This document shows positions 1-64,000 of a stretch of DNA of 64,000 bases, one piece after another. Source of the stretch: Flavobacteriales bacterium (GTDB taxonomy: Bacteria; Bacteroidota; Bacteroidia; Flavobacteriales_F; PHOS-HE28). The number at the start of each line of letters is the position of its first letter. Position 1 is the first letter of the stretch. Under the pieces are notes generated by a model. That model had not been told where the DNA came from. It was given only the letters and a program-made list of their open reading frames with translations, and made no database searches. The DNA is taken from NCBI GenBank assembly GCA_030584065.1, contig CP129489.1, positions 1,016,640 through 1,080,639 on the forward strand. The letters run 5' to 3'. The position numbers were made by a program, and so were the translations under genes.

Positions 1-614
<614 letters not shown>

Positions 615-622
615 TTAACCCC

Positions 623-630
623 CAACTTTG
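623..630 (+). promoter_or_regulatory. Probable clpC -7 element
   Basis: CAACTTTG matches TAnnTTTG except for the first base. It lies 12 nt before the clpC ATG, which would give a leader of only a few nucleotides. Confidence 0.4.
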
Positions 631-642
631 CGACCATACAGC

Positions 643-3240
<2,598 letters not shown>

Positions 3241-3259
3241 GCGAATAATCTCACCATGC

Positions 3260-3298
3260 GAAGGGGCCGCTTCAGGACGAGGCGGCCGCTTCTCCTTT
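3260..3298 (+). terminator. Terminator after clpC
   Basis: GAAGGGGCCGC (3260-3270) pairs with GCGGCCGCTTC (3282-3292) with one G-G mismatch, and the T-rich run TCCTTTAT follows. It lies 19 nt after the clpC stop and faces the converging outer-membrane protein gene. Confidence 0.6.
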
Positions 3299-3379
3299 AT
3301 GACCGTCCTTGCCGCGTTCCGGGCTGGCAGCTCCCTTAGGCAGCACCCAGCGGCACATCGCCGCGTGCTGCACGCTTGC

Positions 3380-4042
3380 TCACCAGGTCACTGGCTCGCG
3401 CTCGCTTCTGCGCAGTCGGGTGCTGAATCCAAGGCCGAAGAGCAGGTTCTGGAAGGCGGTGCCTTCCACGCTCTCCCGGCGGCCGGGAAAACCGGTGGCC
3501 AACCCAAGGTCCTGAGCGTTGAAGGTCGCGCTCGCCCGGTCGTAGCCCAAGGTCAGTCCGAAGGCCAGATTATCCGTGGCGTGGACGTAGTAACCGAAGC
3601 CTACTCCCCAGAACAGCACGCCGTCCTTCGCACCGACACAGCTAGGGCAATCGAAGTCATAGAAGGCCATGCCCGACCGGAGGTTGACCTCGTAGAATGT
3701 TCGGTCGCCGGTGTACCGTTCGTATTGAAGCTTGCCGAAGACGATGGTGCGCCGCACATCCCCGGCCCCAACGAAGGGCGCCAAGGCCCGCTCCTTGAGC
3801 GTCGTCCACCACATGGCCCCGCCCGCGCCGATTCCCAAGCCCTTGCGGATGGGCACTTGGAAGGTGGCGCCCACTTGGCCGATGTTCTCAGTGACACTGG
3901 TGAACAGCGGGTTGCGCAGGGGGACCGGGAGCACGAGGTCGCCCTTGATCGTGGTGCTGACATCGGGGAGGCGGCTGCGCTGCTGTGCCGACGCCGGCAA
4001 TACCTGCGCAAGGCCGAGCAGGATGGGGATGAAGGAGCGCAT
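3380..4042 (-). CDS. Outer-membrane beta-barrel protein, unknown function
   Basis: The 220-residue protein has a short Sec signal peptide (MRSFIPILLGLAQVLPASAQ) followed by alternating hydrophobic/polar stretches with many Gly and aromatic residues, ending in a tryptophan. This is typical of a small outer-membrane barrel. The sequence has two close cysteines in FDCPSCVG. No specific family is recognised. The ATG at 4042 overlaps the TGA of the upstream gene by one base (TGATG), which implies translational coupling. A GTG directly before it is an alternative start. It is the last gene of a three-gene leftward operon that begins with the DUF493 gene. Confidence 0.6.
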   Translation of the reverse strand: MRSFIPILLGLAQVLPASAQQRSRLPDVSTTIKGDLVLPVPLRNPLFTSVTENIGQVGATFQVPIRKGLGIGAGGAMWWTTLKERALAPFVGAGDVRRTIVFGKLQYERYTGDRTFYEVNLRSGMAFYDFDCPSCVGAKDGVLFWGVGFGYYVHATDNLAFGLTLGYDRASATFNAQDLGLATGFPGRRESVEGTAFQNLLFGLGFSTRLRRSEREPVTW

Positions 4043-4419
4043 CACCGTTGAAGACGGAACTGCCTCACCGTCCGTTGCGTCGATGTGGCCATTTCGAGGT
4101 GGTAGAGGCCGGCATCGAGCGCAGGAAGCGCTCGGTCGAGTTCAGCCGTTCCCGCAGGCAGGGATTCGGGTGACCATTCATGGATGGGGCGATGGGTTTC
4201 ATCCAGCAGGGTCAAATGAACCTCCTGCCGAGTGGGGAGGTGCAGTTCGATGAGCAAGCGCTCCGGGTGGTAGGCCAGCTTCAGCGCAAGCAGCTCAACA
4301 TGCAGCGGCACCGGCAGGTCGTTCGCCACCACCTTGCGCCGGAACCGGCGGAGGACCACGATGACCAGCAGGATGCTGAGCGTGATCAGCAGTGCCGTGC
4401 GAATCGTAGCGACTTCCAT
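4042..4419 (-). CDS. Small single-span membrane protein with a beta-sandwich-like domain
   Basis: The 125-residue protein has one N-terminal transmembrane helix (about residues 6-22, ALLITLSILLVIVVL) and then a soluble domain rich in beta-strand pattern. The domain has the ending DAGLYHLEMAT, reminiscent of FlgD/T9SS-type sandwich domains. Its function is unknown. The start ATG at 4419 was preferred because a longer reading frame extends upstream through the neighbouring DUF493 gene. The chosen start leaves an 8-nt gap to that gene. It is co-directional and coupled with the outer-membrane protein gene downstream. Confidence 0.5.
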   Translation of the reverse strand: MEVATIRTALLITLSILLVIVVLRRFRRKVVANDLPVPLHVELLALKLAYHPERLLIELHLPTRQEVHLTLLDETHRPIHEWSPESLPAGTAELDRALPALDAGLYHLEMATSTQRTVRQFRLQR

Positions 4420-4427
4420 GGGCGGGA

Positions 4428-4703
4428 TCAGAGCGCGATGACACCGGAGATGCCGGCGGCACGGTCGTATCGCATCACCACGTCCTCGGCGGTCATCATC
4501 ACCTCCTTCACCGTGATGCTGAGGTACTTGCCGCCGGCTGAATACTTCCGGAGCACCTCGCTTTCCGGGGGGAACAGCGAAAGCACCTGCTGCAGCCTTT
4601 CCGCATCGGGCTCCAGGATGAACTTGAACATGTACAATGACGGCCAAGCATGGACCTTATCCAAGCTCTGTCGCAATCGGTTCTTGGCCTCCTCGCTAAG
4701 CAT
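4428..4703 (-). CDS. DUF493 (YbeD-like) domain protein
   Basis: The 91-residue protein contains the DUF493 pattern. The key segments are MFKFILEPD, then a serine/phenylalanine-rich middle, then KYLSITVKEVMMTAEDVVMRYD with a final hydrophobic tail. The family has a small ACT-like alpha/beta fold. In other bacteria it is a conserved cytoplasmic protein of unclear regulatory role. It heads the leftward operon 4703-3380. A perfect TAnnTTTG element lies 14 nt upstream, which supports the ATG at 4703. Confidence 0.75.
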   Translation of the reverse strand: MLSEEAKNRLRQSLDKVHAWPSLYMFKFILEPDAERLQQVLSLFPPESEVLRKYSAGGKYLSITVKEVMMTAEDVVMRYDRAAGISGVIAL

Positions 4704-4707
4704 CCCT

Positions 4708-4724
4708 CAACTTTGGCAAAGGTA
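4708..4724. promoter_or_regulatory. Overlapping divergent -7 elements
   Basis: On the minus strand TACCTTTG (4724-4717) is a perfect TAnnTTTG for the DUF493 operon. On the plus strand CAACTTTG (4708-4715), identical to the clpC element, could serve the exported-protein gene starting at 4786. The two motifs are one base apart, so both promoters would compete for RNA polymerase. Confidence 0.5.
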
Positions 4725-4785
4725 GTCCTGTCATTGAACCGCTTCCCGTGTCGCGTGTACGGGTTGCAGAGTCGATCTTGGAGCC

Positions 4786-5910
4786 ATGACCCGTCAGCTG
4801 CTCGTCCTAGTCTCGATCCTAGCACAGGCTTGCGTTTGGGCGCAAGCGGTGCCGGCGCCGGCACAGCGGGTTTCGCACGTGATGGATGCCTACCAAGGCG
4901 CCTGGTCACTCTCCATGTCAGCAAGGGAAAAGGAGCAGGCTTCGCAGCCCGCGTCTGCCCGCGATGCCCACGCTGAGCCGGTCGACGGGGCGGGCCCAAG
5001 GCTCGATGCCCTCCGCCAGACCCGGAATGCAGCCCTCATCCGCAGCCAGGGCAGCCTAGGGAGCGCGGATCGCGCTGCCATTCAGCAACAAGCCGAGGCC
5101 CTGAGCCGCGGTTTCCCCAACTCCTTTGAGGCGCATCTGGCGAACTACTATGCGGAATTCCCGACGGCAACGTCATTCAGCCACCTGGCCCTCGCCCATG
5201 CCTCGAACCCGGAACGCGACGAGCTGCTCGCTCCCATGCTCACCCTGGCCCTGCGCGATGGCGATGAGGGTCGCCTTGCCGCTGCTGCGAAAGCCATGAA
5301 GGAGAGAGGGCAGATGGCGGCCGGGCTAACCGATTTGGCTCGCGATATCCTGCTTGGCGTAGACAGGGGCGGAATCCTCGTCACAGCCGGTGAAATGGAC
5401 GGCTTCCCAGTGCTCTTGAGGCAGTACGCCGAGGGAGAGAGAAGGGACGTGCTGGTCATCGACCTCCGTCTCCTCTCTGATGGGGACTATCGCTCGCGGG
5501 CATGGAGGCTTGCAGGGGCCAATGGTGATGCACCAGCCACTTCGGACGGCTTCCTGGGCAATGTTCACCTGGCCACGGCGCGACCGGTTCATCTCTCTCT
5601 GGCCGTGGGGCGGTCCATTGCGGCACCGCTCGCCGACCAACTCCATGTGGCTGGCCTTACGCTTCGCCTGACTGCTGCGGAGTGCTGCGACACGAACAAG
5701 CTCGAATCAGTTTGGAAGGCGATGCGGAAGACCAGGTCCGCTGGCCCGCTCAGCCGGAACTATGTCGTACCGGCGGCAGCGCTTCTCAAGCACTACCGCA
5801 GCGCAGGCGATGAATCCAAGGCGAGCGAACTGGAACATGAGCTGCGCCGACTGGCCAACGAATTGGGCATGACGCGTGAGTTGATCGCCAACGGCATCCT
5901 GCAGCACTGA
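4786..5910 (+). CDS. Exported protein of unknown function, possibly related to the soluble part of DUF2723 proteins
   Basis: The 374-residue protein starts with a Sec signal peptide (cleavage near residue 20-21, WAQA). No catalytic motif is recognised. The central stretch GILVTAGEMDGFPVLLRQYA, followed by RRDVLVIDLRLLSDGDYRSR, resembles the conserved soluble segment of Bacteroidota DUF2723 membrane proteins. Those carry a D-N-D-T-(F/Y)-P-L-W-Y-L-Q then V-R-V-V-N-L-S-L-L-(N) pattern. Here the segment appears without the multi-span membrane part. It lies 4 nt before the sigma-factor gene, so the three genes 4786-7379 probably form one operon. Confidence 0.55.
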   Translation: MTRQLLVLVSILAQACVWAQAVPAPAQRVSHVMDAYQGAWSLSMSAREKEQASQPASARDAHAEPVDGAGPRLDALRQTRNAALIRSQGSLGSADRAAIQQQAEALSRGFPNSFEAHLANYYAEFPTATSFSHLALAHASNPERDELLAPMLTLALRDGDEGRLAAAAKAMKERGQMAAGLTDLARDILLGVDRGGILVTAGEMDGFPVLLRQYAEGERRDVLVIDLRLLSDGDYRSRAWRLAGANGDAPATSDGFLGNVHLATARPVHLSLAVGRSIAAPLADQLHVAGLTLRLTAAECCDTNKLESVWKAMRKTRSAGPLSRNYVVPAAALLKHYRSAGDESKASELEHELRRLANELGMTRELIANGILQH

Positions 5911-5914
5911 CCCC

Positions 5915-6511
5915 ATGACCCTGCTGGGCAAGGACTACGAGCGGATGAGCGATGAACGGCTCATGGAGCTTGTCGTACGGGGCGATGAAAAGGCCTTCGC
6001 GGCGGTGTACGACCGATACAGCCGGCGCCTGCTCAACTATTTCCACCGAATGCTCTGGCAGGACCGCGAGCGGGCCCGGGACATGCTGCAGGACCTCTTT
6101 ACAAAGCTTGCCCAGCGGCCGACCGGGTATGACCCTGCAAGACCCTTCCAGACCTGGCTGTTCAGCGTGGCGAACAACATGTGCAAGAATGCCTACCGGC
6201 ACCAGGAGGTTGTGAAGGCCGCCACGCTCCACCTCCGGGCGGAGAGCGACCGCATCGATGCGCTGGACGGTGCCGGCGTAGACCATGAGCGTTTCCGGGA
6301 CCGCCTCCAGGAGGAGTTGGGGCGCATCGACCCGGACCATAAGGCCACCTTCGTGATGCGGTATCATGAGGAAATGGCCATCAAGGAGATAGCAGCCGTA
6401 TTCGGCTGCTCAGAGGGTACCGTGAAGAGCAGGCTCTTCTATACGCTCAAGAAGCTCGCCGAACGCATGAAGGAGTTCGACCCCAACGCCATCCACCATG
6501 GAAAACCGTGA
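5915..6511 (+). CDS. ECF-type RNA polymerase sigma factor
   Basis: The 198-residue protein has a sigma-70 region 2 with YDRYSRRLLNYF and RDMLQDLFTKLAQRP, and a region 4 helix-turn-helix with EEMAIKEIAAVFGCSEGTVK followed by SRL. There is no region 1 or 3, so it belongs to the extracytoplasmic-function group. An internal ATG (MSDERLM, 5945) is an alternative start. The ATG at 5915 lies 4 nt behind the previous stop. The gene overlaps the next gene by 14 nt, the usual arrangement of a sigma factor with its anti-sigma partner. Confidence 0.9.
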   Translation: MTLLGKDYERMSDERLMELVVRGDEKAFAAVYDRYSRRLLNYFHRMLWQDRERARDMLQDLFTKLAQRPTGYDPARPFQTWLFSVANNMCKNAYRHQEVVKAATLHLRAESDRIDALDGAGVDHERFRDRLQEELGRIDPDHKATFVMRYHEEMAIKEIAAVFGCSEGTVKSRLFYTLKKLAERMKEFDPNAIHHGKP

Positions 6512-7379
6512 GCGCTACGACCCCGAAGACATCGAATCCCTGCTTCAGGAAAGGGCCTTCGATGAGCTGCTCGATGAGGAGCGCGCCTACGTGCTGAGGC
6601 ACCTCAATGGCCGCGCCGAGTATGAGGCGATGCGAATGCTGCTGAAGGATGTCCGCAACAGCGAGGAGGGCCGTCAGCCGCTGACGCCGGACCCCGATGT
6701 GCGGGCGGCGGTGCTCGAAGCCTTCCGCACCCAGCATCGGCCGCTTTGGCGCATTTGGCTCAATGCCGTCGGTCAGGCCCTATGGCCCAAGGACGCTTTC
6801 GCGCTGTGGCGACCCGCCCTGGCCATTGCCTCCTTGGCGCTGCTGGTGATGGCCGGGGTCCAGGTGGTACGGCACAGCGGCAAAGGCATGAAGGAGGTCG
6901 CCTTGGCCGAGTTGAAGGAAGAGGCGGCCGCGAAGAGCGACCCGGTCGTTGGCCCTGCCCATGCGCCCGGCGAAGCCCCGTCCGGCCCTGCCGGTGCGCC
7001 GGAGAAGCAGGCCAGCGAAGCCGCATCGGCAGCGCAGCCGTCCTCCCGAATCGCCGAGGAGTCCGCAGAAACCGGGCTTTCGGAAGCATCCCGCAGCATC
7101 GAATCGCCACTCACCGTTCCAGGTGCAGCTGCGTCGAAGGAGGATGCACAAGCGCACCTGGAGCCCGACGCCATGGCGGAGGCCCCAATCCGGTTGGACT
7201 CCGAAGCCACCAGGGAATCGCATACAGTCACCGCCGATGAACTGGCGGTGAACATGAGCCTCGCAAATGCCACGGGGGCCGCCGCGAAAGCATCTCGCAA
7301 GGCAGCGGACAGAAAACGTGGAGCACCGACGCTATCGGATGCACCCGAGCTGCTGGCCCTGATGGCGACAGGATGGTAA
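6498..7379 (+). CDS. Probable membrane anti-sigma factor / sigma-partner protein
   Basis: The 293-residue protein has a charged N-terminal domain (about 1-80, with LLQERAFDELLDEERAYVLR) that resembles short anti-sigma domains. One transmembrane helix follows at about residues 105-122 (ALAIASLALLVMAGVQVV). The C-terminal half is a long Ala/Pro/Glu/Ser-rich low-complexity region, probably periplasmic. No zinc-binding anti-sigma motif (HxxxCxxC) is visible, so the function rests on the 14-nt overlap with the ECF sigma gene and the topology. It ends 3 nt before the stop codon of a converging gene. Confidence 0.6.
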   Translation: MENRERYDPEDIESLLQERAFDELLDEERAYVLRHLNGRAEYEAMRMLLKDVRNSEEGRQPLTPDPDVRAAVLEAFRTQHRPLWRIWLNAVGQALWPKDAFALWRPALAIASLALLVMAGVQVVRHSGKGMKEVALAELKEEAAAKSDPVVGPAHAPGEAPSGPAGAPEKQASEAASAAQPSSRIAEESAETGLSEASRSIESPLTVPGAAASKEDAQAHLEPDAMAEAPIRLDSEATRESHTVTADELAVNMSLANATGAAAKASRKAADRKRGAPTLSDAPELLALMATGW

Positions 7380-7382
7380 GAC

Positions 7383-7733
7383 CTAGTCGATCGTGAATGC
7401 CTGCGAGAGCGCAAGGTCCTTGCCCTGCACCGAAAGGACATGCGTGCCGCGCGGCAGGACCGCCTTGTCAAGGCGACGAACCAGCTCATCAGTCAAGGCC
7501 TTGCCCTCTTCGCGATAGAGCACGCGCCCATCCTTGTCACGAATCTCCAGCGCCACCTTGCCGATCTTCCGGATGTGCGCGATCTGTATGTTCACGAAGG
7601 CCGACGTACGCGAGCATTGAACGCTCAAGCGGGCATGTCCACCAGTGTCCCCGTGGCCAGCGACAGCAGCGGCAGAGAGCATTGCCGTAAAGGCAACTAC
7701 GGCCACTCCCCGAAAAAGACGCACCACGCCCAT
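7383..7733 (-). CDS. Small exported protein with beta-sandwich-like domain
   Basis: The 116-residue protein has an N-terminal signal peptide (RLFRGVAVVAFTAMLSAAAV). The domain contains KVALEIRDKDGRVLYREEGK and VLPRGTHVLSVQGKDLALSQ, a pattern like a T9SS/FlgD-type or other immunoglobulin-like sandwich without the usual sorting tail. Its function is unknown. The ATG at 7733 was chosen because a promoter element lies directly before it. The longer upstream reading frame would run into the next gene. Confidence 0.5.
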   Translation of the reverse strand: MGVVRLFRGVAVVAFTAMLSAAAVAGHGDTGGHARLSVQCSRTSAFVNIQIAHIRKIGKVALEIRDKDGRVLYREEGKALTDELVRRLDKAVLPRGTHVLSVQGKDLALSQAFTID

Positions 7734-7738
7734 CGCGG

Positions 7739-7746
7739 CGAAGATA
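7739..7746 (-). promoter_or_regulatory. Promoter element of the small exported protein
   Basis: TATCTTCG on the minus strand matches TAnnTTTG with one mismatch. It ends only 5 nt before the ATG at 7733, so the mRNA is predicted to be leaderless or nearly so. Confidence 0.45.
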
Positions 7747-7776
7747 AGGCAATCCCGGCGAATCCACCAGTGAACG

Positions 7777-8760
7777 CTAGGGCAATTCACTCCCCGCCGT
7801 GTAGAGGTCACCCCCTTCCGCCGCGCGCAGGGCGATTGAGAACCCAGGGCGCAACGACCATCCCCCATGGTCCCCATCCGCCCGAATGGCCAAGAAGCCC
7901 ACCTGCATGCCATCCAAGCTGCGATGCTTGCGGGCAATCCGCCGTGTGGCTTCCTGGCAAGCCTCTATGGCGGTGCGCCCCTGGCGCATGAGTTCCACCA
8001 CCGTATGGCTCCCGGCAGTCCTTATGACCAGCTCCCCTACCCCTGTGGCGCATGCTGCGCCGGCCTCGCCATCCACGAACAACCCCGCGCCGATGATGGG
8101 GCTGTCGCCCACTCGGCCATGGACCTTGAACGCCATGCCGCTGGTGGTGCATGCGCCAGCCATCACACCTTGGGCATCCATGGCGATGAGTCCGATGGTG
8201 TCGTGGTTCTCGACATTCGCCTTCGGTTTGTAGTCGGAAGTTTTCAGCCACTCTTTCCACTCGGCGCGCACCTCTGGAATCCTCACCTGCTTGGTCCGGA
8301 ATCCGTTCGCTAAGGCCCATCGCTCGGCCCCCCGCCCTACGAGCATCACGTGCGGGGTACGCTCCATCACGGCCCGTGCGATGCTGATCGGGTTCTCGAA
8401 TCCCTGCACGAAGGCCACCGCACCCGCACGCCCTTCGTGGTCCTGGATGCATGCGTCCAAGGTGACATGGCCGTCCCGGTCGGGCCTGCCGCCCAAACCG
8501 ACGCTGCGATTGGAGAAATCGCTCTCCACCACACGCACGCCCTGCTCTACGGCATCAAGCACGGTGCCCCCCTGCTCCAGCACCCGCCAAGCTCTTTCAT
8601 TGGCCGGCATGCCATGATCCCAAGTGCTCAGGATGAGCGGCGTCCGTGCCGAAGGCTGCACGAAGGTCTCCCGGGCTTCAGCCTGGGATGAGCGGAAAGT
8701 GAATAGGCCGGCTGCGCCTGCCATCCCCAGCTTCACGAAGCGTCGACGCCCTTCCTGCAT
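7777..8760 (-). CDS. Exported N4-(beta-N-acetylglucosaminyl)-L-asparaginase family hydrolase
   Basis: This is a 327-residue Ntn-hydrolase of the asparaginase-2 / glycosylasparaginase family. The self-cleavage site HDTIG is present, with Thr188 as the nucleophile revealed after processing. The family motifs GGTVLDAVEQG, SVGLGGRPDRDG and HVMLVGRGAERWA, and the substrate-binding GRVGDSPIIGAG and CATGVGE, are also visible. Family members cleave the GlcNAc-Asn bond of N-glycopeptides or beta-aspartyl peptides. The N-terminus has RRRFVKLGMAGAAGLF, a twin-arginine-like signal, so it should act in the periplasm. A -7-like element (TATTTTGC, 8772-8765) lies 4 nt before the ATG. Confidence 0.85.
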   Translation of the reverse strand: MQEGRRRFVKLGMAGAAGLFTFRSSQAEARETFVQPSARTPLILSTWDHGMPANERAWRVLEQGGTVLDAVEQGVRVVESDFSNRSVGLGGRPDRDGHVTLDACIQDHEGRAGAVAFVQGFENPISIARAVMERTPHVMLVGRGAERWALANGFRTKQVRIPEVRAEWKEWLKTSDYKPKANVENHDTIGLIAMDAQGVMAGACTTSGMAFKVHGRVGDSPIIGAGLFVDGEAGAACATGVGELVIRTAGSHTVVELMRQGRTAIEACQEATRRIARKHRSLDGMQVGFLAIRADGDHGGWSLRPGFSIALRAAEGGDLYTAGSELP

Positions 8761-8839
8761 GTCCGCAAAATAGCACGGCGCACGCCCGTATGGCCCGCAG
8801 GTGCCGAACTTCGCCGCTGGCCACGAATCGGCCCCAGCC

Positions 8840-9868
8840 ATGCGCAACCTGATCCTCGCGGCCCTCTCCCTCCCGGCATCGATGGCCATCGCACAACCGC
8901 CCGCGGGCTATTATGCCGCTGCTGAAGGCCTGACTGGCGAAGCGCTGCGCTCGGCCCTGAATGACATCATCAGCCCGCACTCGGTGGTAGCCTACAGCGC
9001 ACTCTGGAGCGCCTTCGCCCGCACCGATCGGCGGCCGGATGGCGCTGTGTGGGATATGTACAGTGATATCCCTGGAGGCGCACCGGATTACCTCTTCCAA
9101 TTCGTCACCGACCAATGCGGGAGCTACAACGGTGAAGGGGATTGCTTCAATCGGGAGCACACCTTCCCGGTCAGTTGGTTCGATGATGCGGTTCCGATGC
9201 GGTCGGATCTCCACCACATCTATCCGGCTGATGCATGGGTGAACCAGCAGCGGGGGAATTGGCCTTACGGGGTCGTCGGCTCTGCTGATTACACAAGCAG
9301 CAATGGCAGCAAGCGAGGGCCCTGTATCTACCCCGGCTGCTCAGGCACCGTGTTCGAGCCCATCGATGCCTACAAAGGCGACCTCGCCCGCGCCCATTTC
9401 TACATGCTCACGCGTTACCTGGACGAGTCCACCGGCTGGGCTGCATCGGTCTTGGCGCAGGGCGAGTTCATCCCATGGGTTGAAAGCCTCTTGATGGCCT
9501 GGCATTCCGCTGATCCCGTAAGCGACAAGGAAAGGGCCCGCAACGATTCGGTCTTCGTGATCCAAGGCAACCGCAATCCATACATCGACGAGCCCCAGTG
9601 GGCGAGCAGCATCTGGGGGCCGCAGGCCTCCATCAGCGAGTCCGCTGCCATTGCGGGCCGAGCATGGTACGCCGACGGATACCTGCATATCCCAGCAGCA
9701 GCAGGCTGCCCGGGGTGCATCCTGCGGGTGCATGATGCCACGGGCCGTGCGGTCACAGAGCTGACTCTATCCCCTGGAGCAGCCTCAGCGCCGTTCGAGG
9801 CCTCCCCAGGATATTATGTTGCCGTGCTGGCCGGCGAGCATCAGTCAGTGCTGCGCTTTGTGCGCTAA
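8840..9868 (+). CDS. Secreted endonuclease I family nuclease
   Basis: The 342-residue protein has a signal peptide (LILAALSLPASMAIAQ) and an endonuclease-I domain (about 20-245) carrying NREHTFPVSWF and DLHHIYPADAWVNQQRGNWP. These hold the His and Asn residues of the beta-beta-alpha metal site. The enzyme degrades double-stranded DNA or RNA outside the cell. The C-terminal 80 residues form a degenerate sorting/sandwich domain (ILRVHDATGRAV ... PGYYVAVLAG ... LRFVR), consistent with T9SS secretion. Its stop codon overlaps the stop of the converging hydrolase gene (sequence CTAA). Confidence 0.85.
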   Translation: MRNLILAALSLPASMAIAQPPAGYYAAAEGLTGEALRSALNDIISPHSVVAYSALWSAFARTDRRPDGAVWDMYSDIPGGAPDYLFQFVTDQCGSYNGEGDCFNREHTFPVSWFDDAVPMRSDLHHIYPADAWVNQQRGNWPYGVVGSADYTSSNGSKRGPCIYPGCSGTVFEPIDAYKGDLARAHFYMLTRYLDESTGWAASVLAQGEFIPWVESLLMAWHSADPVSDKERARNDSVFVIQGNRNPYIDEPQWASSIWGPQASISESAAIAGRAWYADGYLHIPAAAGCPGCILRVHDATGRAVTELTLSPGAASAPFEASPGYYVAVLAGEHQSVLRFVR

Positions 9869-11079
9869 TCGGCCTTCAGCAGACGTACGGCGCCCAGGTC
9901 CGGATTGGAAGGGCGAACCGTGTAGGCCCCGGCCGGCAGGTTGGTCAGGTCCAGCTCAACGGTCCCTATGCACCCCCTGATGCGCTCCACCACCCTCCCC
10001 TGCATGTCAATCACCGAGAGGTCCGAAGCGCTGGGCAAAGAAAGACGGGTGGTGGTTGAGGCCGGGTTGGGCGTGCACTGCAAGGGTTGGGCCTTGCCGA
10101 CCTCCGCAACACTGGTGCTCAACCCGCAGGTCACCGATTGGCCGCAGACCAGTTCGCCCATGAATACGGCCACATAGTCGAGTGCATTGGCCTGGTCGCT
10201 CTGGAGGTAGCCCACGTGCGCATTGGCGTCATATGACTTCAGGCAGTTGGTGATGCCGATGTGCCCCGCCCGCAAATGCAGGTCATGGCTGCCGCTGGCC
10301 GTAAGTCCGGTGGGGATGCCTCCAACGAATACCGGAGCGGTATAGTAGGGAACGATGTTGTCCCCTACTTCGTGCAGGCTCACCAAGGGCTCATCCCCCG
10401 GCTCGATCCAAGCGGAGTCGCCCAGGGCACCGCTGAAGCTGTAGCAAGCCATGGCCCGGCTCGAATAGCCCGGGCTCCCGCTGCTGCCCTCCAGGCCGCC
10501 AAGGCCGGGCAGCTCCGAGGCCAGCACGGCGGGGACCTCAGCGTCCTGGTCGAGGTACATGGCATGCAAGGCACTGATCGCGCCTGCCGACACGCCGCCG
10601 ATGATGATCCGCGTCGTATCGATGCGGTATGGGTTGCCCATCTCGGCCACACTGCGACGGAGGTATCGGACGCATGCACGCATGTCGTGCGCTCCGCGCA
10701 TCACGGCCCTGGTGGTGGTTGTCTGGTTGGGCAGGAAGAAGCCGACCCGATAGTCATTCGCCACCGCTACGTAGCCGCGCTTCGCCAGGTCGTTGCAGAT
10801 GAAGGCCACATCGCCCCTCGTCCCCGTGATGAAGGATCCGCCGAAGGCGACCACCACCACCGGACGGAGCTGCTCAGAATCGCCCGACGGCTCGTAAACG
10901 TCCATCCGCAAGGTCTGGCTGCTGCCAGAGACGCCGGTGTTGCTGCCGAACACCACTCCCTGGGTGACGTTGACATCGGCAAAGAGGTTGGCATTGACAT
11001 AGCGCCCCGTGGAGCAGTCCTGCGCCACGGCTGTGAATGAGGCGAGGGTCATGGTGAGGAGAGCGGAGAATCGTGCCAT
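9865..11079 (-). CDS. Secreted alpha/beta hydrolase (esterase/lipase-like) with T9SS sorting domain
   Basis: The 404-residue protein has a signal peptide to about residue 19. It has a type-B carboxylesterase-like fold, with an oxyanion region VVVVAFGGSFITGTRGD and a nucleophile elbow GGVSAGA (Ser in GxSxG). A likely acid and a downstream His (SHDLHLRAGHIG) complete the triad. The C-terminal 75 residues (NPASTTTRLSLPSASDLSVI, DMQGRVVERI, NLPAGAYTVRP) are a classical T9SS type A sorting domain. It is expected on or outside the cell surface. The natural substrate is unknown. A TATCTTGC element at 11112-11105 lies 25 nt upstream of the ATG. Confidence 0.8.
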   Translation of the reverse strand: MARFSALLTMTLASFTAVAQDCSTGRYVNANLFADVNVTQGVVFGSNTGVSGSSQTLRMDVYEPSGDSEQLRPVVVVAFGGSFITGTRGDVAFICNDLAKRGYVAVANDYRVGFFLPNQTTTTRAVMRGAHDMRACVRYLRRSVAEMGNPYRIDTTRIIIGGVSAGAISALHAMYLDQDAEVPAVLASELPGLGGLEGSSGSPGYSSRAMACYSFSGALGDSAWIEPGDEPLVSLHEVGDNIVPYYTAPVFVGGIPTGLTASGSHDLHLRAGHIGITNCLKSYDANAHVGYLQSDQANALDYVAVFMGELVCGQSVTCGLSTSVAEVGKAQPLQCTPNPASTTTRLSLPSASDLSVIDMQGRVVERIRGCIGTVELDLTNLPAGAYTVRPSNPDLGAVRLLKAD

Positions 11080-11104
11080 GCGCGTAAGTGGGTGATGAAC
11101 CGTG

Positions 11105-11112
11105 GCAAGATA
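11105..11112 (-). promoter_or_regulatory. Probable -7 element of the secreted hydrolase gene
   Basis: On the minus strand TATCTTGC resembles TAnnTTTG with one T missing. The same variant (TAnnTTGC) occurs before the FMN reductase and the asparaginase genes. Confidence 0.3.
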
Positions 11113-11214
11113 GACGGAAGCGCGGTCCCGGCAAGGGGAGGGTGCGCCACGTGGCGGAGGCCTCTCCTCCTTGGCACGTCATTCGCTTACCCGCCTGTAC
11201 CAATCGGAACCAAC

Positions 11215-11820
11215 ATGAAAAAGCACCTGCTTTCCCTCGCCTTCGGGGCCCTGGCCATGGGCGCCGCCGCGCAGTTCCAAGTGAACCCGCAGGCCGGGAT
11301 CAATTTCCAAGGACTCACCAGCCCGGAGCCGGGAGTCCAATACAAGGCCAATATCGGCTGGCAGCTCGGCGCTGACTTCCGCATCGGTGACCGCTTGTTC
11401 TTCCAGCCCGGAGCCCACTTCGGTCGAAGCGCCACCGCCATCAAGGCCTTCAATAACGATACGCTCCTGTACGAGGATGACCTGGTGCGCACGAGCCTGA
11501 AGCTGAATGCCTTGGTAGGCTATCGAATCATCGATTCCTATCAGTTCGACCTCCGCTTCATGCTAGGTCCAACCTACGATGTGCTGTTGAGCGTCGATGA
11601 CCGTGACGACCGCATCGGATACAACCGCGGCGATTTCCGTGGAGGGTCCCTGAATCTTGATGCCGCCCTCGGCTTCGACATGGGTGTGGTGACCGTTCAA
11701 CCCGGAGTCAGCTTCGGCCTGAGCCGGGTCTTCAGCGACAATCCCGTGGTGAAGGATATCGGATCAAGGTACCTCACGTACGGCGTGACCGTCGGCGTGA
11801 ACTTCGGTAACGACGACTGA
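11215..11820 (+). CDS. Porin/PorT-like outer-membrane beta-barrel protein
   Basis: The 201-residue protein has a signal peptide (KKHLLSLAFGALAMGAAAQ) and a 180-residue barrel of alternating beta-strands. Examples are NIGWQLGADFRIGDRLFFQP, LKLNALVGYR and the C-terminal TYGVTVGVNFG. This matches the small 8-stranded outer-membrane barrel families common in Bacteroidota. No ligand can be inferred. The reading frame is open further upstream to 11092, but the signal peptide fixes the start at 11215. A strong terminator follows. Confidence 0.8.
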   Translation: MKKHLLSLAFGALAMGAAAQFQVNPQAGINFQGLTSPEPGVQYKANIGWQLGADFRIGDRLFFQPGAHFGRSATAIKAFNNDTLLYEDDLVRTSLKLNALVGYRIIDSYQFDLRFMLGPTYDVLLSVDDRDDRIGYNRGDFRGGSLNLDAALGFDMGVVTVQPGVSFGLSRVFSDNPVVKDIGSRYLTYGVTVGVNFGNDD

Positions 11821-11839
11821 CGGAAGGCCCCTTATCCGA

Positions 11840-11876
11840 CGAGCGCCCTCGCCAATGCGGGGGCGCTCGGTTTTCT
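11840..11876 (+). terminator. Strong intrinsic terminator
   Basis: The 13-nt arms (11840-11852 and 11857-11869) pair throughout, including one G-T pair, around the loop CAAT. GTTTTCTT follows. It terminates the porin-like gene. The opposite-strand rhodanese gene ends within its T-run. Confidence 0.85.
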
Positions 11877-12295
11877 TAGTCCTTCACGACAGGGAGGCCC
11901 GCTTTCCGCCACGCGACGATGCCCCCTTCGAGGTGCTGCACCTGATAACCGCGCTGCGCAAGGTGCTCAAGGGCCTGCTCGCTGCGCCCGCCGCTGTGGC
12001 AATAGAGCAGCACCGGCCGTTTGGCGTCCAATCGTGCGAAGGCTTGCTCGTAGTCAGGCGCGGTCCAGTCGATGAGGGTGCTGCCGGCCAGGTGCCCTGC
12101 TGCATACTCGGCCGGTGTGCGTACATCCACAAGCTGGTAACGTCCGGATTCTACCTCTGCTTTGAATGCGGACGGGCCGAGGGCCGCAGGGTGATTAACG
12201 GCCATGCCGGTTGCTGGGGCTTGCTGCACCTGGCCAGCGGCGGGCAGGTGAGAGGTCAGCACGAGCAAAGCTCCGATCAGCCAGGAATGGTTCAT
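11876..12295 (-). CDS. Exported rhodanese-like sulfurtransferase
   Basis: The 139-residue protein has a signal peptide (NHSWLIGALLVLTSHLPAAG) and one rhodanese domain. It shows LVDVRTPAEYAAGHLAGSTL, the active-site loop LLYCHSGGRS with the catalytic Cys, and LEGGIVAWRKAGLPV. Rhodaneses carry sulfur as a cysteine persulfide; this one would work in the periplasm. Its ATG overlaps the stop of the upstream rhodanese gene (ATGA), so the two are translationally coupled. Confidence 0.85.
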   Translation of the reverse strand: MNHSWLIGALLVLTSHLPAAGQVQQAPATGMAVNHPAALGPSAFKAEVESGRYQLVDVRTPAEYAAGHLAGSTLIDWTAPDYEQAFARLDAKRPVLLYCHSGGRSEQALEHLAQRGYQVQHLEGGIVAWRKAGLPVVKD

Positions 12296-12552
12296 TGCGG
12301 ATCGAGGGTCATGGCCACATCCGTCCAACCGCCGCCATTCTGCAGCCCTGTGATCCCTCGTGCCTCCAGGTACAGCAGCGCCTGACCGCTGCGTGCGCCG
12401 CTTCGGCAGCACAGGACGATAGGCGTTGCCATGGTCCGGAATTCAGAGGTCCGCGCCGGCACTTGATCGAGCGGTATATTGATGGAACCGGGCACATGGC
12501 CGCCTTCGAACTCCTCCGGAGTGCGCACATCGACGATGGTGCCCGCGGCCAT
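12292..12552 (-). CDS. Cytoplasmic rhodanese-like protein directly behind tRNA-Ala
   Basis: The 86-residue single rhodanese domain has IVDVRTPEEFEGGHVPGSIN and the active-site loop VLCCRSGARS. There is no signal peptide. A longer reading frame starting at 12591 would read through the 3' half of the tRNA gene; those residues (MGSTPISST) are a typical tRNA artefact. The ATG at 12552, 14 nt after the tRNA 3' end, was therefore chosen. The start overlaps nothing else, and no separate promoter is visible between tRNA and gene, so co-transcription with the tRNA is likely. Confidence 0.8.
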   Translation of the reverse strand: MAAGTIVDVRTPEEFEGGHVPGSINIPLDQVPARTSEFRTMATPIVLCCRSGARSGQALLYLEARGITGLQNGGGWTDVAMTLDPQ

Positions 12553-12566
12553 GCCTGCGTTTCGGG

Positions 12567-12640
12567 TGGAGCTGATGGGAGTCGAACCCACGACCTCGTC
12601 ATTGCGAACGACGCGCTCTGGCCAGCTGAGCTACAGCCCC
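12567..12640 (-). tRNA. tRNA-Ala (anticodon CGC)
   Basis: The minus strand folds as a 74-nt cloverleaf. The acceptor is GGGGCTG with CAGCTCC, and the D-arm is GCTCAGCTGGCCAGAGC. The anticodon stem CGTCG/TGACG encloses the loop TTCGCAA, and the T-arm contains GGTTCGA. The acceptor stem has the alanine identity pair G3-U70. The anticodon CGC reads GCG codons. The discriminator is A; the CCA tail is not encoded. Confidence 0.95.
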
Positions 12641-12720
12641 GAAGTCGCCGCGAAGTTGCAAAGAAGACGCGAACTGCCGATATGGAACCGGAAAGCTCTT
12701 GGTGACGTAGAAGGCGGGCT

Positions 12721-13116
12721 ATGCTTCGCGAAACCTCACTGATCATCGCCGCCTTGCTCGCCGCGTGCCACTGCGTGGCGCAGGCGGATGACATGGCCTA
12801 CATGCCCAAAGAGGTCCCGGCCCGGACCGCGGACGATGCGGTGATCACCATGCACGAGACCGATACGCCCGGTGTGGTGGCGTTCAGCCTTCCCCCTGAG
12901 ACCTATCGGGTGGACCTCCTGAACGGGCAAGGCCGGGTGGTGGACAGCATGCCTCCGGATGCCGCAGCGGCCTTCGACCTGGATCGTCTCCGGCCCGGGA
13001 CCTGGACCCTCCGGGCGCACACGCCTGTGGGCATGCGCGTGCGCCGCTTCGTGGTGAGCAACAGGAACGGCCTCAACCGGGCCGTTGAAGCCTCGGCACG
13101 CCCCAAAGGCCGCTAG
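12721..13116 (+). CDS. Small exported protein with sorting-domain-like fold
   Basis: The 131-residue protein has a signal peptide (LIIAALLAACHCVAQ). Its C-terminal half has YRVDLLNGQGRVVDSM, RLRPGTWTLRAH and VRRFVVSN. This is the pattern of a T9SS type A C-terminal domain, but here it makes up almost the whole mature protein. The function is unknown. Its TAG stop overlaps the stop of the converging TPR gene (CTAG). Confidence 0.6.
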   Translation: MLRETSLIIAALLAACHCVAQADDMAYMPKEVPARTADDAVITMHETDTPGVVAFSLPPETYRVDLLNGQGRVVDSMPPDAAAAFDLDRLRPGTWTLRAHTPVGMRVRRFVVSNRNGLNRAVEASARPKGR

Positions 13117-14150
13117 CGCGCCTTCACCTTCACGCCCTTGGCCGCGAGCCTGCTCAGGCCGAGGGCCGCTTCGGTGTGGGTGGGGTCGATGCGCAGGGTC
13201 TGCTCGTAATCCGCCTTCGCACTGTCCAAGCGGCCCTCCAGTTCATAAGTGACGCCCCTGCTGTACCACGCCTGCGTGTAAGTGGGCATCTTGGCAATGG
13301 CCCTCTGGAACTGCTCGCGCGCCATCAATGTCTTCTTCTGGTGCTCGAGCAGGATGTACCCGGTGTTGTAGTATGCCAATGGGTAGTCGGGATCGATCTC
13401 CTTGATGCGGGCGTAACAGGCGAGGGCCAGGCTGTCCCGGTCATGTTCCTGCGCGAACATCGCCTTGTTGTAATGGGCCTCGATGCTCGTGGGCCGTTCG
13501 GCGATGGCCGCATCGTAGTAGTCCAGCGCGAGGGCGTCATGGCGGGCCGCGTGCAGGATGCCCAAGGAGATGTAGGCGTCATAGAGGTCCGGGTCGCGCT
13601 CCACGGCGGTCTGGTAGCTGCTTATGGCCAGGTCGGTGTCACCGGCGGTGCGGTGGATCCACCCTTTGAGGTTGTACAGCTGGCCATTCTGAGGGTCCAG
13701 CCGCAGGGCGTCATTGGCCTCGGCCATGGCTTCTTTGAAGCGTCCCTGTACGAGGTAAAGCTCACTCAGCTTACTGCGTGCGTCCGTTGAGCTAGGGGCC
13801 AGTTCGATGGCCTGTTGGAAGCTCCGCTCGGCATCCACCAGCCTCACCTTCCGGAAATAGAGCCCACCCAAGGCGAGGCGCCAAGCGGAATTGGCGCTGT
13901 CAAGGACGATGGCACGCTTCCAGTCGGCCTCAGCCAGCGCCAGGCTGTCAATGCCCTCGAAGAATGCGGCACGCTGGGCGAAGAGCGCCGCATCGTCGGG
14001 GTTGTCGATGATGCGCTGCTCGATCCAGGCCAGGCTGCCCTCCGGGGCTTGTGCGTCACGCGGTTCCTTTCCCCCCGGTGCCTGGCAGGCGATGAGGGCA
14101 AGGCACCAGAAGGCATTGAAGGCCAGGGAACGGGAAATCGGTTGACCCAT
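13113..14150 (-). CDS. TPR-repeat lipoprotein
   Basis: The 345-residue protein has a lipoprotein signal with lipobox LIAC near residue 21. It then consists of about eight tetratricopeptide repeats, with typical positions such as AEADWKRAIVLDSANSAW, QLYNLKGWIHRTAGDTD, YNTGYILLEHQ and AWYSRGVTYELEGRLDSAKA. TPR proteins are protein-protein scaffolds. The lipid anchor would place it at a periplasm-facing membrane. The start at 14150 was chosen because it gives a clean lipoprotein signal. A hairpin sits 5 nt upstream of the start. Confidence 0.8.
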   Translation of the reverse strand: MGQPISRSLAFNAFWCLALIACQAPGGKEPRDAQAPEGSLAWIEQRIIDNPDDAALFAQRAAFFEGIDSLALAEADWKRAIVLDSANSAWRLALGGLYFRKVRLVDAERSFQQAIELAPSSTDARSKLSELYLVQGRFKEAMAEANDALRLDPQNGQLYNLKGWIHRTAGDTDLAISSYQTAVERDPDLYDAYISLGILHAARHDALALDYYDAAIAERPTSIEAHYNKAMFAQEHDRDSLALACYARIKEIDPDYPLAYYNTGYILLEHQKKTLMAREQFQRAIAKMPTYTQAWYSRGVTYELEGRLDSAKADYEQTLRIDPTHTEAALGLSRLAAKGVKVKAR

Positions 14151-14155
14151 AAAGC

Positions 14156-14185
14156 GAAGGCCCCGGATCACCTTCCGGGGCCTTC
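14156..14185 (-). terminator. Hairpin between recA and the TPR gene
   Basis: The perfect 11-bp inverted repeat GAAGGCCCCGG (14156-14166) / CCGGGGCCTTC (14175-14185) has an 8-nt loop. It lies 20 nt after the recA stop on the same strand and ends 5 nt before the TPR-gene ATG. It may terminate recA transcription, or it may occlude the TPR start if transcription reads through. The downstream minus-strand sequence (GCTTTATG) is only weakly T-rich. Confidence 0.5.
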
Positions 14186-14205
14186 AAAAGTAGCGGCTGA
14201 ACCCA

Positions 14206-15225
14206 TCAGGCCGTGACCGGCTGCTCGGTCTTGGCCACCGCTTCCTTGATCCGTTGCTCGAGTTCGAGGCAAAGTTCCTCGTTGTCATCGAGGAGTTGGC
14301 GCACCATGTCGCGCCCCTGGCCGAGCTTGTTGTCCTCGTAGCTGAACCAGCTGCCGCTCTTCTTCACGATGCCCATCTCCACGGCCATGTCGATGATCTC
14401 ACCCGTCTTGCTCACGCCCTTGCCGAACATGATGTCGAACTCGGCCTTGCGGAACGGAGGGGCCACCTTGTTCTTCACCACCTTCACACGGGTGCGGTTG
14501 CCGATGACGTTCTCTCCTTCCTTGAGTTGCGTCACGCGACGGATGTCGAGGCGGATGGTGGCGTAGAACTTCAGCGCGTTGCCGCCGGTGGTGGTCTCCG
14601 GATTGCCGAACATGACACCGATCTTCTCGCGGAGCTGGTTGATGAAGATGCAGCAGCAACCGGTCTTGCCGATTGTGCTGGTGAGCTTGCGCAGGGCCTT
14701 GCTCATGAGGCGGGCCTGCATACCGACTGCACTGTCACCCATTTCACCCTCGATCTCGGCGCGTGGGGTCAAGGCCGCCACGGAATCGACCACCAAAAGG
14801 TCGATGGCGCCAGAGCGAATCAGGTTGTCGGCGATCTCCAAGGCCTGCTCCCCGTTGTCAGGCTGGCTGATGAGCAGGTTCTCGGTGTCCACGCCAAGCC
14901 CCTCGGCATAGAAGCGGTCGAAGGCGTGCTCGGCATCGATGATGGCCGCAATTCCGCCTCGCTTCTGGCATTCGGCGATGGCGTGGATAGCCAAGGTGGT
15001 CTTTCCGGATGATTCCGGGCCGTAGATCTCGATGATCCGCCCCTTGGGATAGCCGCCAACGCCCAAGGCCAGGTCTAGTCCCAGCGAGCCGGTGGGAATC
15101 ACCTCCACCTGTTCGATGGCATCATCGCCGAGCTTCATGATGGCGCCCTTGCCGAAGGTCTTCTCCAGCTTATCCAGGGTGAGCTGAAGCGCCTTGAGTT
15201 TCTCCTTGTTGATCTCCGTTGCCAT
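14206..15225 (-). CDS. recA: RecA recombinase
   Basis: The 339-residue protein is full length for RecA. Walker [10 protein letters not shown] lies at residues 69-77, the Walker B-like [10 protein letters not shown] near 145, and the DNA-binding loop region [20 protein letters not shown] near 195. RecA forms filaments on single-stranded DNA for homologous recombination and stimulates LexA-type cleavage in the SOS response. No LexA-type operator is recognised in the 470-bp upstream region. It is transcribed away from the giant surface-protein gene. Confidence 0.98.
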
Positions 15226-15698
15226 GGCCTATGGTGTTGTGGTTAGTTGCGGAATCGAACGATTGACGGAAAAACCGTCGATATCATGACGCCCAAATAA
15301 GCACCGCGGTGCAGGCTGTGCCAAATTTCTCGGCAAGAAGTTTTGAACAAGCGTCACCATTCTTGGTACCGATTGATTGGATTACTCACCGTCGAACAGC
15401 CAAGAATGTCGACGAAATGAGGTTTTTCAAAGACGAAACTTGACACAGGGTGCCGAATGGCCATAGGTTCGCGGCACTCTTTCTCGACTGGGTCGCTTTT
15501 CGGACCACTGCCTTTGAACGCTTGGACCTGAACCACAGGGCCAGCGACATGCGATCCACCCATACGCCCAGCGAGGGCACCGCGAAGCCGGTGACCCGCG
15601 CCAACGAAACTGACCGCCTTTGGCTGGACCCCGAGCAAGGCTTGGGGACCGTGCCTGCTCATGCTTCACCGGAAACACATGAACCAATCTCCAACCCC
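15226..15698. other. Intergenic region between recA and the giant surface protein
   Basis: About 470 bp hold no convincing gene. A possible promoter for the giant gene is TTG (15440-15442), then 21 nt, then TAGGTTCG (15464-15471). The first resembles the -33 TTTG box and the second the -7 TAnnTTTG box. This would give an mRNA leader of about 220 nt. The reading frame of the giant gene is open from 15450, but those residues lack a signal peptide and are compositionally random. No clear recA promoter is visible. Confidence 0.4.
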
Positions 15699-18600
15699 AT
15701 GCACTCCACACCTACCCTGTTGAGGGCAGCGCGCGCCCTGCTGGCCGCGCTGCTCCTCTTGTTGCTGCCGGCCCTGCCTGCAGCGGCGCAACTGGCTCGC
15801 GGCATGGCGCCGTCCAAGGGCCATTCCGCGCCCCAGTCGCACCAAGGCCATCATCACGATGACTTGGCGCAGCTCCTGAACATGCACGACCAGGAGATCC
15901 ACTTCACGGAGAACAAGGGGCAGTTCAGTCCCGGTGTGCTCTTTCGGGCGGACTTCCCCTACGGACAGGCGGTAGCCACCCCCCAAGGCATGGTGGTGAC
16001 GGCCTTCGACCCCGTGGAAGTGGACAAACGCATTGCGGATGGCTTCGCGATCGAGGAGGAGCAGCGTCAAGGGCGACCCGCACGCGAGCTCACCTGGAGG
16101 CGAAGGGGCCATGCCTGGCAACTGCGCTTCGTGGGCGGAAACGCATCGGCACGTGCGGAGGGCCGCGACGCACACCCTGAGGTATCCAACTACTTCGTGG
16201 GCGACCGCCAGGCCACCGACGTGCGCAGCTTCCAGGAAGTATGGTACCGCGATGTGTACCCGGGCATCGATGCGCGCTACTATCCGGCCAAGGACGGCTC
16301 GCTGGAGTATGACCTGATCGTGATGCCTGGCGCCGATGCCGGACGCATCGCCATCGCCCATGACGGCATCGGCAAGATGCGCGTGAACGAGCAGGGTGAA
16401 CTGCTGATCGAGACCCTCCTGGGCGAGCTGGCGCACCCTGCGCCCTACGTGTACCAGCGCATCAACGGCAAGGAGATCGCCGTGGCCAGCCGCTACACTA
16501 TCGAGGGTGACAACACCCTGCGTTTCGAGCTGGGGGCCTATGACAAGCAGCATCCGCTGGTGATCGACCCCATCGCCATGCGCTGGGCCACCTGGATCAA
16601 CACCAACAGCAGCGACGACAACCACGGCCACTGCATCTGGGTGGACCCCGCCGATGGCGCCATCTATGTGGTGGCCCGCGTGGTGGGCACCACGGACCAG
16701 ATCACCCCGGGCGCCTTCGATGAGACGGCCAATGGCAACCTGGAGATCATCGTTGGCAAGTACCTGGAGCCTTCCGCGGTGGGCGGCAGCGGCACCCGCG
16801 TGTGGCAGACCTACATCGGTGGCGGCGGTGACGACAACCCCTACGCCATGGAACAGGGCCCCGACGGGAACCTGTACATCACCGGCCAGACGAGCAGCAC
16901 CAACTTCCCCCTGCTGGGCGGCAGCGCCTTCAGCGGATCCAGCATCAACCAGCAGTCGCAGAGCGGCATCGATGTCTTCGTGCTGAAGATCAATACCGCG
17001 GGCAGCAGTATCAAGGCCGCCGTGGTGGGGGGTAATGGGGCCGACGACAACTACGATGTGCGCCTGGCGGCCAACGGCGACGTGTTCGTGGCCGGGAGCA
17101 CCACCAGCACCAACCTGTCCACGCTGAACCCCGGCAGCGGAGCCAGCAACACCAACAACGGCGGTGCGGATGTGCTGCTGTTCCGGGTGAACCAGGACCT
17201 GAGCAGCCTGGTGTGGATGCGCAACTATGGCGGAAGCAGCACCGACCGTGCGAGCATCATGCTGCACAACCCCGTGAGCGGCGACCTCTTCGTGGGTGGC
17301 AACACCAGCAGCACCAACTTCCCCACGGTGAGCCCGCGCCAAAGCACGCGCGGAGGGACCAGCGCCGGCTTCATCCAGCGCCTGAACGGCACCACGGCCG
17401 CCACGGTCTGGTCCTCCTACTTCAGCAGCGACGCCAACGACGATGCCAACCTGCTGTGCATGGAGTTCAATGCCGCCCGCACGGAGCTCTACTTCGGCGG
17501 GGTGACCGAGGGCCTGAACAGTGCGAACATCACGGCCGGCGCCTATGATACGGGACACAACGGGAGCAACGACTTCTACGTGGGCCGGATGAGCATCGAC
17601 CAGAATTTCCTGGGCGGCACCTACGTGGGTGGCAGCAGCAACGAGGTGAACATGATGGGCCTGAACGTGGACCAGAACAACGATGTCTACGTGTTCGGCT
17701 ATTCCAACAGCACCAACTTCCCGATGAGCACGGCACCGAACGTGCCGCTGCAGACCACCAACCAGGGCAGCAACGACAAGGTCTTCTTCAAACTGGAGAG
17801 CGACCTCAGCGCACTGGAGTTCAGCACCTACTACGGCGGCACGGCCGACGATTATGACCCGGTGGGCGAGCGCGGCATCAAGTTCAGCAACTGCCGCATC
17901 TACACCATCGTCACCGCGCGCAGCAACAACATCCCGCTGACGCAGGGCGCGCTGAACACCACCAAGGTGAGCGGCACCACCCGCTACGAGCCCGGCCTGG
18001 TGGTGTGGGCCAACCCGCCCGACCTGCTGGGCAACAGCATCACCTACCAGGGCGTGGCCATCTGCCCCGGAGCCACTCCGGGCGATATCATCGGCTCGGA
18101 GCCCACCTACGTGCTGCCCACCATCGTGCGCAACAACAGCGCGTCCTCCTATCCTTCGTTCGGCAGCGCCGCGACCTACCAATGGCAGATCAGCACCGAT
18201 AGCCTCACGTGGACGAACATACCCGGGGCCACAGGACAGAACCTCTCGGGAGCGCAGATCGGAGCGCTCACGCAGGACACCTATATCCGTCGGATCATCG
18301 GCGGCGATGCATGCATCCTCGCCGGCGCGGCCGACCAGGTGGTGAAGGTGCGCATCATGACGGTGGAAGGCACCGTGACCGACGCGCTGTGCAATGGCGC
18401 GGCCACCGGCAGCATCACCGCAACGGCCGATGGCCAGGCCCCCTTCACGTACATCTGGAGCGATGGGCAGAGCACGCAGACGGCGGGCAACCTCGCCGCA
18501 GGGCCCTATACCGTGACGGTGACCGATTTCAATGGCTGCAGCGCCACGGCCAACTTCGTGGTCGGCCAGCCCGCCCCCCTCTCCGCCAACATCAACACCA

Positions 18601-21600
18601 CGCTCGATGCCTGCAACACCAGCACCGGCGGCGCAAGCGCGAGCGGCACCGGTGGCACGCCCGGCTACGGTTACGCATGGAGCACAGGAGCCGTCGGCCC
18701 GAACATCACCGGCGTGCCGGCCGGGCTCTACAGCGTGACCGTGACCGATTTCAACCAGTGCTCGGTTTCCATTCCCGTCAACATCCAAGGCACGGTTCCG
18801 CCCGTGGCGGATGCCGGTGCTGATGCGGAGATCAATTGCGCGACCGGCCCCAGCATCCAGCTCAACGGCAGCAGCACGCCGCAGGGCCTGCAATTCTCAT
18901 GGAGCGGGCCGGGCATCGCCTCGGGCGGTGGCACAGCGAATCCCAGCGTTAACCAGGCCGGCATCTACACGCTCACCGTCACCGATCCGCAAACGGGGTG
19001 CAGCAGCACTGACGTGGTGGAGGTCACCGTGAACACGACGTCCCCAAGCGCCCAAGCCTCAGGCGGCACCATCACCTGCACCAACGCGTGCGTGCAGCTC
19101 ACCGGCAGTGGCAACGGCAGCTTCAGCTGGAGCGGCCCCGACGGCTTCACCAGCACCGAGCAGAACCCCACGGTATGCGTCCCGGGCACCTACATCCTCA
19201 CGGTGACGGGCGCCAACGGCTGCACCAGCACAGCTACCGCTCAGGTCAACAGCGATACGGAGGCTCCTGCGGCCGAGGCCACGGGCGGTTCGATCAACTG
19301 CAACCTGCTGTCGACGCAGCTGCAGGGTTCCGGCGATGGCAGCCTGGCCTGGACCGGTCCGAACGGCTTCACCAGCAGCGAGGCCGATCCGGTGGTCAAC
19401 GTGGCCGGCACCTACACCCTCACGGTGACCGCTGCCAACGGCTGCACCACCTCGATCCTGGCAGATGTCACCATCAGCGGCACCACGGCCAGCGCCGGTG
19501 CCAATGGCGGGGAGATCAGCTGCCTTCAACCCACCGTGCAACTCCAGGGCGCCAGCCTAACCCCCAACGTGACCTATGCCTGGAGCGGTCCTGGTGCCTT
19601 CACCAGCACCGACCAGAACCCGGTCGTGAGCCTACCCGGCACCTACACCTTGACGGTGACCGGCGCCAGCATCCAGGCGGAGGACGGACCGATCGCCTGC
19701 GTGGGCACGGCCGAAGCATTGGTGACCGGCAATACGGATGAACCCGGGGCTGTGGCTTCGGGCGGCACCATCACCTGCAACAACGAGTGCGTGACGCTGA
19801 GCGGTAGCGGCAATGGCAGCTTCGCCTGGAGCGGCCCCGATGGCTTCACCAGCACCGAGCAGAACCCGACGGTGTGCGCCCCCGGTACTTACACCCTCAC
19901 GGTGACCGGTACCAACGGCTGCACCAGCACCGCCACCGCCGAGGTCGGCGAGGACACTGATCTGCCCGGCGCGCAAGCTTCTGGCGGCACCCTCACCTGC
20001 AACAACGCGTGCGTGCAACTGAGCGGCAGCGGCAACGGCAGCTTCGCCTGGAGCGGCCCCAACGGCTTCACCAGCACCGAGCAGAACCCAACCGTGTGCG
20101 CCCCCGGCACCTACACCCTCACGGTGACCGGCAGCAACGGCTGCACCAGCGTGGCGACCGCTGAAGTGGCGCGGGATGTGGATGAGCCCGGCGCGCAAGC
20201 TTCTGGCGGCACCATCACCTGCAACAATGAGTGCGTGACGCTGAGCGGCAGCGGCAACGGCAGCTTCGCTTGGAGCGGCCCCGATGGCTTCACCAGCACC
20301 GAGCAGAACCCGACGGTGTGCGCCCCTGGCACCTACACCCTCACGGTGACGGGCAGCAACGGCTGCACCAGCACCGCCACGGCAGAAGTGGGTCAGGATG
20401 TGGATGCGCCCGGCGCACAAGCGGCTGGCGGCACCATCACCTGCAACAACGAGTGCGTGACGCTGAGCGGTAGCGGCAATGGCAGCTTCGCCTGGAGCGG
20501 CCCCGATGGCTTCACCAGCACCGAGCAGAACCCGACGGTGTGCGCCCCCGGTACTTACACCCTCACGGTGACCGGTACCAACGGTTGCACCAGCACCGCG
20601 ACCGCTCTGGTCGATGAGGACCTGGTCGCACCCGGGGCTCAGGCTGCTGGCGTCACCATCACCTGCAACAACGCGTGCGTGCAACTGAGCTGCAGCGGCA
20701 ACGGCAGCTTCGCCTGGAGCGGCCCCAACGGCTTCACCAGCACCGAGCAGAACCCGACGGTGTGCGCCCCTGGCACCTACACCCTCACGGTGACCGGCAC
20801 CAACGGCTGCACCAGCACCGCTACGGCTGAAGTGGGTCAGGATGTGGATGCGCCCGGCGCTCAAGCGGCTGGCGGCACCCTCACCTGCAACAACGAGTGC
20901 GTGCAGCTGAGCGGCAGCGGCAACGGCAGCTTCGCCTGGACCGGTCCCAACGGCTTCACCAGCACCGAGCAGAACCCGACGGTGTGCGCCCCTGGCACCT
21001 ACACCCTCACGGTGACCGGTACCAACGGCTGCACCAGCACCGCCACCGCCGAGGTCGGCGAGGACACTGATCTGCCCGGCGCGCAAGCTTCTGGCGGCAC
21101 CCTCACCTGCAACAACGAGTGCGTGACCCTGCAAGGCGTGGGTAACGGTTCGTACAGCTGGAGCGGCCCCGACGGCCTCACCAGCGCCGAGCAGAACCCG
21201 ACGGTATGCGTCCCCGGCACCTACACCCTCACGGTGACCGGCACCAACGGCTGCACCAGCACCGCCACGGCCGAAGTGGGTCAGGATGTGGATGTGCCCG
21301 GCGCTCAGGCCGCTGGCGGCACCCTCACCTGCAACAACGAGTGCGTGACCCTGCAAGGCGTGGGTAACGGTTCGTACAGCTGGACCGGCCCCAACGGCTT
21401 CATCAGCATCGAGCAGAACCCGACGGTGTGCGCCCCCGGCACCTATACCCTCACGGTGACCGGTGCCAACGGCTGCACCAGCACCGCCACCGCCGAGGTC
21501 GGCGAGGACACTGATCTGCCCGGCGCGCAAGCTTCTGGCGGCACCATCACCTGCAACAATGAGTGCGTGACGCTGAGCGGCAGCGGCAACGGCAGCTTCG

Positions 21601-24600
21601 CGTGGAGCGGCCCCGACGGCTTCACCAGCGCCGAGCAGAACCCGACGGTATGCGTCCCCGGCACCTACACCCTCACGGTGACCGGCACCAACGGCTGCAC
21701 CAGCACCGCCACGGCGGAAGTGGGTCAGGATGTGGATGTGCCCGGCGCACAAGCGGCTGGCGGCACCCTCAGCTGCAACAACGAGTGCGTGACCCTGCAA
21801 GGCGTGGGTAACGGTTCGTACAGCTGGACCGGCCCCGATGGCTTCATCAGCATCGAGCAGAACCCGACGGTGTGCGCCCCCGGCACCTATACCCTCACGG
21901 TGACCGGTGCCAACGGCTGCACCAGCACCGCCACCGCCGAGGTCGGCGAGGACACTGATCTGCCCGGCGCGCAAGCTTCTGGCGGCACCCTCACCTGCAA
22001 CAACGAGTGCGTGACCCTGCAAGGCGTGGGTAACGGTTCGTACAGCTGGAGCGGCCCCGACGGCTTCACCAGCGCCGAGCAGAACCCGACGGTATGCGTC
22101 CCCGGCACCTACACCCTCACGGTGACCGGCACCAACGGCTGCACCAGCACCGCCACGGCCGAAGTGGGTCAGGATGTGGATGTGCCCGGCGCTCAGGCCG
22201 CTGGCGGCCCCCTCACCTGCAACAACGAGTGCGTGACCCTGCAAGGCGTGGGTAACGGTTCGTACAGCTGGAGCGGCCCCAACGGCTTCACCAGCGCCGA
22301 GCAGAACCCGACGGTATGCGTCCCCGGCACCTACACGCTCACGGTGACCGGCACCAACGGCTGCACCAGCACCGCCACCGCCGAGGTCGGCGAGGACACT
22401 GATCTGCCCGGCGCGCAAGCTTCTGGCGGCCCCCTCACCTGCAACAACGAGTGCGTGCAACTGAGCGGCAGCGGCAACGGCAGCTTCGCCTGGAGCGGCC
22501 CCGACGGCTTCACCAGCGCCGAGCAGAACCCGACGGTGTGCGCTCCCGGCACCTACACCCTCACGGTGACCGGCACCAACGGCTGCACCAGCACCGCCAC
22601 GGCGGAAGTGGGTCAGGATGTGGATCTGCCCGGCGCGCAAGCTTCTGGCGGCACCATCACCTGCAACAATGAGTGCGTGACCCTGCAAGGCGTGGGTAAC
22701 GGTTCGTACAGCTGGAGCGGCCCCAACGGCTTCACCAGCGCCGAGCAGAACCCGACGGTATGCGTCCCCGGCACCTACACCCTCACGGTGACCGGCACCA
22801 ACGGCTGCACCAGCACCGCCACGGCGGAAGTGGGTCAGGATGTGGATGTGCCCGGCGCTCAGGCCGCTGGCGGCACCCTCACCTGCAACAATGAGTGCGT
22901 GACCCTGCAAGGCGTGGGTAACGGTTCGTACAGCTGGAGCGGCCCCAACGGCTTCACCAGCGCCGAGCAGAACCCGACGGTATGCGTCCCCGGCACCTAC
23001 ACGCTCACGGTGACCGGCACCAACGGCTGCACCAGCACCGCCACCGCCGAGGTCGGCGAGGACACTGATCTGCCCGGCGCGCAAGCTTCTGGCGGCACCC
23101 TCACCTGCAACAACGAGTGCGTGCAACTGAGCGGCAGCGGCAACGGCAGCTTCGCCTGGAGCGGCCCCGACGGCTTCACCAGCGCCGAGCAGAACCCGAC
23201 GGTATGCGTCCCCGGCACCTACACCCTCACGGTGACCGGCACCAACGGCTGCACCAGCACCGCCACGGCGGAAGTGGGTCAGGATGTGGATGTGCCCGGC
23301 GCTCAGGCCGCTGGCGGCACCCTCACCTGCAACAACCAGTGCGTGACGCTGAGCGGAAGTGGCAACGGCAGCTTCGCCTGGAGCGGCCCCGATGGCTTCA
23401 CCAGCACCGAGCAGAACCCGACGGTGTGCGCTCCCGGCACCTACACGCTTACGGTGACCGGCGCCAACGGCTGCACCAGCACCGCCACGGCTGAAGTGGG
23501 TCAGGATGTGGATGTGCCCGGCGCGCAAGCGGCTGGCGGCACCCTCAGCTGCAACAACGAGTGCGTGACCCTGAGCGGCAGTGGCAACGGCAGCTTCGCG
23601 TGGAGCGGCCCCAACGGCTTCACCAGCACCGAGCAGAACCCGACGGTGTGCGCCCCCGGTACCTACACCCTCACGGTGACCGGTGCCAACGGCTGCACCA
23701 GCACCGCCACCGCTGAGGTCGGCGAGGATACTGATCTGCCCGGCGCGCAAGCTTCTGGCGGCACCATCACCTGCAACAATGAGTGCGTGACCCTGCAAGG
23801 CATGGGTAACGGTTCGTACAGCTGGAGCGGCCCCAACGGCTTCACCAGCGCCGAGCGGAACCCCACCGTGTGCGCCCCCGGCACCTATACCCTCACGGTG
23901 ACCGGTGCCAACGGCTGCACCAGCACCGCCACGGCGGAAGTGGATCAGGATGTGGATGTGCCCGGCGCACAAGCAGTGGGTGGCACTCTCACTTGCAACA
24001 CGTGGTCTATAGTCTTGAATGGTGCTGGGGATGGAGCGTATAGTTGGATTGGTCCCAATGGGTTCACGAGTAATCTTGAGGACCCAGTCGTTTTCGAACC
24101 CGGCACATACGTATTGACGGTAACTGGTTCGAATGGCTGCACGAGCACTGCAAGTACTATGGTGGACGTGGATTTCGACCTGCCCGAAGCAGTCGTCTAT
24201 TCGACCTTGATCGGTTGCAACGGCGAACCTGCCACACTAAGCTACTCCAGCAGCAGTTCGATCGCTTACGCCGCTTGGGTCTACTCCATTGGAGTTGTAG
24301 GAAGTGGTCCCACCTACTCCACAAGTACTCCCGGCACATACATCCTACTGCTCACTGGTACCAATGGCTGCGTGAATGAGATCCAGGTGGAAGTGATGCA
24401 GGACACGGACTGCGGCAAGGTGTGCGGCCCGATCATCGAGTCCTGCCCTCCGGATATCACGGTGCAGTGCGCCGACGACTTCTCGCCCTTCGCCCTCGGC
24501 GGTGAGCCCATCTTCCGCAAGAAGCAGGAGGACTGCCCGGAGATCGAGCACGTGGGATGGACCGACGCGATCCTGAGCAACTGCCCGTATGTCATCCGCC

Positions 24601-25463
24601 GCACCTTCTGGGCGACGGACGAAGCCGGGAACTATGCCAGCTGTACGCAGTACATCACCCTGATCGACGAGGTGCCTCCGGTCTTCACGGGAATCCCGGC
24701 CGACCTCGCCGTAGCCTGCGATGCGGACCTGGATGCGATCCAAACGCCGGATGTGACGGCCTACGACGAATGCACCAAGGTGCATGTGGCGGTGCAGCAC
24801 AGCATGGTGGTGGTACCGGGTGACTGTGCCGGCTCCTACACCATCGTGCACACCTGGACGGCCAACGACCAGTGCGGAAACGTCGGTACGGCCACCTGGG
24901 CCATCACGGTGACTGACGATACGCCCCCCGAGCTGAGCTGTCCGGTGGAGGATCTGGTGGTGGAATGCGGCAAGCTGCCGAAGCCGGTGAAGTGCGAGGC
25001 GACGGACAACTGCTCTGGAAGCGTTGAGGTCGAGGTGACCGACGTGGCCGGGCAACCAGACTGGACCGGCACCTACGTGGTGACCCGCACCTATACTGCG
25101 GCCGACGACTGCGGCAATCCTGCGCAGGTCATCCAGCACATCACCGTGAAGTGCACAAAGAAGCCGGGGTACGGCGACATCACCATCGCGAATCCGAAAT
25201 CGGCCATGTCGGCGAACGCCTCCCCCAACCCCTTCCGGGAGGAGACGACCGTCTTCCTGATGCCCACGGAGAGCGGCACGGCTCAAGTGGTGGTCACCGA
25301 CCTGCAGGGACGCAAGGTGGCCGACCTCTTCCAGGGCCATGTCGAAGCAGGGGTTGCCCTTGCCCTCCCCTTCCGACCGATGGAACGGAATGGCGGCGCC
25401 TACATCTATCGTATCCGCCTGAACGGCGAGGAGGTGGTGGGGCGCATCATGGCGCAGCCCTGA
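15699..25463 (+). CDS. Giant secreted repeat protein (adhesin-like, SprB repeats, T9SS-sorted)
   Basis: The 3254-residue protein has a signal peptide at residues 1-30 (LLAALLLLLLPALPAAAQ). An N-terminal module (about 65-280) begins HFTENKGQFSPGVLFRADFP, as in DUF7948 surface proteins. A propeller of SBBP-type repeats with recurrent SSTNFP motifs covers about 290-770. Two SprB-type repeats (PYTVTVTDFNGCSATA-like) lie near 890-1028, then about four divergent Ig-like units. Nineteen near-identical 74-residue units occupy residues 1351-2756. Two more diverged units, three HYR-like modules starting CPPDITVQCADD, and a type A T9SS sorting domain (ASPNPFREETTVFLM ... GAYIYRIRLNG) end the protein. 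Each unit has four cysteines, probably two disulfides. The architecture is that of surface adhesins or gliding-type filaments; its binding partner is unknown. Confidence 0.9.
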   Translation: MHSTPTLLRAARALLAALLLLLLPALPAAAQLARGMAPSKGHSAPQSHQGHHHDDLAQLLNMHDQEIHFTENKGQFSPGVLFRADFPYGQAVATPQGMVVTAFDPVEVDKRIADGFAIEEEQRQGRPARELTWRRRGHAWQLRFVGGNASARAEGRDAHPEVSNYFVGDRQATDVRSFQEVWYRDVYPGIDARYYPAKDGSLEYDLIVMPGADAGRIAIAHDGIGKMRVNEQGELLIETLLGELAHPAPYVYQRINGKEIAVASRYTIEGDNTLRFELGAYDKQHPLVIDPIAMRWATWINTNSSDDNHGHCIWVDPADGAIYVVARVVGTTDQITPGAFDETANGNLEIIVGKYLEPSAVGGSGTRVWQTYIGGGGDDNPYAMEQGPDGNLYITGQTSSTNFPLLGGSAFSGSSINQQSQSGIDVFVLKINTAGSSIKAAVVGGNGADDNYDVRLAANGDVFVAGSTTSTNLSTLNPGSGASNTNNGGADVLLFRVNQDLSSLVWMRNYGGSSTDRASIMLHNPVSGDLFVGGNTSSTNFPTVSPRQSTRGGTSAGFIQRLNGTTAATVWSSYFSSDANDDANLLCMEFNAARTELYFGGVTEGLNSANITAGAYDTGHNGSNDFYVGRMSIDQNFLGGTYVGGSSNEVNMMGLNVDQNNDVYVFGYSNSTNFPMSTAPNVPLQTTNQGSNDKVFFKLESDLSALEFSTYYGGTADDYDPVGERGIKFSNCRIYTIVTARSNNIPLTQGALNTTKVSGTTRYEPGLVVWANPPDLLGNSITYQGVAICPGATPGDIIGSEPTYVLPTIVRNNSASSYPSFGSAATYQWQISTDSLTWTNIPGATGQNLSGAQIGALTQDTYIRRIIGGDACILAGAADQVVKVRIMTVEGTVTDALCNGAATGSITATADGQAPFTYIWSDGQSTQTAGNLAAGPYTVTVTDFNGCSATANFVVGQPAPLSANINTTLDACNTSTGGASASGTGGTPGYGYAWSTGAVGPNITGVPAGLYSVTVTDFNQCSVSIPVNIQGTVPPVADAGADAEINCATGPSIQLNGSSTPQGLQFSWSGPGIASGGGTANPSVNQAGIYTLTVTDPQTGCSSTDVVEVTVNTTSPSAQASGGTITCTNACVQLTGSGNGSFSWSGPDGFTSTEQNPTVCVPGTYILTVTGANGCTSTATAQVNSDTEAPAAEATGGSINCNLLSTQLQGSGDGSLAWTGPNGFTSSEADPVVNVAGTYTLTVTAANGCTTSILADVTISGTTASAGANGGEISCLQPTVQLQGASLTPNVTYAWSGPGAFTSTDQNPVVSLPGTYTLTVTGASIQAEDGPIACVGTAEALVTGNTDEPGAVASGGTITCNNECVTLSGSGNGSFAWSGPDGFTSTEQNPTVCAPGTYTLTVTGTNGCTSTATAEVGEDTDLPGAQASGGTLTCNNACVQLSGSGNGSFAWSGPNGFTSTEQNPTVCAPGTYTLTVTGSNGCTSVATAEVARDVDEPGAQASGGTITCNNECVTLSGSGNGSFAWSGPDGFTSTEQNPTVCAPGTYTLTVTGSNGCTSTATAEVGQDVDAPGAQAAGGTITCNNECVTLSGSGNGSFAWSGPDGFTSTEQNPTVCAPGTYTLTVTGTNGCTSTATALVDEDLVAPGAQAAGVTITCNNACVQLSCSGNGSFAWSGPNGFTSTEQNPTVCAPGTYTLTVTGTNGCTSTATAEVGQDVDAPGAQAAGGTLTCNNECVQLSGSGNGSFAWTGPNGFTSTEQNPTVCAPGTYTLTVTGTNGCTSTATAEVGEDTDLPGAQASGGTLTCNNECVTLQGVGNGSYSWSGPDGLTSAEQNPTVCVPGTYTLTVTGTNGCTSTATAEVGQDVDVPGAQAAGGTLTCNNECVTLQGVGNGSYSWTGPNGFISIEQNPTVCAPGTYTLTVTGANGCTSTATAEVGEDTDLPGAQASGGTITCNNECVTLSGSGNGSFAWSGPDGFTSAEQNPTVCVPGTYTLTVTGTNGCTSTATAEVGQDVDVPGAQAAGGTLSCNNECVTLQGVGNGSYSWTGPDGFISIEQNPTVCAPGTYTLTVTGANGCTSTATAEVGEDTDLPGAQASGGTLTCNNECVTLQGVGNGSYSWSGPDGFTSAEQNPTVCVPGTYTLTVTGTNGCTSTATAEVGQDVDVPGAQAAGGPLTCNNECVTLQGVGNGSYSWSGPNGFTSAEQNPTVCVPGTYTLTVTGTNGCTSTATAEVGEDTDLPGAQASGGPLTCNNECVQLSGSGNGSFAWSGPDGFTSAEQNPTVCAPGTYTLTVTGTNGCTSTATAEVGQDVDLPGAQASGGTITCNNECVTLQGVGNGSYSWSGPNGFTSAEQNPTVCVPGTYTLTVTGTNGCTSTATAEVGQDVDVPGAQAAGGTLTCNNECVTLQGVGNGSYSWSGPNGFTSAEQNPTVCVPGTYTLTVTGTNGCTSTATAEVGEDTDLPGAQASGGTLTCNNECVQLSGSGNGSFAWSGPDGFTSAEQNPTVCVPGTYTLTVTGTNGCTSTATAEVGQDVDVPGAQAAGGTLTCNNQCVTLSGSGNGSFAWSGPDGFTSTEQNPTVCAPGTYTLTVTGANGCTSTATAEVGQDVDVPGAQAAGGTLSCNNECVTLSGSGNGSFAWSGPNGFTSTEQNPTVCAPGTYTLTVTGANGCTSTATAEVGEDTDLPGAQASGGTITCNNECVTLQGMGNGSYSWSGPNGFTSAERNPTVCAPGTYTLTVTGANGCTSTATAEVDQDVDVPGAQAVGGTLTCNTWSIVLNGAGDGAYSWIGPNGFTSNLEDPVVFEPGTYVLTVTGSNGCTSTASTMVDVDFDLPEAVVYSTLIGCNGEPATLSYSSSSSIAYAAWVYSIGVVGSGPTYSTSTPGTYILLLTGTNGCVNEIQVEVMQDTDCGKVCGPIIESCPPDITVQCADDFSPFALGGEPIFRKKQEDCPEIEHVGWTDAILSNCPYVIRRTFWATDEAGNYASCTQYITLIDEVPPVFTGIPADLAVACDADLDAIQTPDVTAYDECTKVHVAVQHSMVVVPGDCAGSYTIVHTWTANDQCGNVGTATWAITVTDDTPPELSCPVEDLVVECGKLPKPVKCEATDNCSGSVEVEVTDVAGQPDWTGTYVVTRTYTAADDCGNPAQVIQHITVKCTKKPGYGDITIANPKSAMSANASPNPFREETTVFLMPTESGTAQVVVTDLQGRKVADLFQGHVEAGVALALPFRPMERNGGAYIYRIRLNGEEVVGRIMAQP
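19749..23966 (+). repeat. Tandem array of 19 coding 222-bp repeats
   Basis: Nineteen consecutive units of exactly 222 bp (74 codons) run without a single insertion or deletion. Unit boundaries fall at 19749 + 222n and the array ends at 23966. Each encodes ASGG-T(I/L)TCNNEC, then WSGP(D/N)GFTS, NPTVC, PGTYTLTVTG and NGCTSTATAEV. Units alternate between a linker ending EVGEDTDLPG and one ending EVGQDVDVPG. They also alternate between two core types: LSGSGNGSFAW and LQGVGNGSYSW. Four diverged units lie before the array and two after it. Confidence 0.97.
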
Positions 25464-25483
25464 CGGATCGACGTATTGCATCG

Positions 25484-25520
25484 AACGAGGAAGCCCCGGC
25501 ATGGCCGGGGCTTCCTCGTT
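25484..25520. terminator. Bidirectional terminator between the giant gene and ychF
   Basis: A perfect 17-bp stem (25484-25500 with 25504-25520) closes on a 3-base loop, ATG. It lies 20 nt after the giant-gene stop and 50 nt before the ychF stop on the other strand. T-tails are weak on both sides, but the stem is by far the longest perfect hairpin seen in the window. Confidence 0.8.
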
Positions 25521-25570
25521 CCAGCATCGACCAAGGCAGCGGGCCTATGGGGCCAGTCGCTGCTCCGGCA

Positions 25571-26668
25571 CTACACGTTGAACAGGAAGTGCATCACATC
25601 GCCGTCCTTCACCACGTAGTCTTTGCCTTCCACCCGTAGCTTTCCTGCAGCCCGACAGGCGGCTTCACTGCCGTAGCGGATGAAGTCGTCGTACCCCATC
25701 ACCTCCGCGCGGATATAGCCCTTCTCGAAATCGCTGTGGATGACCCCGGCCGCCTGAGGCCCGGTGTCCCCTTGATGAATGGTCCAGGCCCGCACCTCCT
25801 TCTCCCCTGCCGTGAAGTAGGTCTGGAGCTTCAACAGCCGGTAGGCTGCGCGGATCAGCTTGTTCACACCGGGCTCATCGAGGCCCATGTCGGCGAGGAA
25901 CAACGCGCGTTCTTCAGGGGTGTCCAGCGCGGCGATCTCTGCCTCGATGGCGGCTGTGACCATGATCACCTCAGCATTCTCCAGCTTCACCGCCTCCTTC
26001 ACGCGCTCCACATGCGCATTCCCGGTCTTGGCGCTCTTCTCGTCCACATTGCAGACATAGAGCACGGGCTTGGTGGTGAGCAGCTGAAACTCGGCCAACA
26101 GGGCCGGATCGTCGGCCCCGGTGACGGCGGCCCTTGCGCTCTGGCCCGTCATCAGGGTGTCTTTGATGCGGGAGAGGAGCTCGAACCGGCGCTTGGCCTC
26201 CTTGTCTCCCGTGCCCGCCTGCTTCTGCACCTTGGCGCTGCGCGCCTCCACGGTCTCCAGGTCCTTCAGCTGCAGCTCGATATCGATCACCTCCTTGTCA
26301 CGAACCGGATCCACGCTGCCGTCAACATGCACCACGTTGGGGTCGTCGAAGCAGCGCAGCACGTGCAGGATGGCATCGCACTCACGGATATTGCCCAGGA
26401 ACTGGTTGCCCAAGCCCTCCCCCTTGCTTGCCCCCTTCACCAGCCCCGCGATGTCCACGATCTCCACCGTGGTCGGTACGATGCGCTGCGGTTTCACGAG
26501 GTCGGCCAGCCGGTTGAGGCGCTCGTCAGGCACGGTGATGGTGCCCACATTGGGCTCAATCGTGCAGAATGGGAAATTGGCCGCTTGCGCCTTGGCGTTG
26601 CTCAAGCAGTTGAACAGGGTGCTCTTCCCCACATTCGGGAGTCCCACGATTCCGCACTTCAGTCCCAT
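25571..26668 (-). CDS. ychF: Ribosome-binding ATPase YchF
   Basis: The 365-residue Obg-family protein has G1 GLPNVGKS at residues 9-16 and DIAGLVKGASKGEGLGNQFL as the G3/switch region. It has NVDE in place of the GTP-specific NKxD, which explains YchF's preference for ATP. The middle coiled-coil insertion and the C-terminal TGS domain (RAWTIHQGDTGPQAAGVIH, then KGYIRAEVM) are present. YchF binds ribosomes and influences translation and stress responses. Length matches the family. It is followed by the terminator shared with the giant gene. Confidence 0.96.
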   Translation of the reverse strand: MGLKCGIVGLPNVGKSTLFNCLSNAKAQAANFPFCTIEPNVGTITVPDERLNRLADLVKPQRIVPTTVEIVDIAGLVKGASKGEGLGNQFLGNIRECDAILHVLRCFDDPNVVHVDGSVDPVRDKEVIDIELQLKDLETVEARSAKVQKQAGTGDKEAKRRFELLSRIKDTLMTGQSARAAVTGADDPALLAEFQLLTTKPVLYVCNVDEKSAKTGNAHVERVKEAVKLENAEVIMVTAAIEAEIAALDTPEERALFLADMGLDEPGVNKLIRAAYRLLKLQTYFTAGEKEVRAWTIHQGDTGPQAAGVIHSDFEKGYIRAEVMGYDDFIRYGSEAACRAAGKLRVEGKDYVVKDGDVMHFLFNV

Positions 26669-26964
26669 ACGTCCGATTTTCGGGCGGCTAATGTAGGCCG
26701 GGGTGCGCAGTACGGCGGGCCCTCATCCGCTTGGTGCGCCGGGGCGGTGATGCACGGCGCAGCACAAGAACCGCATGGCTCAGCCCATCCCCCGCCCGAA
26801 CCCCCATACGGCGTCATAGTGCCTGATGGCGGAGCCGTGATGCTTCAAGCTGGCGTATGGCAGGGAATGCAACGGCGCAATGCCGCAGTCCGGCATGCGT
26901 CCTCAACCGGAGCACGCTGAGCTGCATCGACCGTGGCAAGTGCCCCGTTGGAATCGAAGCCGTC
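26669..26964. other. Intergenic region upstream of ychF
   Basis: About 295 bp with no supportable gene. On the minus strand TACATTAG at 26695-26688 is a weak -7-like candidate for ychF, 19 nt before its start. Nothing else is recognised. Confidence 0.3.
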
Positions 26965-27489
26965 CTATTGCACCGGCAGCTCGGCCACCTGGGCCAGCCG
27001 CTCACGGCGGAACATGGCCTCTGCCTGCAAGCGGGCTGCCTCGGGCTGCACACGGGCCTCGTACTCCTTGTTCCATGCCAGGAATCCGGTCATGGGCGTG
27101 AACCGCCCCATGCCCATGGGCATGTCGAAGAAGCCAAGATCGAGGCCGTCCACCTGTTCGAAGAGGGTCATCTCCACCTCCACCTGCTTCACGGAGCGGT
27201 CATCTTCCCAGGCCGGGCCATGGGTATCGATCGCGAAGCACTTGGTGACACGGCCCGGCATGGAGAACCGGATCACGTACTCCGCGCCGTTGTCGAGCGT
27301 GAAGCCGTAGTGGCCGTTCGCACCTGTGCGATGCACATGCTGGCGGACACCATCCTTGTAGACCCTGACCAGCGCGTCGGCCAGGGGCTCGCGGGTGGCC
27401 GCATCCGTGACCACGCCCTTCACGTGCAATTGGGCGCCCAGGGCGCTGAGAGCGAGCAGCGAAAGGGCCAGGAAAGCTGGGATGCGCAT
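26965..27489 (-). CDS. Exported protein with carboxypeptidase-regulatory-like domain
   Basis: The 174-residue protein has a signal peptide (RIPAFLALSLLALSALGAQ). An N-terminal beta-sandwich of the carboxypeptidase-regulatory-like type follows, with VKGVVTDAATREPLADALVR and GHYGFTLDNGAEYVIRFSMP. The C-terminal region of about 70 residues contains Met/Gly-rich and charged helical stretches of unknown role. Members of this domain group occur on surface and outer-membrane proteins of Bacteroidota. The start was set at the ATG giving the signal peptide. A TAGTTTCG element lies about 68 nt upstream. Confidence 0.7.
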   Translation of the reverse strand: MRIPAFLALSLLALSALGAQLHVKGVVTDAATREPLADALVRVYKDGVRQHVHRTGANGHYGFTLDNGAEYVIRFSMPGRVTKCFAIDTHGPAWEDDRSVKQVEVEMTLFEQVDGLDLGFFDMPMGMGRFTPMTGFLAWNKEYEARVQPEAARLQAEAMFRRERLAQVAELPVQ

Positions 27490-27556
27490 GGCTGAGGAGA
27501 TGGGGTTGGTAGCTTTCAATGCCATCAGTGGTTAGCGGCTGGCCTTGAGCGGGGGG

Positions 27557-27564
27557 CGAAACTA
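27557..27564 (-). promoter_or_regulatory. Probable -7 element of the carboxypeptidase-regulatory-domain gene
   Basis: TAGTTTCG on the minus strand matches TAnnTTTG with one mismatch. It lies 67 nt upstream of the ATG. Confidence 0.35.
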
Positions 27565-27690
27565 TCCCCGCGACCAAGGGCGATCAAGGGGGGGCTGGCC
27601 GCTCGGCCGTCATCTTGCGAACAGTCGGCTGTGAATTGCAGGGTGATGAAGTGCGCCCCGGAGCCGCACGTGGGTGCCCGGACTAAGGGC

Positions 27691-27698
27691 TACCTTCG
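27691..27698 (+). promoter_or_regulatory. Probable thrS -7 element
   Basis: TACCTTCG matches TAnnTTTG with one mismatch, 43 nt before the thrS ATG. The same octamer precedes sucD and the TonB-receptor gene. No T-box or other long leader structure is seen. Confidence 0.4.
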
Positions 27699-27741
27699 CC
27701 GCCCTTCGGAACACCGCTCGTAGGGTGGCCGGAGCGAACCG

Positions 27742-29685
27742 ATGAAAATCCATGTGACCCTCCCTGACGGCAGCGTCAGGGAATACGATGCTGGAGCCAC
27801 GGCCATGGACGTGGCCCGGAGCATCAGCGAAGGACTGGCCCGCAACGTGCTCTCGGCCAAGGTGAATGGCGCGGTATGCGACGCCAACCGCCCCCTGCCG
27901 GGCAACTGCACGCTGAACCTGCTCACCTGGAGCGACCCCGAGGGCAAGTCCACCTTCTGGCACAGCAGCGCCCACCTGCTGGCGGAGGCGCTCGAGGCGC
28001 TGTACCCCGGGGTCAAGTTCGGCATCGGACCGCCCATCGAGAACGGCTTCTACTACGATGTGGACCTCGGCGACCGCACATTGGGCGAGGCGGACTTCCC
28101 CGCGATCGAGGCCAAGATGAAGGAGCTGGCCGCGCGGAAGAGCGCCTACCTGCGGCGCGAGGTGCCCAAAGCCGAAGCCATTGCCTACTTCCGGGAGAAG
28201 GGCGACGAATACAAGCTCGAGCTCATCGATGGGCTCAATGACGGGGAGATTACCTTCTACGAACAAGGCGGCTTCACGGACCTCTGCCGCGGTCCGCATA
28301 TCCCGGATACCTCCTTCATCAAGGCGGCCAAGGTGATGAGCGTGGCCGGCGCCTACTGGCGCGGCGATGAGAAGCGGAAGCAGCTGACGCGCATATACGC
28401 CATCACCTTCCCCAAGCAGAAGGAACTGGACGAGTACCTGGTGCTGCTGGAGGAGGCGAAGAAGCGCGACCACCGAAAGCTGGGCCGGGAGCTGGACCTC
28501 TTCACCTTCAGCGAACGGGTGGGACTGGGCTTGCCCCTGTGGCTGCCCAAGGGCACCGCCCTGCGCGAGCGGCTCATCAATTTCATGAAGGAGGCCCAGG
28601 AGAAGGCCGGGTATGTGCAGGTGGCCACCCCGCACATCGGGAGCAAGGCACTCTACGAGACCAGCGGTCACTGGGAGAAATACGGAAAGGACAGCTTCCA
28701 GCCGATCAGCACCCCGCAGGAGGGCGAGCTCTTCATGCTCAAGCCCATGAACTGCCCGCACCACTGCGAGATCTTCGCCAGCCGGCCGCGCAGCTACAAG
28801 GACCTGCCGCTGCGCCTGGCTGAGTTCGGCACGGTGTACCGCTACGAGCAGAGCGGCGAACTGCATGGCCTGGCCCGGGTACGCGGCTTCACGCAGGATG
28901 ATGCGCACCTCTTCTGCCGTGCCGACCAGGTGAAGGAGGAATTCATGAAGGTGATCGACCTGGTGCTGCTGGTTCTCCGGGCGCTGGGCCTGGAGCACTT
29001 CGAGGCCCAGGTGAGCCTGCGCGACAAGGAGGACCGCAGCAAGTACATCGGCAGCGAGGAGAACTGGGAGAAGGCCGAGCAGGCCATCATCGACGCTGCT
29101 GCGGCCAGCGGGCTCAGAACCGTGGTGGAGTACGGCGAGGCCGCGTTCTACGGCCCCAAGCTCGATTTCATGGTGAGGGACGCCCTGGGCCGGCGGTGGC
29201 AGCTGGGCACCATCCAGGTCGACTACAACCTCCCCGAGCGATTCCAGTTGGAGTACGTGGGTAGCGATAACCAGCGGCACCGGCCGGTGATGATCCACCG
29301 GGCGCCTTTCGGCAGCCTGGAGCGCTTCATCGCCCTGATCATCGAGCATACCGCAGGGCGATTCCCGCTGTGGCTCACGCCGGAACAGGCCATCGTACTG
29401 CCCATCAGCGACAAGTTCGTCGATGCCGCGCAAGCTGCCAGCACAGCCTTGGCCCAATTGGGCATCCGCACCACGGTGGACGAGCGCAACGAGAAGATCG
29501 GCCGGAAGATCCGGGATGCCGAGCTGGCGAAGACGCCCTTCATGCTCATCGTGGGCGAGAAGGAGGCCGCTGAGGGCGCTGTGGCGGTGCGCGAGCACGG
29601 AAAGGGCGACATCGGCACCCTCTCCACCCAGGCCTTCGCTGACCTGGTGAAGGCCCGGGAAGCCGAGCAACTGGGCCGTTACTGA
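27742..29685 (+). CDS. thrS: Threonyl-tRNA synthetase
   Basis: The 647-residue protein has the full ThrRS layout. An N-terminal TGS domain (1-65) is followed by an editing domain with HSSAH (His74, His78). The class II catalytic core has zinc ligands in [10 protein letters not shown], motif 2 [20 protein letters not shown] and motif 3 [18 protein letters not shown]. An anticodon-binding domain ends the protein. It charges tRNA-Thr in the cytoplasm and heads the thrS-infC-rpmI-rplT cluster, a widely conserved order. Confidence 0.98.
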
Positions 29686-29757
29686 CCCACTGACCGCCAA
29701 CGAGCCGGCCGCAAGCTGCTGATGGTTAGGTAAAGATGCCGATATTCGCGCCCTCAA

Positions 29758-29781
29758 ACCCGGGAAACGGTTTTCCCGGGT
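29758..29781 (+). promoter_or_regulatory. Perfect leader hairpin before infC
   Basis: ACCCGGGAAA (29758-29767) pairs perfectly with TTTCCCGGGT (29772-29781) around the loop CGGT. The stem ends 20 nt before the infC start and has no T-run after it, so it is not an ordinary terminator. In other bacteria the infC-rpmI-rplT mRNA is controlled by ribosomal protein L20 binding to leader structure. This hairpin is a candidate for such control, by inference only. Confidence 0.45.
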
Positions 29782-29801
29782 ACCGAACCAAACCAGTTTA
29801 A

Positions 29802-30401
29802 GTGGCAGGACCTCCGTTCCGTCCCAGTGGCCCGCCCCGCCCTCCCGGCGGAGGTGGCCGTCGTCCCTTCCGTGGTCGCGTCATCAAGGAAGACCCACAC
29901 CGGATCAACAACAAGATCTACGGTGTCAACGAGGTGCGCGTCGTCGGCGAGAACGTGGAGCAGGGCGTCTACCCGTTCAGCCAAGCGCTGCGGATGGCGG
30001 AGGAGCTGGGCCTGGATCTGGTGGAGATCAGTCCTACGGCCGTGCCCCCGGTATGCCGCATCACCGACTACAAGAAGTTCCTCTACGACCTCAAGAAGAA
30101 GCAGAAGGAGATCAAGGCCAAGCAGAGCACCGTGGAGGTGAAGGAGATCCGCTTCGGCCCCAATACGGATGAGCACGACGTGAACTTCAAGCTGAAGCAC
30201 GCGCGCAACTTCCTGGAGGAGGGCCACAAGGTGAAGGCCTTCGTCTTCTTCCGCGGGCGCAGCATCGTCTTCAAGGAGCGGGGCGAGATCCTGCTGCTGA
30301 AGTTCGCCCAGGACCTGGAGGATGTTGGCCTTGTGGAGAGCATGCCCAAGCTGGAGGGCAAGCGCATGATCATGTTCCTCATTCCGAAGAAGAAGAAATA
30401 A
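29802..30401 (+). CDS. infC: Translation initiation factor IF-3
   Basis: The 199-residue protein matches IF-3. After a Gly/Pro/Arg-rich tail it has [20 protein letters not shown]. The rest of the IF3-N domain follows ([35 protein letters not shown]), then a Lys-rich linker helix and the IF3-C domain ([39 protein letters not shown]). It binds the 30S subunit and checks start-codon choice. The start is a GTG at 29802 immediately preceded by an in-frame TAA. There is no in-frame ATG before the conserved core, so the non-ATG start is well supported. Rare start codons are a known feature of infC. Confidence 0.95.
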
Positions 30402-30445
30402 CGTAGAGGGCGTGACCCATCGCGCCCCGACAACCACGACAGACA

Positions 30446-30637
30446 ATGCCCAAGATGAAGACCAAGTCCGGCGCCAAGAAGCGGTTCAAGCTGACCGGCA
30501 CCGGCGAGATCAAGCGCAAGCACGCCTTCAAGCGCCACATCCTCACCAAGAAGGAGACCAAGCGCAAGCGCGCCCTCACCAAGATGGCCTTGGTGCACGA
30601 CCGCGACAAGAAGGCGATCCTCGATCTGCTGAAGTAA
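30446..30637 (+). CDS. rpmI: 50S ribosomal protein L35
   Basis: The 63-residue basic protein begins [20 protein letters not shown], the L35 signature, and contains [13 protein letters not shown]. It lies 44 nt after infC and 104 nt before rplT, the conserved order in most bacteria. Confidence 0.98.
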
Positions 30638-30741
30638 GCCAACCCGATCGCTCCAGGGTATCAATCGGTAGCGTTAACCAGGACGTGCAGCACCAAAGAC
30701 CAGCCCCGCGCTGACGCTCACGCCCGAAAACCAGTGGAACA

Positions 30742-31086
30742 ATGCCACGCAGTCAGAACAAAGTAGCCAGCAAGGCCCGCCGCAAGAAGGTCCTCGCCAT
30801 GGCCAAGGGCAGCTTCGGCCGCCGCAAGAATGTGCTCACCGTCGCGAAGAACAGCGTCGAGAAGGGCCTCACCCACGCCTATGACGGCCGGCGCCTGAAG
30901 AAGCGCGATTTCCGCGGCCTTTGGATCCAGCGGATCAACGCCGCCGCGCGGATCAACGGAACCAGCTACAGCGTGCTCATGAGCAAGCTGAAGAAGGCGA
31001 ATATCGACCTGGACCGCAAGGCCCTGGCCGAGATCGCCTACAGCGATGCCGCCGCCTTCGCGGCCATCGTGAACAAGGTGAAGTGA
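30742..31086 (+). CDS. rplT: 50S ribosomal protein L20
   Basis: The 114-residue protein starts [20 protein letters not shown] and has the L20 motifs [20 protein letters not shown] and [13 protein letters not shown]20 binds 23S rRNA early in 50S assembly. In several phyla it also represses its own operon. It is the last gene before a UUCG-loop terminator. Confidence 0.98.
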
Positions 31087-31107
31087 TCGGAGCAGCGCTC
31101 TGTCGGG

Positions 31108-31130
31108 AAGGGGCCTTCGGGCCCCTTTTC
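31108..31130 (+). terminator. Terminator of the infC-rpmI-rplT operon
   Basis: AAGGGGCC (31108-31115) pairs with GGCCCCTT (31120-31127) around a TTCG tetraloop, followed by TTC. This is a compact, very stable intrinsic terminator 22 nt after the rplT stop. Confidence 0.85.
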
Positions 31131-31246
31131 GCTTCCGTGCAGCCTTGGGCGTACGCTCCGGGCAGGATAGCTTTCCAGCGCCGCACGGCACCCCGCGCCC
31201 GATCGGTGGTGCTGGTGCAGTCGGATGAACGAACGACCGGTATCCC

Positions 31247-31879
31247 ATGATCGCGAATCGGCAACTTCCGCTCCCGCTTGTCCTCCTTCTGCTCTCCTGC
31301 GGCGCCCCCCCACCTGCGGCAACAGATGCCATCCCGGAAACGCTGCGGAGCCGGGAGCAGACCACCTTGGCTGCCCTGCTGAGCGGCCTTGCGCCTGCCA
31401 AGGGAGCCACATACGCCCCTTGGGGGCAGGAGACCGAGATCGCCGATGCGCTGCACGTGCAGTGGAAGGACGGCGCCCCGGTTCGGAAGGGGCAAAGCCT
31501 TGTGCGCGCAGCCTCCGTGCGCCTGGTGCTGCCCGCAAGCCCTGACGCCGAAGAGCCGGCCATGGAGTGGGACTTTCTGCTGGTGGGCAATGAACGGGGC
31601 TACGACCACGCAGAGCTGGTCCACGGCAACTCCCAGGAGGCGATTTCAACCACTGCCGAAGCACTGATCGGCGAAGGCGGGCATGTGCTGCGCGAGGTGC
31701 AGCGCTGCGATGCATCGGCCACGGACGGCTTCACGAAGCATGAGTTGGCTTTCGCGCATAGGTCCACGGGTTGGCTGCGGGTGTCCTACTCTGCCGGCAC
31801 CGCAGGGTTGGGGCGCAGCATCACCTACGGCTTCAGCCCCGCCTGGGGAAAGGCGCGAGAGGCCTGTGATACCGAATGA
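31247..31879 (+). CDS. Lipoprotein of unknown function
   Basis: The 210-residue protein has a lipoprotein signal peptide with lipobox LLSC (Cys18). The mature part contains GATYAPWGQETEIADALHVQW, MEWDFLLVGNERGYDHAEL and a Gly/Tyr-rich end (YSAGTAGLGRSITYGFSPAW). No family is recognised. It stands alone between the ribosomal operon and the FMN reductase gene. Confidence 0.65.
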   Translation: MIANRQLPLPLVLLLLSCGAPPPAATDAIPETLRSREQTTLAALLSGLAPAKGATYAPWGQETEIADALHVQWKDGAPVRKGQSLVRAASVRLVLPASPDAEEPAMEWDFLLVGNERGYDHAELVHGNSQEAISTTAEALIGEGGHVLREVQRCDASATDGFTKHELAFAHRSTGWLRVSYSAGTAGLGRSITYGFSPAWGKAREACDTE

Positions 31880-31943
31880 CGGCTTGGCCGCAACGTGCAT
31901 GGTTCGTATCCCTTTCATGGAGGGTTGCCGGCGTCGCGGGGCA

Positions 31944-31951
31944 TACCTTGC
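31944..31951 (+). promoter_or_regulatory. -7-like element of the FMN reductase gene
   Basis: TACCTTGC lies 3 nt before the ATG at 31955, another case where the mRNA would begin at or next to the start codon. Confidence 0.35.
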
Positions 31952-31954
31952 CGC

Positions 31955-32506
31955 ATGCACCTCGTGATCATCTCCGGCAGCGTGCGCGAAGGGCGTCGCA
32001 GTCATCGTGTGGCGGTCTACTTGCACCGAGCTGCCCTGTCAGTGGGCCATAGCGCCGAGGTCATCGACCTCAAGGCCTGCGATTTCCCGCTCTTCCGGGA
32101 ACGCTTGCGCGAGCAACGCGAGCCCCTGCCGGAAGCGGTGGATTACGCCGCTCGTGTGGCGAAGGCGGACGGCGTGGTGCTGGTGACGCCGGAATACAAC
32201 GGCGGCTACCCGGCGAGCGTGAAGAATGCCGTGGACCTGCTGGTGGATGAATGGAAACGGAAGCCGGTGGCCATCTGCACGGTAAGCAACGGCTCCTTCG
32301 GGGGCAATCAGGCGATCACCGCGCTCGTGTTCACGCTGTGGAAGGTCAAGGCCTGGGTGGTGGCCCATATGCCCGTCCCCCATGTGCAGGAGTCCTTCGA
32401 CGAGGGCGGGGCCCCGGTGGATCCCGAGATCTGGGCCAAGCGCAGCGGCCAGCTGATCCAAGAACTGAGCTGGGCCATGGAAGCGCGCCGCCGCATGGAG
32501 GCCTAA
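31955..32506 (+). CDS. NADPH-dependent FMN reductase family protein
   Basis: The 183-residue flavodoxin-fold protein has the phosphate loop SGSVREGRRSHRVA near the N-terminus and TPEYNGGYPASVKNAVDLL in the middle, the signature of the FMN_red family (azoreductase, chromate or quinone reductases). TVSNGSFGGNQ is the second conserved loop. It would reduce small electrophiles in the cytoplasm using NAD(P)H and bound FMN. The start at 31955 removes a spurious 20-residue extension. Confidence 0.9.
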   Translation: MHLVIISGSVREGRRSHRVAVYLHRAALSVGHSAEVIDLKACDFPLFRERLREQREPLPEAVDYAARVAKADGVVLVTPEYNGGYPASVKNAVDLLVDEWKRKPVAICTVSNGSFGGNQAITALVFTLWKVKAWVVAHMPVPHVQESFDEGGAPVDPEIWAKRSGQLIQELSWAMEARRRMEA

Positions 32507-32514
32507 TCGTCGCC

Positions 32515-32542
32515 GGCGGTTCGCCGCCAACGATCATCTTTG
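32515..32542 (+). promoter_or_regulatory. Hairpin and -7 element before the sugar operon
   Basis: GGCGG-TTCG-CCGCC (32515-32528) follows the FMN reductase stop by 8 nt and probably ends that transcript. CATCTTTG (32535-32542) matches TAnnTTTG with one mismatch and lies 21 nt before the ATG of the symporter gene. This supports the ATG at 32564 over a TTG located inside the promoter element. Confidence 0.4.
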
Positions 32543-32563
32543 GCGAAAGCGGCACCCCTTCGA

Positions 32564-33943
32564 ATGGAACGGAACGGCGCGATGCCCATGGTGGTGCTCA
32601 CCACGCTCTTCTTCATGTGGGGCTTCATGACGGTGATGAACGATGTTCTCATCCCGCACCTGCGCGGTGTCTTCCCCGAGATGCCGTGGTGGCAGACGCT
32701 GTCGGTGAACCTGTGCTTCTTCGGGGCCTACTTCGTGGGTTCACTGGCCTACTACCTGCGCTCCCTCGGCGGGGTGGACCCCATTGCACGCTTCGGATAC
32801 AAGCGTGCGGTGGTGGCCGGTCTGCTGGTATCGGCGGTCGGCACGGCGCTCTTCGTGCCCGCCACCTACGGGCATGCGTTCGGTCCCTATCTGCTCGCCC
32901 TGTTCGTCCTCGGCCTGGGCTTCACGCTGCTGCAGATCGCGGCCAATCCCTTCGTGGCCATCATCGGCGACCCGGCCGGCGCCAGCAGCCGGCTGAACCT
33001 TGCCCAGGCCTTCAATTCCCTCGGCACCACGCTGGCGCCCCTCATCGGGGGCACGCTCATCTTCTCGGTGTTCAAGGGAGCCGACGCCGTGCGGTGGCCC
33101 TATGCGGCCTTCACGGGCCTTCTCCTGCTCCAGGCGGCGCTTGTCCTGGTCACCCGGCTGCCCGAGCCTCCTCCCTCGGTCGCCGCGCGGAGCCGAGCAT
33201 GGCGGCATCCACAGCTTCGCTGGGGCATGGTGGCCATCTTCTGCTACGTGGGTGCGGAGGTGGCCATCGGCAGCCTGCTGATCAACTTCCTGAAGCTGCC
33301 GTCCGTGATGGCCATGCCCGAAGAAAGCGCCAAGCACTATCTCAGCCTCTACTGGGGAGGCGCCATGGCGGGCCGCTTCATGGGCGCGGTTGCGCTTGCC
33401 AAAGGAACATCCCGCATGAAGCGTTACGGGGGCATGCTGCTGCTGGCCGGAGCGATGTTCGCGCTGCTGGCCGCGCTCAATTCGAGCACCGGATTCGGCC
33501 TCCGGCATGCCTGGCCCATGGCCGTTCTCATCGGCGCGAACTTCCTGGCCTTCATCCTTGCCGGCCCCGATCCATCGCGGGCTCTGGGCCTATTCGCAGT
33601 TGCCGCCATGGTGCTGCTCGGCGCCGTCATCGGCATGCAGGGTGCCTGGGCCATGTGGGCCATCGTGGCCATCGGCTTGTTCAATTCCATCCTGTGGAGC
33701 AACATCTTCACGCAGGCGATCCAGGGCTTGGGCGATGACACCGCGCAGGGCTCCAGCCTGCTCGTGATGATGATCGTGGGCGGTGCACTGGTGCCTCCGC
33801 TGCAAGGGCTCATCATCGACTTGCTGGGCGCTGAGAGCCGCGCGGCACTGGGATTCCACATCAGCTTCATCCTGCCGCTCCTGTGCTACGCTTTCCTGGC
33901 CTGGTACGGCTTCAAGGGCTCCGAACGGGCTCCCAGCGCATGA
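32564..33943 (+). CDS. Sugar:proton symporter, FucP/GluP-type MFS
   Basis: The 459-residue protein has about 12 transmembrane helices. The FucP-family hallmarks are FFMWGFMTVMNDVLIPHLRG in helix 1, SVNLCFFGAYFVGSLAYY in helix 2, and LGLGFTLLQIAANPFVAI in helix 4. Family members import fucose, glucose, galactose or N-acetylhexosamines with protons across the inner membrane. Its stop overlaps the ROK kinase start (ATGA), and a GH92 mannosidase follows, so mannose or another released hexose is the likely substrate (inference). Confidence 0.9.
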   Translation: MERNGAMPMVVLTTLFFMWGFMTVMNDVLIPHLRGVFPEMPWWQTLSVNLCFFGAYFVGSLAYYLRSLGGVDPIARFGYKRAVVAGLLVSAVGTALFVPATYGHAFGPYLLALFVLGLGFTLLQIAANPFVAIIGDPAGASSRLNLAQAFNSLGTTLAPLIGGTLIFSVFKGADAVRWPYAAFTGLLLLQAALVLVTRLPEPPPSVAARSRAWRHPQLRWGMVAIFCYVGAEVAIGSLLINFLKLPSVMAMPEESAKHYLSLYWGGAMAGRFMGAVALAKGTSRMKRYGGMLLLAGAMFALLAALNSSTGFGLRHAWPMAVLIGANFLAFILAGPDPSRALGLFAVAAMVLLGAVIGMQGAWAMWAIVAIGLFNSILWSNIFTQAIQGLGDDTAQGSSLLVMMIVGGALVPPLQGLIIDLLGAESRAALGFHISFILPLLCYAFLAWYGFKGSERAPSA

Positions 33944-34839
33944 TCCTGGGAATCGACATCGGCGGCACCACCAGCAAGCTCGGCCTGGTGCGGAACGGCA
34001 AGGTGACGGCTCGCTCGCGCATCAGCACCACCGGCCATGCGGATGACCATGCCTTTGCCGATGCCCTTGCGCAAGAGGCCGCCGGACTGGCACGGGCGAA
34101 TGCGGATGCCCCCCTGCAAGCCATCGGCATCGGGGCGCCCAACGCCAATCAGCTCACGGGCATCATCGAGATGGCGCCCAATCTGCCGTGGAAGCACGAT
34201 GTCCCCCTTGCCCGGATGATGAGCGACCGCCTCGGCGTGCCTGCGACGCTGGGCAATGACGCGAATGCCGCAGCGCTGGGCGAATGGCGCTACGGTGCAG
34301 GCAAGGGCATCGACGACCTGCTGGTAGTGACGCTGGGCACCGGTGTAGGCAGCGGCTTCATCGTGAACGGCAGGCTGGTGCTCGGCAGCGCGGGCAACGC
34401 GGGTGAACTGGGGCATATGACCTTGATCCCTGGCGGCCGTGTTTGCACGTGCGGCAGGAAGGGCTGCCTGGAGGCCTATGTGAGCATCCGGGGCATGATT
34501 GCGACCTATGCGGAAGAGGGCGGCGCCGCCGGGCCAACCGACGTGAAGACCATCGCCGACCTGGCCAATGCCGGTGATGCAGCGGCCAAGGGGTGCTTCA
34601 GGCGCACCACGGAATGGCTGGCCATCGGATTGGCGAATGCGGTGTGCGCAACGGGGCCGAAGCGCATCGTGCTCTTCGGCGGCATCGCGCGCAACGGCGA
34701 GCTGCTCATGGCCCCGCTGCGCGAACGCTTCCACGCCAGCCTCCTCAACATCTACCAGGGCCGTGTGGACCTCACGGTATCTGCTTTGCCGGATGACGAT
34801 GCGGCCTTGCTGGGGGCCGCTGCTCTCAGCACACTTTGA
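33940..34839 (+). CDS. ROK-family sugar kinase
   Basis: The 299-residue protein starts with the ATP-binding loop MILGIDIGGTTSKLGLV. It carries GIGAPNANQLTG, the catalytic region GNDANAAALGEW, and TLGTGVGSGFIV. GNAGELGHMTL holds the sugar-binding Glu/His, and the zinc motif CTCGRKGCLEAY completes the ROK signature. ROK kinases phosphorylate glucose, mannose or N-acetyl-sugars. No helix-turn-helix is present, so it is an enzyme and not a ROK repressor. It is translationally coupled to the symporter upstream and sits 2 nt before the GH92 gene. Confidence 0.9.
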   Translation: MILGIDIGGTTSKLGLVRNGKVTARSRISTTGHADDHAFADALAQEAAGLARANADAPLQAIGIGAPNANQLTGIIEMAPNLPWKHDVPLARMMSDRLGVPATLGNDANAAALGEWRYGAGKGIDDLLVVTLGTGVGSGFIVNGRLVLGSAGNAGELGHMTLIPGGRVCTCGRKGCLEAYVSIRGMIATYAEEGGAAGPTDVKTIADLANAGDAAAKGCFRRTTEWLAIGLANAVCATGPKRIVLFGGIARNGELLMAPLRERFHASLLNIYQGRVDLTVSALPDDDAALLGAAALSTL

Positions 34840-34841
34840 AC

Positions 34842-37814
34842 ATGACAATTGCCCATTCGCATCCCAACAATGCCGCAGGTCGACCCCCTGGGTCGACGCT
34901 ACGGGCGGTCGCGACCATAATCTGGGGAATGACCGGGATCATCGGTGTCGCCCAACAATTTAACCCTGCCCGCGACCTCGTCAACCCTTTCATCGGCACC
35001 GGCGGCCACGGCCACACCTTCCCCGGCGCCTGCGTGCCCAACGGACTGGTGCAGCTCAGCCCCGATACGCGCCCCGATGGCCATAACGACTGGGACGGCT
35101 GCGGCGGCTATCATTACAGCGACAGCCTCATCTACGGCTTCAGCCACACGCACCTGAGCGGCACCGGGGTCGCAGACCTATGCGATGTGCTGCTGATGCC
35201 CATGAGCGGCGCATCCTCCACCGAACCGAAGCAGTACCGCTCCGGATTCCGCCATGGCGACGAGCAGGCCCATGCCGGCTACTACCGCGTTCAGCTGGCC
35301 AATGGGGTGCTGGCCGAGCTCACGGCCTCCGCACGGGTGGGCGTGCACCGGTACCGGTACCCGGCCGGTCTCGAGGCGAATGTGGTCATCGACCTGCGGC
35401 ACCGCGACTTCCTGCAGGCCTCGAGCATCATACGTGCATCGGATAACGAGGTGGTCGGCGAGCGCCGGTCGGCATCCTGGGCCAAGGACCAGCGGCTCTT
35501 CTACTGCATGCGGTTCAGCAAGCCCTTCACGGCCCGACCGGGGCAAGGCACGCTCGCAGACCAGATCGATGCCACGCAGCGTTCCGAGGAGGTGCTCAGC
35601 TTCGGCGACCTGGGCGCGGAGCCGCTGATCGTCCGGGTCGGCATCTCCGCCGTGAGCATCGAGGGCGCGCGCAAGAACCTCGAATCCGAAGTGCCGCATT
35701 GGGATTTCGACCGCGTACGTGCCGAAGCCGAAGCCGCCTGGAACGCCAAGCTGAACAAGGTGCAGGTGAAGGGCGGAACCAAAGAGCAGCAACGGGCCTT
35801 CTACACCGCGCTCTACCACAGCTATGTGGCGCCGTACATCTTCAACGATGCGGATGGCCGGTACCGCGGCATGGATGGCGAGGTCCACAAGGCCGACCAC
35901 AACGTGTACACCGTCTTCAGCCTATGGGACACCTTTCGCGCGCTGCACCCGCTGATGACGATCCTGGAGCCTAAGATGACCGAGGATTGGATCAGGACCT
36001 TCCTGCTGCATTACCAACAGGGTGGAAGGCTGCCCGTTTGGGAGCTCTGGGGCAACGAGACCGACTGCATGATCGGCTACCACAGCGTGAGCGTGATCGC
36101 CGACGCGTATGCGAAGGGCATCCGTGGCTTCGACACCAAGCTTGCGCTGGAGGCGATGGTGGCCAGCGCCGAGGCCGACCATTTCGGGCTGAAGGCCTAC
36201 CAGGAGCGCGGCTACATCAGCAGCGAGGACGAGCCGGAGAGCGTGAGCCGCACGCTCGAGTACGCCTACGACGATTGGTGCATCGCAAGGTTCGCGGAGA
36301 TGATCGGCGAGCAGGATGTCGCGCAGCGCTTCTACGCGCGCAGCCGCAACTGGCAGAACCTCTTCGACCCGGATACGCGCTTCTTCCGTGCCCGGCGCAA
36401 CGGCGGCTTCATCCAGCCCTTCGACCCGTACGAGGTGAACTTCCATTTCACCGAGGCCAACGCGTGGCAATACGGCTTCTTCGTGCCGCATGACATGGAC
36501 CGTTTCATGCAGCTCACGGGCGGCCCCAGCGGGTTGGCGCAGCGGCTCGATGCGCTCTTCACCGCGAAGGCACGGACAACCGGCCGCGAACAGAGCGACA
36601 TCACCGGCCTCATCGGCCAATACGCGCACGGCAACGAGCCCAGCCACAGCTTCAGCTACCTCTACAACCTGAGCGACCGCCCCCTCAGCACAGATGTATT
36701 CGTGCGGCGGATCACGGAGCGCTTCTATACCGACTCGCCCGACGGCCTGATCGGCAACGAGGATTGCGGGCAGATGAGCGCTTGGCTGGTATGGAGCGCG
36801 CTCGGCCTCTACCCTGTCTGCCCCGGCAACCCCAGCTACACGATCGGCTGGCCCATCTTCGATGAGGCCGTCATCGACCTCGGAAACGGGAAGGGGTGGC
36901 ACATGGCCACCGAGGTGCTGGGCAACGACCGGTCGCATGTGCAGTCCTTCGCGTGGGAAGGCAATGAGCCCGAGCCGTACCGCACGCTCGCCCACGATGC
37001 GCTTCGGCAAGGTGGCAAGCTGCGCTTCACGCTGGGTCCGCGCCCCGGCGGATCACCAGGCCGCTACATTCCGGAGTTCGACGATGCATGGACGCCCGTC
37101 CCCATCATCCAGGCCGCTGGCCAGAGCTTCAAGGACAGCCTGCTCGTATCCATCACGAGTAGCGATGAACGTGCTGCCATCGAGTTCCGCATCGACGAAA
37201 GTGAGCCCCGCCCCTATCAGGCGCCGTTCTGGGTGAAGGAGAGCTGCGCGGTCACGGCTATGGCATCGGTGCGCGGGCCGCGCGGGCAGCAGAACCGCAT
37301 TCTCTCCAAGCCGGTTACCGCCCGCTACACCCGCTACGAAGGCGGCCGCACCATCACCTTGGAAAGCAACTACGCCAATGAGTACGCCGCCGGCGGCCCC
37401 AACGCCTTGATCGACGGCGTGCGCGGCGGCAATGATTTCCGCACGGGTGAATGGCAGGGCTATCGCGACCAGGACCTGGTGCTGCTGATCGACCTGGGCC
37501 GCCCGCAGAAGCTGAATCGCGTTGGCCTCAGCGTACTGCAGGACCAGAAGAGCTGGATCTGGCTGCCGAGCGAGGTCACCATCAGCGTGAGCGCGAACCA
37601 GCGGCAATGGAGCAGCGCCACCGTTACCCACGATGTGGACCGTCAGGTTGAAGGCAGCATCACCCGCGAGCTCTGGCGCCCGCTGGTCGGCCGCAAGGTG
37701 CGCTACATCGCCATTACGGCCAGGAACGCGGGCGTATGCCCCGATTGGCATCCCGGCAAAGGCGGCACCACCTGGATCTTCGCCGATGAGGTGCTGATCG
37801 AGTTGGAGCCGTAG
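34842..37814 (+). CDS. Exported GH92 alpha-mannosidase
   Basis: The 990-residue protein has a signal peptide (about 20-38). It shows the GH92 landmarks DLVNPFIGTGGHGHTFPGAC, GYHYSDSLIYGFSHTHLSGT, NVYTVFSLWDTFRALHPLMT, WGNETDCMIGYHSVSVIADA, GNEPSHSFSYLYN and GNEDCGQMSAW. The last is near the catalytic Glu region. GH92 enzymes are calcium-dependent, inverting exo-alpha-mannosidases, often alpha-1,2-specific. After about residue 750 come a chitobiase-type C-terminal domain and an F5/8 type C (discoidin-like) domain. An upstream TTG would add only two residues. It completes a symporter-kinase-glycosidase operon. Confidence 0.92.
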   Translation: MTIAHSHPNNAAGRPPGSTLRAVATIIWGMTGIIGVAQQFNPARDLVNPFIGTGGHGHTFPGACVPNGLVQLSPDTRPDGHNDWDGCGGYHYSDSLIYGFSHTHLSGTGVADLCDVLLMPMSGASSTEPKQYRSGFRHGDEQAHAGYYRVQLANGVLAELTASARVGVHRYRYPAGLEANVVIDLRHRDFLQASSIIRASDNEVVGERRSASWAKDQRLFYCMRFSKPFTARPGQGTLADQIDATQRSEEVLSFGDLGAEPLIVRVGISAVSIEGARKNLESEVPHWDFDRVRAEAEAAWNAKLNKVQVKGGTKEQQRAFYTALYHSYVAPYIFNDADGRYRGMDGEVHKADHNVYTVFSLWDTFRALHPLMTILEPKMTEDWIRTFLLHYQQGGRLPVWELWGNETDCMIGYHSVSVIADAYAKGIRGFDTKLALEAMVASAEADHFGLKAYQERGYISSEDEPESVSRTLEYAYDDWCIARFAEMIGEQDVAQRFYARSRNWQNLFDPDTRFFRARRNGGFIQPFDPYEVNFHFTEANAWQYGFFVPHDMDRFMQLTGGPSGLAQRLDALFTAKARTTGREQSDITGLIGQYAHGNEPSHSFSYLYNLSDRPLSTDVFVRRITERFYTDSPDGLIGNEDCGQMSAWLVWSALGLYPVCPGNPSYTIGWPIFDEAVIDLGNGKGWHMATEVLGNDRSHVQSFAWEGNEPEPYRTLAHDALRQGGKLRFTLGPRPGGSPGRYIPEFDDAWTPVPIIQAAGQSFKDSLLVSITSSDERAAIEFRIDESEPRPYQAPFWVKESCAVTAMASVRGPRGQQNRILSKPVTARYTRYEGGRTITLESNYANEYAAGGPNALIDGVRGGNDFRTGEWQGYRDQDLVLLIDLGRPQKLNRVGLSVLQDQKSWIWLPSEVTISVSANQRQWSSATVTHDVDRQVEGSITRELWRPLVGRKVRYIAITARNAGVCPDWHPGKGGTTWIFADEVLIELEP

Positions 37815-37965
37815 CGCGGATCGGCGGCACACTCCTCCGCAAGCGGCAATTCGGTTCCTCAAGGGATAGCATAGGCTGAATTGGTGGTTGGCTCAAGGAT
37901 GGCGCTGGCAGCCCTCACCTGCTTCACTTCCATCGCCTCCGGTTTCAGTAGAGGGAAAATGGCGC

Positions 37966-37996
37966 TTGTATTTAACCCATTGGTTTAATATGTTTG
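37966..37996 (+). promoter_or_regulatory. Best-matching Bacteroidota promoter in the window (ArsR/SRPBCC operon)
   Basis: TTG (37966-37968) is separated by exactly 20 nt from a perfect TAnnTTTG, TATGTTTG (37989-37996). This fits the Bacteroidota -33/-7 layout. The ArsR-gene ATG is 15 nt further on. The region around it is AT-rich compared with the rest of the window. Confidence 0.7.
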
Positions 37997-38011
37997 TCCT
38001 TTCATTACAGC

Positions 38012-38344
38012 ATGGATCGACTCTCGCTCACTTTCTCCGCGCTCGCGGACCCAACACGCAGAGCGATCCTCTCGCGCCTGGTGAGCGGACCTGCCTCGGT
38101 GAACGAACTGGCGGCACCATTCGACATGAGCCTGCCTGCGGTGAGCAAGCACCTGAAGGTGTTGGAGCGCGCGCAGCTGATCAAACGCGGACGGGAAGCG
38201 CAGTGGCGGCCCTGTGAGCTGAAGGCCGAGCCGCTGAAGGAGGCCGATGCGTGGATCGAGCAGTACCGGGCGCTGTGGGAAGCACGTTTCGATCGGCTGG
38301 ACGCATACCTGATGGAGCTGCAAGGCAAGAAACCACGGAAATGA
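38012..38344 (+). CDS. ArsR-family transcriptional regulator
   Basis: The 110-residue winged-helix protein shows FSALADPTRRAILSRLVSGP, then VNELAAPFDMSLPAVSKHLK, the recognition helix, and an AQLIKRGREAQWR wing. It has no cysteine pair of the metal-sensing type. It resembles the ArsR proteins that occur next to AHSA1/SRPBCC genes in many bacteria. It probably represses this operon until a small ligand is present (inference). The next gene overlaps its stop (ATGA). Confidence 0.92.
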   Translation: MDRLSLTFSALADPTRRAILSRLVSGPASVNELAAPFDMSLPAVSKHLKVLERAQLIKRGREAQWRPCELKAEPLKEADAWIEQYRALWEARFDRLDAYLMELQGKKPRK

Positions 38345-38757
38345 TGCGGCTGGAACAACTGCTGATCGACGAGCCAGTGGCCTCCCTGAGGCATGCACGT
38401 TCCGGTCAGTGTGGTGGTTCAGGCCTGGTATTCCATCGAGCCTACCACGCCTCGCCGGAATGGATCATGCGCCATTGGTTGGAGCCGAAACTGCGCGAAC
38501 GCTGGCTGCCGCTCCCGCCGAATGCCCGGATGGTGCTGCTTGCGCAGGTCGTTCCCGCCTCCATCCGCGCGCATGTCACCGATGGAATCCACTCCGCCGG
38601 AATCGAATTGCTGCTAAGCGACGATGGCCCCATCACCTTGCTCCAACTCACCATCACACCGCACGAGCCCTTGACACGCGCCATGCTCATCGATGCCGGC
38701 TATGCCGATCGCTGGGAGGAGCTGCTCTATGCGCTTGCGGACGTGGTTATACCTTGA
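38341..38757 (+). CDS. Diverged or shortened SRPBCC-like protein
   Basis: The 138-residue protein has no strong family match. The pattern FHRAYHASPEWIMRHWLEPK, then RERWLPLP, and an end reading YADRWEELLYALADVV, parallels the start and last helix of AHSA1-type SRPBCC domains. The middle strands are shortened. The ATG overlaps the ArsR stop codon. It may be a degenerate family member. It is followed after 4 nt by a clear SRPBCC gene. Confidence 0.5.
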   Translation: MMRLEQLLIDEPVASLRHARSGQCGGSGLVFHRAYHASPEWIMRHWLEPKLRERWLPLPPNARMVLLAQVVPASIRAHVTDGIHSAGIELLLSDDGPITLLQLTITPHEPLTRAMLIDAGYADRWEELLYALADVVIP

Positions 38758-38761
38758 ATCC

Positions 38762-39241
38762 ATGGCATCAGCAGCACGACTCATCGGCGATCGCGAGATC
38801 ATCATCACCCGCCATATTCGCGCACCGCAAGCCCTGGTGTGGAAGGCGTGCACGGAACCCGGGCACATCGATCTGTGGTGGGGGCCTGACGGCTTCACCA
38901 ACCGCACCCTGCGCATGGATTTCCGCGTGGGCGGTGTATGGGAGTACACCATGACCGGTCCGGACGAGAAAGTCTGGCCCAACCTGATCACTTACCGGGA
39001 GATCGAGCCGATCAGCCGCTTGGCCTATGACCACGGCGATCCCGAGAACCCCAGGCAGTTCGAGGCCGAATTGCGCTTCGAGGAGCAGAACGGAGGAACC
39101 TTGGTGACGCTTCGGACCCTCTTTGCGTCCAAGGAAGCACGGGACTACGTGGTGGAGCATGTCGGTGCGATAGAGGGCGGAAAACAGACCTTGGCTCACT
39201 TGGACAAGTACACGAGCACATTAATGGTGCAGATCCCATGA
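38762..39241 (+). CDS. SRPBCC/AHSA1-domain protein
   Basis: The 159-residue protein fits the AHSA1 pattern. It has ITRHIRAPQALVWKACTEPG, HIDLWWGPDGFTN, MDFRVGGVWEYTM and FEEQNGGTLVTLRTLF, and a C-terminal helix. The fold forms a deep hydrophobic cavity that binds ligands. Its stop overlaps the start of the Arr-fusion gene (ATGA). Confidence 0.88.
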   Translation: MASAARLIGDREIIITRHIRAPQALVWKACTEPGHIDLWWGPDGFTNRTLRMDFRVGGVWEYTMTGPDEKVWPNLITYREIEPISRLAYDHGDPENPRQFEAELRFEEQNGGTLVTLRTLFASKEARDYVVEHVGAIEGGKQTLAHLDKYTSTLMVQIP

Positions 39242-40119
39242 GCAAGCAAGCCCTCTTCAACTTCATCGTCGCCAAGGGGGACAGGTCCATCATGGTCGAG
39301 CGCTCCTTCGCTGCGCCCTTGGACCTGGTGTGGAGCGCATGGACCGATCCGGCCATCCTTTGCCGGTGGTGGGCGCCTGCGCCTTACCGGTGCATCATCA
39401 AGTCGCTCGACTTCCGCGAAGGAGGCAAGTGGCTCTACTGCATGGAAGGCCCGCAGGGCGACCGGCACTGGTGCTACTTCCAGTACGAGACCATCACGCC
39501 GAAAAGCCACTTCACCGGGCATGACGCCTTTTGCAGCGAAGAGGGTGTGGCCAACGCCATGAAGCCGGCCACGCACTGGAGGAACCACTTCAGTGCGCAT
39601 GAAGGCGGCACATTGGTGCGCATCCACATGAGCTTCGACTCATCGGAAGCCTTGGAGCAGATCATCCAAATGGGCTTTCGGGAAGGCTTCACGATGGGCT
39701 TGGAGCAGTTGGAGGAGATCTTCGCGAACACCACCTTCTACCACGGCACGAAGTCCGATCTGCGGGTGGGCGATCTGATAGAGCCCGGCTTCAATTCCAA
39801 CTACGGCCAGCAGAAGACCGCCAAGTACGTGTACCTGACCGCCACCCTGGATGCCGCCACATGGGGTGCAGAGCTGGCCCAGGGCGAAGGGCGTGGCCGG
39901 ATCTACATCGTGGAACCCACGGGCCATTTCGAGAACGACCCCAACCTCACGGACACTAAGTTCCCGGGGAATCCGACGCGCTCCTACCGCACCAAGGCCG
40001 CCTTGCGCGTGGTGGGCGAAGTAACGGAATGGCAAGGCCACCCCCCCGAACAACTCCAGGCCATGAAGGCCCACCTTGCACGTTTGAAGGAGCAGGGCAT
40101 TGAAGCCATTGAGGATTAG
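39238..40119 (+). CDS. arr: SRPBCC domain fused to rifampin ADP-ribosyltransferase (Arr)
   Basis: The 293-residue protein has two parts. Residues 17-163 form an AHSA1-type SRPBCC domain (ERSFAAPLDLVWSAWTDPAI, LDFREGGKWLYCMEG, FREGFTMGLEQLEEIFA). Residues 164-293 form a complete Arr enzyme: FYHGTKSDLRVGDLIEPGF with the NAD-site His169, KYVYLTATLDAATWGAELA with the conserved Tyr, and DPNLTDTKFPGNPTRSYRTK with the conserved Asp. The end is LRVVGEVTEWQGHPPEQL. Arr transfers ADP-ribose from NAD to a hydroxyl of rifamycins and inactivates them. No ATG lies near the junction, so the fusion is real in this assembly. Arr is normally a free protein of about 140 residues. Confidence 0.9.
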   Translation: MSKQALFNFIVAKGDRSIMVERSFAAPLDLVWSAWTDPAILCRWWAPAPYRCIIKSLDFREGGKWLYCMEGPQGDRHWCYFQYETITPKSHFTGHDAFCSEEGVANAMKPATHWRNHFSAHEGGTLVRIHMSFDSSEALEQIIQMGFREGFTMGLEQLEEIFANTTFYHGTKSDLRVGDLIEPGFNSNYGQQKTAKYVYLTATLDAATWGAELAQGEGRGRIYIVEPTGHFENDPNLTDTKFPGNPTRSYRTKAALRVVGEVTEWQGHPPEQLQAMKAHLARLKEQGIEAIED

Positions 40120-40141
40120 GAGGCCACAAACCGGACCGCAC

Positions 40142-40564
40142 ATGAGCACCACCACCCGCATCACGATCACCGCCCACGTCAATAAACCCGTGGCCGACGT
40201 CTGGAGGATCTGGACCGATCCCGCGCACATCACCCAATGGAACGCCGCAAGCGATGACTGGCACTGCCCCAAGGCCAGCAACGACCTGCGCATGGGCGGA
40301 TCGTTCAGCAGCACCATGGCGGCCAAGGATGGCAGCTTCAGCTTCGACTTCGCCGGGGTGTACGATGATGTGCAGCTCCATCGGCGCATCGCCGACACCA
40401 TGAGCGATGGCCGCACCTGCCAGATCCTGTTCGAGGGGAAGGACGGCGGCACCATGGTGACCGAATCGTTCGATGCGGAATCGCAGAACCCGGTGGAGAT
40501 GCAACGGGCCGGCTGGAAGGCCATCCTGGACCGCTTCAAAGCGTATGCGGAAGCGCAGGCGTGA
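40142..40564 (+). CDS. SRPBCC/AHSA1-domain protein
   Basis: The 140-residue protein carries ITAHVNKPVADVWRIWTDPA, HITQWNAASDDWHCPKA and LRMGGSFSSTM, and ends in a GWKAILDRFKAYAEA helix, a complete AHSA1-type domain. It lies 22 nt behind the Arr-fusion gene. AGGAGG at 40118-40123 is present but too far (18 nt) from the ATG to act as a normal ribosome-binding site. Confidence 0.88.
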   Translation: MSTTTRITITAHVNKPVADVWRIWTDPAHITQWNAASDDWHCPKASNDLRMGGSFSSTMAAKDGSFSFDFAGVYDDVQLHRRIADTMSDGRTCQILFEGKDGGTMVTESFDAESQNPVEMQRAGWKAILDRFKAYAEAQA

Positions 40565-40589
40565 CGCATCACCTTACATCACGAACCTC

Positions 40590-41066
40590 ATGAGCATCAC
40601 GGTCGAGATCGTTCCCCACGGGGATAGCGCGATCCGCATCACGCGCACCTTCCTGGCACCGCGCACCGTGGTCTTCGATGCGATGACCACGGCCGACATG
40701 ATGTTGAACTGGTTCCATGGCGCGACCGGCTGGACGCTTGTGCTGTGCGAGATCGACCTGCGGGTGGGCGGCACCTACCGATGGGTGTGGCGCAATGCCG
40801 ACGGACAGGAGATGGGCATGGGCGGCATGTACAAGGAGATAGTCCGGCCCGAGCGCCTCGTGACCACGGAGAAGTTCGACCAAGCGTGGTATCCCGGCGA
40901 GGCCGTGGGAACGATGGTGCTGACCGAAGAGGGCGGAAGGACCTTGATGACCTTGACCGTTGAATATGAGTCACCGACGGCACGCGATGGTGTACTTGCC
41001 GCGGAATTGGGTGACGGGATGGAGATCGGCTACCAGCGCCTCGATCGGTTCCTATTGCAACGCTGA
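40590..41066 (+). CDS. SRPBCC/AHSA1-domain protein
   Basis: The 158-residue AHSA1-type protein has ITRTFLAPRTVVFDAMTTAD, MMLNWFHGATGWTLVLCEID, LRVGGTYRWVWRNADGQEMG, EIVRPERLVTTEKFD and a final GYQRLDRFL helix. The start was placed at the ATG at 40590; the reading frame continues upstream through the previous gene in a meaningless frame. Confidence 0.88.
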   Translation: MSITVEIVPHGDSAIRITRTFLAPRTVVFDAMTTADMMLNWFHGATGWTLVLCEIDLRVGGTYRWVWRNADGQEMGMGGMYKEIVRPERLVTTEKFDQAWYPGEAVGTMVLTEEGGRTLMTLTVEYESPTARDGVLAAELGDGMEIGYQRLDRFLLQR

Positions 41067-41072
41067 TCCATC

Positions 41073-41462
41073 ATGAACGCCCGCTTCGACCCTGCCGTGA
41101 ACGCTTTGCTGGATGCGCACGATCACCCCTTGCGCAAGGAGATCGACATGCTGCGCAGCATCATCCTCGGCGTCGACAGGTCGATCGAGGAGGGTGTGAA
41201 ATGGAACACGGCCAGCTTCAGGACCCATGAGTGGTTCGCTACGCTGAACGGCCCGAAGCAGGTGAAGGAACCGATGCTGATCCTGCATGCGGGCGCCAAG
41301 GCCAAAGGCCTCGTCCTGAAGGACCGGATCCCCGATCCGGAAGGCCTGATCAAATGGCTTGGAACCGACCGCGCGCGGATCGCTTTCCGAAACGCAACGG
41401 ACATCACCTCGAACAAGAACGCCCTGCGCGCCATCATCAGCGCCTGGGTCAAGCTCATCTGA
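41073..41462 (+). CDS. DUF1801-domain protein
   Basis: The 129-residue protein matches DUF1801. The key stretches are LLDAHDHPLRKEIDMLRSII, VDRSIEEGVKWNTASFRTH and WFATLNG, with a C-terminal helix (ALRAIISAWVKLI). The family has a YdhG-like alpha/beta fold and no established biochemical activity. It lies 6 nt after the preceding SRPBCC gene and 2 nt before the GyrI-like gene. Confidence 0.85.
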   Translation: MNARFDPAVNALLDAHDHPLRKEIDMLRSIILGVDRSIEEGVKWNTASFRTHEWFATLNGPKQVKEPMLILHAGAKAKGLVLKDRIPDPEGLIKWLGTDRARIAFRNATDITSNKNALRAIISAWVKLI

Positions 41463-41464
41463 CC

Positions 41465-41926
41465 ATGATCACCACACCCGAGATCGTCACCACCACCGAG
41501 CAGCCTGCCGCCACCATTCACCTGGTGATTCCAAGCATGGAGATGCCCCAGCACATGGATCCCGCCATCCAGGAGGTCATCGTGCTCCTGGGCGAACAGG
41601 GCCAACAGCCCGCCGGGCCGATGTTCAGCTATCACCATCGCCGTCCCAGTGACACCTTCGACTTCGAGATCGGCTTTCCCGTGGTGAAGCCTGTTCAGGA
41701 GAAAGGCCGTGTGAAGAACAGCGCCCTGCCCGCAGGAAAGGTCGTGCGGGCTGTTTATCAGGGTCCATACGAGCGGCTCGGCGATGCCTGGCGAGCAATG
41801 CAGGACTGGGTGCGCGCGCAGAAGCTTCCGGAGAGTGGGCGGTTCTATGAGCGTTACCTGAACAACCCCGATGAGGTGAAGCATCCGAAGGACTACCTCA
41901 CGGAACTGAACTGGGTGATTGCCTGA
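41465..41926 (+). CDS. GyrI-like small-molecule-binding protein
   Basis: The 153-residue protein has a GyrI-like (SOUL/AraC effector-binding type) domain. It shows PAGPMFSYHHRR, FDFEIGFPVVKPVQ, VKNSALPAGKVVRAVYQGPY, then ERLGDAWRAMQDWVRAQ, and an ending YLTELNWVIA. This fold binds drug-like ligands, for example as the effector domain of BmrR or Rob. Here it stands without a DNA-binding domain, next to a rifampin-modifying enzyme, which suggests a ligand-binding or drug-sequestering role (inference). Confidence 0.85.
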   Translation: MITTPEIVTTTEQPAATIHLVIPSMEMPQHMDPAIQEVIVLLGEQGQQPAGPMFSYHHRRPSDTFDFEIGFPVVKPVQEKGRVKNSALPAGKVVRAVYQGPYERLGDAWRAMQDWVRAQKLPESGRFYERYLNNPDEVKHPKDYLTELNWVIA

Positions 41927-41931
41927 CGAGC

Positions 41932-42303
41932 ATGGCCATGGAACGTATCGAGGCCTACCTGATCCGGCTTCCCGCGGCCCAGCGCAAAGCCCTCCAAGCG
42001 CTGCGCAAGCAGATCCTCAGCGCTTTGCCCGGGATCGAGGAGCACTTCGGCTATGGCATGCCGGCATTCAGGTACCGCGGGCATCCGCTCCTGTACATCG
42101 GTGCGGCAAAGGAGCATTGCGCGCTCTATGGCAACGTTCCAGCCGCATTCAAGGAGGACCTCAAGGGATTCAAGACCAGCAAGGGAGCCGTTCGATTCAC
42201 GCCCGAGAAACCGCTGCCTGCCGGGCTTGTGAACGCCATCGTGCAATCGAAGGCCGCGGATATCGAGGCACGATGGCCTTCTCACGCCCCTGGGAAAGGA
42301 TGA
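41932..42303 (+). CDS. DUF1801/YdhG-like protein
   Basis: The 123-residue protein has IEAYLIRLPAAQRKALQALR, then KQILSALPGIEEHFGYGMPA, FRYRGHPLLYIGAAKEHCAL and KTSKGAVRFTPEKPLP, typical of the YdhG/DUF1801 family. It is the last gene of the ArsR/SRPBCC operon. A second ATG two codons on (41938) is an equally good start. No terminator was recognised after it. Confidence 0.85.
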   Translation: MAMERIEAYLIRLPAAQRKALQALRKQILSALPGIEEHFGYGMPAFRYRGHPLLYIGAAKEHCALYGNVPAAFKEDLKGFKTSKGAVRFTPEKPLPAGLVNAIVQSKAADIEARWPSHAPGKG

Positions 42304-42402
42304 CCACCAACCGTTCCAGTTACATCCGGCGCGACGCACAGGACAGTGCATCGCCCCCTGGTCGTTTTACGCTGCCCACGCACGCAGGCCAGAGCAGCCT
42401 GG

Positions 42403-43554
42403 CTAGGCCTTCAGGGGCTCCAGTTGCAGCACACGTTTGAGCACTTCAACAGCCCTGTCTACCTCTGCCACGGTGGTGTATCGGCTGAAGGAGAACCGGA
42501 TGTTCGCGCCCGGCCGCTCGGGATAGAGGGCGGCGAGCACATGGCTGCCCTTGTTGCTGCCGCTGCTACAGGCGCTCCCGCCGCTGCAGGCCACGCCCTC
42601 GATGTCGAGGTTATAGAGCAGCATCTCGCTGCGGCCGTCGTCAGGGAAGCGCACGTTGAGCACGGTATAGAGCGCATCCTCGCCCGGATCGCCATTGAAC
42701 CCCACGCCCGGTATCTCCGCCTGAAGGCGCTGCATCATGCGCGCCTTCAGGCCCTGCACATGCCGGTGATGGCCTTCGAGGTCCTCGTAGGCGAGTTCCA
42801 TCGCCTTCGCCAGTCCCACGATGCCCGCGATGTTCTCGGTGCCGGCGCGCATGTTGCGCTCCTGGGAGCCCCCGAGGATCATCGGCTTCAGGCCGGCGCG
42901 GCTGCGCATGTAGAGGAACCCCGTGCCTTTCGGGCCATGGAACTTGTGCGCGGCACAGGTGATGAAGTCCACAGGCGTGCACTCCAGATCGAAGCGGTAG
43001 TGGCCCATCGTCTGAACGGTATCGCTGTGGAAGAGCGCCCCGTAACGATGGCAAAGGCCGCCGATCGCATGCAGATCGATGCGCGTTCCGATCTCGTTGT
43101 TGGCGTGCATGAGCGAAACGAGCACCCCCTGCCCCTGGGTGTCCTTAAGCAGGTTCTCCAGGTGTCCGAGGTCCGGCTTGCCGTCCGCCTCGAGCTTCAC
43201 CCAGTGCACCTCGGCGGTACCGGCATCGCCGATGGCGTGGGCCGTGAGTTCCACCGCATGGTGCTCAATGGCACTGGTGATGATGTGCTTGACGCCCAGG
43301 TCGCGCACGGCTCCGTGCAATACCATGTTGTCCGCCTCGGTGCCGCCGCTGGTGAAGATGATCTCGCCCGGAGCGCAATGCAGGAGCCTGGCGATGGCCC
43401 TTCGTGACTGCTCCACCGCAGCGCGCGTGGCACGCCCGTAGGAGTGAATGGCCGAGGGATTGCCGAAGTGGTCGCGCAGGTAGGGCACCATGGCCTCGAA
43501 GACCTCAGGGGCCAATGGCGTGGTGGCGGCGTTGTCCAGGTAGATGCGTTCCAT
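42403..43554 (-). CDS. Cysteine desulfurase (IscS/NifS family)
   Basis: The 383-residue PLP enzyme shows YLDNAATTPLAPEVFEAM, TSGGTEADNMVLHG and SAIEHHAV. The PLP lysine lies in CAAHKFHGPKG and the persulfide cysteine in the mobile loop CSGGSACSSGS. It converts cysteine to alanine and delivers sulfur for Fe-S clusters or tRNA thiolation. No iscU/scaffold gene is adjacent. It lies 14 nt behind glmM on the same strand and is probably co-transcribed with it. Confidence 0.95.
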   Translation of the reverse strand: MERIYLDNAATTPLAPEVFEAMVPYLRDHFGNPSAIHSYGRATRAAVEQSRRAIARLLHCAPGEIIFTSGGTEADNMVLHGAVRDLGVKHIITSAIEHHAVELTAHAIGDAGTAEVHWVKLEADGKPDLGHLENLLKDTQGQGVLVSLMHANNEIGTRIDLHAIGGLCHRYGALFHSDTVQTMGHYRFDLECTPVDFITCAAHKFHGPKGTGFLYMRSRAGLKPMILGGSQERNMRAGTENIAGIVGLAKAMELAYEDLEGHHRHVQGLKARMMQRLQAEIPGVGFNGDPGEDALYTVLNVRFPDDGRSEMLLYNLDIEGVACSGGSACSSGSNKGSHVLAALYPERPGANIRFSFSRYTTVAEVDRAVEVLKRVLQLEPLKA

Positions 43555-43568
43555 GAGGGCCGGCGAAG

Positions 43569-44975
43569 TTACCGGGAAGGGGCCGTGGTTGCAGCGATCC
43601 CGCGTAGCTCGTTGATGATCCGGCCGGCCAGGGCATCGGCTTCGGCCATGGTGGCGGCCTCGGCGTAGATGCGGATGATCGGCTCGGTATTGCTGCGGCG
43701 CAGGTGCACCCAGGTGGTCCCGAACTCGATGCGGAGGCCATCCACGGTGGAATGCGGCTGTGCGGCATGGCGAACGGCCATGGCGTCCACGAGGCCCTGA
43801 ACATCCATGCCCGGCTCCAACTCGATCTTGTTCTTGCTGATGAAGTAGTCGGGGTAGGAACGGCGCAGCCCCAGGGCGCTCTTGCCGCTCCTGGCGAGCC
43901 CGGTGAGGAAGAGGGCGATGCCCACGAGCGCATCGCGGCCGTAGTGGAGCTCGCCGAGGATGACGCCGCCATTGCCCTCGCCGCCGATGGCTGCCCCCAC
44001 GGCGCGCATCGTTTCAACCACGTTCACCTCGCCCACGGCGCTGGCGTGCCGCTTCCGGCCATGGCGGGCGGCGATGTCGTCCAGCGCCCGCGTGCTGCTC
44101 AGGTTGCTCACCGTATCCCCCGTGCGGTGGGCCAGCACATGGTCGGCACATGCCACCAGGGTGTACTCCTCGCCGAAGAGGCTGCCATCCTCGCACACCA
44201 GCGCGAGCCGATCCACATCAGGGTCCACCGCGATGCCCAGGTGGGCCTTCTCACGGACAACGGCCCCGCACAGGTCGGCCAGGTGCTCCGGCAACGGCTC
44301 GGGGTTGTGCGGGAACCGGCCATCAGGCTCGCAATGGATGCGGATCACCTCCACGCCTAGCCGCTCAAGCAGCTCCGGAACCGCGATGCCGCCAACACTA
44401 TTCACAGCGTCGAGCACCACCCGGTAGCCCTTGCTCGCCACGGCGGCCGCGTCAACCAGGTCGAGAGCGAGGATCGCCTCGATGTGGCGGCGGGTCCATG
44501 TGCCATCATTCCGCACGGTTCCGAGTTCCTCCACCCCGGCTGCGCTCCAGTCATCCTCCTCCGCGATGCGCAGCAGCTCCGCACCTTCAGCGGCGCTGAT
44601 GAACTCGCCGCGCGCATTCAGCAGCTTCAGCGCGTTCCATTGGGAGGGGTTGTGGCTGGCGGTGAGGATGATGCCCCCGATGGCGCCTTCGCCCGGCACG
44701 GCCATCTCCACGGTGGGCGTCGTGACCAAACCCAGGTCCACCACATCGATGCCCATGCCCATCAGCGTTCCCCGCACCAGTTCGGCTGCCATGGGGCCGC
44801 TCATCCGGGCATCCCTTCCCAGGACCATCAAGGGCCTCGCCTGATGCGTCCGCCCCTTGCGCATGAGCGCCGCGAATGCCGCGGTGTACCGCGTGATGTC
44901 GAGGGGGGTGAGCCCAGTGCCGGGAGCGCCTCCGATGGTGCCGCGGATGCCGGAGATGGAGCGGATGAGGGTCAT
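43569..44975 (-). CDS. glmM: Phosphoglucosamine mutase (alpha-D-phosphohexomutase family)
   Basis: The 468-residue protein has the four domains of the family. SGIRGTIGG is at the N-terminus, and TASHNPSQWNALKLLN carries the phosphoserine. DPDVDRLALV is the metal loop, GEGNGGVIL the sugar loop, and RRSNTEPIIRIYAEA the phosphate loop. In Bacteroidota this type is GlmM, converting glucosamine-6-phosphate to glucosamine-1-phosphate for peptidoglycan. A phosphomannomutase role cannot be excluded. A perfect TAGTTTTG promoter element (45000-44993) lies 17 nt upstream. Confidence 0.88.
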   Translation of the reverse strand: MTLIRSISGIRGTIGGAPGTGLTPLDITRYTAAFAALMRKGRTHQARPLMVLGRDARMSGPMAAELVRGTLMGMGIDVVDLGLVTTPTVEMAVPGEGAIGGIILTASHNPSQWNALKLLNARGEFISAAEGAELLRIAEEDDWSAAGVEELGTVRNDGTWTRRHIEAILALDLVDAAAVASKGYRVVLDAVNSVGGIAVPELLERLGVEVIRIHCEPDGRFPHNPEPLPEHLADLCGAVVREKAHLGIAVDPDVDRLALVCEDGSLFGEEYTLVACADHVLAHRTGDTVSNLSSTRALDDIAARHGRKRHASAVGEVNVVETMRAVGAAIGGEGNGGVILGELHYGRDALVGIALFLTGLARSGKSALGLRRSYPDYFISKNKIELEPGMDVQGLVDAMAVRHAAQPHSTVDGLRIEFGTTWVHLRRSNTEPIIRIYAEAATMAEADALAGRIINELRGIAATTAPSR

Positions 44976-44992
44976 GGTTGGAGTGGTGGCTG

Positions 44993-45107
44993 CAAAACTA
45001 CCGGCTCGAATGGTGGCGCGGATGGCTGAGGGTCAGCCGCATGCACGCCTTCCTGTTCATAAGCGTCAGCGCAGCGGGGCGCCCCCGCAGGCGTTCCGCT
45101 ATTTTTG
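44993..45107. promoter_or_regulatory. Divergent promoters of glmM and the TPR operon
   Basis: On the minus strand TAGTTTTG (45000-44993) is a perfect TAnnTTTG for glmM. On the plus strand TATTTTTG (45100-45107) is a perfect TAnnTTTG for the TPR gene at 45133. The cores are about 100 bp apart, so they are independent divergent promoters. Confidence 0.55.
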
Positions 45108-45132
45108 TGCGGCAAGGCCGCATGGCCCAACC

Positions 45133-46542
45133 ATGAACGACGGAACGCCCCCCCTGCCGGACCGAGACCATCAGCGCGGTTGCGTGCAACGGTACGAGGA
45201 CATGATCGCCCGGAACGGGAAGGCCTACTTCGATGTGGAGGAGCTCGAGCTCATCATCGACCACTACCTCGAGGAGAACGAGCCGCGGCGTGCGAAAGAA
45301 GTGCTCGACTTCGCGAAGGCCCAGCATCCTGGATCGCTGGACCTGATGTTCAGCGAAGCAGTGGTGCTCATGAACCTGGGACGCCTGAACAAGGCGCTGG
45401 AGGTCCTCGATGCCATCGGGAAGCTGGAGCCCTTCAATGAAGAGGTGCACCTGCACAAGGCAGGGATCTACAGCCAGCTGCGGAACTACCGCCGGGCCGT
45501 GGAGCACTACAAACGAGCGCTCGACCTCGCGGATGAGGGCCGTGACGAGATCCTGGTGGACCTTGCCTTCGAGTACGAGAACCTCAACGCCCACGAGCAG
45601 GCCATCGCCCACCTGAAGGAGGCCTTGGAGATCAATCCGGAGAACGAGGCGGCGCTGTACGAGCTCGCCTATTGCTTCGAGCTCACGGATGCGCATCAGG
45701 CGTCGGTGGCCTACTTCCGCCAATTCACCAACGAGCACCCCTACAGCTTCGTGGCCTGGTTCAACCTGGGCAACGCGCTGGCGCGGCTCGACCGGCTGGC
45801 CGAGAGCAATGAAGCGCTGGACCTCTGCCTCGCGATCGATGAGCGATTCACCTCCGCCTTGTTCAGCAAGGCCCGCAACCTGCTGGTGATGGGCGAGTAC
45901 CAGCAGGCCATCGACTGCTACCAGGAGGCACTGGCCAACGAAGGGCCGCAGGCCGTCACCTTCAGCTACATCGGCGAGTGCTATGAGAAGATGGAGCGCT
46001 ATGAGCAGGCACTGATCCACTACGACCAGGCTCTGGCGCTCGACCCCAACTGGGTGGATGCCTGGATCGGGCGCGGCGTGGTGAAGGACATGCAAGGGCG
46101 CTTGGCCGAGTCCGTGAAGGACCTCGAGGTGGCTGTGAAGCTCGCACCGGATCATGGCGATGCCTGGTTCTACTTCGCCAATGCCCTCGGGCGCGCGGAG
46201 CGCTACGAGGAATCATTGGCGGCCTATGCCCGGCTCAATGCGCTGGAGCCCGAGAACCTCGATGGATGGCTGGACCACGCCGACCTGCTGCTGACCGTGA
46301 AAGGGCCTGAAGCAGCCCTGAAGAAGCTGCGGGAAGGTGCACAGGTCCATCAGCTCCATCCCCGCTACCGGTACCGCTTGGTGAGCTACCTGCTCCGGCT
46401 GGGCCAGGAGCAACAGGCGCTGCTTGAGCTGGAGGAGGCCCTTATGGCCGAATACGCCGGGCACCGCCAGCTGCTTGAGCATTATCCACAGGCGGCGGCC
46501 ATGCCGCAGGTGATACACCTGCTGGAACTCTACAAGCAATGA
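45133..46542 (+). CDS. Cytoplasmic TPR-repeat protein
   Basis: The 469-residue protein has no signal peptide. It starts with an acidic helical segment (FDVEELELIIDHYLEENEPR) and then about ten tetratricopeptide repeats, for example GRLNKALEVLDAIGKLEPFN, YRRAVEHYKRALDLADEG, AWFNLGNALARLDRLAE and QAVTFSYIGECYEKMERYEQ. It is a scaffold of unknown partners. The ATG at 45133 follows a perfect promoter element. Its stop overlaps the start of the phosphosulfolactate-synthase gene (ATGA), so the two are co-expressed. Confidence 0.85.
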   Translation: MNDGTPPLPDRDHQRGCVQRYEDMIARNGKAYFDVEELELIIDHYLEENEPRRAKEVLDFAKAQHPGSLDLMFSEAVVLMNLGRLNKALEVLDAIGKLEPFNEEVHLHKAGIYSQLRNYRRAVEHYKRALDLADEGRDEILVDLAFEYENLNAHEQAIAHLKEALEINPENEAALYELAYCFELTDAHQASVAYFRQFTNEHPYSFVAWFNLGNALARLDRLAESNEALDLCLAIDERFTSALFSKARNLLVMGEYQQAIDCYQEALANEGPQAVTFSYIGECYEKMERYEQALIHYDQALALDPNWVDAWIGRGVVKDMQGRLAESVKDLEVAVKLAPDHGDAWFYFANALGRAERYEESLAAYARLNALEPENLDGWLDHADLLLTVKGPEAALKKLREGAQVHQLHPRYRYRLVSYLLRLGQEQQALLELEEALMAEYAGHRQLLEHYPQAAAMPQVIHLLELYKQ

Positions 46543-47339
46543 ATTACACCTTGTCGCACATCCCCGTACGGACGAAGCAGCCGCGCGATGAGGGACTTAC
46601 GATGGTGATGGATAAAGGCCTGTCCCTGCGGCAGGTGGACGACCTCATTGAAAGCAGCGGTGCGCTGATGGACCTGGTGAAGCTCGGCTTCGGGACGTCC
46701 TTCATCACCCCCAAGCTGAAGGAGAAGGTCAAGCGGTACCAAGATGCCGGAATCAGGGTCTACCTCGGAGGCACGCTCTTCGAGGCCTTCGTGGCGCGCG
46801 GTCAATACAAGGACTACCGCAAGCTGGTGGATCAGCTGAAGCTCGACACGGTGGAGGTCAGTGATGGGTCCATCAGCATGTCCGCCAAGGAGAAGTGTAA
46901 GTACATCAGCGAGCTGGCCAAGCACTTCACTGTGCTCAGCGAAGTGGGCAGCAAGGAGAGCGGCATCCTTATCAGCCCTTCGAAATGGGTGACCATGATG
47001 CGGTCCGAGCTCGACGCCGGCAGCTGGAAGGTCATTGCCGAGGCCCGCGAGAGCGGAACCGTCGGCATCTATCGGCCGAGCGGGCACGCCCATACCCAGC
47101 TGGTGAGCCGTATCCTGGCCAAGGTGGCGGCCAAGGACATCCTGTGGGAAGCGCCGCAGAAGTCGCAGCAGGTATGGTTCATCAAACAGCTGGGCGCCAA
47201 TGTGAATCTGGGCAACATCGCAAGCGACGAAGTGATTGCGTTGGAGACCCTCCGACTGGGCCTGCGCGGCGACACCTTCTTCCAATACCTGCCGGAATCC
47301 GTGGCGGAGAAGCTGCGACAGGTGAAGAGCGAGTCCTGA
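46539..47339 (+). CDS. Phosphosulfolactate synthase (ComA-family) protein
   Basis: The 266-residue TIM-barrel protein matches the ComA family. It shows DLVKLGFGTSFITPKLKEKV, AGIRVYLGGTLFEAFVARGQ, DTVEVSDGSISMSAKEKCKY and SEVGSKESGILISPSKWV. ComA adds sulfite to phosphoenolpyruvate to give (R)-phosphosulfolactate, the first step to coenzyme M in methanogens. In Bacteroidota, which do not make methane, the product may feed sulfonate metabolism, but the pathway is not shown by this window; none of the other coenzyme M genes (comB, comC) is nearby. Confidence 0.85.
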   Translation: MNYTLSHIPVRTKQPRDEGLTMVMDKGLSLRQVDDLIESSGALMDLVKLGFGTSFITPKLKEKVKRYQDAGIRVYLGGTLFEAFVARGQYKDYRKLVDQLKLDTVEVSDGSISMSAKEKCKYISELAKHFTVLSEVGSKESGILISPSKWVTMMRSELDAGSWKVIAEARESGTVGIYRPSGHAHTQLVSRILAKVAAKDILWEAPQKSQQVWFIKQLGANVNLGNIASDEVIALETLRLGLRGDTFFQYLPESVAEKLRQVKSES

Positions 47340-47397
47340 CTCCATGCACCGGCATCCCAATCCATCGGCCGGCTAAACCGGCCCGAAACGCATCCGA

Positions 47398-47712
47398 ATG
47401 AAGGAGATCACCTGCGAAGAGCTGAAACGCCTGCGTGCCGAGGGGACGCCCCATCAATTGATCGACGTCAGGGAGCCATACGAAGCCGAGGCCTGCGGCA
47501 TCGGCGGAACGCTCATTCCTATGGGCGAGGTGATCGAGCGCCGTGCTGAGATCCGCACGGATGTCCCGGTCATCCTGCATTGCCGCAGCGGCAATCGCGC
47601 GGCGGCGGTCATTCAAGCCCTCGAGTCGCGATACGGCTTCAGCGGCCTTCTCCACCTCAAGGGGGGCATCCAGGCGTGGTCAGCCGAGGTGGAAGCCCTC
47701 CATTGCGATTGA
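47398..47712 (+). CDS. Rhodanese-like sulfurtransferase
   Basis: The 104-residue single domain has LIDVREPYEAEACGIGGTLI, the active-site loop ILHCRSGNRA with the catalytic Cys, and HLKGGIQAW. It is cytoplasmic, with no signal peptide. It lies 58 nt after the ComA-type gene; a small palindromic hairpin (47367-47383, GGCCGG/CCGGCC) is between them. It is 2 nt before the DUF368 gene. Confidence 0.9.
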   Translation: MKEITCEELKRLRAEGTPHQLIDVREPYEAEACGIGGTLIPMGEVIERRAEIRTDVPVILHCRSGNRAAAVIQALESRYGFSGLLHLKGGIQAWSAEVEALHCD

Positions 47713-47714
47713 AC

Positions 47715-48680
47715 ATGGACCTGCGCTCACGCATCAAGCTCTACCTGAAAGGAATGGCCATGGGCGCTGCGGACGTGGTGCCCGGCGTTTCGGGCGGGAC
47801 CATCGCCTTCATCTCCGGCATCTATGAGGAACTCCTCTCCTCCATCCGGTCCATCGGTCCCGATACGCTGACCGTGCTTCGGCGGCAAGGGTTGAAGGCT
47901 GCCTGGCGGCAGGTGAACGGCGATTTCCTCCTCACCCTCGTGGCCGGCATCGGTACCAGCATCCTGCTCCTGGTGCGTCCCATCACCTGGGCGCTTCAGC
48001 ACGAGCCGGTGCTCATCTGGAGCTTCTTCTTCGGCCTGATCGCCGTGAGCGTGTGGCTGTGCGGGAAGCTGGTGAGGCAGTGGGGAACCGGCCCCGTCGT
48101 GGGAGGCATCATCGGCACGTCCATCGCGGTGGGCATCGGGCTCATGAGCGCTGGCACCGCGCCCGACAGCCTCCTCTTCTATTTCATCGCCGGTGCCATC
48201 GCCATCTGCGCCATGATCCTGCCCGGCATCAGCGGCTCCTTCATCCTGCTGCTCCTGGGCGCCTACCTGCCGGTGATGACCGCGCTGAAGACCTTGAACC
48301 TGCCGGTGATCGTGGTCTTCGCCGCCGGATGCCTCTTCGGGCTAGCCGCCTTCTCGCGCCTGCTCAACTGGATGTTCCAGCGCCACCACGACCTCACCGT
48401 CTCCACCCTTACAGGCTTCCTGCTGGGTTCGCTCACCATCATCTGGCCGTGGAAGGAGGTGGTGAGTACCCGCGTGGTGCATGCCGGCGGCCCCGATGAG
48501 CACTTGGAGCCCTTCCTCACGCGCAATGTCTGGCCAGGGGATTATGCCACGCTCACCGAGATTGACCGCCTGCTGGGTGTGACCGCGAAGGACCCGAACA
48601 TACTGGGAGCCGCCCTCCTTGCGTTGCTGGGCGCGGCGCTGCTCCTATTCCTGGAGCGCTTCGCACCGCCCCGCGCATGA
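47715..48680 (+). CDS. DUF368 membrane protein (undecaprenyl-phosphate translocase family)
   Basis: The 321-residue protein has about nine transmembrane helices and the two inverted-repeat signatures of DUF368: GMAMGAADVVPGVSGGTIAF near the start and AICAMILPGISGSFILLLLG in the middle. DUF368 proteins (PopT type) return the lipid carrier undecaprenyl phosphate across the inner membrane for cell-wall and polysaccharide synthesis. Its stop overlaps aroE (ATGA). Confidence 0.9.
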   Translation: MDLRSRIKLYLKGMAMGAADVVPGVSGGTIAFISGIYEELLSSIRSIGPDTLTVLRRQGLKAAWRQVNGDFLLTLVAGIGTSILLLVRPITWALQHEPVLIWSFFFGLIAVSVWLCGKLVRQWGTGPVVGGIIGTSIAVGIGLMSAGTAPDSLLFYFIAGAIAICAMILPGISGSFILLLLGAYLPVMTALKTLNLPVIVVFAAGCLFGLAAFSRLLNWMFQRHHDLTVSTLTGFLLGSLTIIWPWKEVVSTRVVHAGGPDEHLEPFLTRNVWPGDYATLTEIDRLLGVTAKDPNILGAALLALLGAALLLFLERFAPPRA

Positions 48681-49408
48681 TCCGGTACGGCCTCATCGGC
48701 AAGTCCCTCGCCCATTCCTTCAGCCAGCGCTGGTTCACGGAGAAGTTCGCCCGCGAGGGCCTTGCCCACCATCGCTACGACCTCTTCGAGCTCAGTTCCA
48801 TCGAGGAACTGCCGGTCCTGGTCCGGGATACGCCCGGGCTCCGCGGCCTGAATGTGACCATCCCGTACAAGCAGGCCGTTATTCCCCTGCTGCATGGCCT
48901 TGACCCGTTGGCGGCCGCCGTTGGCGCGGTGAACGCCATCCGCATCGAGGATGGCCGGCTCGTGGGCCGCAACACGGACGTGGCGGGATTCCGAAGCACG
49001 CTGCTTCCACTGCTGGGGGAGCGACGGCCGCGCGCCTTGGTGCTCGGCACCGGAGGTGCCAGCCGCGCGGTGGCGTATGTGCTCAAGGAACTGGGCATCA
49101 GGTTCAGGGCGGTGAGCCGGAGCGCACAGCGCGGCGACCTCACCTACGACCTGCTGGAGCCCATCGTGGTGGACGTGTGCAAGCTCATCATCAACGCCAC
49201 GCCGGTGGGCATGTACCCCGCAACGGAAGAACGGCCTGAACTGCCCTACGCGGCCATCGGCCCGGATCATGTCCTCATCGACCTGGTGTACAATCCGCCG
49301 GAGACCGCGTTCCTACGGGCGGGGCGTGCGCGCGGGGCAGTTACCGCCAATGGCCAAGCGATGCTGGAGGCGCAAGCCGAAGAGGCCTGGCGGTTCTGGA
49401 ATCCCTGA
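48677..49408 (+). CDS. aroE: Shikimate dehydrogenase
   Basis: The 243-residue protein has YGLIGKSLAHSFSQRWF, NVTIPYKQAV with the catalytic Lys, GAVNAI, GRNTDVAGF with the catalytic Asp, LGTGGASRAVAYVL as the NADP loop, and NATPVGMYP. It reduces 3-dehydroshikimate in aromatic amino-acid synthesis. It is slightly short (typical 260-290), as in other Bacteroidota. It ends 4 nt before the converging small gene. Confidence 0.96.
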   Translation: MIRYGLIGKSLAHSFSQRWFTEKFAREGLAHHRYDLFELSSIEELPVLVRDTPGLRGLNVTIPYKQAVIPLLHGLDPLAAAVGAVNAIRIEDGRLVGRNTDVAGFRSTLLPLLGERRPRALVLGTGGASRAVAYVLKELGIRFRAVSRSAQRGDLTYDLLEPIVVDVCKLIINATPVGMYPATEERPELPYAAIGPDHVLIDLVYNPPETAFLRAGRARGAVTANGQAMLEAQAEEAWRFWNP

Positions 49409-49412
49409 CCGG

Positions 49413-49673
49413 TCAGCCTTCGAGCCGCCGCGATTTCAGGTCCACGTATTCGCTCAGCACATGCGGATTGCGGGCCACCTCTATCCATTCCACCTGGTTC
49501 CAGCCCAGGCGTATCCATACCTCGCAGAAGAAGCCCGCCCCCCTATCGGGCCCCATGCGATAGAGGTGAACGCAGTGGCCGATATGCCTGCGGGATCCGA
49601 GGTGTTCGCCCTGCGCGCGTACGGCTTCGAGTCGCTGCCGGCGATTCAAGCGGATGAAGGCCTCCTCGGTCAT
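49413..49673 (-). CDS. Small conserved hypothetical protein
   Basis: The 86-residue protein contains FIRLNRRQRLEAVRAQGEHL, then HLYRMGPDRGAGFFCEVWIR, and ends in HVLSEYVDLKSR. This resembles a family of 65-90-residue proteins of unknown function found widely in Bacteroidota. Those begin with a short helix and end with the pattern VEVWYN...I...F....L..Y. No signal peptide or membrane span is present. Confidence 0.55.
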   Translation of the reverse strand: MTEEAFIRLNRRQRLEAVRAQGEHLGSRRHIGHCVHLYRMGPDRGAGFFCEVWIRLGWNQVEWIEVARNPHVLSEYVDLKSRRLEG

Positions 49674-49682
49674 GGCGAGGAT

Positions 49683-49844
49683 TCAGCGTGAGAGCGCGCG
49701 CACCACCATCACCCCGATGCAGAACAGGAAGAGCAGGATGCTGATGCGGTTGATCCCGTGCATGAAGCGCAGGTTGAAGTCGGCCTTGCTCTTACCGAGC
49801 AGGGTGGCGGGGTTCAGGTAATAGAGCAGCCGCTTGAGGAACAT
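49683..49844 (-). CDS. Small one-span membrane protein (DUF6728-like)
   Basis: The 53-residue protein has a basic amphipathic N-terminus (FLKRLLYYLNPATLLGKSKA), the stretch FNLRFMHGINRISI, and a single transmembrane helix (ILLFLFCIGVMVVRAL). The M-H-G-I-N-(R/K)-(I/L)-S-I core is, as I recall, typical of DUF6728-type proteins of Bacteroidota. The function is unknown. The ATG at 49844 was preferred; a longer frame to 49949 would overlap the TonB-receptor gene and adds random residues. Confidence 0.6.
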   Translation of the reverse strand: MFLKRLLYYLNPATLLGKSKADFNLRFMHGINRISILLFLFCIGVMVVRALSR

Positions 49845-49945
49845 GGGGTGAAGGTAGGTGGAGGGGTGACGTGGCTGAAGGGTTGGCAGGCGCCAATTCC
49901 GGAACCTCAACCCGCGTGGGCGCGGAACGGTTCGCTTCCCGGTCC

Positions 49946-52174
49946 TCAATCCAGCGTGAAGCGCAGCCCGAGGAACCAGCGTCGGCCCTGCAGGGGCGCG
50001 TACATGTACGAGGCGTCGAAGGTGTGGCCGTGCGGGTTCGCCACCTGGTCATCAACCGACCGATCGAAGGGGTCGAAGGGCCGCATCAACGGGTCCTGCG
50101 GCACGAAGTCGAGCACGTTCTTCGCCCCGCCGTAGAGCTCAAGACGATTGTTGAGGCGGTGCTTCACCTGCAGGTTGATCAGCGTATACCATGGCGAATA
50201 CGCCGGACGGAAGTCGTTGGGCTGCACCGGCAGGCGCATGGGGCCGTACCACTGGCCGGTCAGGTCGACGCTGAGGCGGCGCGGCAGCTCCTGGCTCAAC
50301 GCGAAAGTGCCCTGCCAGCCCGGCGCGAAGTACTGGTCCTCACGTTTGGCGCCCTCCACGGTGTGCACGTCCATCCACGTGGCTCCCGCATTGGCCCTGA
50401 AGCCGCGGCCAAGGCGTGCCTCCACATTGAGGCTGATGCCCTGCGCGATCCCGTGGCCGTCGAGGTTGCGGTACAGGATGAGGTCCGGGTCGGTGTCGTA
50501 GTCCGGCAGGATGCGGTTGCTGAAGCGCGTGAAGAAGAGGGAGGCGTCGAGGCCGATGGAGCGCATCTCCCCGGTCCACTTGCGGACGGCATTGAGCGTT
50601 GCGTTCCACGAGCGCTCGGGCAGCAGGTCCTCGGTGATTACCACCTTACGCGCGCCCGTGAGCGCCGCATGGTCCTCGGTGAAGAGGTTCACCACCCTGT
50701 AGCCCGTGCCCGCGTTCGCGCGCAGGGTGAACCGGCCGGAGGGCGCGAACTTGTACGCGAGACGCGGTGACTGCACCAGGCCATGGTCGCGATCGTGATC
50801 GAGGCGGTAACCCATGAGCAGTACGCTCCGGTCGGTAACCGACCACTCATCCTGCAGGAAGATCCCGGGCAACGGCCGCCGCTCGGGGCTGTTTCGTACC
50901 TGTGGTGCCTCGCCGATCGCGGTGGCCGGGGTGTTGTCATCATAAAAGGTGCTCCGGTACGCCAGGCCTGCGAGCATATGGTGCCGAGCGGCACGGCGGT
51001 GCCTCCAGTACAGCTGACCGAAGAACACGCGCTGCACGGCATCGTAGGGCGTGGTGCCATACCAGCTGTCCTGATGATGCCCGTTGGCCGAGACCTGCAG
51101 CATCACCTGCCCAGGTACCGGCAACTGATACTGGCCGATGAGTTCCCAGCGCCGCGTGGCGATGGTCTCGCCGTAGATGCTGTCGCCCCCGGCGAAGGCC
51201 GGTGCCCAGTCCATCTCCCCGCCCCAGCGGTCCTCACCCACCACGCGCATCGCTAGGCTGGCCAGCCGCTTGTCGGGACGCTGCAGGGTGAGCTTCTCGA
51301 AGATGGAGAACCGCTTCTGCAGGGTGATATCGGTGAAGCCGTCGCTGTTCTCGTCGCGCGCCTTGTCGTACAGGTAACTGTTGATGCCCGTGAGGCTGCG
51401 CAGCCTCCCCTTGCCGAGTGCGAAGCCCAGATCGGTGTGGTGCTCCTGCCACGAGGTGGTCATCAGGTCGATGCTGAGGCGCGGGGCCAGCACGGGGTCC
51501 TTGGTGATCACGTTGATGATGCCGCCCATGGCCTCGCTGCCATAGAGGGCGCTGCCCGGCCCCTTCACCACCTCCACGCGCTCGATGAGGCTGGTGGGGA
51601 TGCCGCTCAGCCCGTACACCGTGCTCAACCCGCTCACGATGGGCATGCCGTCGATGAGCACGAGGGTGTAAGGGCCCTCCATGCCGTTGATGTGTATATC
51701 GCCGGTGTTGCACACGCTGCAGTTCAGTTGGGGGCGCACGCCGTTCACCATCCCCACGGCATCGAGCAACGCAGGCCCCGGGTTCTTCCGGAAGAGCGCA
51801 GGCGTGATCACCTCCACGGGCACGGGGCTGGCATCGCGCGACACAGGGGCCATGGTACCGGACACCACCACCTCTTCCAGCTCCGCAGCCGCGGGTTCGA
51901 GCACGATCACCGCCGCCTCATCGGCCGCCTGCACCGTGAGCGAGCGCCTGCGGTAGCCCACCGCGCTCACCGCCAGGCGCACCGGGCCGCAGGGAAGCGC
52001 CTCCAACATGAAACGGCCCTGGGCATCGGCCGCCGTGCCGCGCGACCGGCCCTCCAGCGCGATGCTGGCGAAGGGCACCGGGCCCTCCGGGCCGCGCACC
52101 GTGCCGCGCACCGTGCATTGGCCCGATACCCACACCGGGATGAGGCAGGGAAGGAGGGCGGCCCACCGGAACAT
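49946..52174 (-). CDS. TonB-dependent outer-membrane receptor
   Basis: The 742-residue protein has a signal peptide (1-18, PCLIPVWVSGQ) and a carboxypeptidase-regulatory-like domain (about 19-100). The plug domain shows VEVITPALFRKNPGPALLDA, LVLIDGMPIVSGLSTVYGLS, then IERVEVVKGPGSALYGSEAM, and a 22-strand barrel follows, ending RFTLD. The plug has a close cysteine pair, CSVC, followed by NTGDIHINGMEGPY. It imports a large or scarce substrate powered by TonB. Because it shares an operator with a DtxR/MntR regulator and a ZIP transporter, a metal complex is the likely cargo (inference). Confidence 0.93.
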   Translation of the reverse strand: MFRWAALLPCLIPVWVSGQCTVRGTVRGPEGPVPFASIALEGRSRGTAADAQGRFMLEALPCGPVRLAVSAVGYRRRSLTVQAADEAAVIVLEPAAAELEEVVVSGTMAPVSRDASPVPVEVITPALFRKNPGPALLDAVGMVNGVRPQLNCSVCNTGDIHINGMEGPYTLVLIDGMPIVSGLSTVYGLSGIPTSLIERVEVVKGPGSALYGSEAMGGIINVITKDPVLAPRLSIDLMTTSWQEHHTDLGFALGKGRLRSLTGINSYLYDKARDENSDGFTDITLQKRFSIFEKLTLQRPDKRLASLAMRVVGEDRWGGEMDWAPAFAGGDSIYGETIATRRWELIGQYQLPVPGQVMLQVSANGHHQDSWYGTTPYDAVQRVFFGQLYWRHRRAARHHMLAGLAYRSTFYDDNTPATAIGEAPQVRNSPERRPLPGIFLQDEWSVTDRSVLLMGYRLDHDRDHGLVQSPRLAYKFAPSGRFTLRANAGTGYRVVNLFTEDHAALTGARKVVITEDLLPERSWNATLNAVRKWTGEMRSIGLDASLFFTRFSNRILPDYDTDPDLILYRNLDGHGIAQGISLNVEARLGRGFRANAGATWMDVHTVEGAKREDQYFAPGWQGTFALSQELPRRLSVDLTGQWYGPMRLPVQPNDFRPAYSPWYTLINLQVKHRLNNRLELYGGAKNVLDFVPQDPLMRPFDPFDRSVDDQVANPHGHTFDASYMYAPLQGRRWFLGLRFTLD

Positions 52175-52178
52175 GCGG

Positions 52179-52225
52179 CGAAGGTAATCCCATTTTTAGA
52201 CATATCTAATTTTCATATACCTTTG
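52179..52225. promoter_or_regulatory. Shared operator with divergent, leaderless-type promoters
   Basis: TTAGACATATCTAA (52196-52209) is a palindrome with half-sites TTAGA/TCTAA. It lies between TACCTTCG on the minus strand (52186-52179, receptor gene) and TACCTTTG on the plus strand (52218-52225, regulator gene). The -7 elements end 4 nt and 6 nt before their start codons, so transcription should start at the ATGs. The palindrome occupies the expected -33 zone of both promoters. It is therefore the predicted binding site of the adjacent DtxR/MntR-type regulator. Confidence 0.6.
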
Positions 52226-52231
52226 CGCCGC

Positions 52232-52888
52232 ATGCTCACCCGCAGCGAGGAGGACCACCTCAAGGCCGTGCACGCGCTCCTGCAGGAGGGGGACCGCGCG
52301 CTCACGAAGGACATCGCCGCGCGGCTGCGCACCAAGGCCAGCAGCGTCACCGACATGCTGAAGCGGCTGGCGGGGAAGAAGCTGCTGAGGCACGAGCCCT
52401 ACTACGGGGCGCGGCTCACCGCGACTGGCGAGGCCATCGCGCTGCAGCTGGTGCGCCGGCACCGCCTGTGGGAGACCTTCCTCGTGGAGCGGCTCGGCTT
52501 CGGCTGGGACGAGGTGCATGAGGTGGCCGAGCAGATGGAGCATGTGGCCAGCGAGCAGCTCATCGACAAGCTCGACGCGTACCTCGGCCATCCGGCCTTC
52601 GACCCGCACGGCGACCCCATACCGGACAGGCATGGCCGGATCCGCGCGCGCAAGACGGTGCGGCTCAGCAGCTGCGCGCAGGGCCGCACCGTGCGCATCG
52701 CGGCGGTGAGCGAGACCACGGATGGGCTGCTGCGGCTGCTCGACGCGAAGGGGCTCCGCATCGGCAGCGTGCTCACCATCCAGGACGTGCACGCCTATGA
52801 TGGCAGCATGGACGTGAAGCCCCGCAGCGGGGCCGCCTTCAGCCTCAGCAAGGATGTGAGCCATCACCTGCAAGTGGAACCCGCATGA
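52232..52888 (+). CDS. DtxR/MntR-family metal-dependent repressor
   Basis: The 218-residue protein has three domains. The first is a winged helix (1-70, TKDIAARLRTKASSVTDMLK). The second is a dimer/metal domain with RRHRLWETFLVERLG and EVAEQMEHV. The third is a C-terminal FeoA/SH3-like domain (TVRIAAVSETTDGLLRLLDA, GLRIGSVL). By alignment with Bacillus MntR, the ligands Asp8, the His of RRH, and Glu, Glu and His of EQMEH are kept, whereas MntR Glu11 is Lys here. Asp rather than Met at the first ligand points to manganese over iron. It probably controls its own operon and the divergent receptor. Confidence 0.9.
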   Translation: MLTRSEEDHLKAVHALLQEGDRALTKDIAARLRTKASSVTDMLKRLAGKKLLRHEPYYGARLTATGEAIALQLVRRHRLWETFLVERLGFGWDEVHEVAEQMEHVASEQLIDKLDAYLGHPAFDPHGDPIPDRHGRIRARKTVRLSSCAQGRTVRIAAVSETTDGLLRLLDAKGLRIGSVLTIQDVHAYDGSMDVKPRSGAAFSLSKDVSHHLQVEPA

Positions 52889-53706
52889 AGGACCTGCTCG
52901 ATTTCTTCCAGCGCATCGACCCGGTGCATGCCGCGGTGCTGGCCACCACCTTCACCTGGCTGGTCACCGCCTCCGGCGCCGCGGTGGTCTTCCTCTTCAA
53001 GGACCTGCCCCGCAAATGGCTCGATGGCATGCTGGGCTTCACCGGCGGCGTGATGATCGCCGCGAGCTACTGGAGCCTGCTCGCGCCCAGCATCGCTCTC
53101 AGCGAGCGCATGGGGCTCCTTCCCTGGCTCCCGCCGGCCATCGGCTTCGCGCTGGGCGCCCTCTTCATCTTCGTGCTGGACCGCTACGTGCCGCACCTGC
53201 ACATCAACTTCGACCCCAGCGCCAGCGAAGGCGTGCGCACCCAGTGGCGCCGCACCACGCTCCTCATCCTGGCCATCACGCTGCACAACATCCCTGAGGG
53301 CCTGGCCGTGGGCGTGCTCTTCGGCGGCGTGGCGGCGGGACTGCCGGAGGCCACCATCGGCGGCGCCGTGGCCCTGGCCATCGGCATCGGGCTGCAGAAC
53401 TTCCCCGAGGGCATCGCCGTGAGCATGCCGCTTCGGCGCATGGGCCTTTCCCGCAGGCGCAGCTTCTGGTACGGCCAGCTCAGCGCCATCGTGGAGCCCG
53501 TGGCGGGCTTCGTGGGGGCGGTGGCCGTCCTGCACATGCAGGTGGTGCTGCCCTACGCGCTGGCCTTCGCGGCGGGCGCCATGATCTATGTGGTGGTGGA
53601 GGAGGTGATCCCCGAGACGCAGCAGGACAGGCACACCGACCTCGCCACCCTGGGCTTCATCGGCGGCTTCATCGTGATGATGGTGCTCGATGTGGCGCTC
53701 GGCTGA
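52885..53706 (+). CDS. ZIP-family divalent metal transporter (ZupT-like)
   Basis: The 273-residue protein has eight predicted membrane helices. It carries the ZIP metal-site motifs LHNIPEGLAVG (helix 4) and GLQNFPEGIAVS (helix 5), plus VVEEVIPET in helix 7. ZIP proteins import zinc, iron or manganese across the inner membrane. Its start overlaps the stop of the MntR-like gene (ATGA), so regulator and transporter are made together. Confidence 0.93.
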   Translation: MKDLLDFFQRIDPVHAAVLATTFTWLVTASGAAVVFLFKDLPRKWLDGMLGFTGGVMIAASYWSLLAPSIALSERMGLLPWLPPAIGFALGALFIFVLDRYVPHLHINFDPSASEGVRTQWRRTTLLILAITLHNIPEGLAVGVLFGGVAAGLPEATIGGAVALAIGIGLQNFPEGIAVSMPLRRMGLSRRRSFWYGQLSAIVEPVAGFVGAVAVLHMQVVLPYALAFAAGAMIYVVVEEVIPETQQDRHTDLATLGFIGGFIVMMVLDVALG

Positions 53707-53717
53707 GCGCATCGGGC

Positions 53718-53758
53718 TAGCTTCGCGCCACCCGCGTGCCGGTTGCAGCCGGCAACCG
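53718..53758 (+). promoter_or_regulatory. smpB promoter element and leader hairpin
   Basis: TAGCTTCG (53718-53725) matches TAnnTTTG with one mismatch. A 7-bp hairpin CGGTTGC (53740-53746) / GCAACCG (53752-53758) follows and ends 7 nt before the smpB ATG. Confidence 0.35.
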
Positions 53759-53765
53759 CTCACCC

Positions 53766-54212
53766 ATGGCCGGCCAGCACATCGATATCAGGAACCGGAA
53801 AGCGGAGTTCGAGTACCACCTGCTCGACCGCTTCGAGTGCGGGCTGGTGCTCATGGGCAGCGAGATCAAGAGCATCCGTGCGGGCGGAGCGAGCATCAAC
53901 GAGGCGTTCTGCGTATTCGCCGGGGACGAGCTGGTGGTGCGGAACATGCAGGTGAACCCCTACGGCACGGCGGTGCATTACGTGCATGAGCCCAAGCGGG
54001 ACCGGAAGCTGCTGCTGCATCGCACGGAGCTCAACAAGCTGCGGCGCAAGCTCAAGGATGCCGGTATCACCATCGTTCCGGTGCGCCTCTTCATCAATGA
54101 GCGCGGCCTGGCCAAGCTGGAGGTGGCCCTCGCCAAGGGGAAGAAGGCCTTCGATAAGCGCGAGAGCATCAAGGCCCGCGATGTGAAGCGCGACCTGGAA
54201 CGCGAGGGCTGA
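53766..54212 (+). CDS. smpB: SsrA-binding protein SmpB
   Basis: The 148-residue protein has IDIRNRKAEFEYHLLDRFEC, GLVLMGSEIKSIRAGGASIN, RKLLLHRTELNKL, VPVRLFINERGLAKLEVALA, and the C-terminal basic tail KGKKAFDKRESIKARDVKRD. SmpB brings tmRNA to stalled ribosomes for trans-translation. The start follows the conserved N-terminus; an upstream ATG at 53736 would add ten non-conserved residues. It shares one base with the next gene (TGATG). Confidence 0.97.
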   Translation: MAGQHIDIRNRKAEFEYHLLDRFECGLVLMGSEIKSIRAGGASINEAFCVFAGDELVVRNMQVNPYGTAVHYVHEPKRDRKLLLHRTELNKLRRKLKDAGITIVPVRLFINERGLAKLEVALAKGKKAFDKRESIKARDVKRDLEREG

Positions 54213-56185
54213 TGGATTGGCGCGCCCACATTGCCCGGTATGGCGATGCCCCCTGGCCCGGCGCCCCATGGGCCCGCTGGAGCCTGGTGGGCCTGCTGGC
54301 CTTGGGGGCCATTCTCCGCTTCTGGGACCTGCCCCACCTTCCCTATACGCATGACGAGCTCAGCGCACTGGTGCGCCTCTACCCCACCCTTTCCGAGACC
54401 ATCACCACGGGCGTAGCGGCGCTGGACACCCATCCGCCCGGTGTGCAGGTCTTCGAGTGGCTGTGGACGCGCATCTTCACCATGGAGGAGGCCGATGTGA
54501 AGCTGCCATTCATCCTCATGAGCCTGGCCGCCATCGCCCTGCTCTACCGCTTCTCCATGGCCTGGACGGGTGAAGGGGCGGCCGTGGTGCTGTCGGCGCT
54601 CATGACGGTCCTGCAGTACGCGGTCTTCTACGGTCAGCTTGCGCGGCCCTATGCTGCCGGGCTTTTCACAACAGCCCTCCTGGCCGACCAGCTCACGCGG
54701 CATCTGGCCTCCGGCAGCCGGCGAACGCTCGTTGGTGCTGGGCTGGCCGCCGTGCTCAGCGCCTACACCCACCATTTCGCGCTGCTCCTCGCTGCGCTGA
54801 TGGCCGGCAGCGTCTTGCTGCTGATCCCACGGGAGCGACGCAAGGCCTATGGGTTGATGTGCGGTGCGGTGGTGCTGGCGTACCTGCCGAACCTGCCCAT
54901 CTTCCTGAAGCAGCTGCGCCAGGGCGGATTGAGCGGCTGGCTGCCACCGCCCGATGGCGGCTGGCCGGTCCGGTACGCGTCATACCTGTCGCATGATGAT
55001 GGCATGCTGGCAACGGTGATGCTCGTCGGCGTTGCGGCATCGCTGTTCCTTACCGTGCGCCATGGTGGCGCATCCGGACCGGCCCGCTGGTTGCTCCCGC
55101 TCTGGGGGGGCGCACCGCTCATCATCGGCTATGCTTACTCGGTCTGGCGCGCCCCGGTACTGCAGTACTCCGTCATCCTGTACTCATTCCCTTACCTCGC
55201 GCTCTTCCTCCTCCAGGGCTTGCGCCACCTCGAGCGCCGTGGCGCACTGACCGTGATGTTCATGCTCGCGGCGGTGGGCACGGCCTCCCTGGCACAGCAA
55301 CGCAAGCACTTCGTGGTCAACTACCACTCCACGTACGAGGCCATCCTGCGCACCGCAATGGACGTCCACCGTGAAGCGGGCGCCGAGGGATCGCTGCTGC
55401 TGATCGATGCGCCCGCGCACCTGACCGGATTCTATCAACGGCTCTGGGGCGGCGAGGCCGCAGCGCTCCCGCTCGTGAACATCCGCGAGGGCTGGAGCGC
55501 AGGCCGCCTTGACTCCCTGCTCTCCGCGAACGGCAGCAAGCAGGTGGTATACGGCCGCAGCAATGGAGCGGTGGCCGAGCATGCCGCGCTCATCCAGCAC
55601 CGGTTCCCACGGCTGGTGGATCGCCGGGACTTCGCGGAGGGCCAGGTGTTCCGGTTCGCGTCCCTCCCGGTTCCCATGCAATGGTTCGACCGTGATACGG
55701 TAGCCCATATCGGAACCCATCGCCTTGGCCCATGGCGTGTGGATGAATGGCTGCCGCGCCTGCCCGAGGCCGGATGGGACTACACCGGGTTCGAGTTCGG
55801 CATCGCCATCGACCTGCCCTTGGATAGCCTGGTGCAGCACCGGGACGACCACCTGGAGCTGATTGCCGTGGTGGACGGTTTCGTGCCGGGGACAAGGGCC
55901 TCGATCGTGGCGGATGTCCGTCAGGCGGACAGCACCGTGTTCTACCGCACCGGAGACCTGGATGCCGGCCACCGCCCCGACGGCCCCGTGGCCATGGTCG
56001 TTGCCATCAGCCCCGGGGATCTCGAGGACCATCGGCCCGGACGCGTCCTCCGTGCTTATGTGTACTCGCCGGACAAGGCACCGCTCCGCATCAGAAGCGT
56101 TACGCTGATGCGCCGGACCTGGAATCCGCTGCGCGACGCGGTGCTGCGCCCCATCCCCTGGCTCGGGCGCTTTCCCCCTGAATGA
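54212..56185 (+). CDS. Glycosyltransferase family 39-like integral membrane protein
   Basis: The 657-residue protein has about ten transmembrane helices in its first 400 residues. The early motif LPYTHDELSALVRLYPTLSE carries the Asp-Glu pair of the first outer loop of GT-C enzymes. THPPGVQVFEWLW and VFYGQLARPYAAGLFTTALL also fit the dolichol-phosphate-mannose-protein-mannosyltransferase (PMT_2) family. The C-terminal 270 residues form a soluble domain. GT-C enzymes move sugars from lipid carriers to protein or glycan on the outer face of the inner membrane. The acceptor is unknown. It is translationally coupled to smpB. Confidence 0.8.
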   Translation: MDWRAHIARYGDAPWPGAPWARWSLVGLLALGAILRFWDLPHLPYTHDELSALVRLYPTLSETITTGVAALDTHPPGVQVFEWLWTRIFTMEEADVKLPFILMSLAAIALLYRFSMAWTGEGAAVVLSALMTVLQYAVFYGQLARPYAAGLFTTALLADQLTRHLASGSRRTLVGAGLAAVLSAYTHHFALLLAALMAGSVLLLIPRERRKAYGLMCGAVVLAYLPNLPIFLKQLRQGGLSGWLPPPDGGWPVRYASYLSHDDGMLATVMLVGVAASLFLTVRHGGASGPARWLLPLWGGAPLIIGYAYSVWRAPVLQYSVILYSFPYLALFLLQGLRHLERRGALTVMFMLAAVGTASLAQQRKHFVVNYHSTYEAILRTAMDVHREAGAEGSLLLIDAPAHLTGFYQRLWGGEAAALPLVNIREGWSAGRLDSLLSANGSKQVVYGRSNGAVAEHAALIQHRFPRLVDRRDFAEGQVFRFASLPVPMQWFDRDTVAHIGTHRLGPWRVDEWLPRLPEAGWDYTGFEFGIAIDLPLDSLVQHRDDHLELIAVVDGFVPGTRASIVADVRQADSTVFYRTGDLDAGHRPDGPVAMVVAISPGDLEDHRPGRVLRAYVYSPDKAPLRIRSVTLMRRTWNPLRDAVLRPIPWLGRFPPE

Positions 56186-56212
56186 GCGAAGGCCGCACCA
56201 AGCGGCCTTCGC
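56186..56212. terminator. Bidirectional terminator
   Basis: The perfect 11-bp stem GCGAAGGCCGC (56186-56196) / GCGGCCTTCGC (56202-56212) has loop ACCAA. It begins on the base after the glycosyltransferase stop codon and serves the converging DUF3078 gene from the other side. Confidence 0.75.
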
Positions 56213-56230
56213 GATCCGGTGCGCGCTCGA

Positions 56231-57193
56231 TCAGAGCTTGAAGGTGAGCCCGATGCCCAGTGTTTGCTTGAATTGGGTGGCAGGGCCTGCGTAGGGAATG
56301 TTGTTCTCGTCCACTTTCGGAAGCTTGGTGTCGTGGTCGTAGAGCAGCAGGGTGTTCAGGGTGGCCGCGAACCAGCTGTTCACCTTGAAGGTCCAGAGCG
56401 TTTCCCAGGTCACATCCAGATTGCCGGGTTCGCGCAGGTAGTTGCTGAAGAGGTCGCCGCGCGTCATGAAGGTGATGTTCTTCGCAAGCTCGGTCTGGTA
56501 CTGGGCGCGCAGGTAGCCGCCGGCCTCCAGTTCCGTGGTATTCCCGTACTTGACGCCGTAGACCCTCATCTCAGGGTCGGTGCTCCCGCCCCAGAGGGTC
56601 TCGTCGGTCACGATCACCATGCGGGCCGTAGCGGGTGAGATGAACACGGTGAACTTGTCGTTCGGCCGGTAGTCGAAGCCGATGCCGAGGAGGGCGTAGC
56701 CGGGAGCGAGCAGGTTGGAGATGCGTGTGCCATTGGCATCGAAGCCCTCGGTGAATTGCGTCTTGAACTGGAGCACCCCCGCGAGGTACCACGCCTTGTT
56801 GAGCTCATACCCGTACTTGCTGTTCAGCTCGATGCGGTCATCGGTCTTCTGCGGGTCGGTGCCATTGTGGATGTGCTGCCCGCCGAACGCGAGCACCAGG
56901 CTGTTATCCCAAGCGCGGCGGCCCTTCTTCCAGTTGGCGGTCCCGTTGAACAGGGCGATGCCGCTCACGGAGCTGAAGCCGCCGGCAGCCCAGTTCGTCA
57001 GGTTCACCTGGGTCATGTTGATGTTGAAGACCCCGGACCTCTGCCATTTGCCATCGAGCGAATCCGATGCGTGCCTTGCTGCTGCTGCTGCTGCGGCGGC
57101 ATCACGCGCTTTGGGGTCGATGTCCTCCTGGGCGAATGCCGCCACAGGCATCACGGCCACCATAAGGTGTGCCAAGGCTCGCATCATATTCAT
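56231..57193 (-). CDS. DUF3078 domain protein (exported, beta-rich)
   Basis: The 320-residue protein has a signal peptide (RALAHLMVAVMPVAAFAQ) and an Ala-rich segment. The DUF3078 domain follows, with WQRSGVFNINMTQVNLTNWA, AGGFSSVSGIALFNGTANWK and LNSKYGYELNKAWYLAGVLQ. It ends in beta-strands with the terminal pattern QTLGIGLTFKL, like an outer-membrane barrel. The function is unknown; the family is restricted to Bacteroidota. A CATCTTTG element lies 24 nt upstream. Two further ATGs in the first four codons are alternative starts. Confidence 0.85.
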   Translation of the reverse strand: MNMMRALAHLMVAVMPVAAFAQEDIDPKARDAAAAAAAARHASDSLDGKWQRSGVFNINMTQVNLTNWAAGGFSSVSGIALFNGTANWKKGRRAWDNSLVLAFGGQHIHNGTDPQKTDDRIELNSKYGYELNKAWYLAGVLQFKTQFTEGFDANGTRISNLLAPGYALLGIGFDYRPNDKFTVFISPATARMVIVTDETLWGGSTDPEMRVYGVKYGNTTELEAGGYLRAQYQTELAKNITFMTRGDLFSNYLREPGNLDVTWETLWTFKVNSWFAATLNTLLLYDHDTKLPKVDENNIPYAGPATQFKQTLGIGLTFKL

Positions 57194-57755
57194 TGCTGAA
57201 GGGAGTGGTATGTGCCGCAAAGATGCGGATTCAGGAACGGATGCTGAACTGACCATGATCACCGCCACCGTCAATGGCGATGCTGCGGAAGTGCGGCTTC
57301 ACGGGGCGTATGAGAAGCTCCGGCTTGTGGTGGTGCGCCTCCATGAGCGGATACGGGCGAGCAGTTCTCCGCATGCCCAGGGCAGGCGTTCCGGTCTGCC
57401 CCCCCCCAGCAATGGTGGAACCATGCGGCAACCCACCCCCATGGGCCTTCCGCATCGCCCGTGTCAGGTCGCAGGCTCCGCCCCATGCACATTGACCCCA
57501 GGGTGGTTTTGATGCCGTCCGCTTCACTGGTCGGGTGCGCCACGCCCCCCGCAACCGGTGAAGTGAAGGGGCGTGGGCGACAGCAATTCCTTTTGGCGCT
57601 GGTTGCGACCCTCACAAGCCCCCAGCTACGACTTCCTTGACAGGCGTTGGAGGTTCTCCCACTGCGGCCTGCGACACGGCTGCAACCATTGCCACCATTG
57701 ACAGAGAGGACCCAATAGAACCCTTGTCCTCCCGCCAGGGCGGGACACTCCTCGG
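57194..57755. other. Gene-free region between tRNA-Val and the DUF3078 gene
   Basis: About 560 bp with no gene I can support; open frames here have no recognisable domains or signals. It contains a CATCTTTG promoter element for the DUF3078 gene on the minus strand (57225-57218). There is a run of nine C (57399-57407). A small hairpin (57730-57745, TCCCGC/GCGGGA) lies 10 nt behind the tRNA and may help end its transcript. Confidence 0.4.
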
Positions 57756-57830
57756 TGGGCACTACTGGATTCGAACCAGTGACCCCTACCCTGTCAAGGT
57801 AGTGCTCTGAACCAGCTGAGCTAAGTGCCC
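57756..57830 (-). tRNA. tRNA-Val (anticodon GAC)
   Basis: The minus strand folds as a 75-nt cloverleaf. The acceptor is GGGCACT with AGTGCCC, and the D-arm is GCTCAGCTGGTTCAGAGC. The anticodon stem CTACC/GGTAG encloses the loop TTGACAG, and the T-arm contains GGTTCGA. The anticodon GAC reads GUC and GUU valine codons. The CCA tail is not encoded. Confidence 0.95.
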
Positions 57831-58021
57831 GATGAGGGCGCGAATGTAGCGATGGTCAGCACAACCGGCATCGCGAGCGATGCAGCCCATGCCCCGGATA
57901 GGGGTATCGGTGCGAAAGGTTGTCCCAATACAGGAAAACAATCTCCATGACCGGTACGCCGAAAGCAGGAAAGGCCCCGTTTGATGCTAACTTGGCAGGG
58001 CAGCACGCTCATCCACCGACC

Positions 58022-58636
58022 ATGTCGAGGAACGAAGGCGCGCGGATCTTCGGCCACCAGGCCTTGGAGGCCCTCACCCGGACCCACATCGCGGTGCCCT
58101 TGGTGCTCTTCTATGGTTCCGGCATTGCCGGCATCCTGCATTCCGCCCTTCACCTCCCGATTGGGTCATGGGCCCTTTCAGGCATGGTGCTGCTCGGGGT
58201 GCTGACCTTCACGCTGGTGGAGTACCTCATCCACCGGTTCCTCTACCACATCCCAGCGGATGGCCCGGGCCGTGCGCGCTTCCAGTTCATCATCCACGGT
58301 GTGCATCATGAGCACCCGCGCGATAAGCGGCGACTGGCCATGCCCCCCATCCTTTCGGTGCTCATCGCCGTGCTGCTCATGGGCCTCCTCCATTGGTTGC
58401 TGGGACCCCAAGGGCTGTCCTTCGGCGCCGGTTTCCTCATGGGCTATGCCACCTACCTGCTGATCCATTATTCCATCCACGCCTACAGGCCGCCGAGGAA
58501 TTTCCTCCGTGCCCTCTGGAAGCATCACCACCTGCATCACTACGCGGGCGACGACCGGGCATTCGGCGTGAGTTCGCCGCTCTGGGACTGGGTGTTCGGC
58601 ACGCTCCCGCGTGAGCCCCGCGACCGCAAGGGCTGA
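58022..58636 (+). CDS. Sterol desaturase / fatty-acid hydroxylase superfamily protein
   Basis: The 204-residue membrane protein has four helices and the histidine clusters of the di-iron superfamily: HRFLYH, HGVHHEHPRD, HYSIHAYR and KHHHLHHY. It resembles the fatty-acid 2-hydroxylase group, which adds a hydroxyl to membrane lipids. The ATG at 58022 was preferred. A TAACTTGG element (57988-57995) lies 26 nt upstream and would be inside the gene if an earlier ATG (57950 or 57920) were used. Confidence 0.85.
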   Translation: MSRNEGARIFGHQALEALTRTHIAVPLVLFYGSGIAGILHSALHLPIGSWALSGMVLLGVLTFTLVEYLIHRFLYHIPADGPGRARFQFIIHGVHHEHPRDKRRLAMPPILSVLIAVLLMGLLHWLLGPQGLSFGAGFLMGYATYLLIHYSIHAYRPPRNFLRALWKHHHLHHYAGDDRAFGVSSPLWDWVFGTLPREPRDRKG

Positions 58637-58697
58637 ATCCACGCCAGCACCCCGTCAATCGGCCTTGTGAAGCATCCGCGCCTCGGCGGACCGATGC

Positions 58698-59567
58698 TCA
58701 GCCCAGCACCTCCTTCACCTTGGCGCCGATGGTGGCGGGGCTGTCCACCACGTGGATGCCGCACTCGCGCATCACGGCCTTCTTGGCCGCTGCACTCTCG
58801 TCGGCGCCGCTCACGATGGCGCCGGCGTGGCCCATGGTACGGCCCTTCGGCGCCGTCTCGCCGGCGATGAAGCCCACCACGGGCTTCTTGCAGTGCTCCT
58901 TGATCCACTTGGCCGCCCTGATCTCCAGGTCGCCGCCGATCTCGCCGATCATCACGATGGCCTTCGTCTCCGGGTCATTGGCGAAGAGCTGCACGGCCTC
59001 GAGGGTAGTGGTGCCGATGATCGGGTCGCCACCGATGCCGATTGCCGTGGTGATGCCCATGCCCGCCTTCACCACCTGGTCGGCCGCCTCGTAGGTGAGC
59101 GTGCCGCTCTTGCTCACGATCCCCACCGGGCCCTTCTTGAACACGAATCCGGGCATGATGCCCACCTTGCATTCCTCGGCCGTGATCACGCCGGGGCAGT
59201 TGGGGCCGATGAGGGTGCAATCCTTGCCGCGCAGGTACTCGCGGGCCTGTACCATGTCCTTCACGGGGATGCCCTCGGTGATGCAGACGATGACCTTGAT
59301 GCCGGCCTCGGCGGCCTCCATGATGGCATCGGCGGCGAAGGCCGGCGGCACGAAGATGATGCTGACATCAGCCCCCGTATTGGCGACGGCCTCGCTCACG
59401 GTCTCGAACACCGGGCGCTCAAGGTGCGTCTGGCCGCCTTTGCCGGGCGTGACGCCGCCCACCACGTTGGTGCCGTACTCGATCATCTGGGAGGCATGGA
59501 AGGTGCCTTCACTGCCGGTGAAGCCCTGGACGATGACCTTGCTGTTCTTGTTGACGAGTACGCTCAT
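58698..59567 (-). CDS. sucD: Succinyl-CoA synthetase alpha subunit
   Basis: The 289-residue protein has [20 protein letters not shown] for the CoA site, [26 protein letters not shown] and [11 protein letters not shown] with the phosphorylated His. It forms the alpha chain of the TCA-cycle enzyme that makes ATP or GTP from succinyl-CoA. The beta chain (sucC) is not in this window. A TACCTTCG element lies upstream (59605-59598). A weak stem-loop (58672-58697) directly follows the stop. Confidence 0.97.
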
Positions 59568-59597
59568 GGGTATCGATGACTAATGAGGAATGGGCGG

Positions 59598-59605
59598 CGA
59601 AGGTA
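59598..59605 (-). promoter_or_regulatory. Probable sucD -7 element
   Basis: TACCTTCG on the minus strand, one mismatch to TAnnTTTG, lies 30 nt before the sucD ATG. Confidence 0.4.
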
Positions 59606-59617
59606 ACCGCTGGGATT

Positions 59618-60799
59618 TCACGCTGTCTTGCGCCCGGCCACGGCCCGCAGGTAGCCGTGCACGTAGTACAGGCCGCCGAGCATCACCAGCCCCGATGCGA
59701 CATAGGGCAGGCTGTGCCCCATCTCGTAGAGCCGGCCGCCGAGCGCAGGGCCTGCGATCCGCGCCAGCGAACCGAAGCTCTGGTTCATGCCCAGCACCTC
59801 CCCCTGCTCATGCTGCTCGGCATTGCGGCTGAGCTGCGATAGCAAGGTGGGGCTCAGGCTCCCGTTGCCGAGGGAGAGCAGCGCGATGGAGATGATGCTC
59901 AGCGGCAGGAAGAGGCTGTCCGGGATGAAGGCGATCATGCCCAGCCCCACCGCCACCATGAGCGCACCGTAGATCATCAGGTTCCGCTCCCCGAAGGTGC
60001 GCTGGAGCCAGCCCACCATGGTGCCCTGCACGATCGCCGAACCCAGGCCCACGATGGCGAACATGTACCCGATCTGCCTCTTGTCCAAGCCGTAGTCATC
60101 GTACCAGAGCATGGCGATGGTCATCTGCATCATGCTGAAGGCGGTGATGTAGATGAAGCTGATGATGAACAGGTCGCGGAAGCGGGGTTCGCGCAAGGCC
60201 TTGATGGCACTGGTCACCGGTTTGATCCGGATCTTGCGGTGGGTGACCTTCTCCTGCAGCGATTCGGGCAGGAAGGCCCACACGGCCACCAGGTTGACGA
60301 GGCACATGATCGCCGCCACGTAGCCCACCCATTCCACGCCCAGCCGGTCGAAGACCAGGCTCCCCAAGGGCGGGCCGAAGATGAAGCCCAGGCCGAATGC
60401 CGCACCGATGAGGCCGAGGGCCTTCGCGCGCTGATCGGGCGGGGTGATGTCCGTGATGTAGGCCTGCGCGGCGGTGATGTTGCCCGACCCGATGCCCGTG
60501 AGCATGCGGCTGACGATGAGGAGCGTGATGGTGGTGGCGTGCGCGAAGAGCACATAGCTGAGGGCAGAGAGCCCCACGGCGATGAGGATGACCGGCCGCC
60601 GCCCGAACCGGTCGCTCAAGGTGCCCCAGAACGGGGTGAAGATGAACATCATCAGGCTGAAGAGGGCGCCCGTATCCCCCACCAGCGACTCGCTGGCGTT
60701 GAGCTCGCGGGCGTAGATCGGCACCACCGGAACGAAGATCCCGAAGCCCACCAGGTCGATGAAGATGGTGATGAAGAGGATGACGAGCCGTCGGTCCAT
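59618..60799 (-). CDS. MFS multidrug/tetracycline-type exporter
   Basis: The 393-residue protein has 12 helices and the drug:H+ antiporter marks FIDLVGFGIFVPVVP in helix 1 and GTLSDRFGRRPVILIAVGLS (motif A) between helices 2 and 3. It also has SRMLTGIGSGNI in helix 4 and GLGFIFGPPLGSL (motif C) in helix 5. It resembles the TetA(B/C)/TCR group of the DHA1 family. The substrate cannot be told. It lies 45 nt after the NADH dehydrogenase gene with its own TACTTTCG element. Confidence 0.88.
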   Translation of the reverse strand: MDRRLVILFITIFIDLVGFGIFVPVVPIYARELNASESLVGDTGALFSLMMFIFTPFWGTLSDRFGRRPVILIAVGLSALSYVLFAHATTITLLIVSRMLTGIGSGNITAAQAYITDITPPDQRAKALGLIGAAFGLGFIFGPPLGSLVFDRLGVEWVGYVAAIMCLVNLVAVWAFLPESLQEKVTHRKIRIKPVTSAIKALREPRFRDLFIISFIYITAFSMMQMTIAMLWYDDYGLDKRQIGYMFAIVGLGSAIVQGTMVGWLQRTFGERNLMIYGALMVAVGLGMIAFIPDSLFLPLSIISIALLSLGNGSLSPTLLSQLSRNAEQHEQGEVLGMNQSFGSLARIAGPALGGRLYEMGHSLPYVASGLVMLGGLYYVHGYLRAVAGRKTA

Positions 60800-60812
60800 G
60801 CGGAAAAGGGTG

Positions 60813-60820
60813 CGAAAGTA
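60813..60820 (-). promoter_or_regulatory. Probable promoter element of the MFS exporter
   Basis: TACTTTCG on the minus strand, the same octamer as before gyrA, lies 13 nt before the ATG at 60799. Confidence 0.4.
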
Positions 60821-60844
60821 GGCCGCGGGTGGCAGGCCTGCGGG

Positions 60845-62170
60845 CTACTCCACCGGCGTGAAGGGCCGCACGATGACGGTTCCCCGGCGCACATAGGGGC
60901 GCACGATGAGCCGTATGGTGTTCTTCCAGCTCAGGTACTTCCAGGCCCAATTGACCAGCACCATCACCCGGTTGCGGAAGCCCACCAGCTGCACCACATG
61001 CACGAACATCCACAGCAGCCAGGCAAGCGTGCCGCCGAAGCTCCTCCGGCCTAGGTCCACCACCGCACGGCGCCTGCCGATCACCGCCATGCTGCCCTTG
61101 TCCCGGTAGCAGAAGGGGATTGCCCCCTCCCCGCGCGACCGGCGGATCAGGTTCCGGACAAGGTGCCGTGCCTGCTGGATGGCGGCCTGCGCCACCTGCG
61201 GGTGACCGTGCGGCCAAGCTTCCTCGGCCATCAACGCGATGTCGCCGAGGGCATACACGCCCTCGGCGCCCTGCACGGCGTTCATCCGGTCCACCTGATA
61301 GCGATTGGCGCGCTCATGCACGGCCGTCTCGAGGCCCGGAATGAGCATTCCCTTCACCCCGGCCGCCCAGATCACCGTGTTCGTCTCCAGCGCGGTACCG
61401 TCGTCGAGCTGGATGCGCTCGTCATCACCGCCCATCACGCGCTGGCCGAGACGCACCTCCACGCCGAGTTCTTCCAGGTAGCGCAGCGCGCGGGCGCTCG
61501 ATGCCGGGCTGAAGCTTTTCAGCACCCGGTCGTTGCTGTCGATGAGCACGATCCGCATGAGGCTGCTGTCGAGCTCGCGGTACTCGTGCCGGAGCACGGT
61601 CCGGCGGATCTCCGCCAGGGCCCCGGCCAGCTCCACCCCTGTGGGACCTGCGCCCACGATGACGAAGTTCAGGCAGCGGCGGCGCTCCTCCTCCTCCAGC
61701 AGCACCATGGCCCGCTCGAACTCCTGGAGGAAATCGCTACGGATATCGAGGGCCTGGCTGATACTCTTCAGCTGCATGGCATGCTCGGCCATGGCCCGGT
61801 TGCCGAAGAAATTGGTGGTGCTCCCCAACGCCAGGATGAGCAGGTCGTACCGGAAGTCGCCCACCGAGGTCTCGATGCGCTTCTCCTGGGGCACCACGCG
61901 CAGGACTTCCGCCATGCGGAAGGCCACGTTCGGCATGGGGCCCACCGTGCGGCGGAAGGGATGGCCAATGCTGTCGGCACCCAGGCTCGCCGTAGCCACC
62001 TGGTAGAGCAGCGGCTGGAAGCAGTGGTGGTTCTGCTTGTCGAGGAGGAGCACCTTATAGGGCTGGCCGGCCAGCCCCTGCACCACCTCCAGGCCGGCGA
62101 ACCCGCCGCCGACCACGATCACCGTTGGATAGGGCAGCTTGTCGTACCGGTGCTTATCGATGGTCCACAT
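60845..62170 (-). CDS. Type II NADH dehydrogenase (NDH-2) family oxidoreductase
   Basis: The 441-residue protein has an FAD loop VIVVGGGFAGLEVVQGL at the N-terminus, QPLLYQVATASL, and an NADH loop FVIVGAGPTGVELAGALAEI. ALGDIA is near the second flavin site. The C-terminal 70 residues are hydrophobic and amphipathic (LAWLLWMFVHVVQLVGF), a membrane anchor. NDH-2 passes electrons from NADH to quinone without pumping protons. The ATG at 62170 was chosen; the longer frame overlaps mnmE on the other strand. Confidence 0.92.
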   Translation of the reverse strand: MWTIDKHRYDKLPYPTVIVVGGGFAGLEVVQGLAGQPYKVLLLDKQNHHCFQPLLYQVATASLGADSIGHPFRRTVGPMPNVAFRMAEVLRVVPQEKRIETSVGDFRYDLLILALGSTTNFFGNRAMAEHAMQLKSISQALDIRSDFLQEFERAMVLLEEEERRRCLNFVIVGAGPTGVELAGALAEIRRTVLRHEYRELDSSLMRIVLIDSNDRVLKSFSPASSARALRYLEELGVEVRLGQRVMGGDDERIQLDDGTALETNTVIWAAGVKGMLIPGLETAVHERANRYQVDRMNAVQGAEGVYALGDIALMAEEAWPHGHPQVAQAAIQQARHLVRNLIRRSRGEGAIPFCYRDKGSMAVIGRRRAVVDLGRRSFGGTLAWLLWMFVHVVQLVGFRNRVMVLVNWAWKYLSWKNTIRLIVRPYVRRGTVIVRPFTPVE

Positions 62171-62202
62171 GGGGGCTAAGTTCCGGACATTTGCCACCGC
62201 TG

Positions 62203-63552
62203 ATGCTGCTCCGCGACACCATCGCCGCCCTGTCCACCGCCCCGGGCACCGGTGCCATCGCACTGGCCCGGCTGTCAGGGCCCGATGCCATCCGCGTGGC
62301 TCGCTCGCTGGTGCCCGGCCTGCCGGAGGAGCCCACGGACCGACACGCCTATCTCGCAGCGCTCAGCGATTCCGAGGGCCGGATCGACGAGGGCCTGGCA
62401 ACGGTGTTCAAGGCCCCCCGCTCCTACACCGGCGAGGACGTGGTGGAGCTGGCTGTGCACGGCTCGCCCTACATCCAGCAGCGCGTGATGGAGGCGCTGC
62501 TCGCGGCTGGCGCGCGGCTGGCGCTCCCCGGCGAGTTCACGCAGCGTGCCTTCCTCAACCGCAAGCTCGACCTCAGCCAGGCCGAGGCCGTAGCCGACCT
62601 CATCGCCAGCCAGAGCGCCGCGCAGCACCGGCTGGCGCTCCAGCAGCTCCGTGGCGGATTCGGTCAGCGGATCGAAGGGCTCCGCCAGCAGCTCATCGAT
62701 TTCGCCGCGCTGGTGGAGCTCGAGCTGGATTTCGGCGAGGAGGATGTGGAATTCGCGAAGCGGCCGCAGCTCGTGGAGCTCATCGATGGGGTGGCCGCGG
62801 TCTGCACCGGGCTCATCGACAGCTTCCGCTACGGCAATGCCGTAAAGCAGGGCGTTCCAGTGGCCATCGTGGGCGCCCCCAACAGCGGCAAGAGCACGCT
62901 GCTGAATGCGCTGCTGGAGGAGGACCGCGCCATCGTGAGCGACATCCCGGGCACCACGCGCGATACCGTGGAGGAGGCCATCACCATCGGCGGGGTGCTC
63001 TTCCGCTTCATCGATACCGCCGGAATCCGCCGAACCGACGATGCCATCGAGCGGATGGGCATCGAGCGCAGTTACAGGAAGGCCCGCGAGGCCGCCATCG
63101 TGGTGCTCCTGGGCGATGCAACGGTGATGAACGAACAGGCCTTCGCCTTCGAGGCCGCCATGCTGCGCGAGCGCATCGGTGAAGGGCCTGTGATCATCCC
63201 GGTGCTCAACAAGGCCGACCTGGCCCTCACCCCCCCTGGATCGACCCTCGCCATCAGCGCGAAGGCCGGGCAAGGCCTCGAAGCCCTCCGGGAGCGCTTC
63301 CTGGTGCAGGTCAATGCCCTGCAGGGCGGCACCGGCGATGCGGCGGTGACCAACGCCCGCCATGTGGATGCGCTCACCAAGGCACGCGCAGCGCTGCATG
63401 ATGCCCGCAACGCCATCGAGCGCGGACTCAGCGGCGAGTTGCTGGCAGTGGACCTCCGACGGGCGCAGCACCACCTTGGCGAGATCACCGGGCGCATCAC
63501 GCCGGATGATCTGCTCGGCAGCATCTTCAGCCGGTTCTGCATCGGCAAGTAG
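62203..63552 (+). CDS. mnmE: tRNA modification GTPase MnmE
   Basis: The 449-residue protein has the N-terminal formyl-THF-binding domain (TIAALSTAPGTGAIALARLS, PGEFTQRAFLNRKLDLSQAE), then the GTPase domain. G1 is GAPNSGKST, the G2 region IPGTTRD, G3 DTAG, and G4 NKAD. The C-terminal FCIGK is the MnmE cysteine motif. With MnmG it makes the 5-carboxymethylaminomethyl modification of wobble uridine. It diverges from the NADH dehydrogenase gene across only 32 bp. Confidence 0.97.
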   Translation: MLLRDTIAALSTAPGTGAIALARLSGPDAIRVARSLVPGLPEEPTDRHAYLAALSDSEGRIDEGLATVFKAPRSYTGEDVVELAVHGSPYIQQRVMEALLAAGARLALPGEFTQRAFLNRKLDLSQAEAVADLIASQSAAQHRLALQQLRGGFGQRIEGLRQQLIDFAALVELELDFGEEDVEFAKRPQLVELIDGVAAVCTGLIDSFRYGNAVKQGVPVAIVGAPNSGKSTLLNALLEEDRAIVSDIPGTTRDTVEEAITIGGVLFRFIDTAGIRRTDDAIERMGIERSYRKAREAAIVVLLGDATVMNEQAFAFEAAMLRERIGEGPVIIPVLNKADLALTPPGSTLAISAKAGQGLEALRERFLVQVNALQGGTGDAAVTNARHVDALTKARAALHDARNAIERGLSGELLAVDLRRAQHHLGEITGRITPDDLLGSIFSRFCIGK

Positions 63553-63665
63553 CAATGCTGCCTGCCGACCATGCTCCGCGGCACGCATCTCCACGCAACT
63601 CATCGCCGCAGGTCACGTAGGAAGGGCCTCCTAATCAAGGGGATGCTCCCCAGCCCTCCGTCATC

Positions 63666-64000
63666 GTGACCATAAACGCTGGTTCAATCAGGCTTGGCCG
63701 CCACTCCTCCCCGGCAGTTATCGCCACAGCCCTCGCAGGGCTGCTGACCCTCGCTTCCACCGCTCAGGACGATGGACAGGAGTACCGCATCCTGAAAGTG
63801 GGCGGCACCGAGAGCATCGCCGGCTACCTCACCAGCTGGATCGATGTTTCGCCGGATGGCAGCACCGTGGGCCTCTCCGCCACGCAAGGCTTCCCCTACC
63901 GACTCTTCCCCGCCAGCGACGAGGCCCAGGTGCGCACCATCGACGTGGGAAACTGGTACGCCGGGTCCCGCGCACGCTTCAGCAGCACAGGCAGATACAT
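63666..64000 (+). CDS. Exported protein, N-terminal part (cut by window edge)
   Basis: An open frame runs from a GTG at 63666 to the right edge, 111 codons so far. It starts with a signal peptide (SPAVIATALAGLLTLASTAQ) and continues with YLTSWIDVSPDGSTVGLSAT, FPYRLFPASDEAQV and a strand-rich pattern like WD40/beta-propeller blades. The frame has no ATG between the upstream in-frame TAG and the signal peptide, so GTG is the likely start. The function is unknown. Confidence 0.55.
   Translation, partial: MTINAGSIRLGRHSSPAVIATALAGLLTLASTAQDDGQEYRILKVGGTESIAGYLTSWIDVSPDGSTVGLSATQGFPYRLFPASDEAQVRTIDVGNWYAGSRARFSSTGRY

Follow-up and report, generated by a model that had tools for sequence, protein, structure and literature searches.

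The 64-kb stretch of DNA analysed here (the window) contains the gene for a TonB-dependent receptor and the gene for a DtxR/MntR-type metalloregulator, which diverge across a gap of 57 bp, and the question raised by this locus is whether a single operator in the gap could control both genes, and in response to which metal. The window is part of a 3.92-Mb genome assembled as one contig (~65% GC). The receptor (742 amino acids; 49946..52174 on the minus strand, start codon at 52172-52174) comprises a carboxypeptidase-regulatory-like domain, a plug and a barrel, with Pfam matches above cut-off, and its nearest solved chains are Cir/FepA/BtuB-type receptors. The regulator (218 amino acids; 52232..52888, plus strand) has a carboxy-terminal FeoA domain and is followed by the gene for a ZIP metal transporter (273 amino acids; 52885..53706, plus strand; PF02535), the start of which overlaps the regulator stop (ATGA). 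BbZIP-like solved chains match the ZIP protein, as does the NCBIfam ZupT model, the latter below its cut-off. A TAnnTTYG box also occurs at 53718-53725 on the plus strand, 12 nt past the ZIP stop. An smpB-like gene follows closely and may thus be transcribed from a promoter of its own, in which case the operon may end with the ZIP gene.

Within the gap, the -7 box of the receptor promoter (TACCTTCG; 52179..52186, minus strand) lies 4 nt before the receptor ATG, and that of the regulator promoter (TACCTTTG; 52218..52225, plus strand) lies 6 nt before the ATG at 52232. Between them is the candidate operator TTAGACATATCTAA (52196..52209, no strand), which is proposed to be common to both promoters. 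An earlier note on this DNA had described a TAnnTT(T/C)G element directly before each start codon and a palindrome between the two, and both elements and palindrome are indeed found there. The palindrome is imperfect, however, with 12 of its 14 positions pairing, and the start codons, which the note called facing, diverge.

The regulator and its promoters

The regulator belongs to the DtxR/MntR superfamily based on its DNA-binding domain (PF01325; 50.3 bits, cut-off 26) and its metal-binding/dimerisation domain (PF02742; 113.2 bits, cut-off 27), both of which score above the curated cut-offs, as does the FeoA domain (PF04023; 40.3 bits, cut-off 23). It is the sole PF02742 match in the genome and aligns with the solved structures of ScaR, SloR, IdeR, MntR and other DtxR-family members. 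The named NCBIfam MntR equivalogs are not reached (NF047407, 164 versus 350 bits; NF008273, 66.7 versus 153 bits; NF003025, 65.1 versus 138 bits), and the protein is therefore filed as a superfamily member and not as such an equivalog. In function, it probably works like MntR. Asp8, His77, Glu100, Glu103 and His104 are located at positions which we take to be those of the metal ligands in MntR and ScaR; the last four are invariant in 12 homologues, and Asp8 is replaced by Asn in some relatives. The ligand roles at these positions are drawn also from the available text of PMC4805248. The regulator was detected in 67 of the 78 genomes searched, and its nearest named relatives come from Flavobacteriales metagenome-assembled genomes.

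Both -7 boxes conform to the Bacteroidota sigma-A consensus (TAnnTTTG), exactly in the case of the regulator and with one change in the case of the receptor, and they are the only TANNTTYG boxes in 52000-52450 (19 occur in the 64 kb, counting both strands). In Flavobacterium johnsoniae, transcription starts 4-5 nt after the -7 box, and there is little -33 signal (PMC6847099). Applied here, this spacing predicts a receptor start at 52174, the A of the ATG, and a regulator start at 52230-52231, that is, 1-2 nt before its ATG. Of the two starts that had been suggested to fall on the ATGs, the receptor start is thus retained, and is well supported by the spacing statistics, whereas the regulator is predicted to have a near-leaderless mRNA with a leader of 1-2 nt. 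In particular, the receptor box is exactly 4 nt from the ATG in 13 of 21 orthologous loci, this one included. The distance from box to start on the regulator side, 6 nt here, is mostly 4 to 25 nt in relatives, longer than here in many of them.

Such closely spaced boxes form a distinct class in this genome. In 864 kb of its sequence (the window and 40 further 20-kb samples), 24 boxes precede, by 3-9 nt, the ATG of a reading frame of at least 120 codons, against 2.1 expected, and the distances have a sharp onset at 4 nt, an excess that a control motif lacks. The TAnnTTCG form is most frequent at a distance of exactly 4 nt from the ATG (11 cases), and the box form of the receptor promoter is enriched 4-9 nt before ATGs. 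Boxes at 4-9 nt also occur in other Bacteroidota, so that the class is not special to this organism: short- and longer-spaced boxes number 24 and 41 here, 24 and 84 in other class genomes (p = 0.05), and 30 and 94 in the named loci (p = 0.09 relative to this genome). These counts, in which the excess here is marginal, weaken the case for an exceptional abundance of leaderless genes in this lineage.

The candidate operator

The operator motif is conserved well beyond this locus. Of 39 same-genus loci, counting this one, 38 have TTAGN6CTAA upstream of the regulator gene, and the motif lies within 300 bp upstream of that gene in 74 of 80 named Bacteroidota loci, the latter a count without a reversed-pattern control. 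The genus logo is TTTAGRC(T/A)(A/T)GYCTAAW, and its strict form, from which this genome's own site departs and which therefore misses that site, is found at 19 distinct places in 45 genus genomes with no control matches. Comparison with regulator coordinates assigns 15 of these places to the regulator; the remaining four comprise two before orthologues of this receptor, one before a di-haem oxidoreductase gene and one (L219, in G006) that was set aside because it overlaps a reading-frame end. The conserved operator overlaps the promoter of regulator and importer, which is the arrangement of an MntR-type autoregulated uptake switch. In a limited search of the open-licence literature we found no defined operator for this Bacteroidota DtxR/MntR family, and an earlier description elsewhere is possible. 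The phylum-wide operator is a more general result than the local switch.

Several observations in relatives may be added. The divergent layout is shared by cultured relatives, among them Kordia zhangzhouensis (L120), Winogradskyella psychrotolerans (L134) and Mangrovimonas sp. (L139). The di-haem oxidoreductase (PF06537) site, present in one same-genus genome (L222:1501-1516; G042:C103:24213-24228), makes that gene a possible extra target of the regulator. In Algoriphagus and relatives (L083, L084, L086 and L103), two operator-type sites lie 76 bp apart upstream of the regulator, which suggests one site for each gene of a divergent pair. Genome G018 contains two regulator-ZIP loci, L036 and L003, with 83% and 60% identity to this regulator and with an operator and a receptor at each; it is possibly a mixed assembly.

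Within this genome the site is essentially unique. The looser pattern TTAGNNNNNNCTAA occurs at just 2 places in 3.92 Mb, compared with 9 for the reversed control, which puts the probability of a chance match in the 57-bp gap at ~3e-5. A weight matrix trained on same-genus sites, with the own site left out, gives that site 30.1 bits and the next best place 10.1 bits in the 864 kb scanned (22% of the genome). The pattern put forward in the earlier note, TTAGANNNNTCTAA, has one exact occurrence in the genome; with up to one mismatch there are 4 matches, as in the control, and matches with two mismatches are fewer than in controls. The regulon envisaged by the note, with sites before other metal genes, was accordingly rejected. 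The second TTAGN6CTAA place (genome position 1959952; 10 bits) was dismissed as a target, no metal gene being evident in the surrounding ORFs. Likewise set aside was a match at 2828038 (L204:1501-1516), TATAGACTTGTCTATA, a perfect 16-bp palindrome whose flanking genes lack an evident metal link and which is possibly the site of another regulator.

Does the one site serve both promoters? Taking the last G of each box as -5, the operator spans about -34 to -21 of the regulator promoter and about -35 to -22 of the receptor promoter, so that by coordinates the -33 positions of both fall within it. In 25 of 38 loci the -7 box of the regulator promoter follows the end of the operator by 8-10 nt; on the receptor side, where a slightly relaxed box was used for the measurement, the spacing is 7-11 nt in all 21 loci with a box and 9 nt in 12 of them. 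Of particular interest is the natural REARRANGEMENTS, in which ~220-480 bp separate receptor and regulator (L016, L020 and L027) and each start has its own motif beside it. In two further genomes no receptor was found beside the regulator, within 1.5 kb upstream in G036 and within the 280 bp between regulator and contig end in G011, and each genome has, on another contig, a receptor orthologue (62-64% identity) with the motif before its ATG. The copies kept by separated genes indicate that the motif is tied to receptor and regulator independently, and they are the strongest argument for a single site acting on both genes at this locus. On these comparisons, a single operator shared by both promoters is very probable.

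Alternative explanations and the signal metal

A palindrome in this gap could be a chance AT-rich feature, since the promoters are AT-rich in this genome of 65% GC, and such palindromes are likelier there than elsewhere; the conservation of its sequence and position across the phylum, the absence of control matches to the strict motif in 45 genomes and the copies at separated receptor and regulator genes make this extremely improbable. A related view, in which the operator controls the regulator-ZIP side only and the receptor merely adjoins it, draws on the 69 of 80 named loci in which the motif is present but no divergent TonB receptor is. We regard it as very unlikely in light of the motif copies carried by widely spaced receptor genes and by receptor orthologues on other contigs, and of an operator spacing as tight on the receptor side as on the regulator side. 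Thus the shared operator that the earlier note placed over both promoters, and the autoregulation and receptor-ZIP coupling that it read from it, are supported by footprinting and by natural rearrangements in which separated promoters each keep a copy; taken as a whole, its observation is confirmed and its interpretation holds in part, the exceptions being the breadth of the regulon and the regulator start on the ATG. As regards the transcripts, starts further upstream or processing could give both genes ordinary leaders, in keeping with mapped Bacteroidota transcriptomes, in which leaderless mRNAs are a small minority (5.5% in F. psychrophilum; leaders under 10 nt make up 3.7% in B. thetaiotaomicron). 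These low fractions keep the leaderless claim a prediction. The lack of any other TANNTTYG box in 52000-52450, the exact 4-nt spacing in 13 of 21 receptor orthologues and the existence, in this genome and others, of a distinct set of boxes that precede ATGs by 4-9 nt render ordinary leaders unlikely, and leaderless or near-leaderless starts are the likely outcome.

The identity of the metal, on which the earlier note did not decide, is suggested by both residues and neighbours. In named relatives, the regulator adjoins Nramp (MntH), ZnuA-type (MntABC-type), ZIP or FeoB genes, mostly the MntH and MntABC types, whereas a search of this genome found no Nramp and no ZnuA member, and its FeoB locus and single Fur locus, also searched, are without the operator motif. 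These features, together with the MntR-like ligand positions, point to Mn(II) as the main signal, which we consider fairly likely; the simplest reading is that Mn is imported by the ZIP protein in this organism, iron being dealt with separately. ZIP transporters carry Zn, Fe, Mn and Co (PMC9334652), the nearest solved relatives of the receptor are siderophore, colicin I and B12 receptors, and FeoB stands beside the regulator in one relative (L136), all of which would suit the same switch with Fe(II) or Zn(II) as the signal and a receptor that imports an iron or zinc chelate. This version is improbable given the neighbours and motif-free loci just described, the Glu100 at the primary site in place of the Cys of DtxR and PgMntR, and the Asp8 of this clade.

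Proposed switch and known systems

We propose, with considerable confidence in the explanation as a whole, a metal-uptake switch under autoregulation. With enough Mn(II), and possibly also Fe(II), in the cytoplasm, the metal-loaded regulator dimer would bind TTAGACATATCTAA. Since the site overlies each of the two divergent sigma-A promoters from about -35 to -21, RNA polymerase would be blocked at both, and neither the regulator-ZIP operon nor the gene for the TonB-dependent receptor would be transcribed. As the metal falls, both promoters would open, giving a receptor mRNA that begins on the ATG and a regulator mRNA that begins 1-2 nt before it. Binding, the metal, repression and the transcript ends are what we infer in this scheme. 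A distance of 56 bp separates the two predicted start sites, at which two polymerases probably exclude each other as well. A broader proposal, which we hold only tentatively and at somewhat less than even confidence, is that the same DNA serves as upstream region and operator of two leaderless promoters, that repression and polymerase exclusion together set the balance between receptor and importer-regulator, and that TTTAGRCnnGYCTAAW is a phylum-wide motif kept with one regulator family while importers (MntH, MntABC-type, ZIP, FeoB) were exchanged.

The analysis provides, at base-pair resolution, a candidate operator for a DtxR/MntR family that occurs across Bacteroidota, a motif that can be used to annotate metal-uptake genes and substrate-unassigned TonB receptors across the phylum. 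It also describes a compact case in which outer- and inner-membrane metal import would be coupled through promoters predicted to be leaderless, in a phylum that lacks Shine-Dalgarno sites.

Both -7 boxes fit the known Bacteroidota sigma-A promoters, with transcription expected 4-5 nt after the box; the difference is that the start codon here is at, or 1-2 nt after, the predicted start site, whereas the median leader in F. psychrophilum measures 24 nt and that in B. thetaiotaomicron 32 nt (PMC6847099, PMC9723704). The streptococcal Mn regulators ScaR and SloR (3hrs, 5cvi) are the nearest full-length solved homologues and share the DNA-binding, metal and FeoA-like domains, but they are from Firmicutes and have a Cys in the region of the second metal site, where this regulator has Asp124, and the promoters here are of the Bacteroidota type. 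The MntR/mntH/TBDR-pTFP module of Stenotrophomonas maltophilia (PMC13217887) likewise has an MntR-controlled TonB-dependent receptor beside mntR and a bidirectional promoter region, there common to mntR and mntH. It differs in using separate 25-bp MntR boxes for receptor and importer, in having MntH instead of ZIP and in the 75 bp that lie between box and receptor start codon, so that the receptor is not leaderless; operator and promoter type are different from those described here.

PgMntR (PG1044) of Porphyromonas gingivalis, as described in the available text of PMC4805248, is a Bacteroidota DtxR-family protein with FeoA that is encoded with a Mn transporter under its control and binds DNA upstream of its own operon, as is predicted here. 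Whereas this regulator has a single FeoA domain and, in its primary metal site, Glu100, PgMntR has two such domains and Cys108, and its partner is the FeoB-type FB2 instead of a ZIP protein; that text defines no operator and involves no TonB receptor. According to the same text, PgMntR needs no metal to bind its promoter DNA and the binding is weakened by Fe(II), so that the sign of the response and the metal may differ here. PgMntR is the closest characterised case in Bacteroidota, and the locus is a compact form of a well-known type of regulation.
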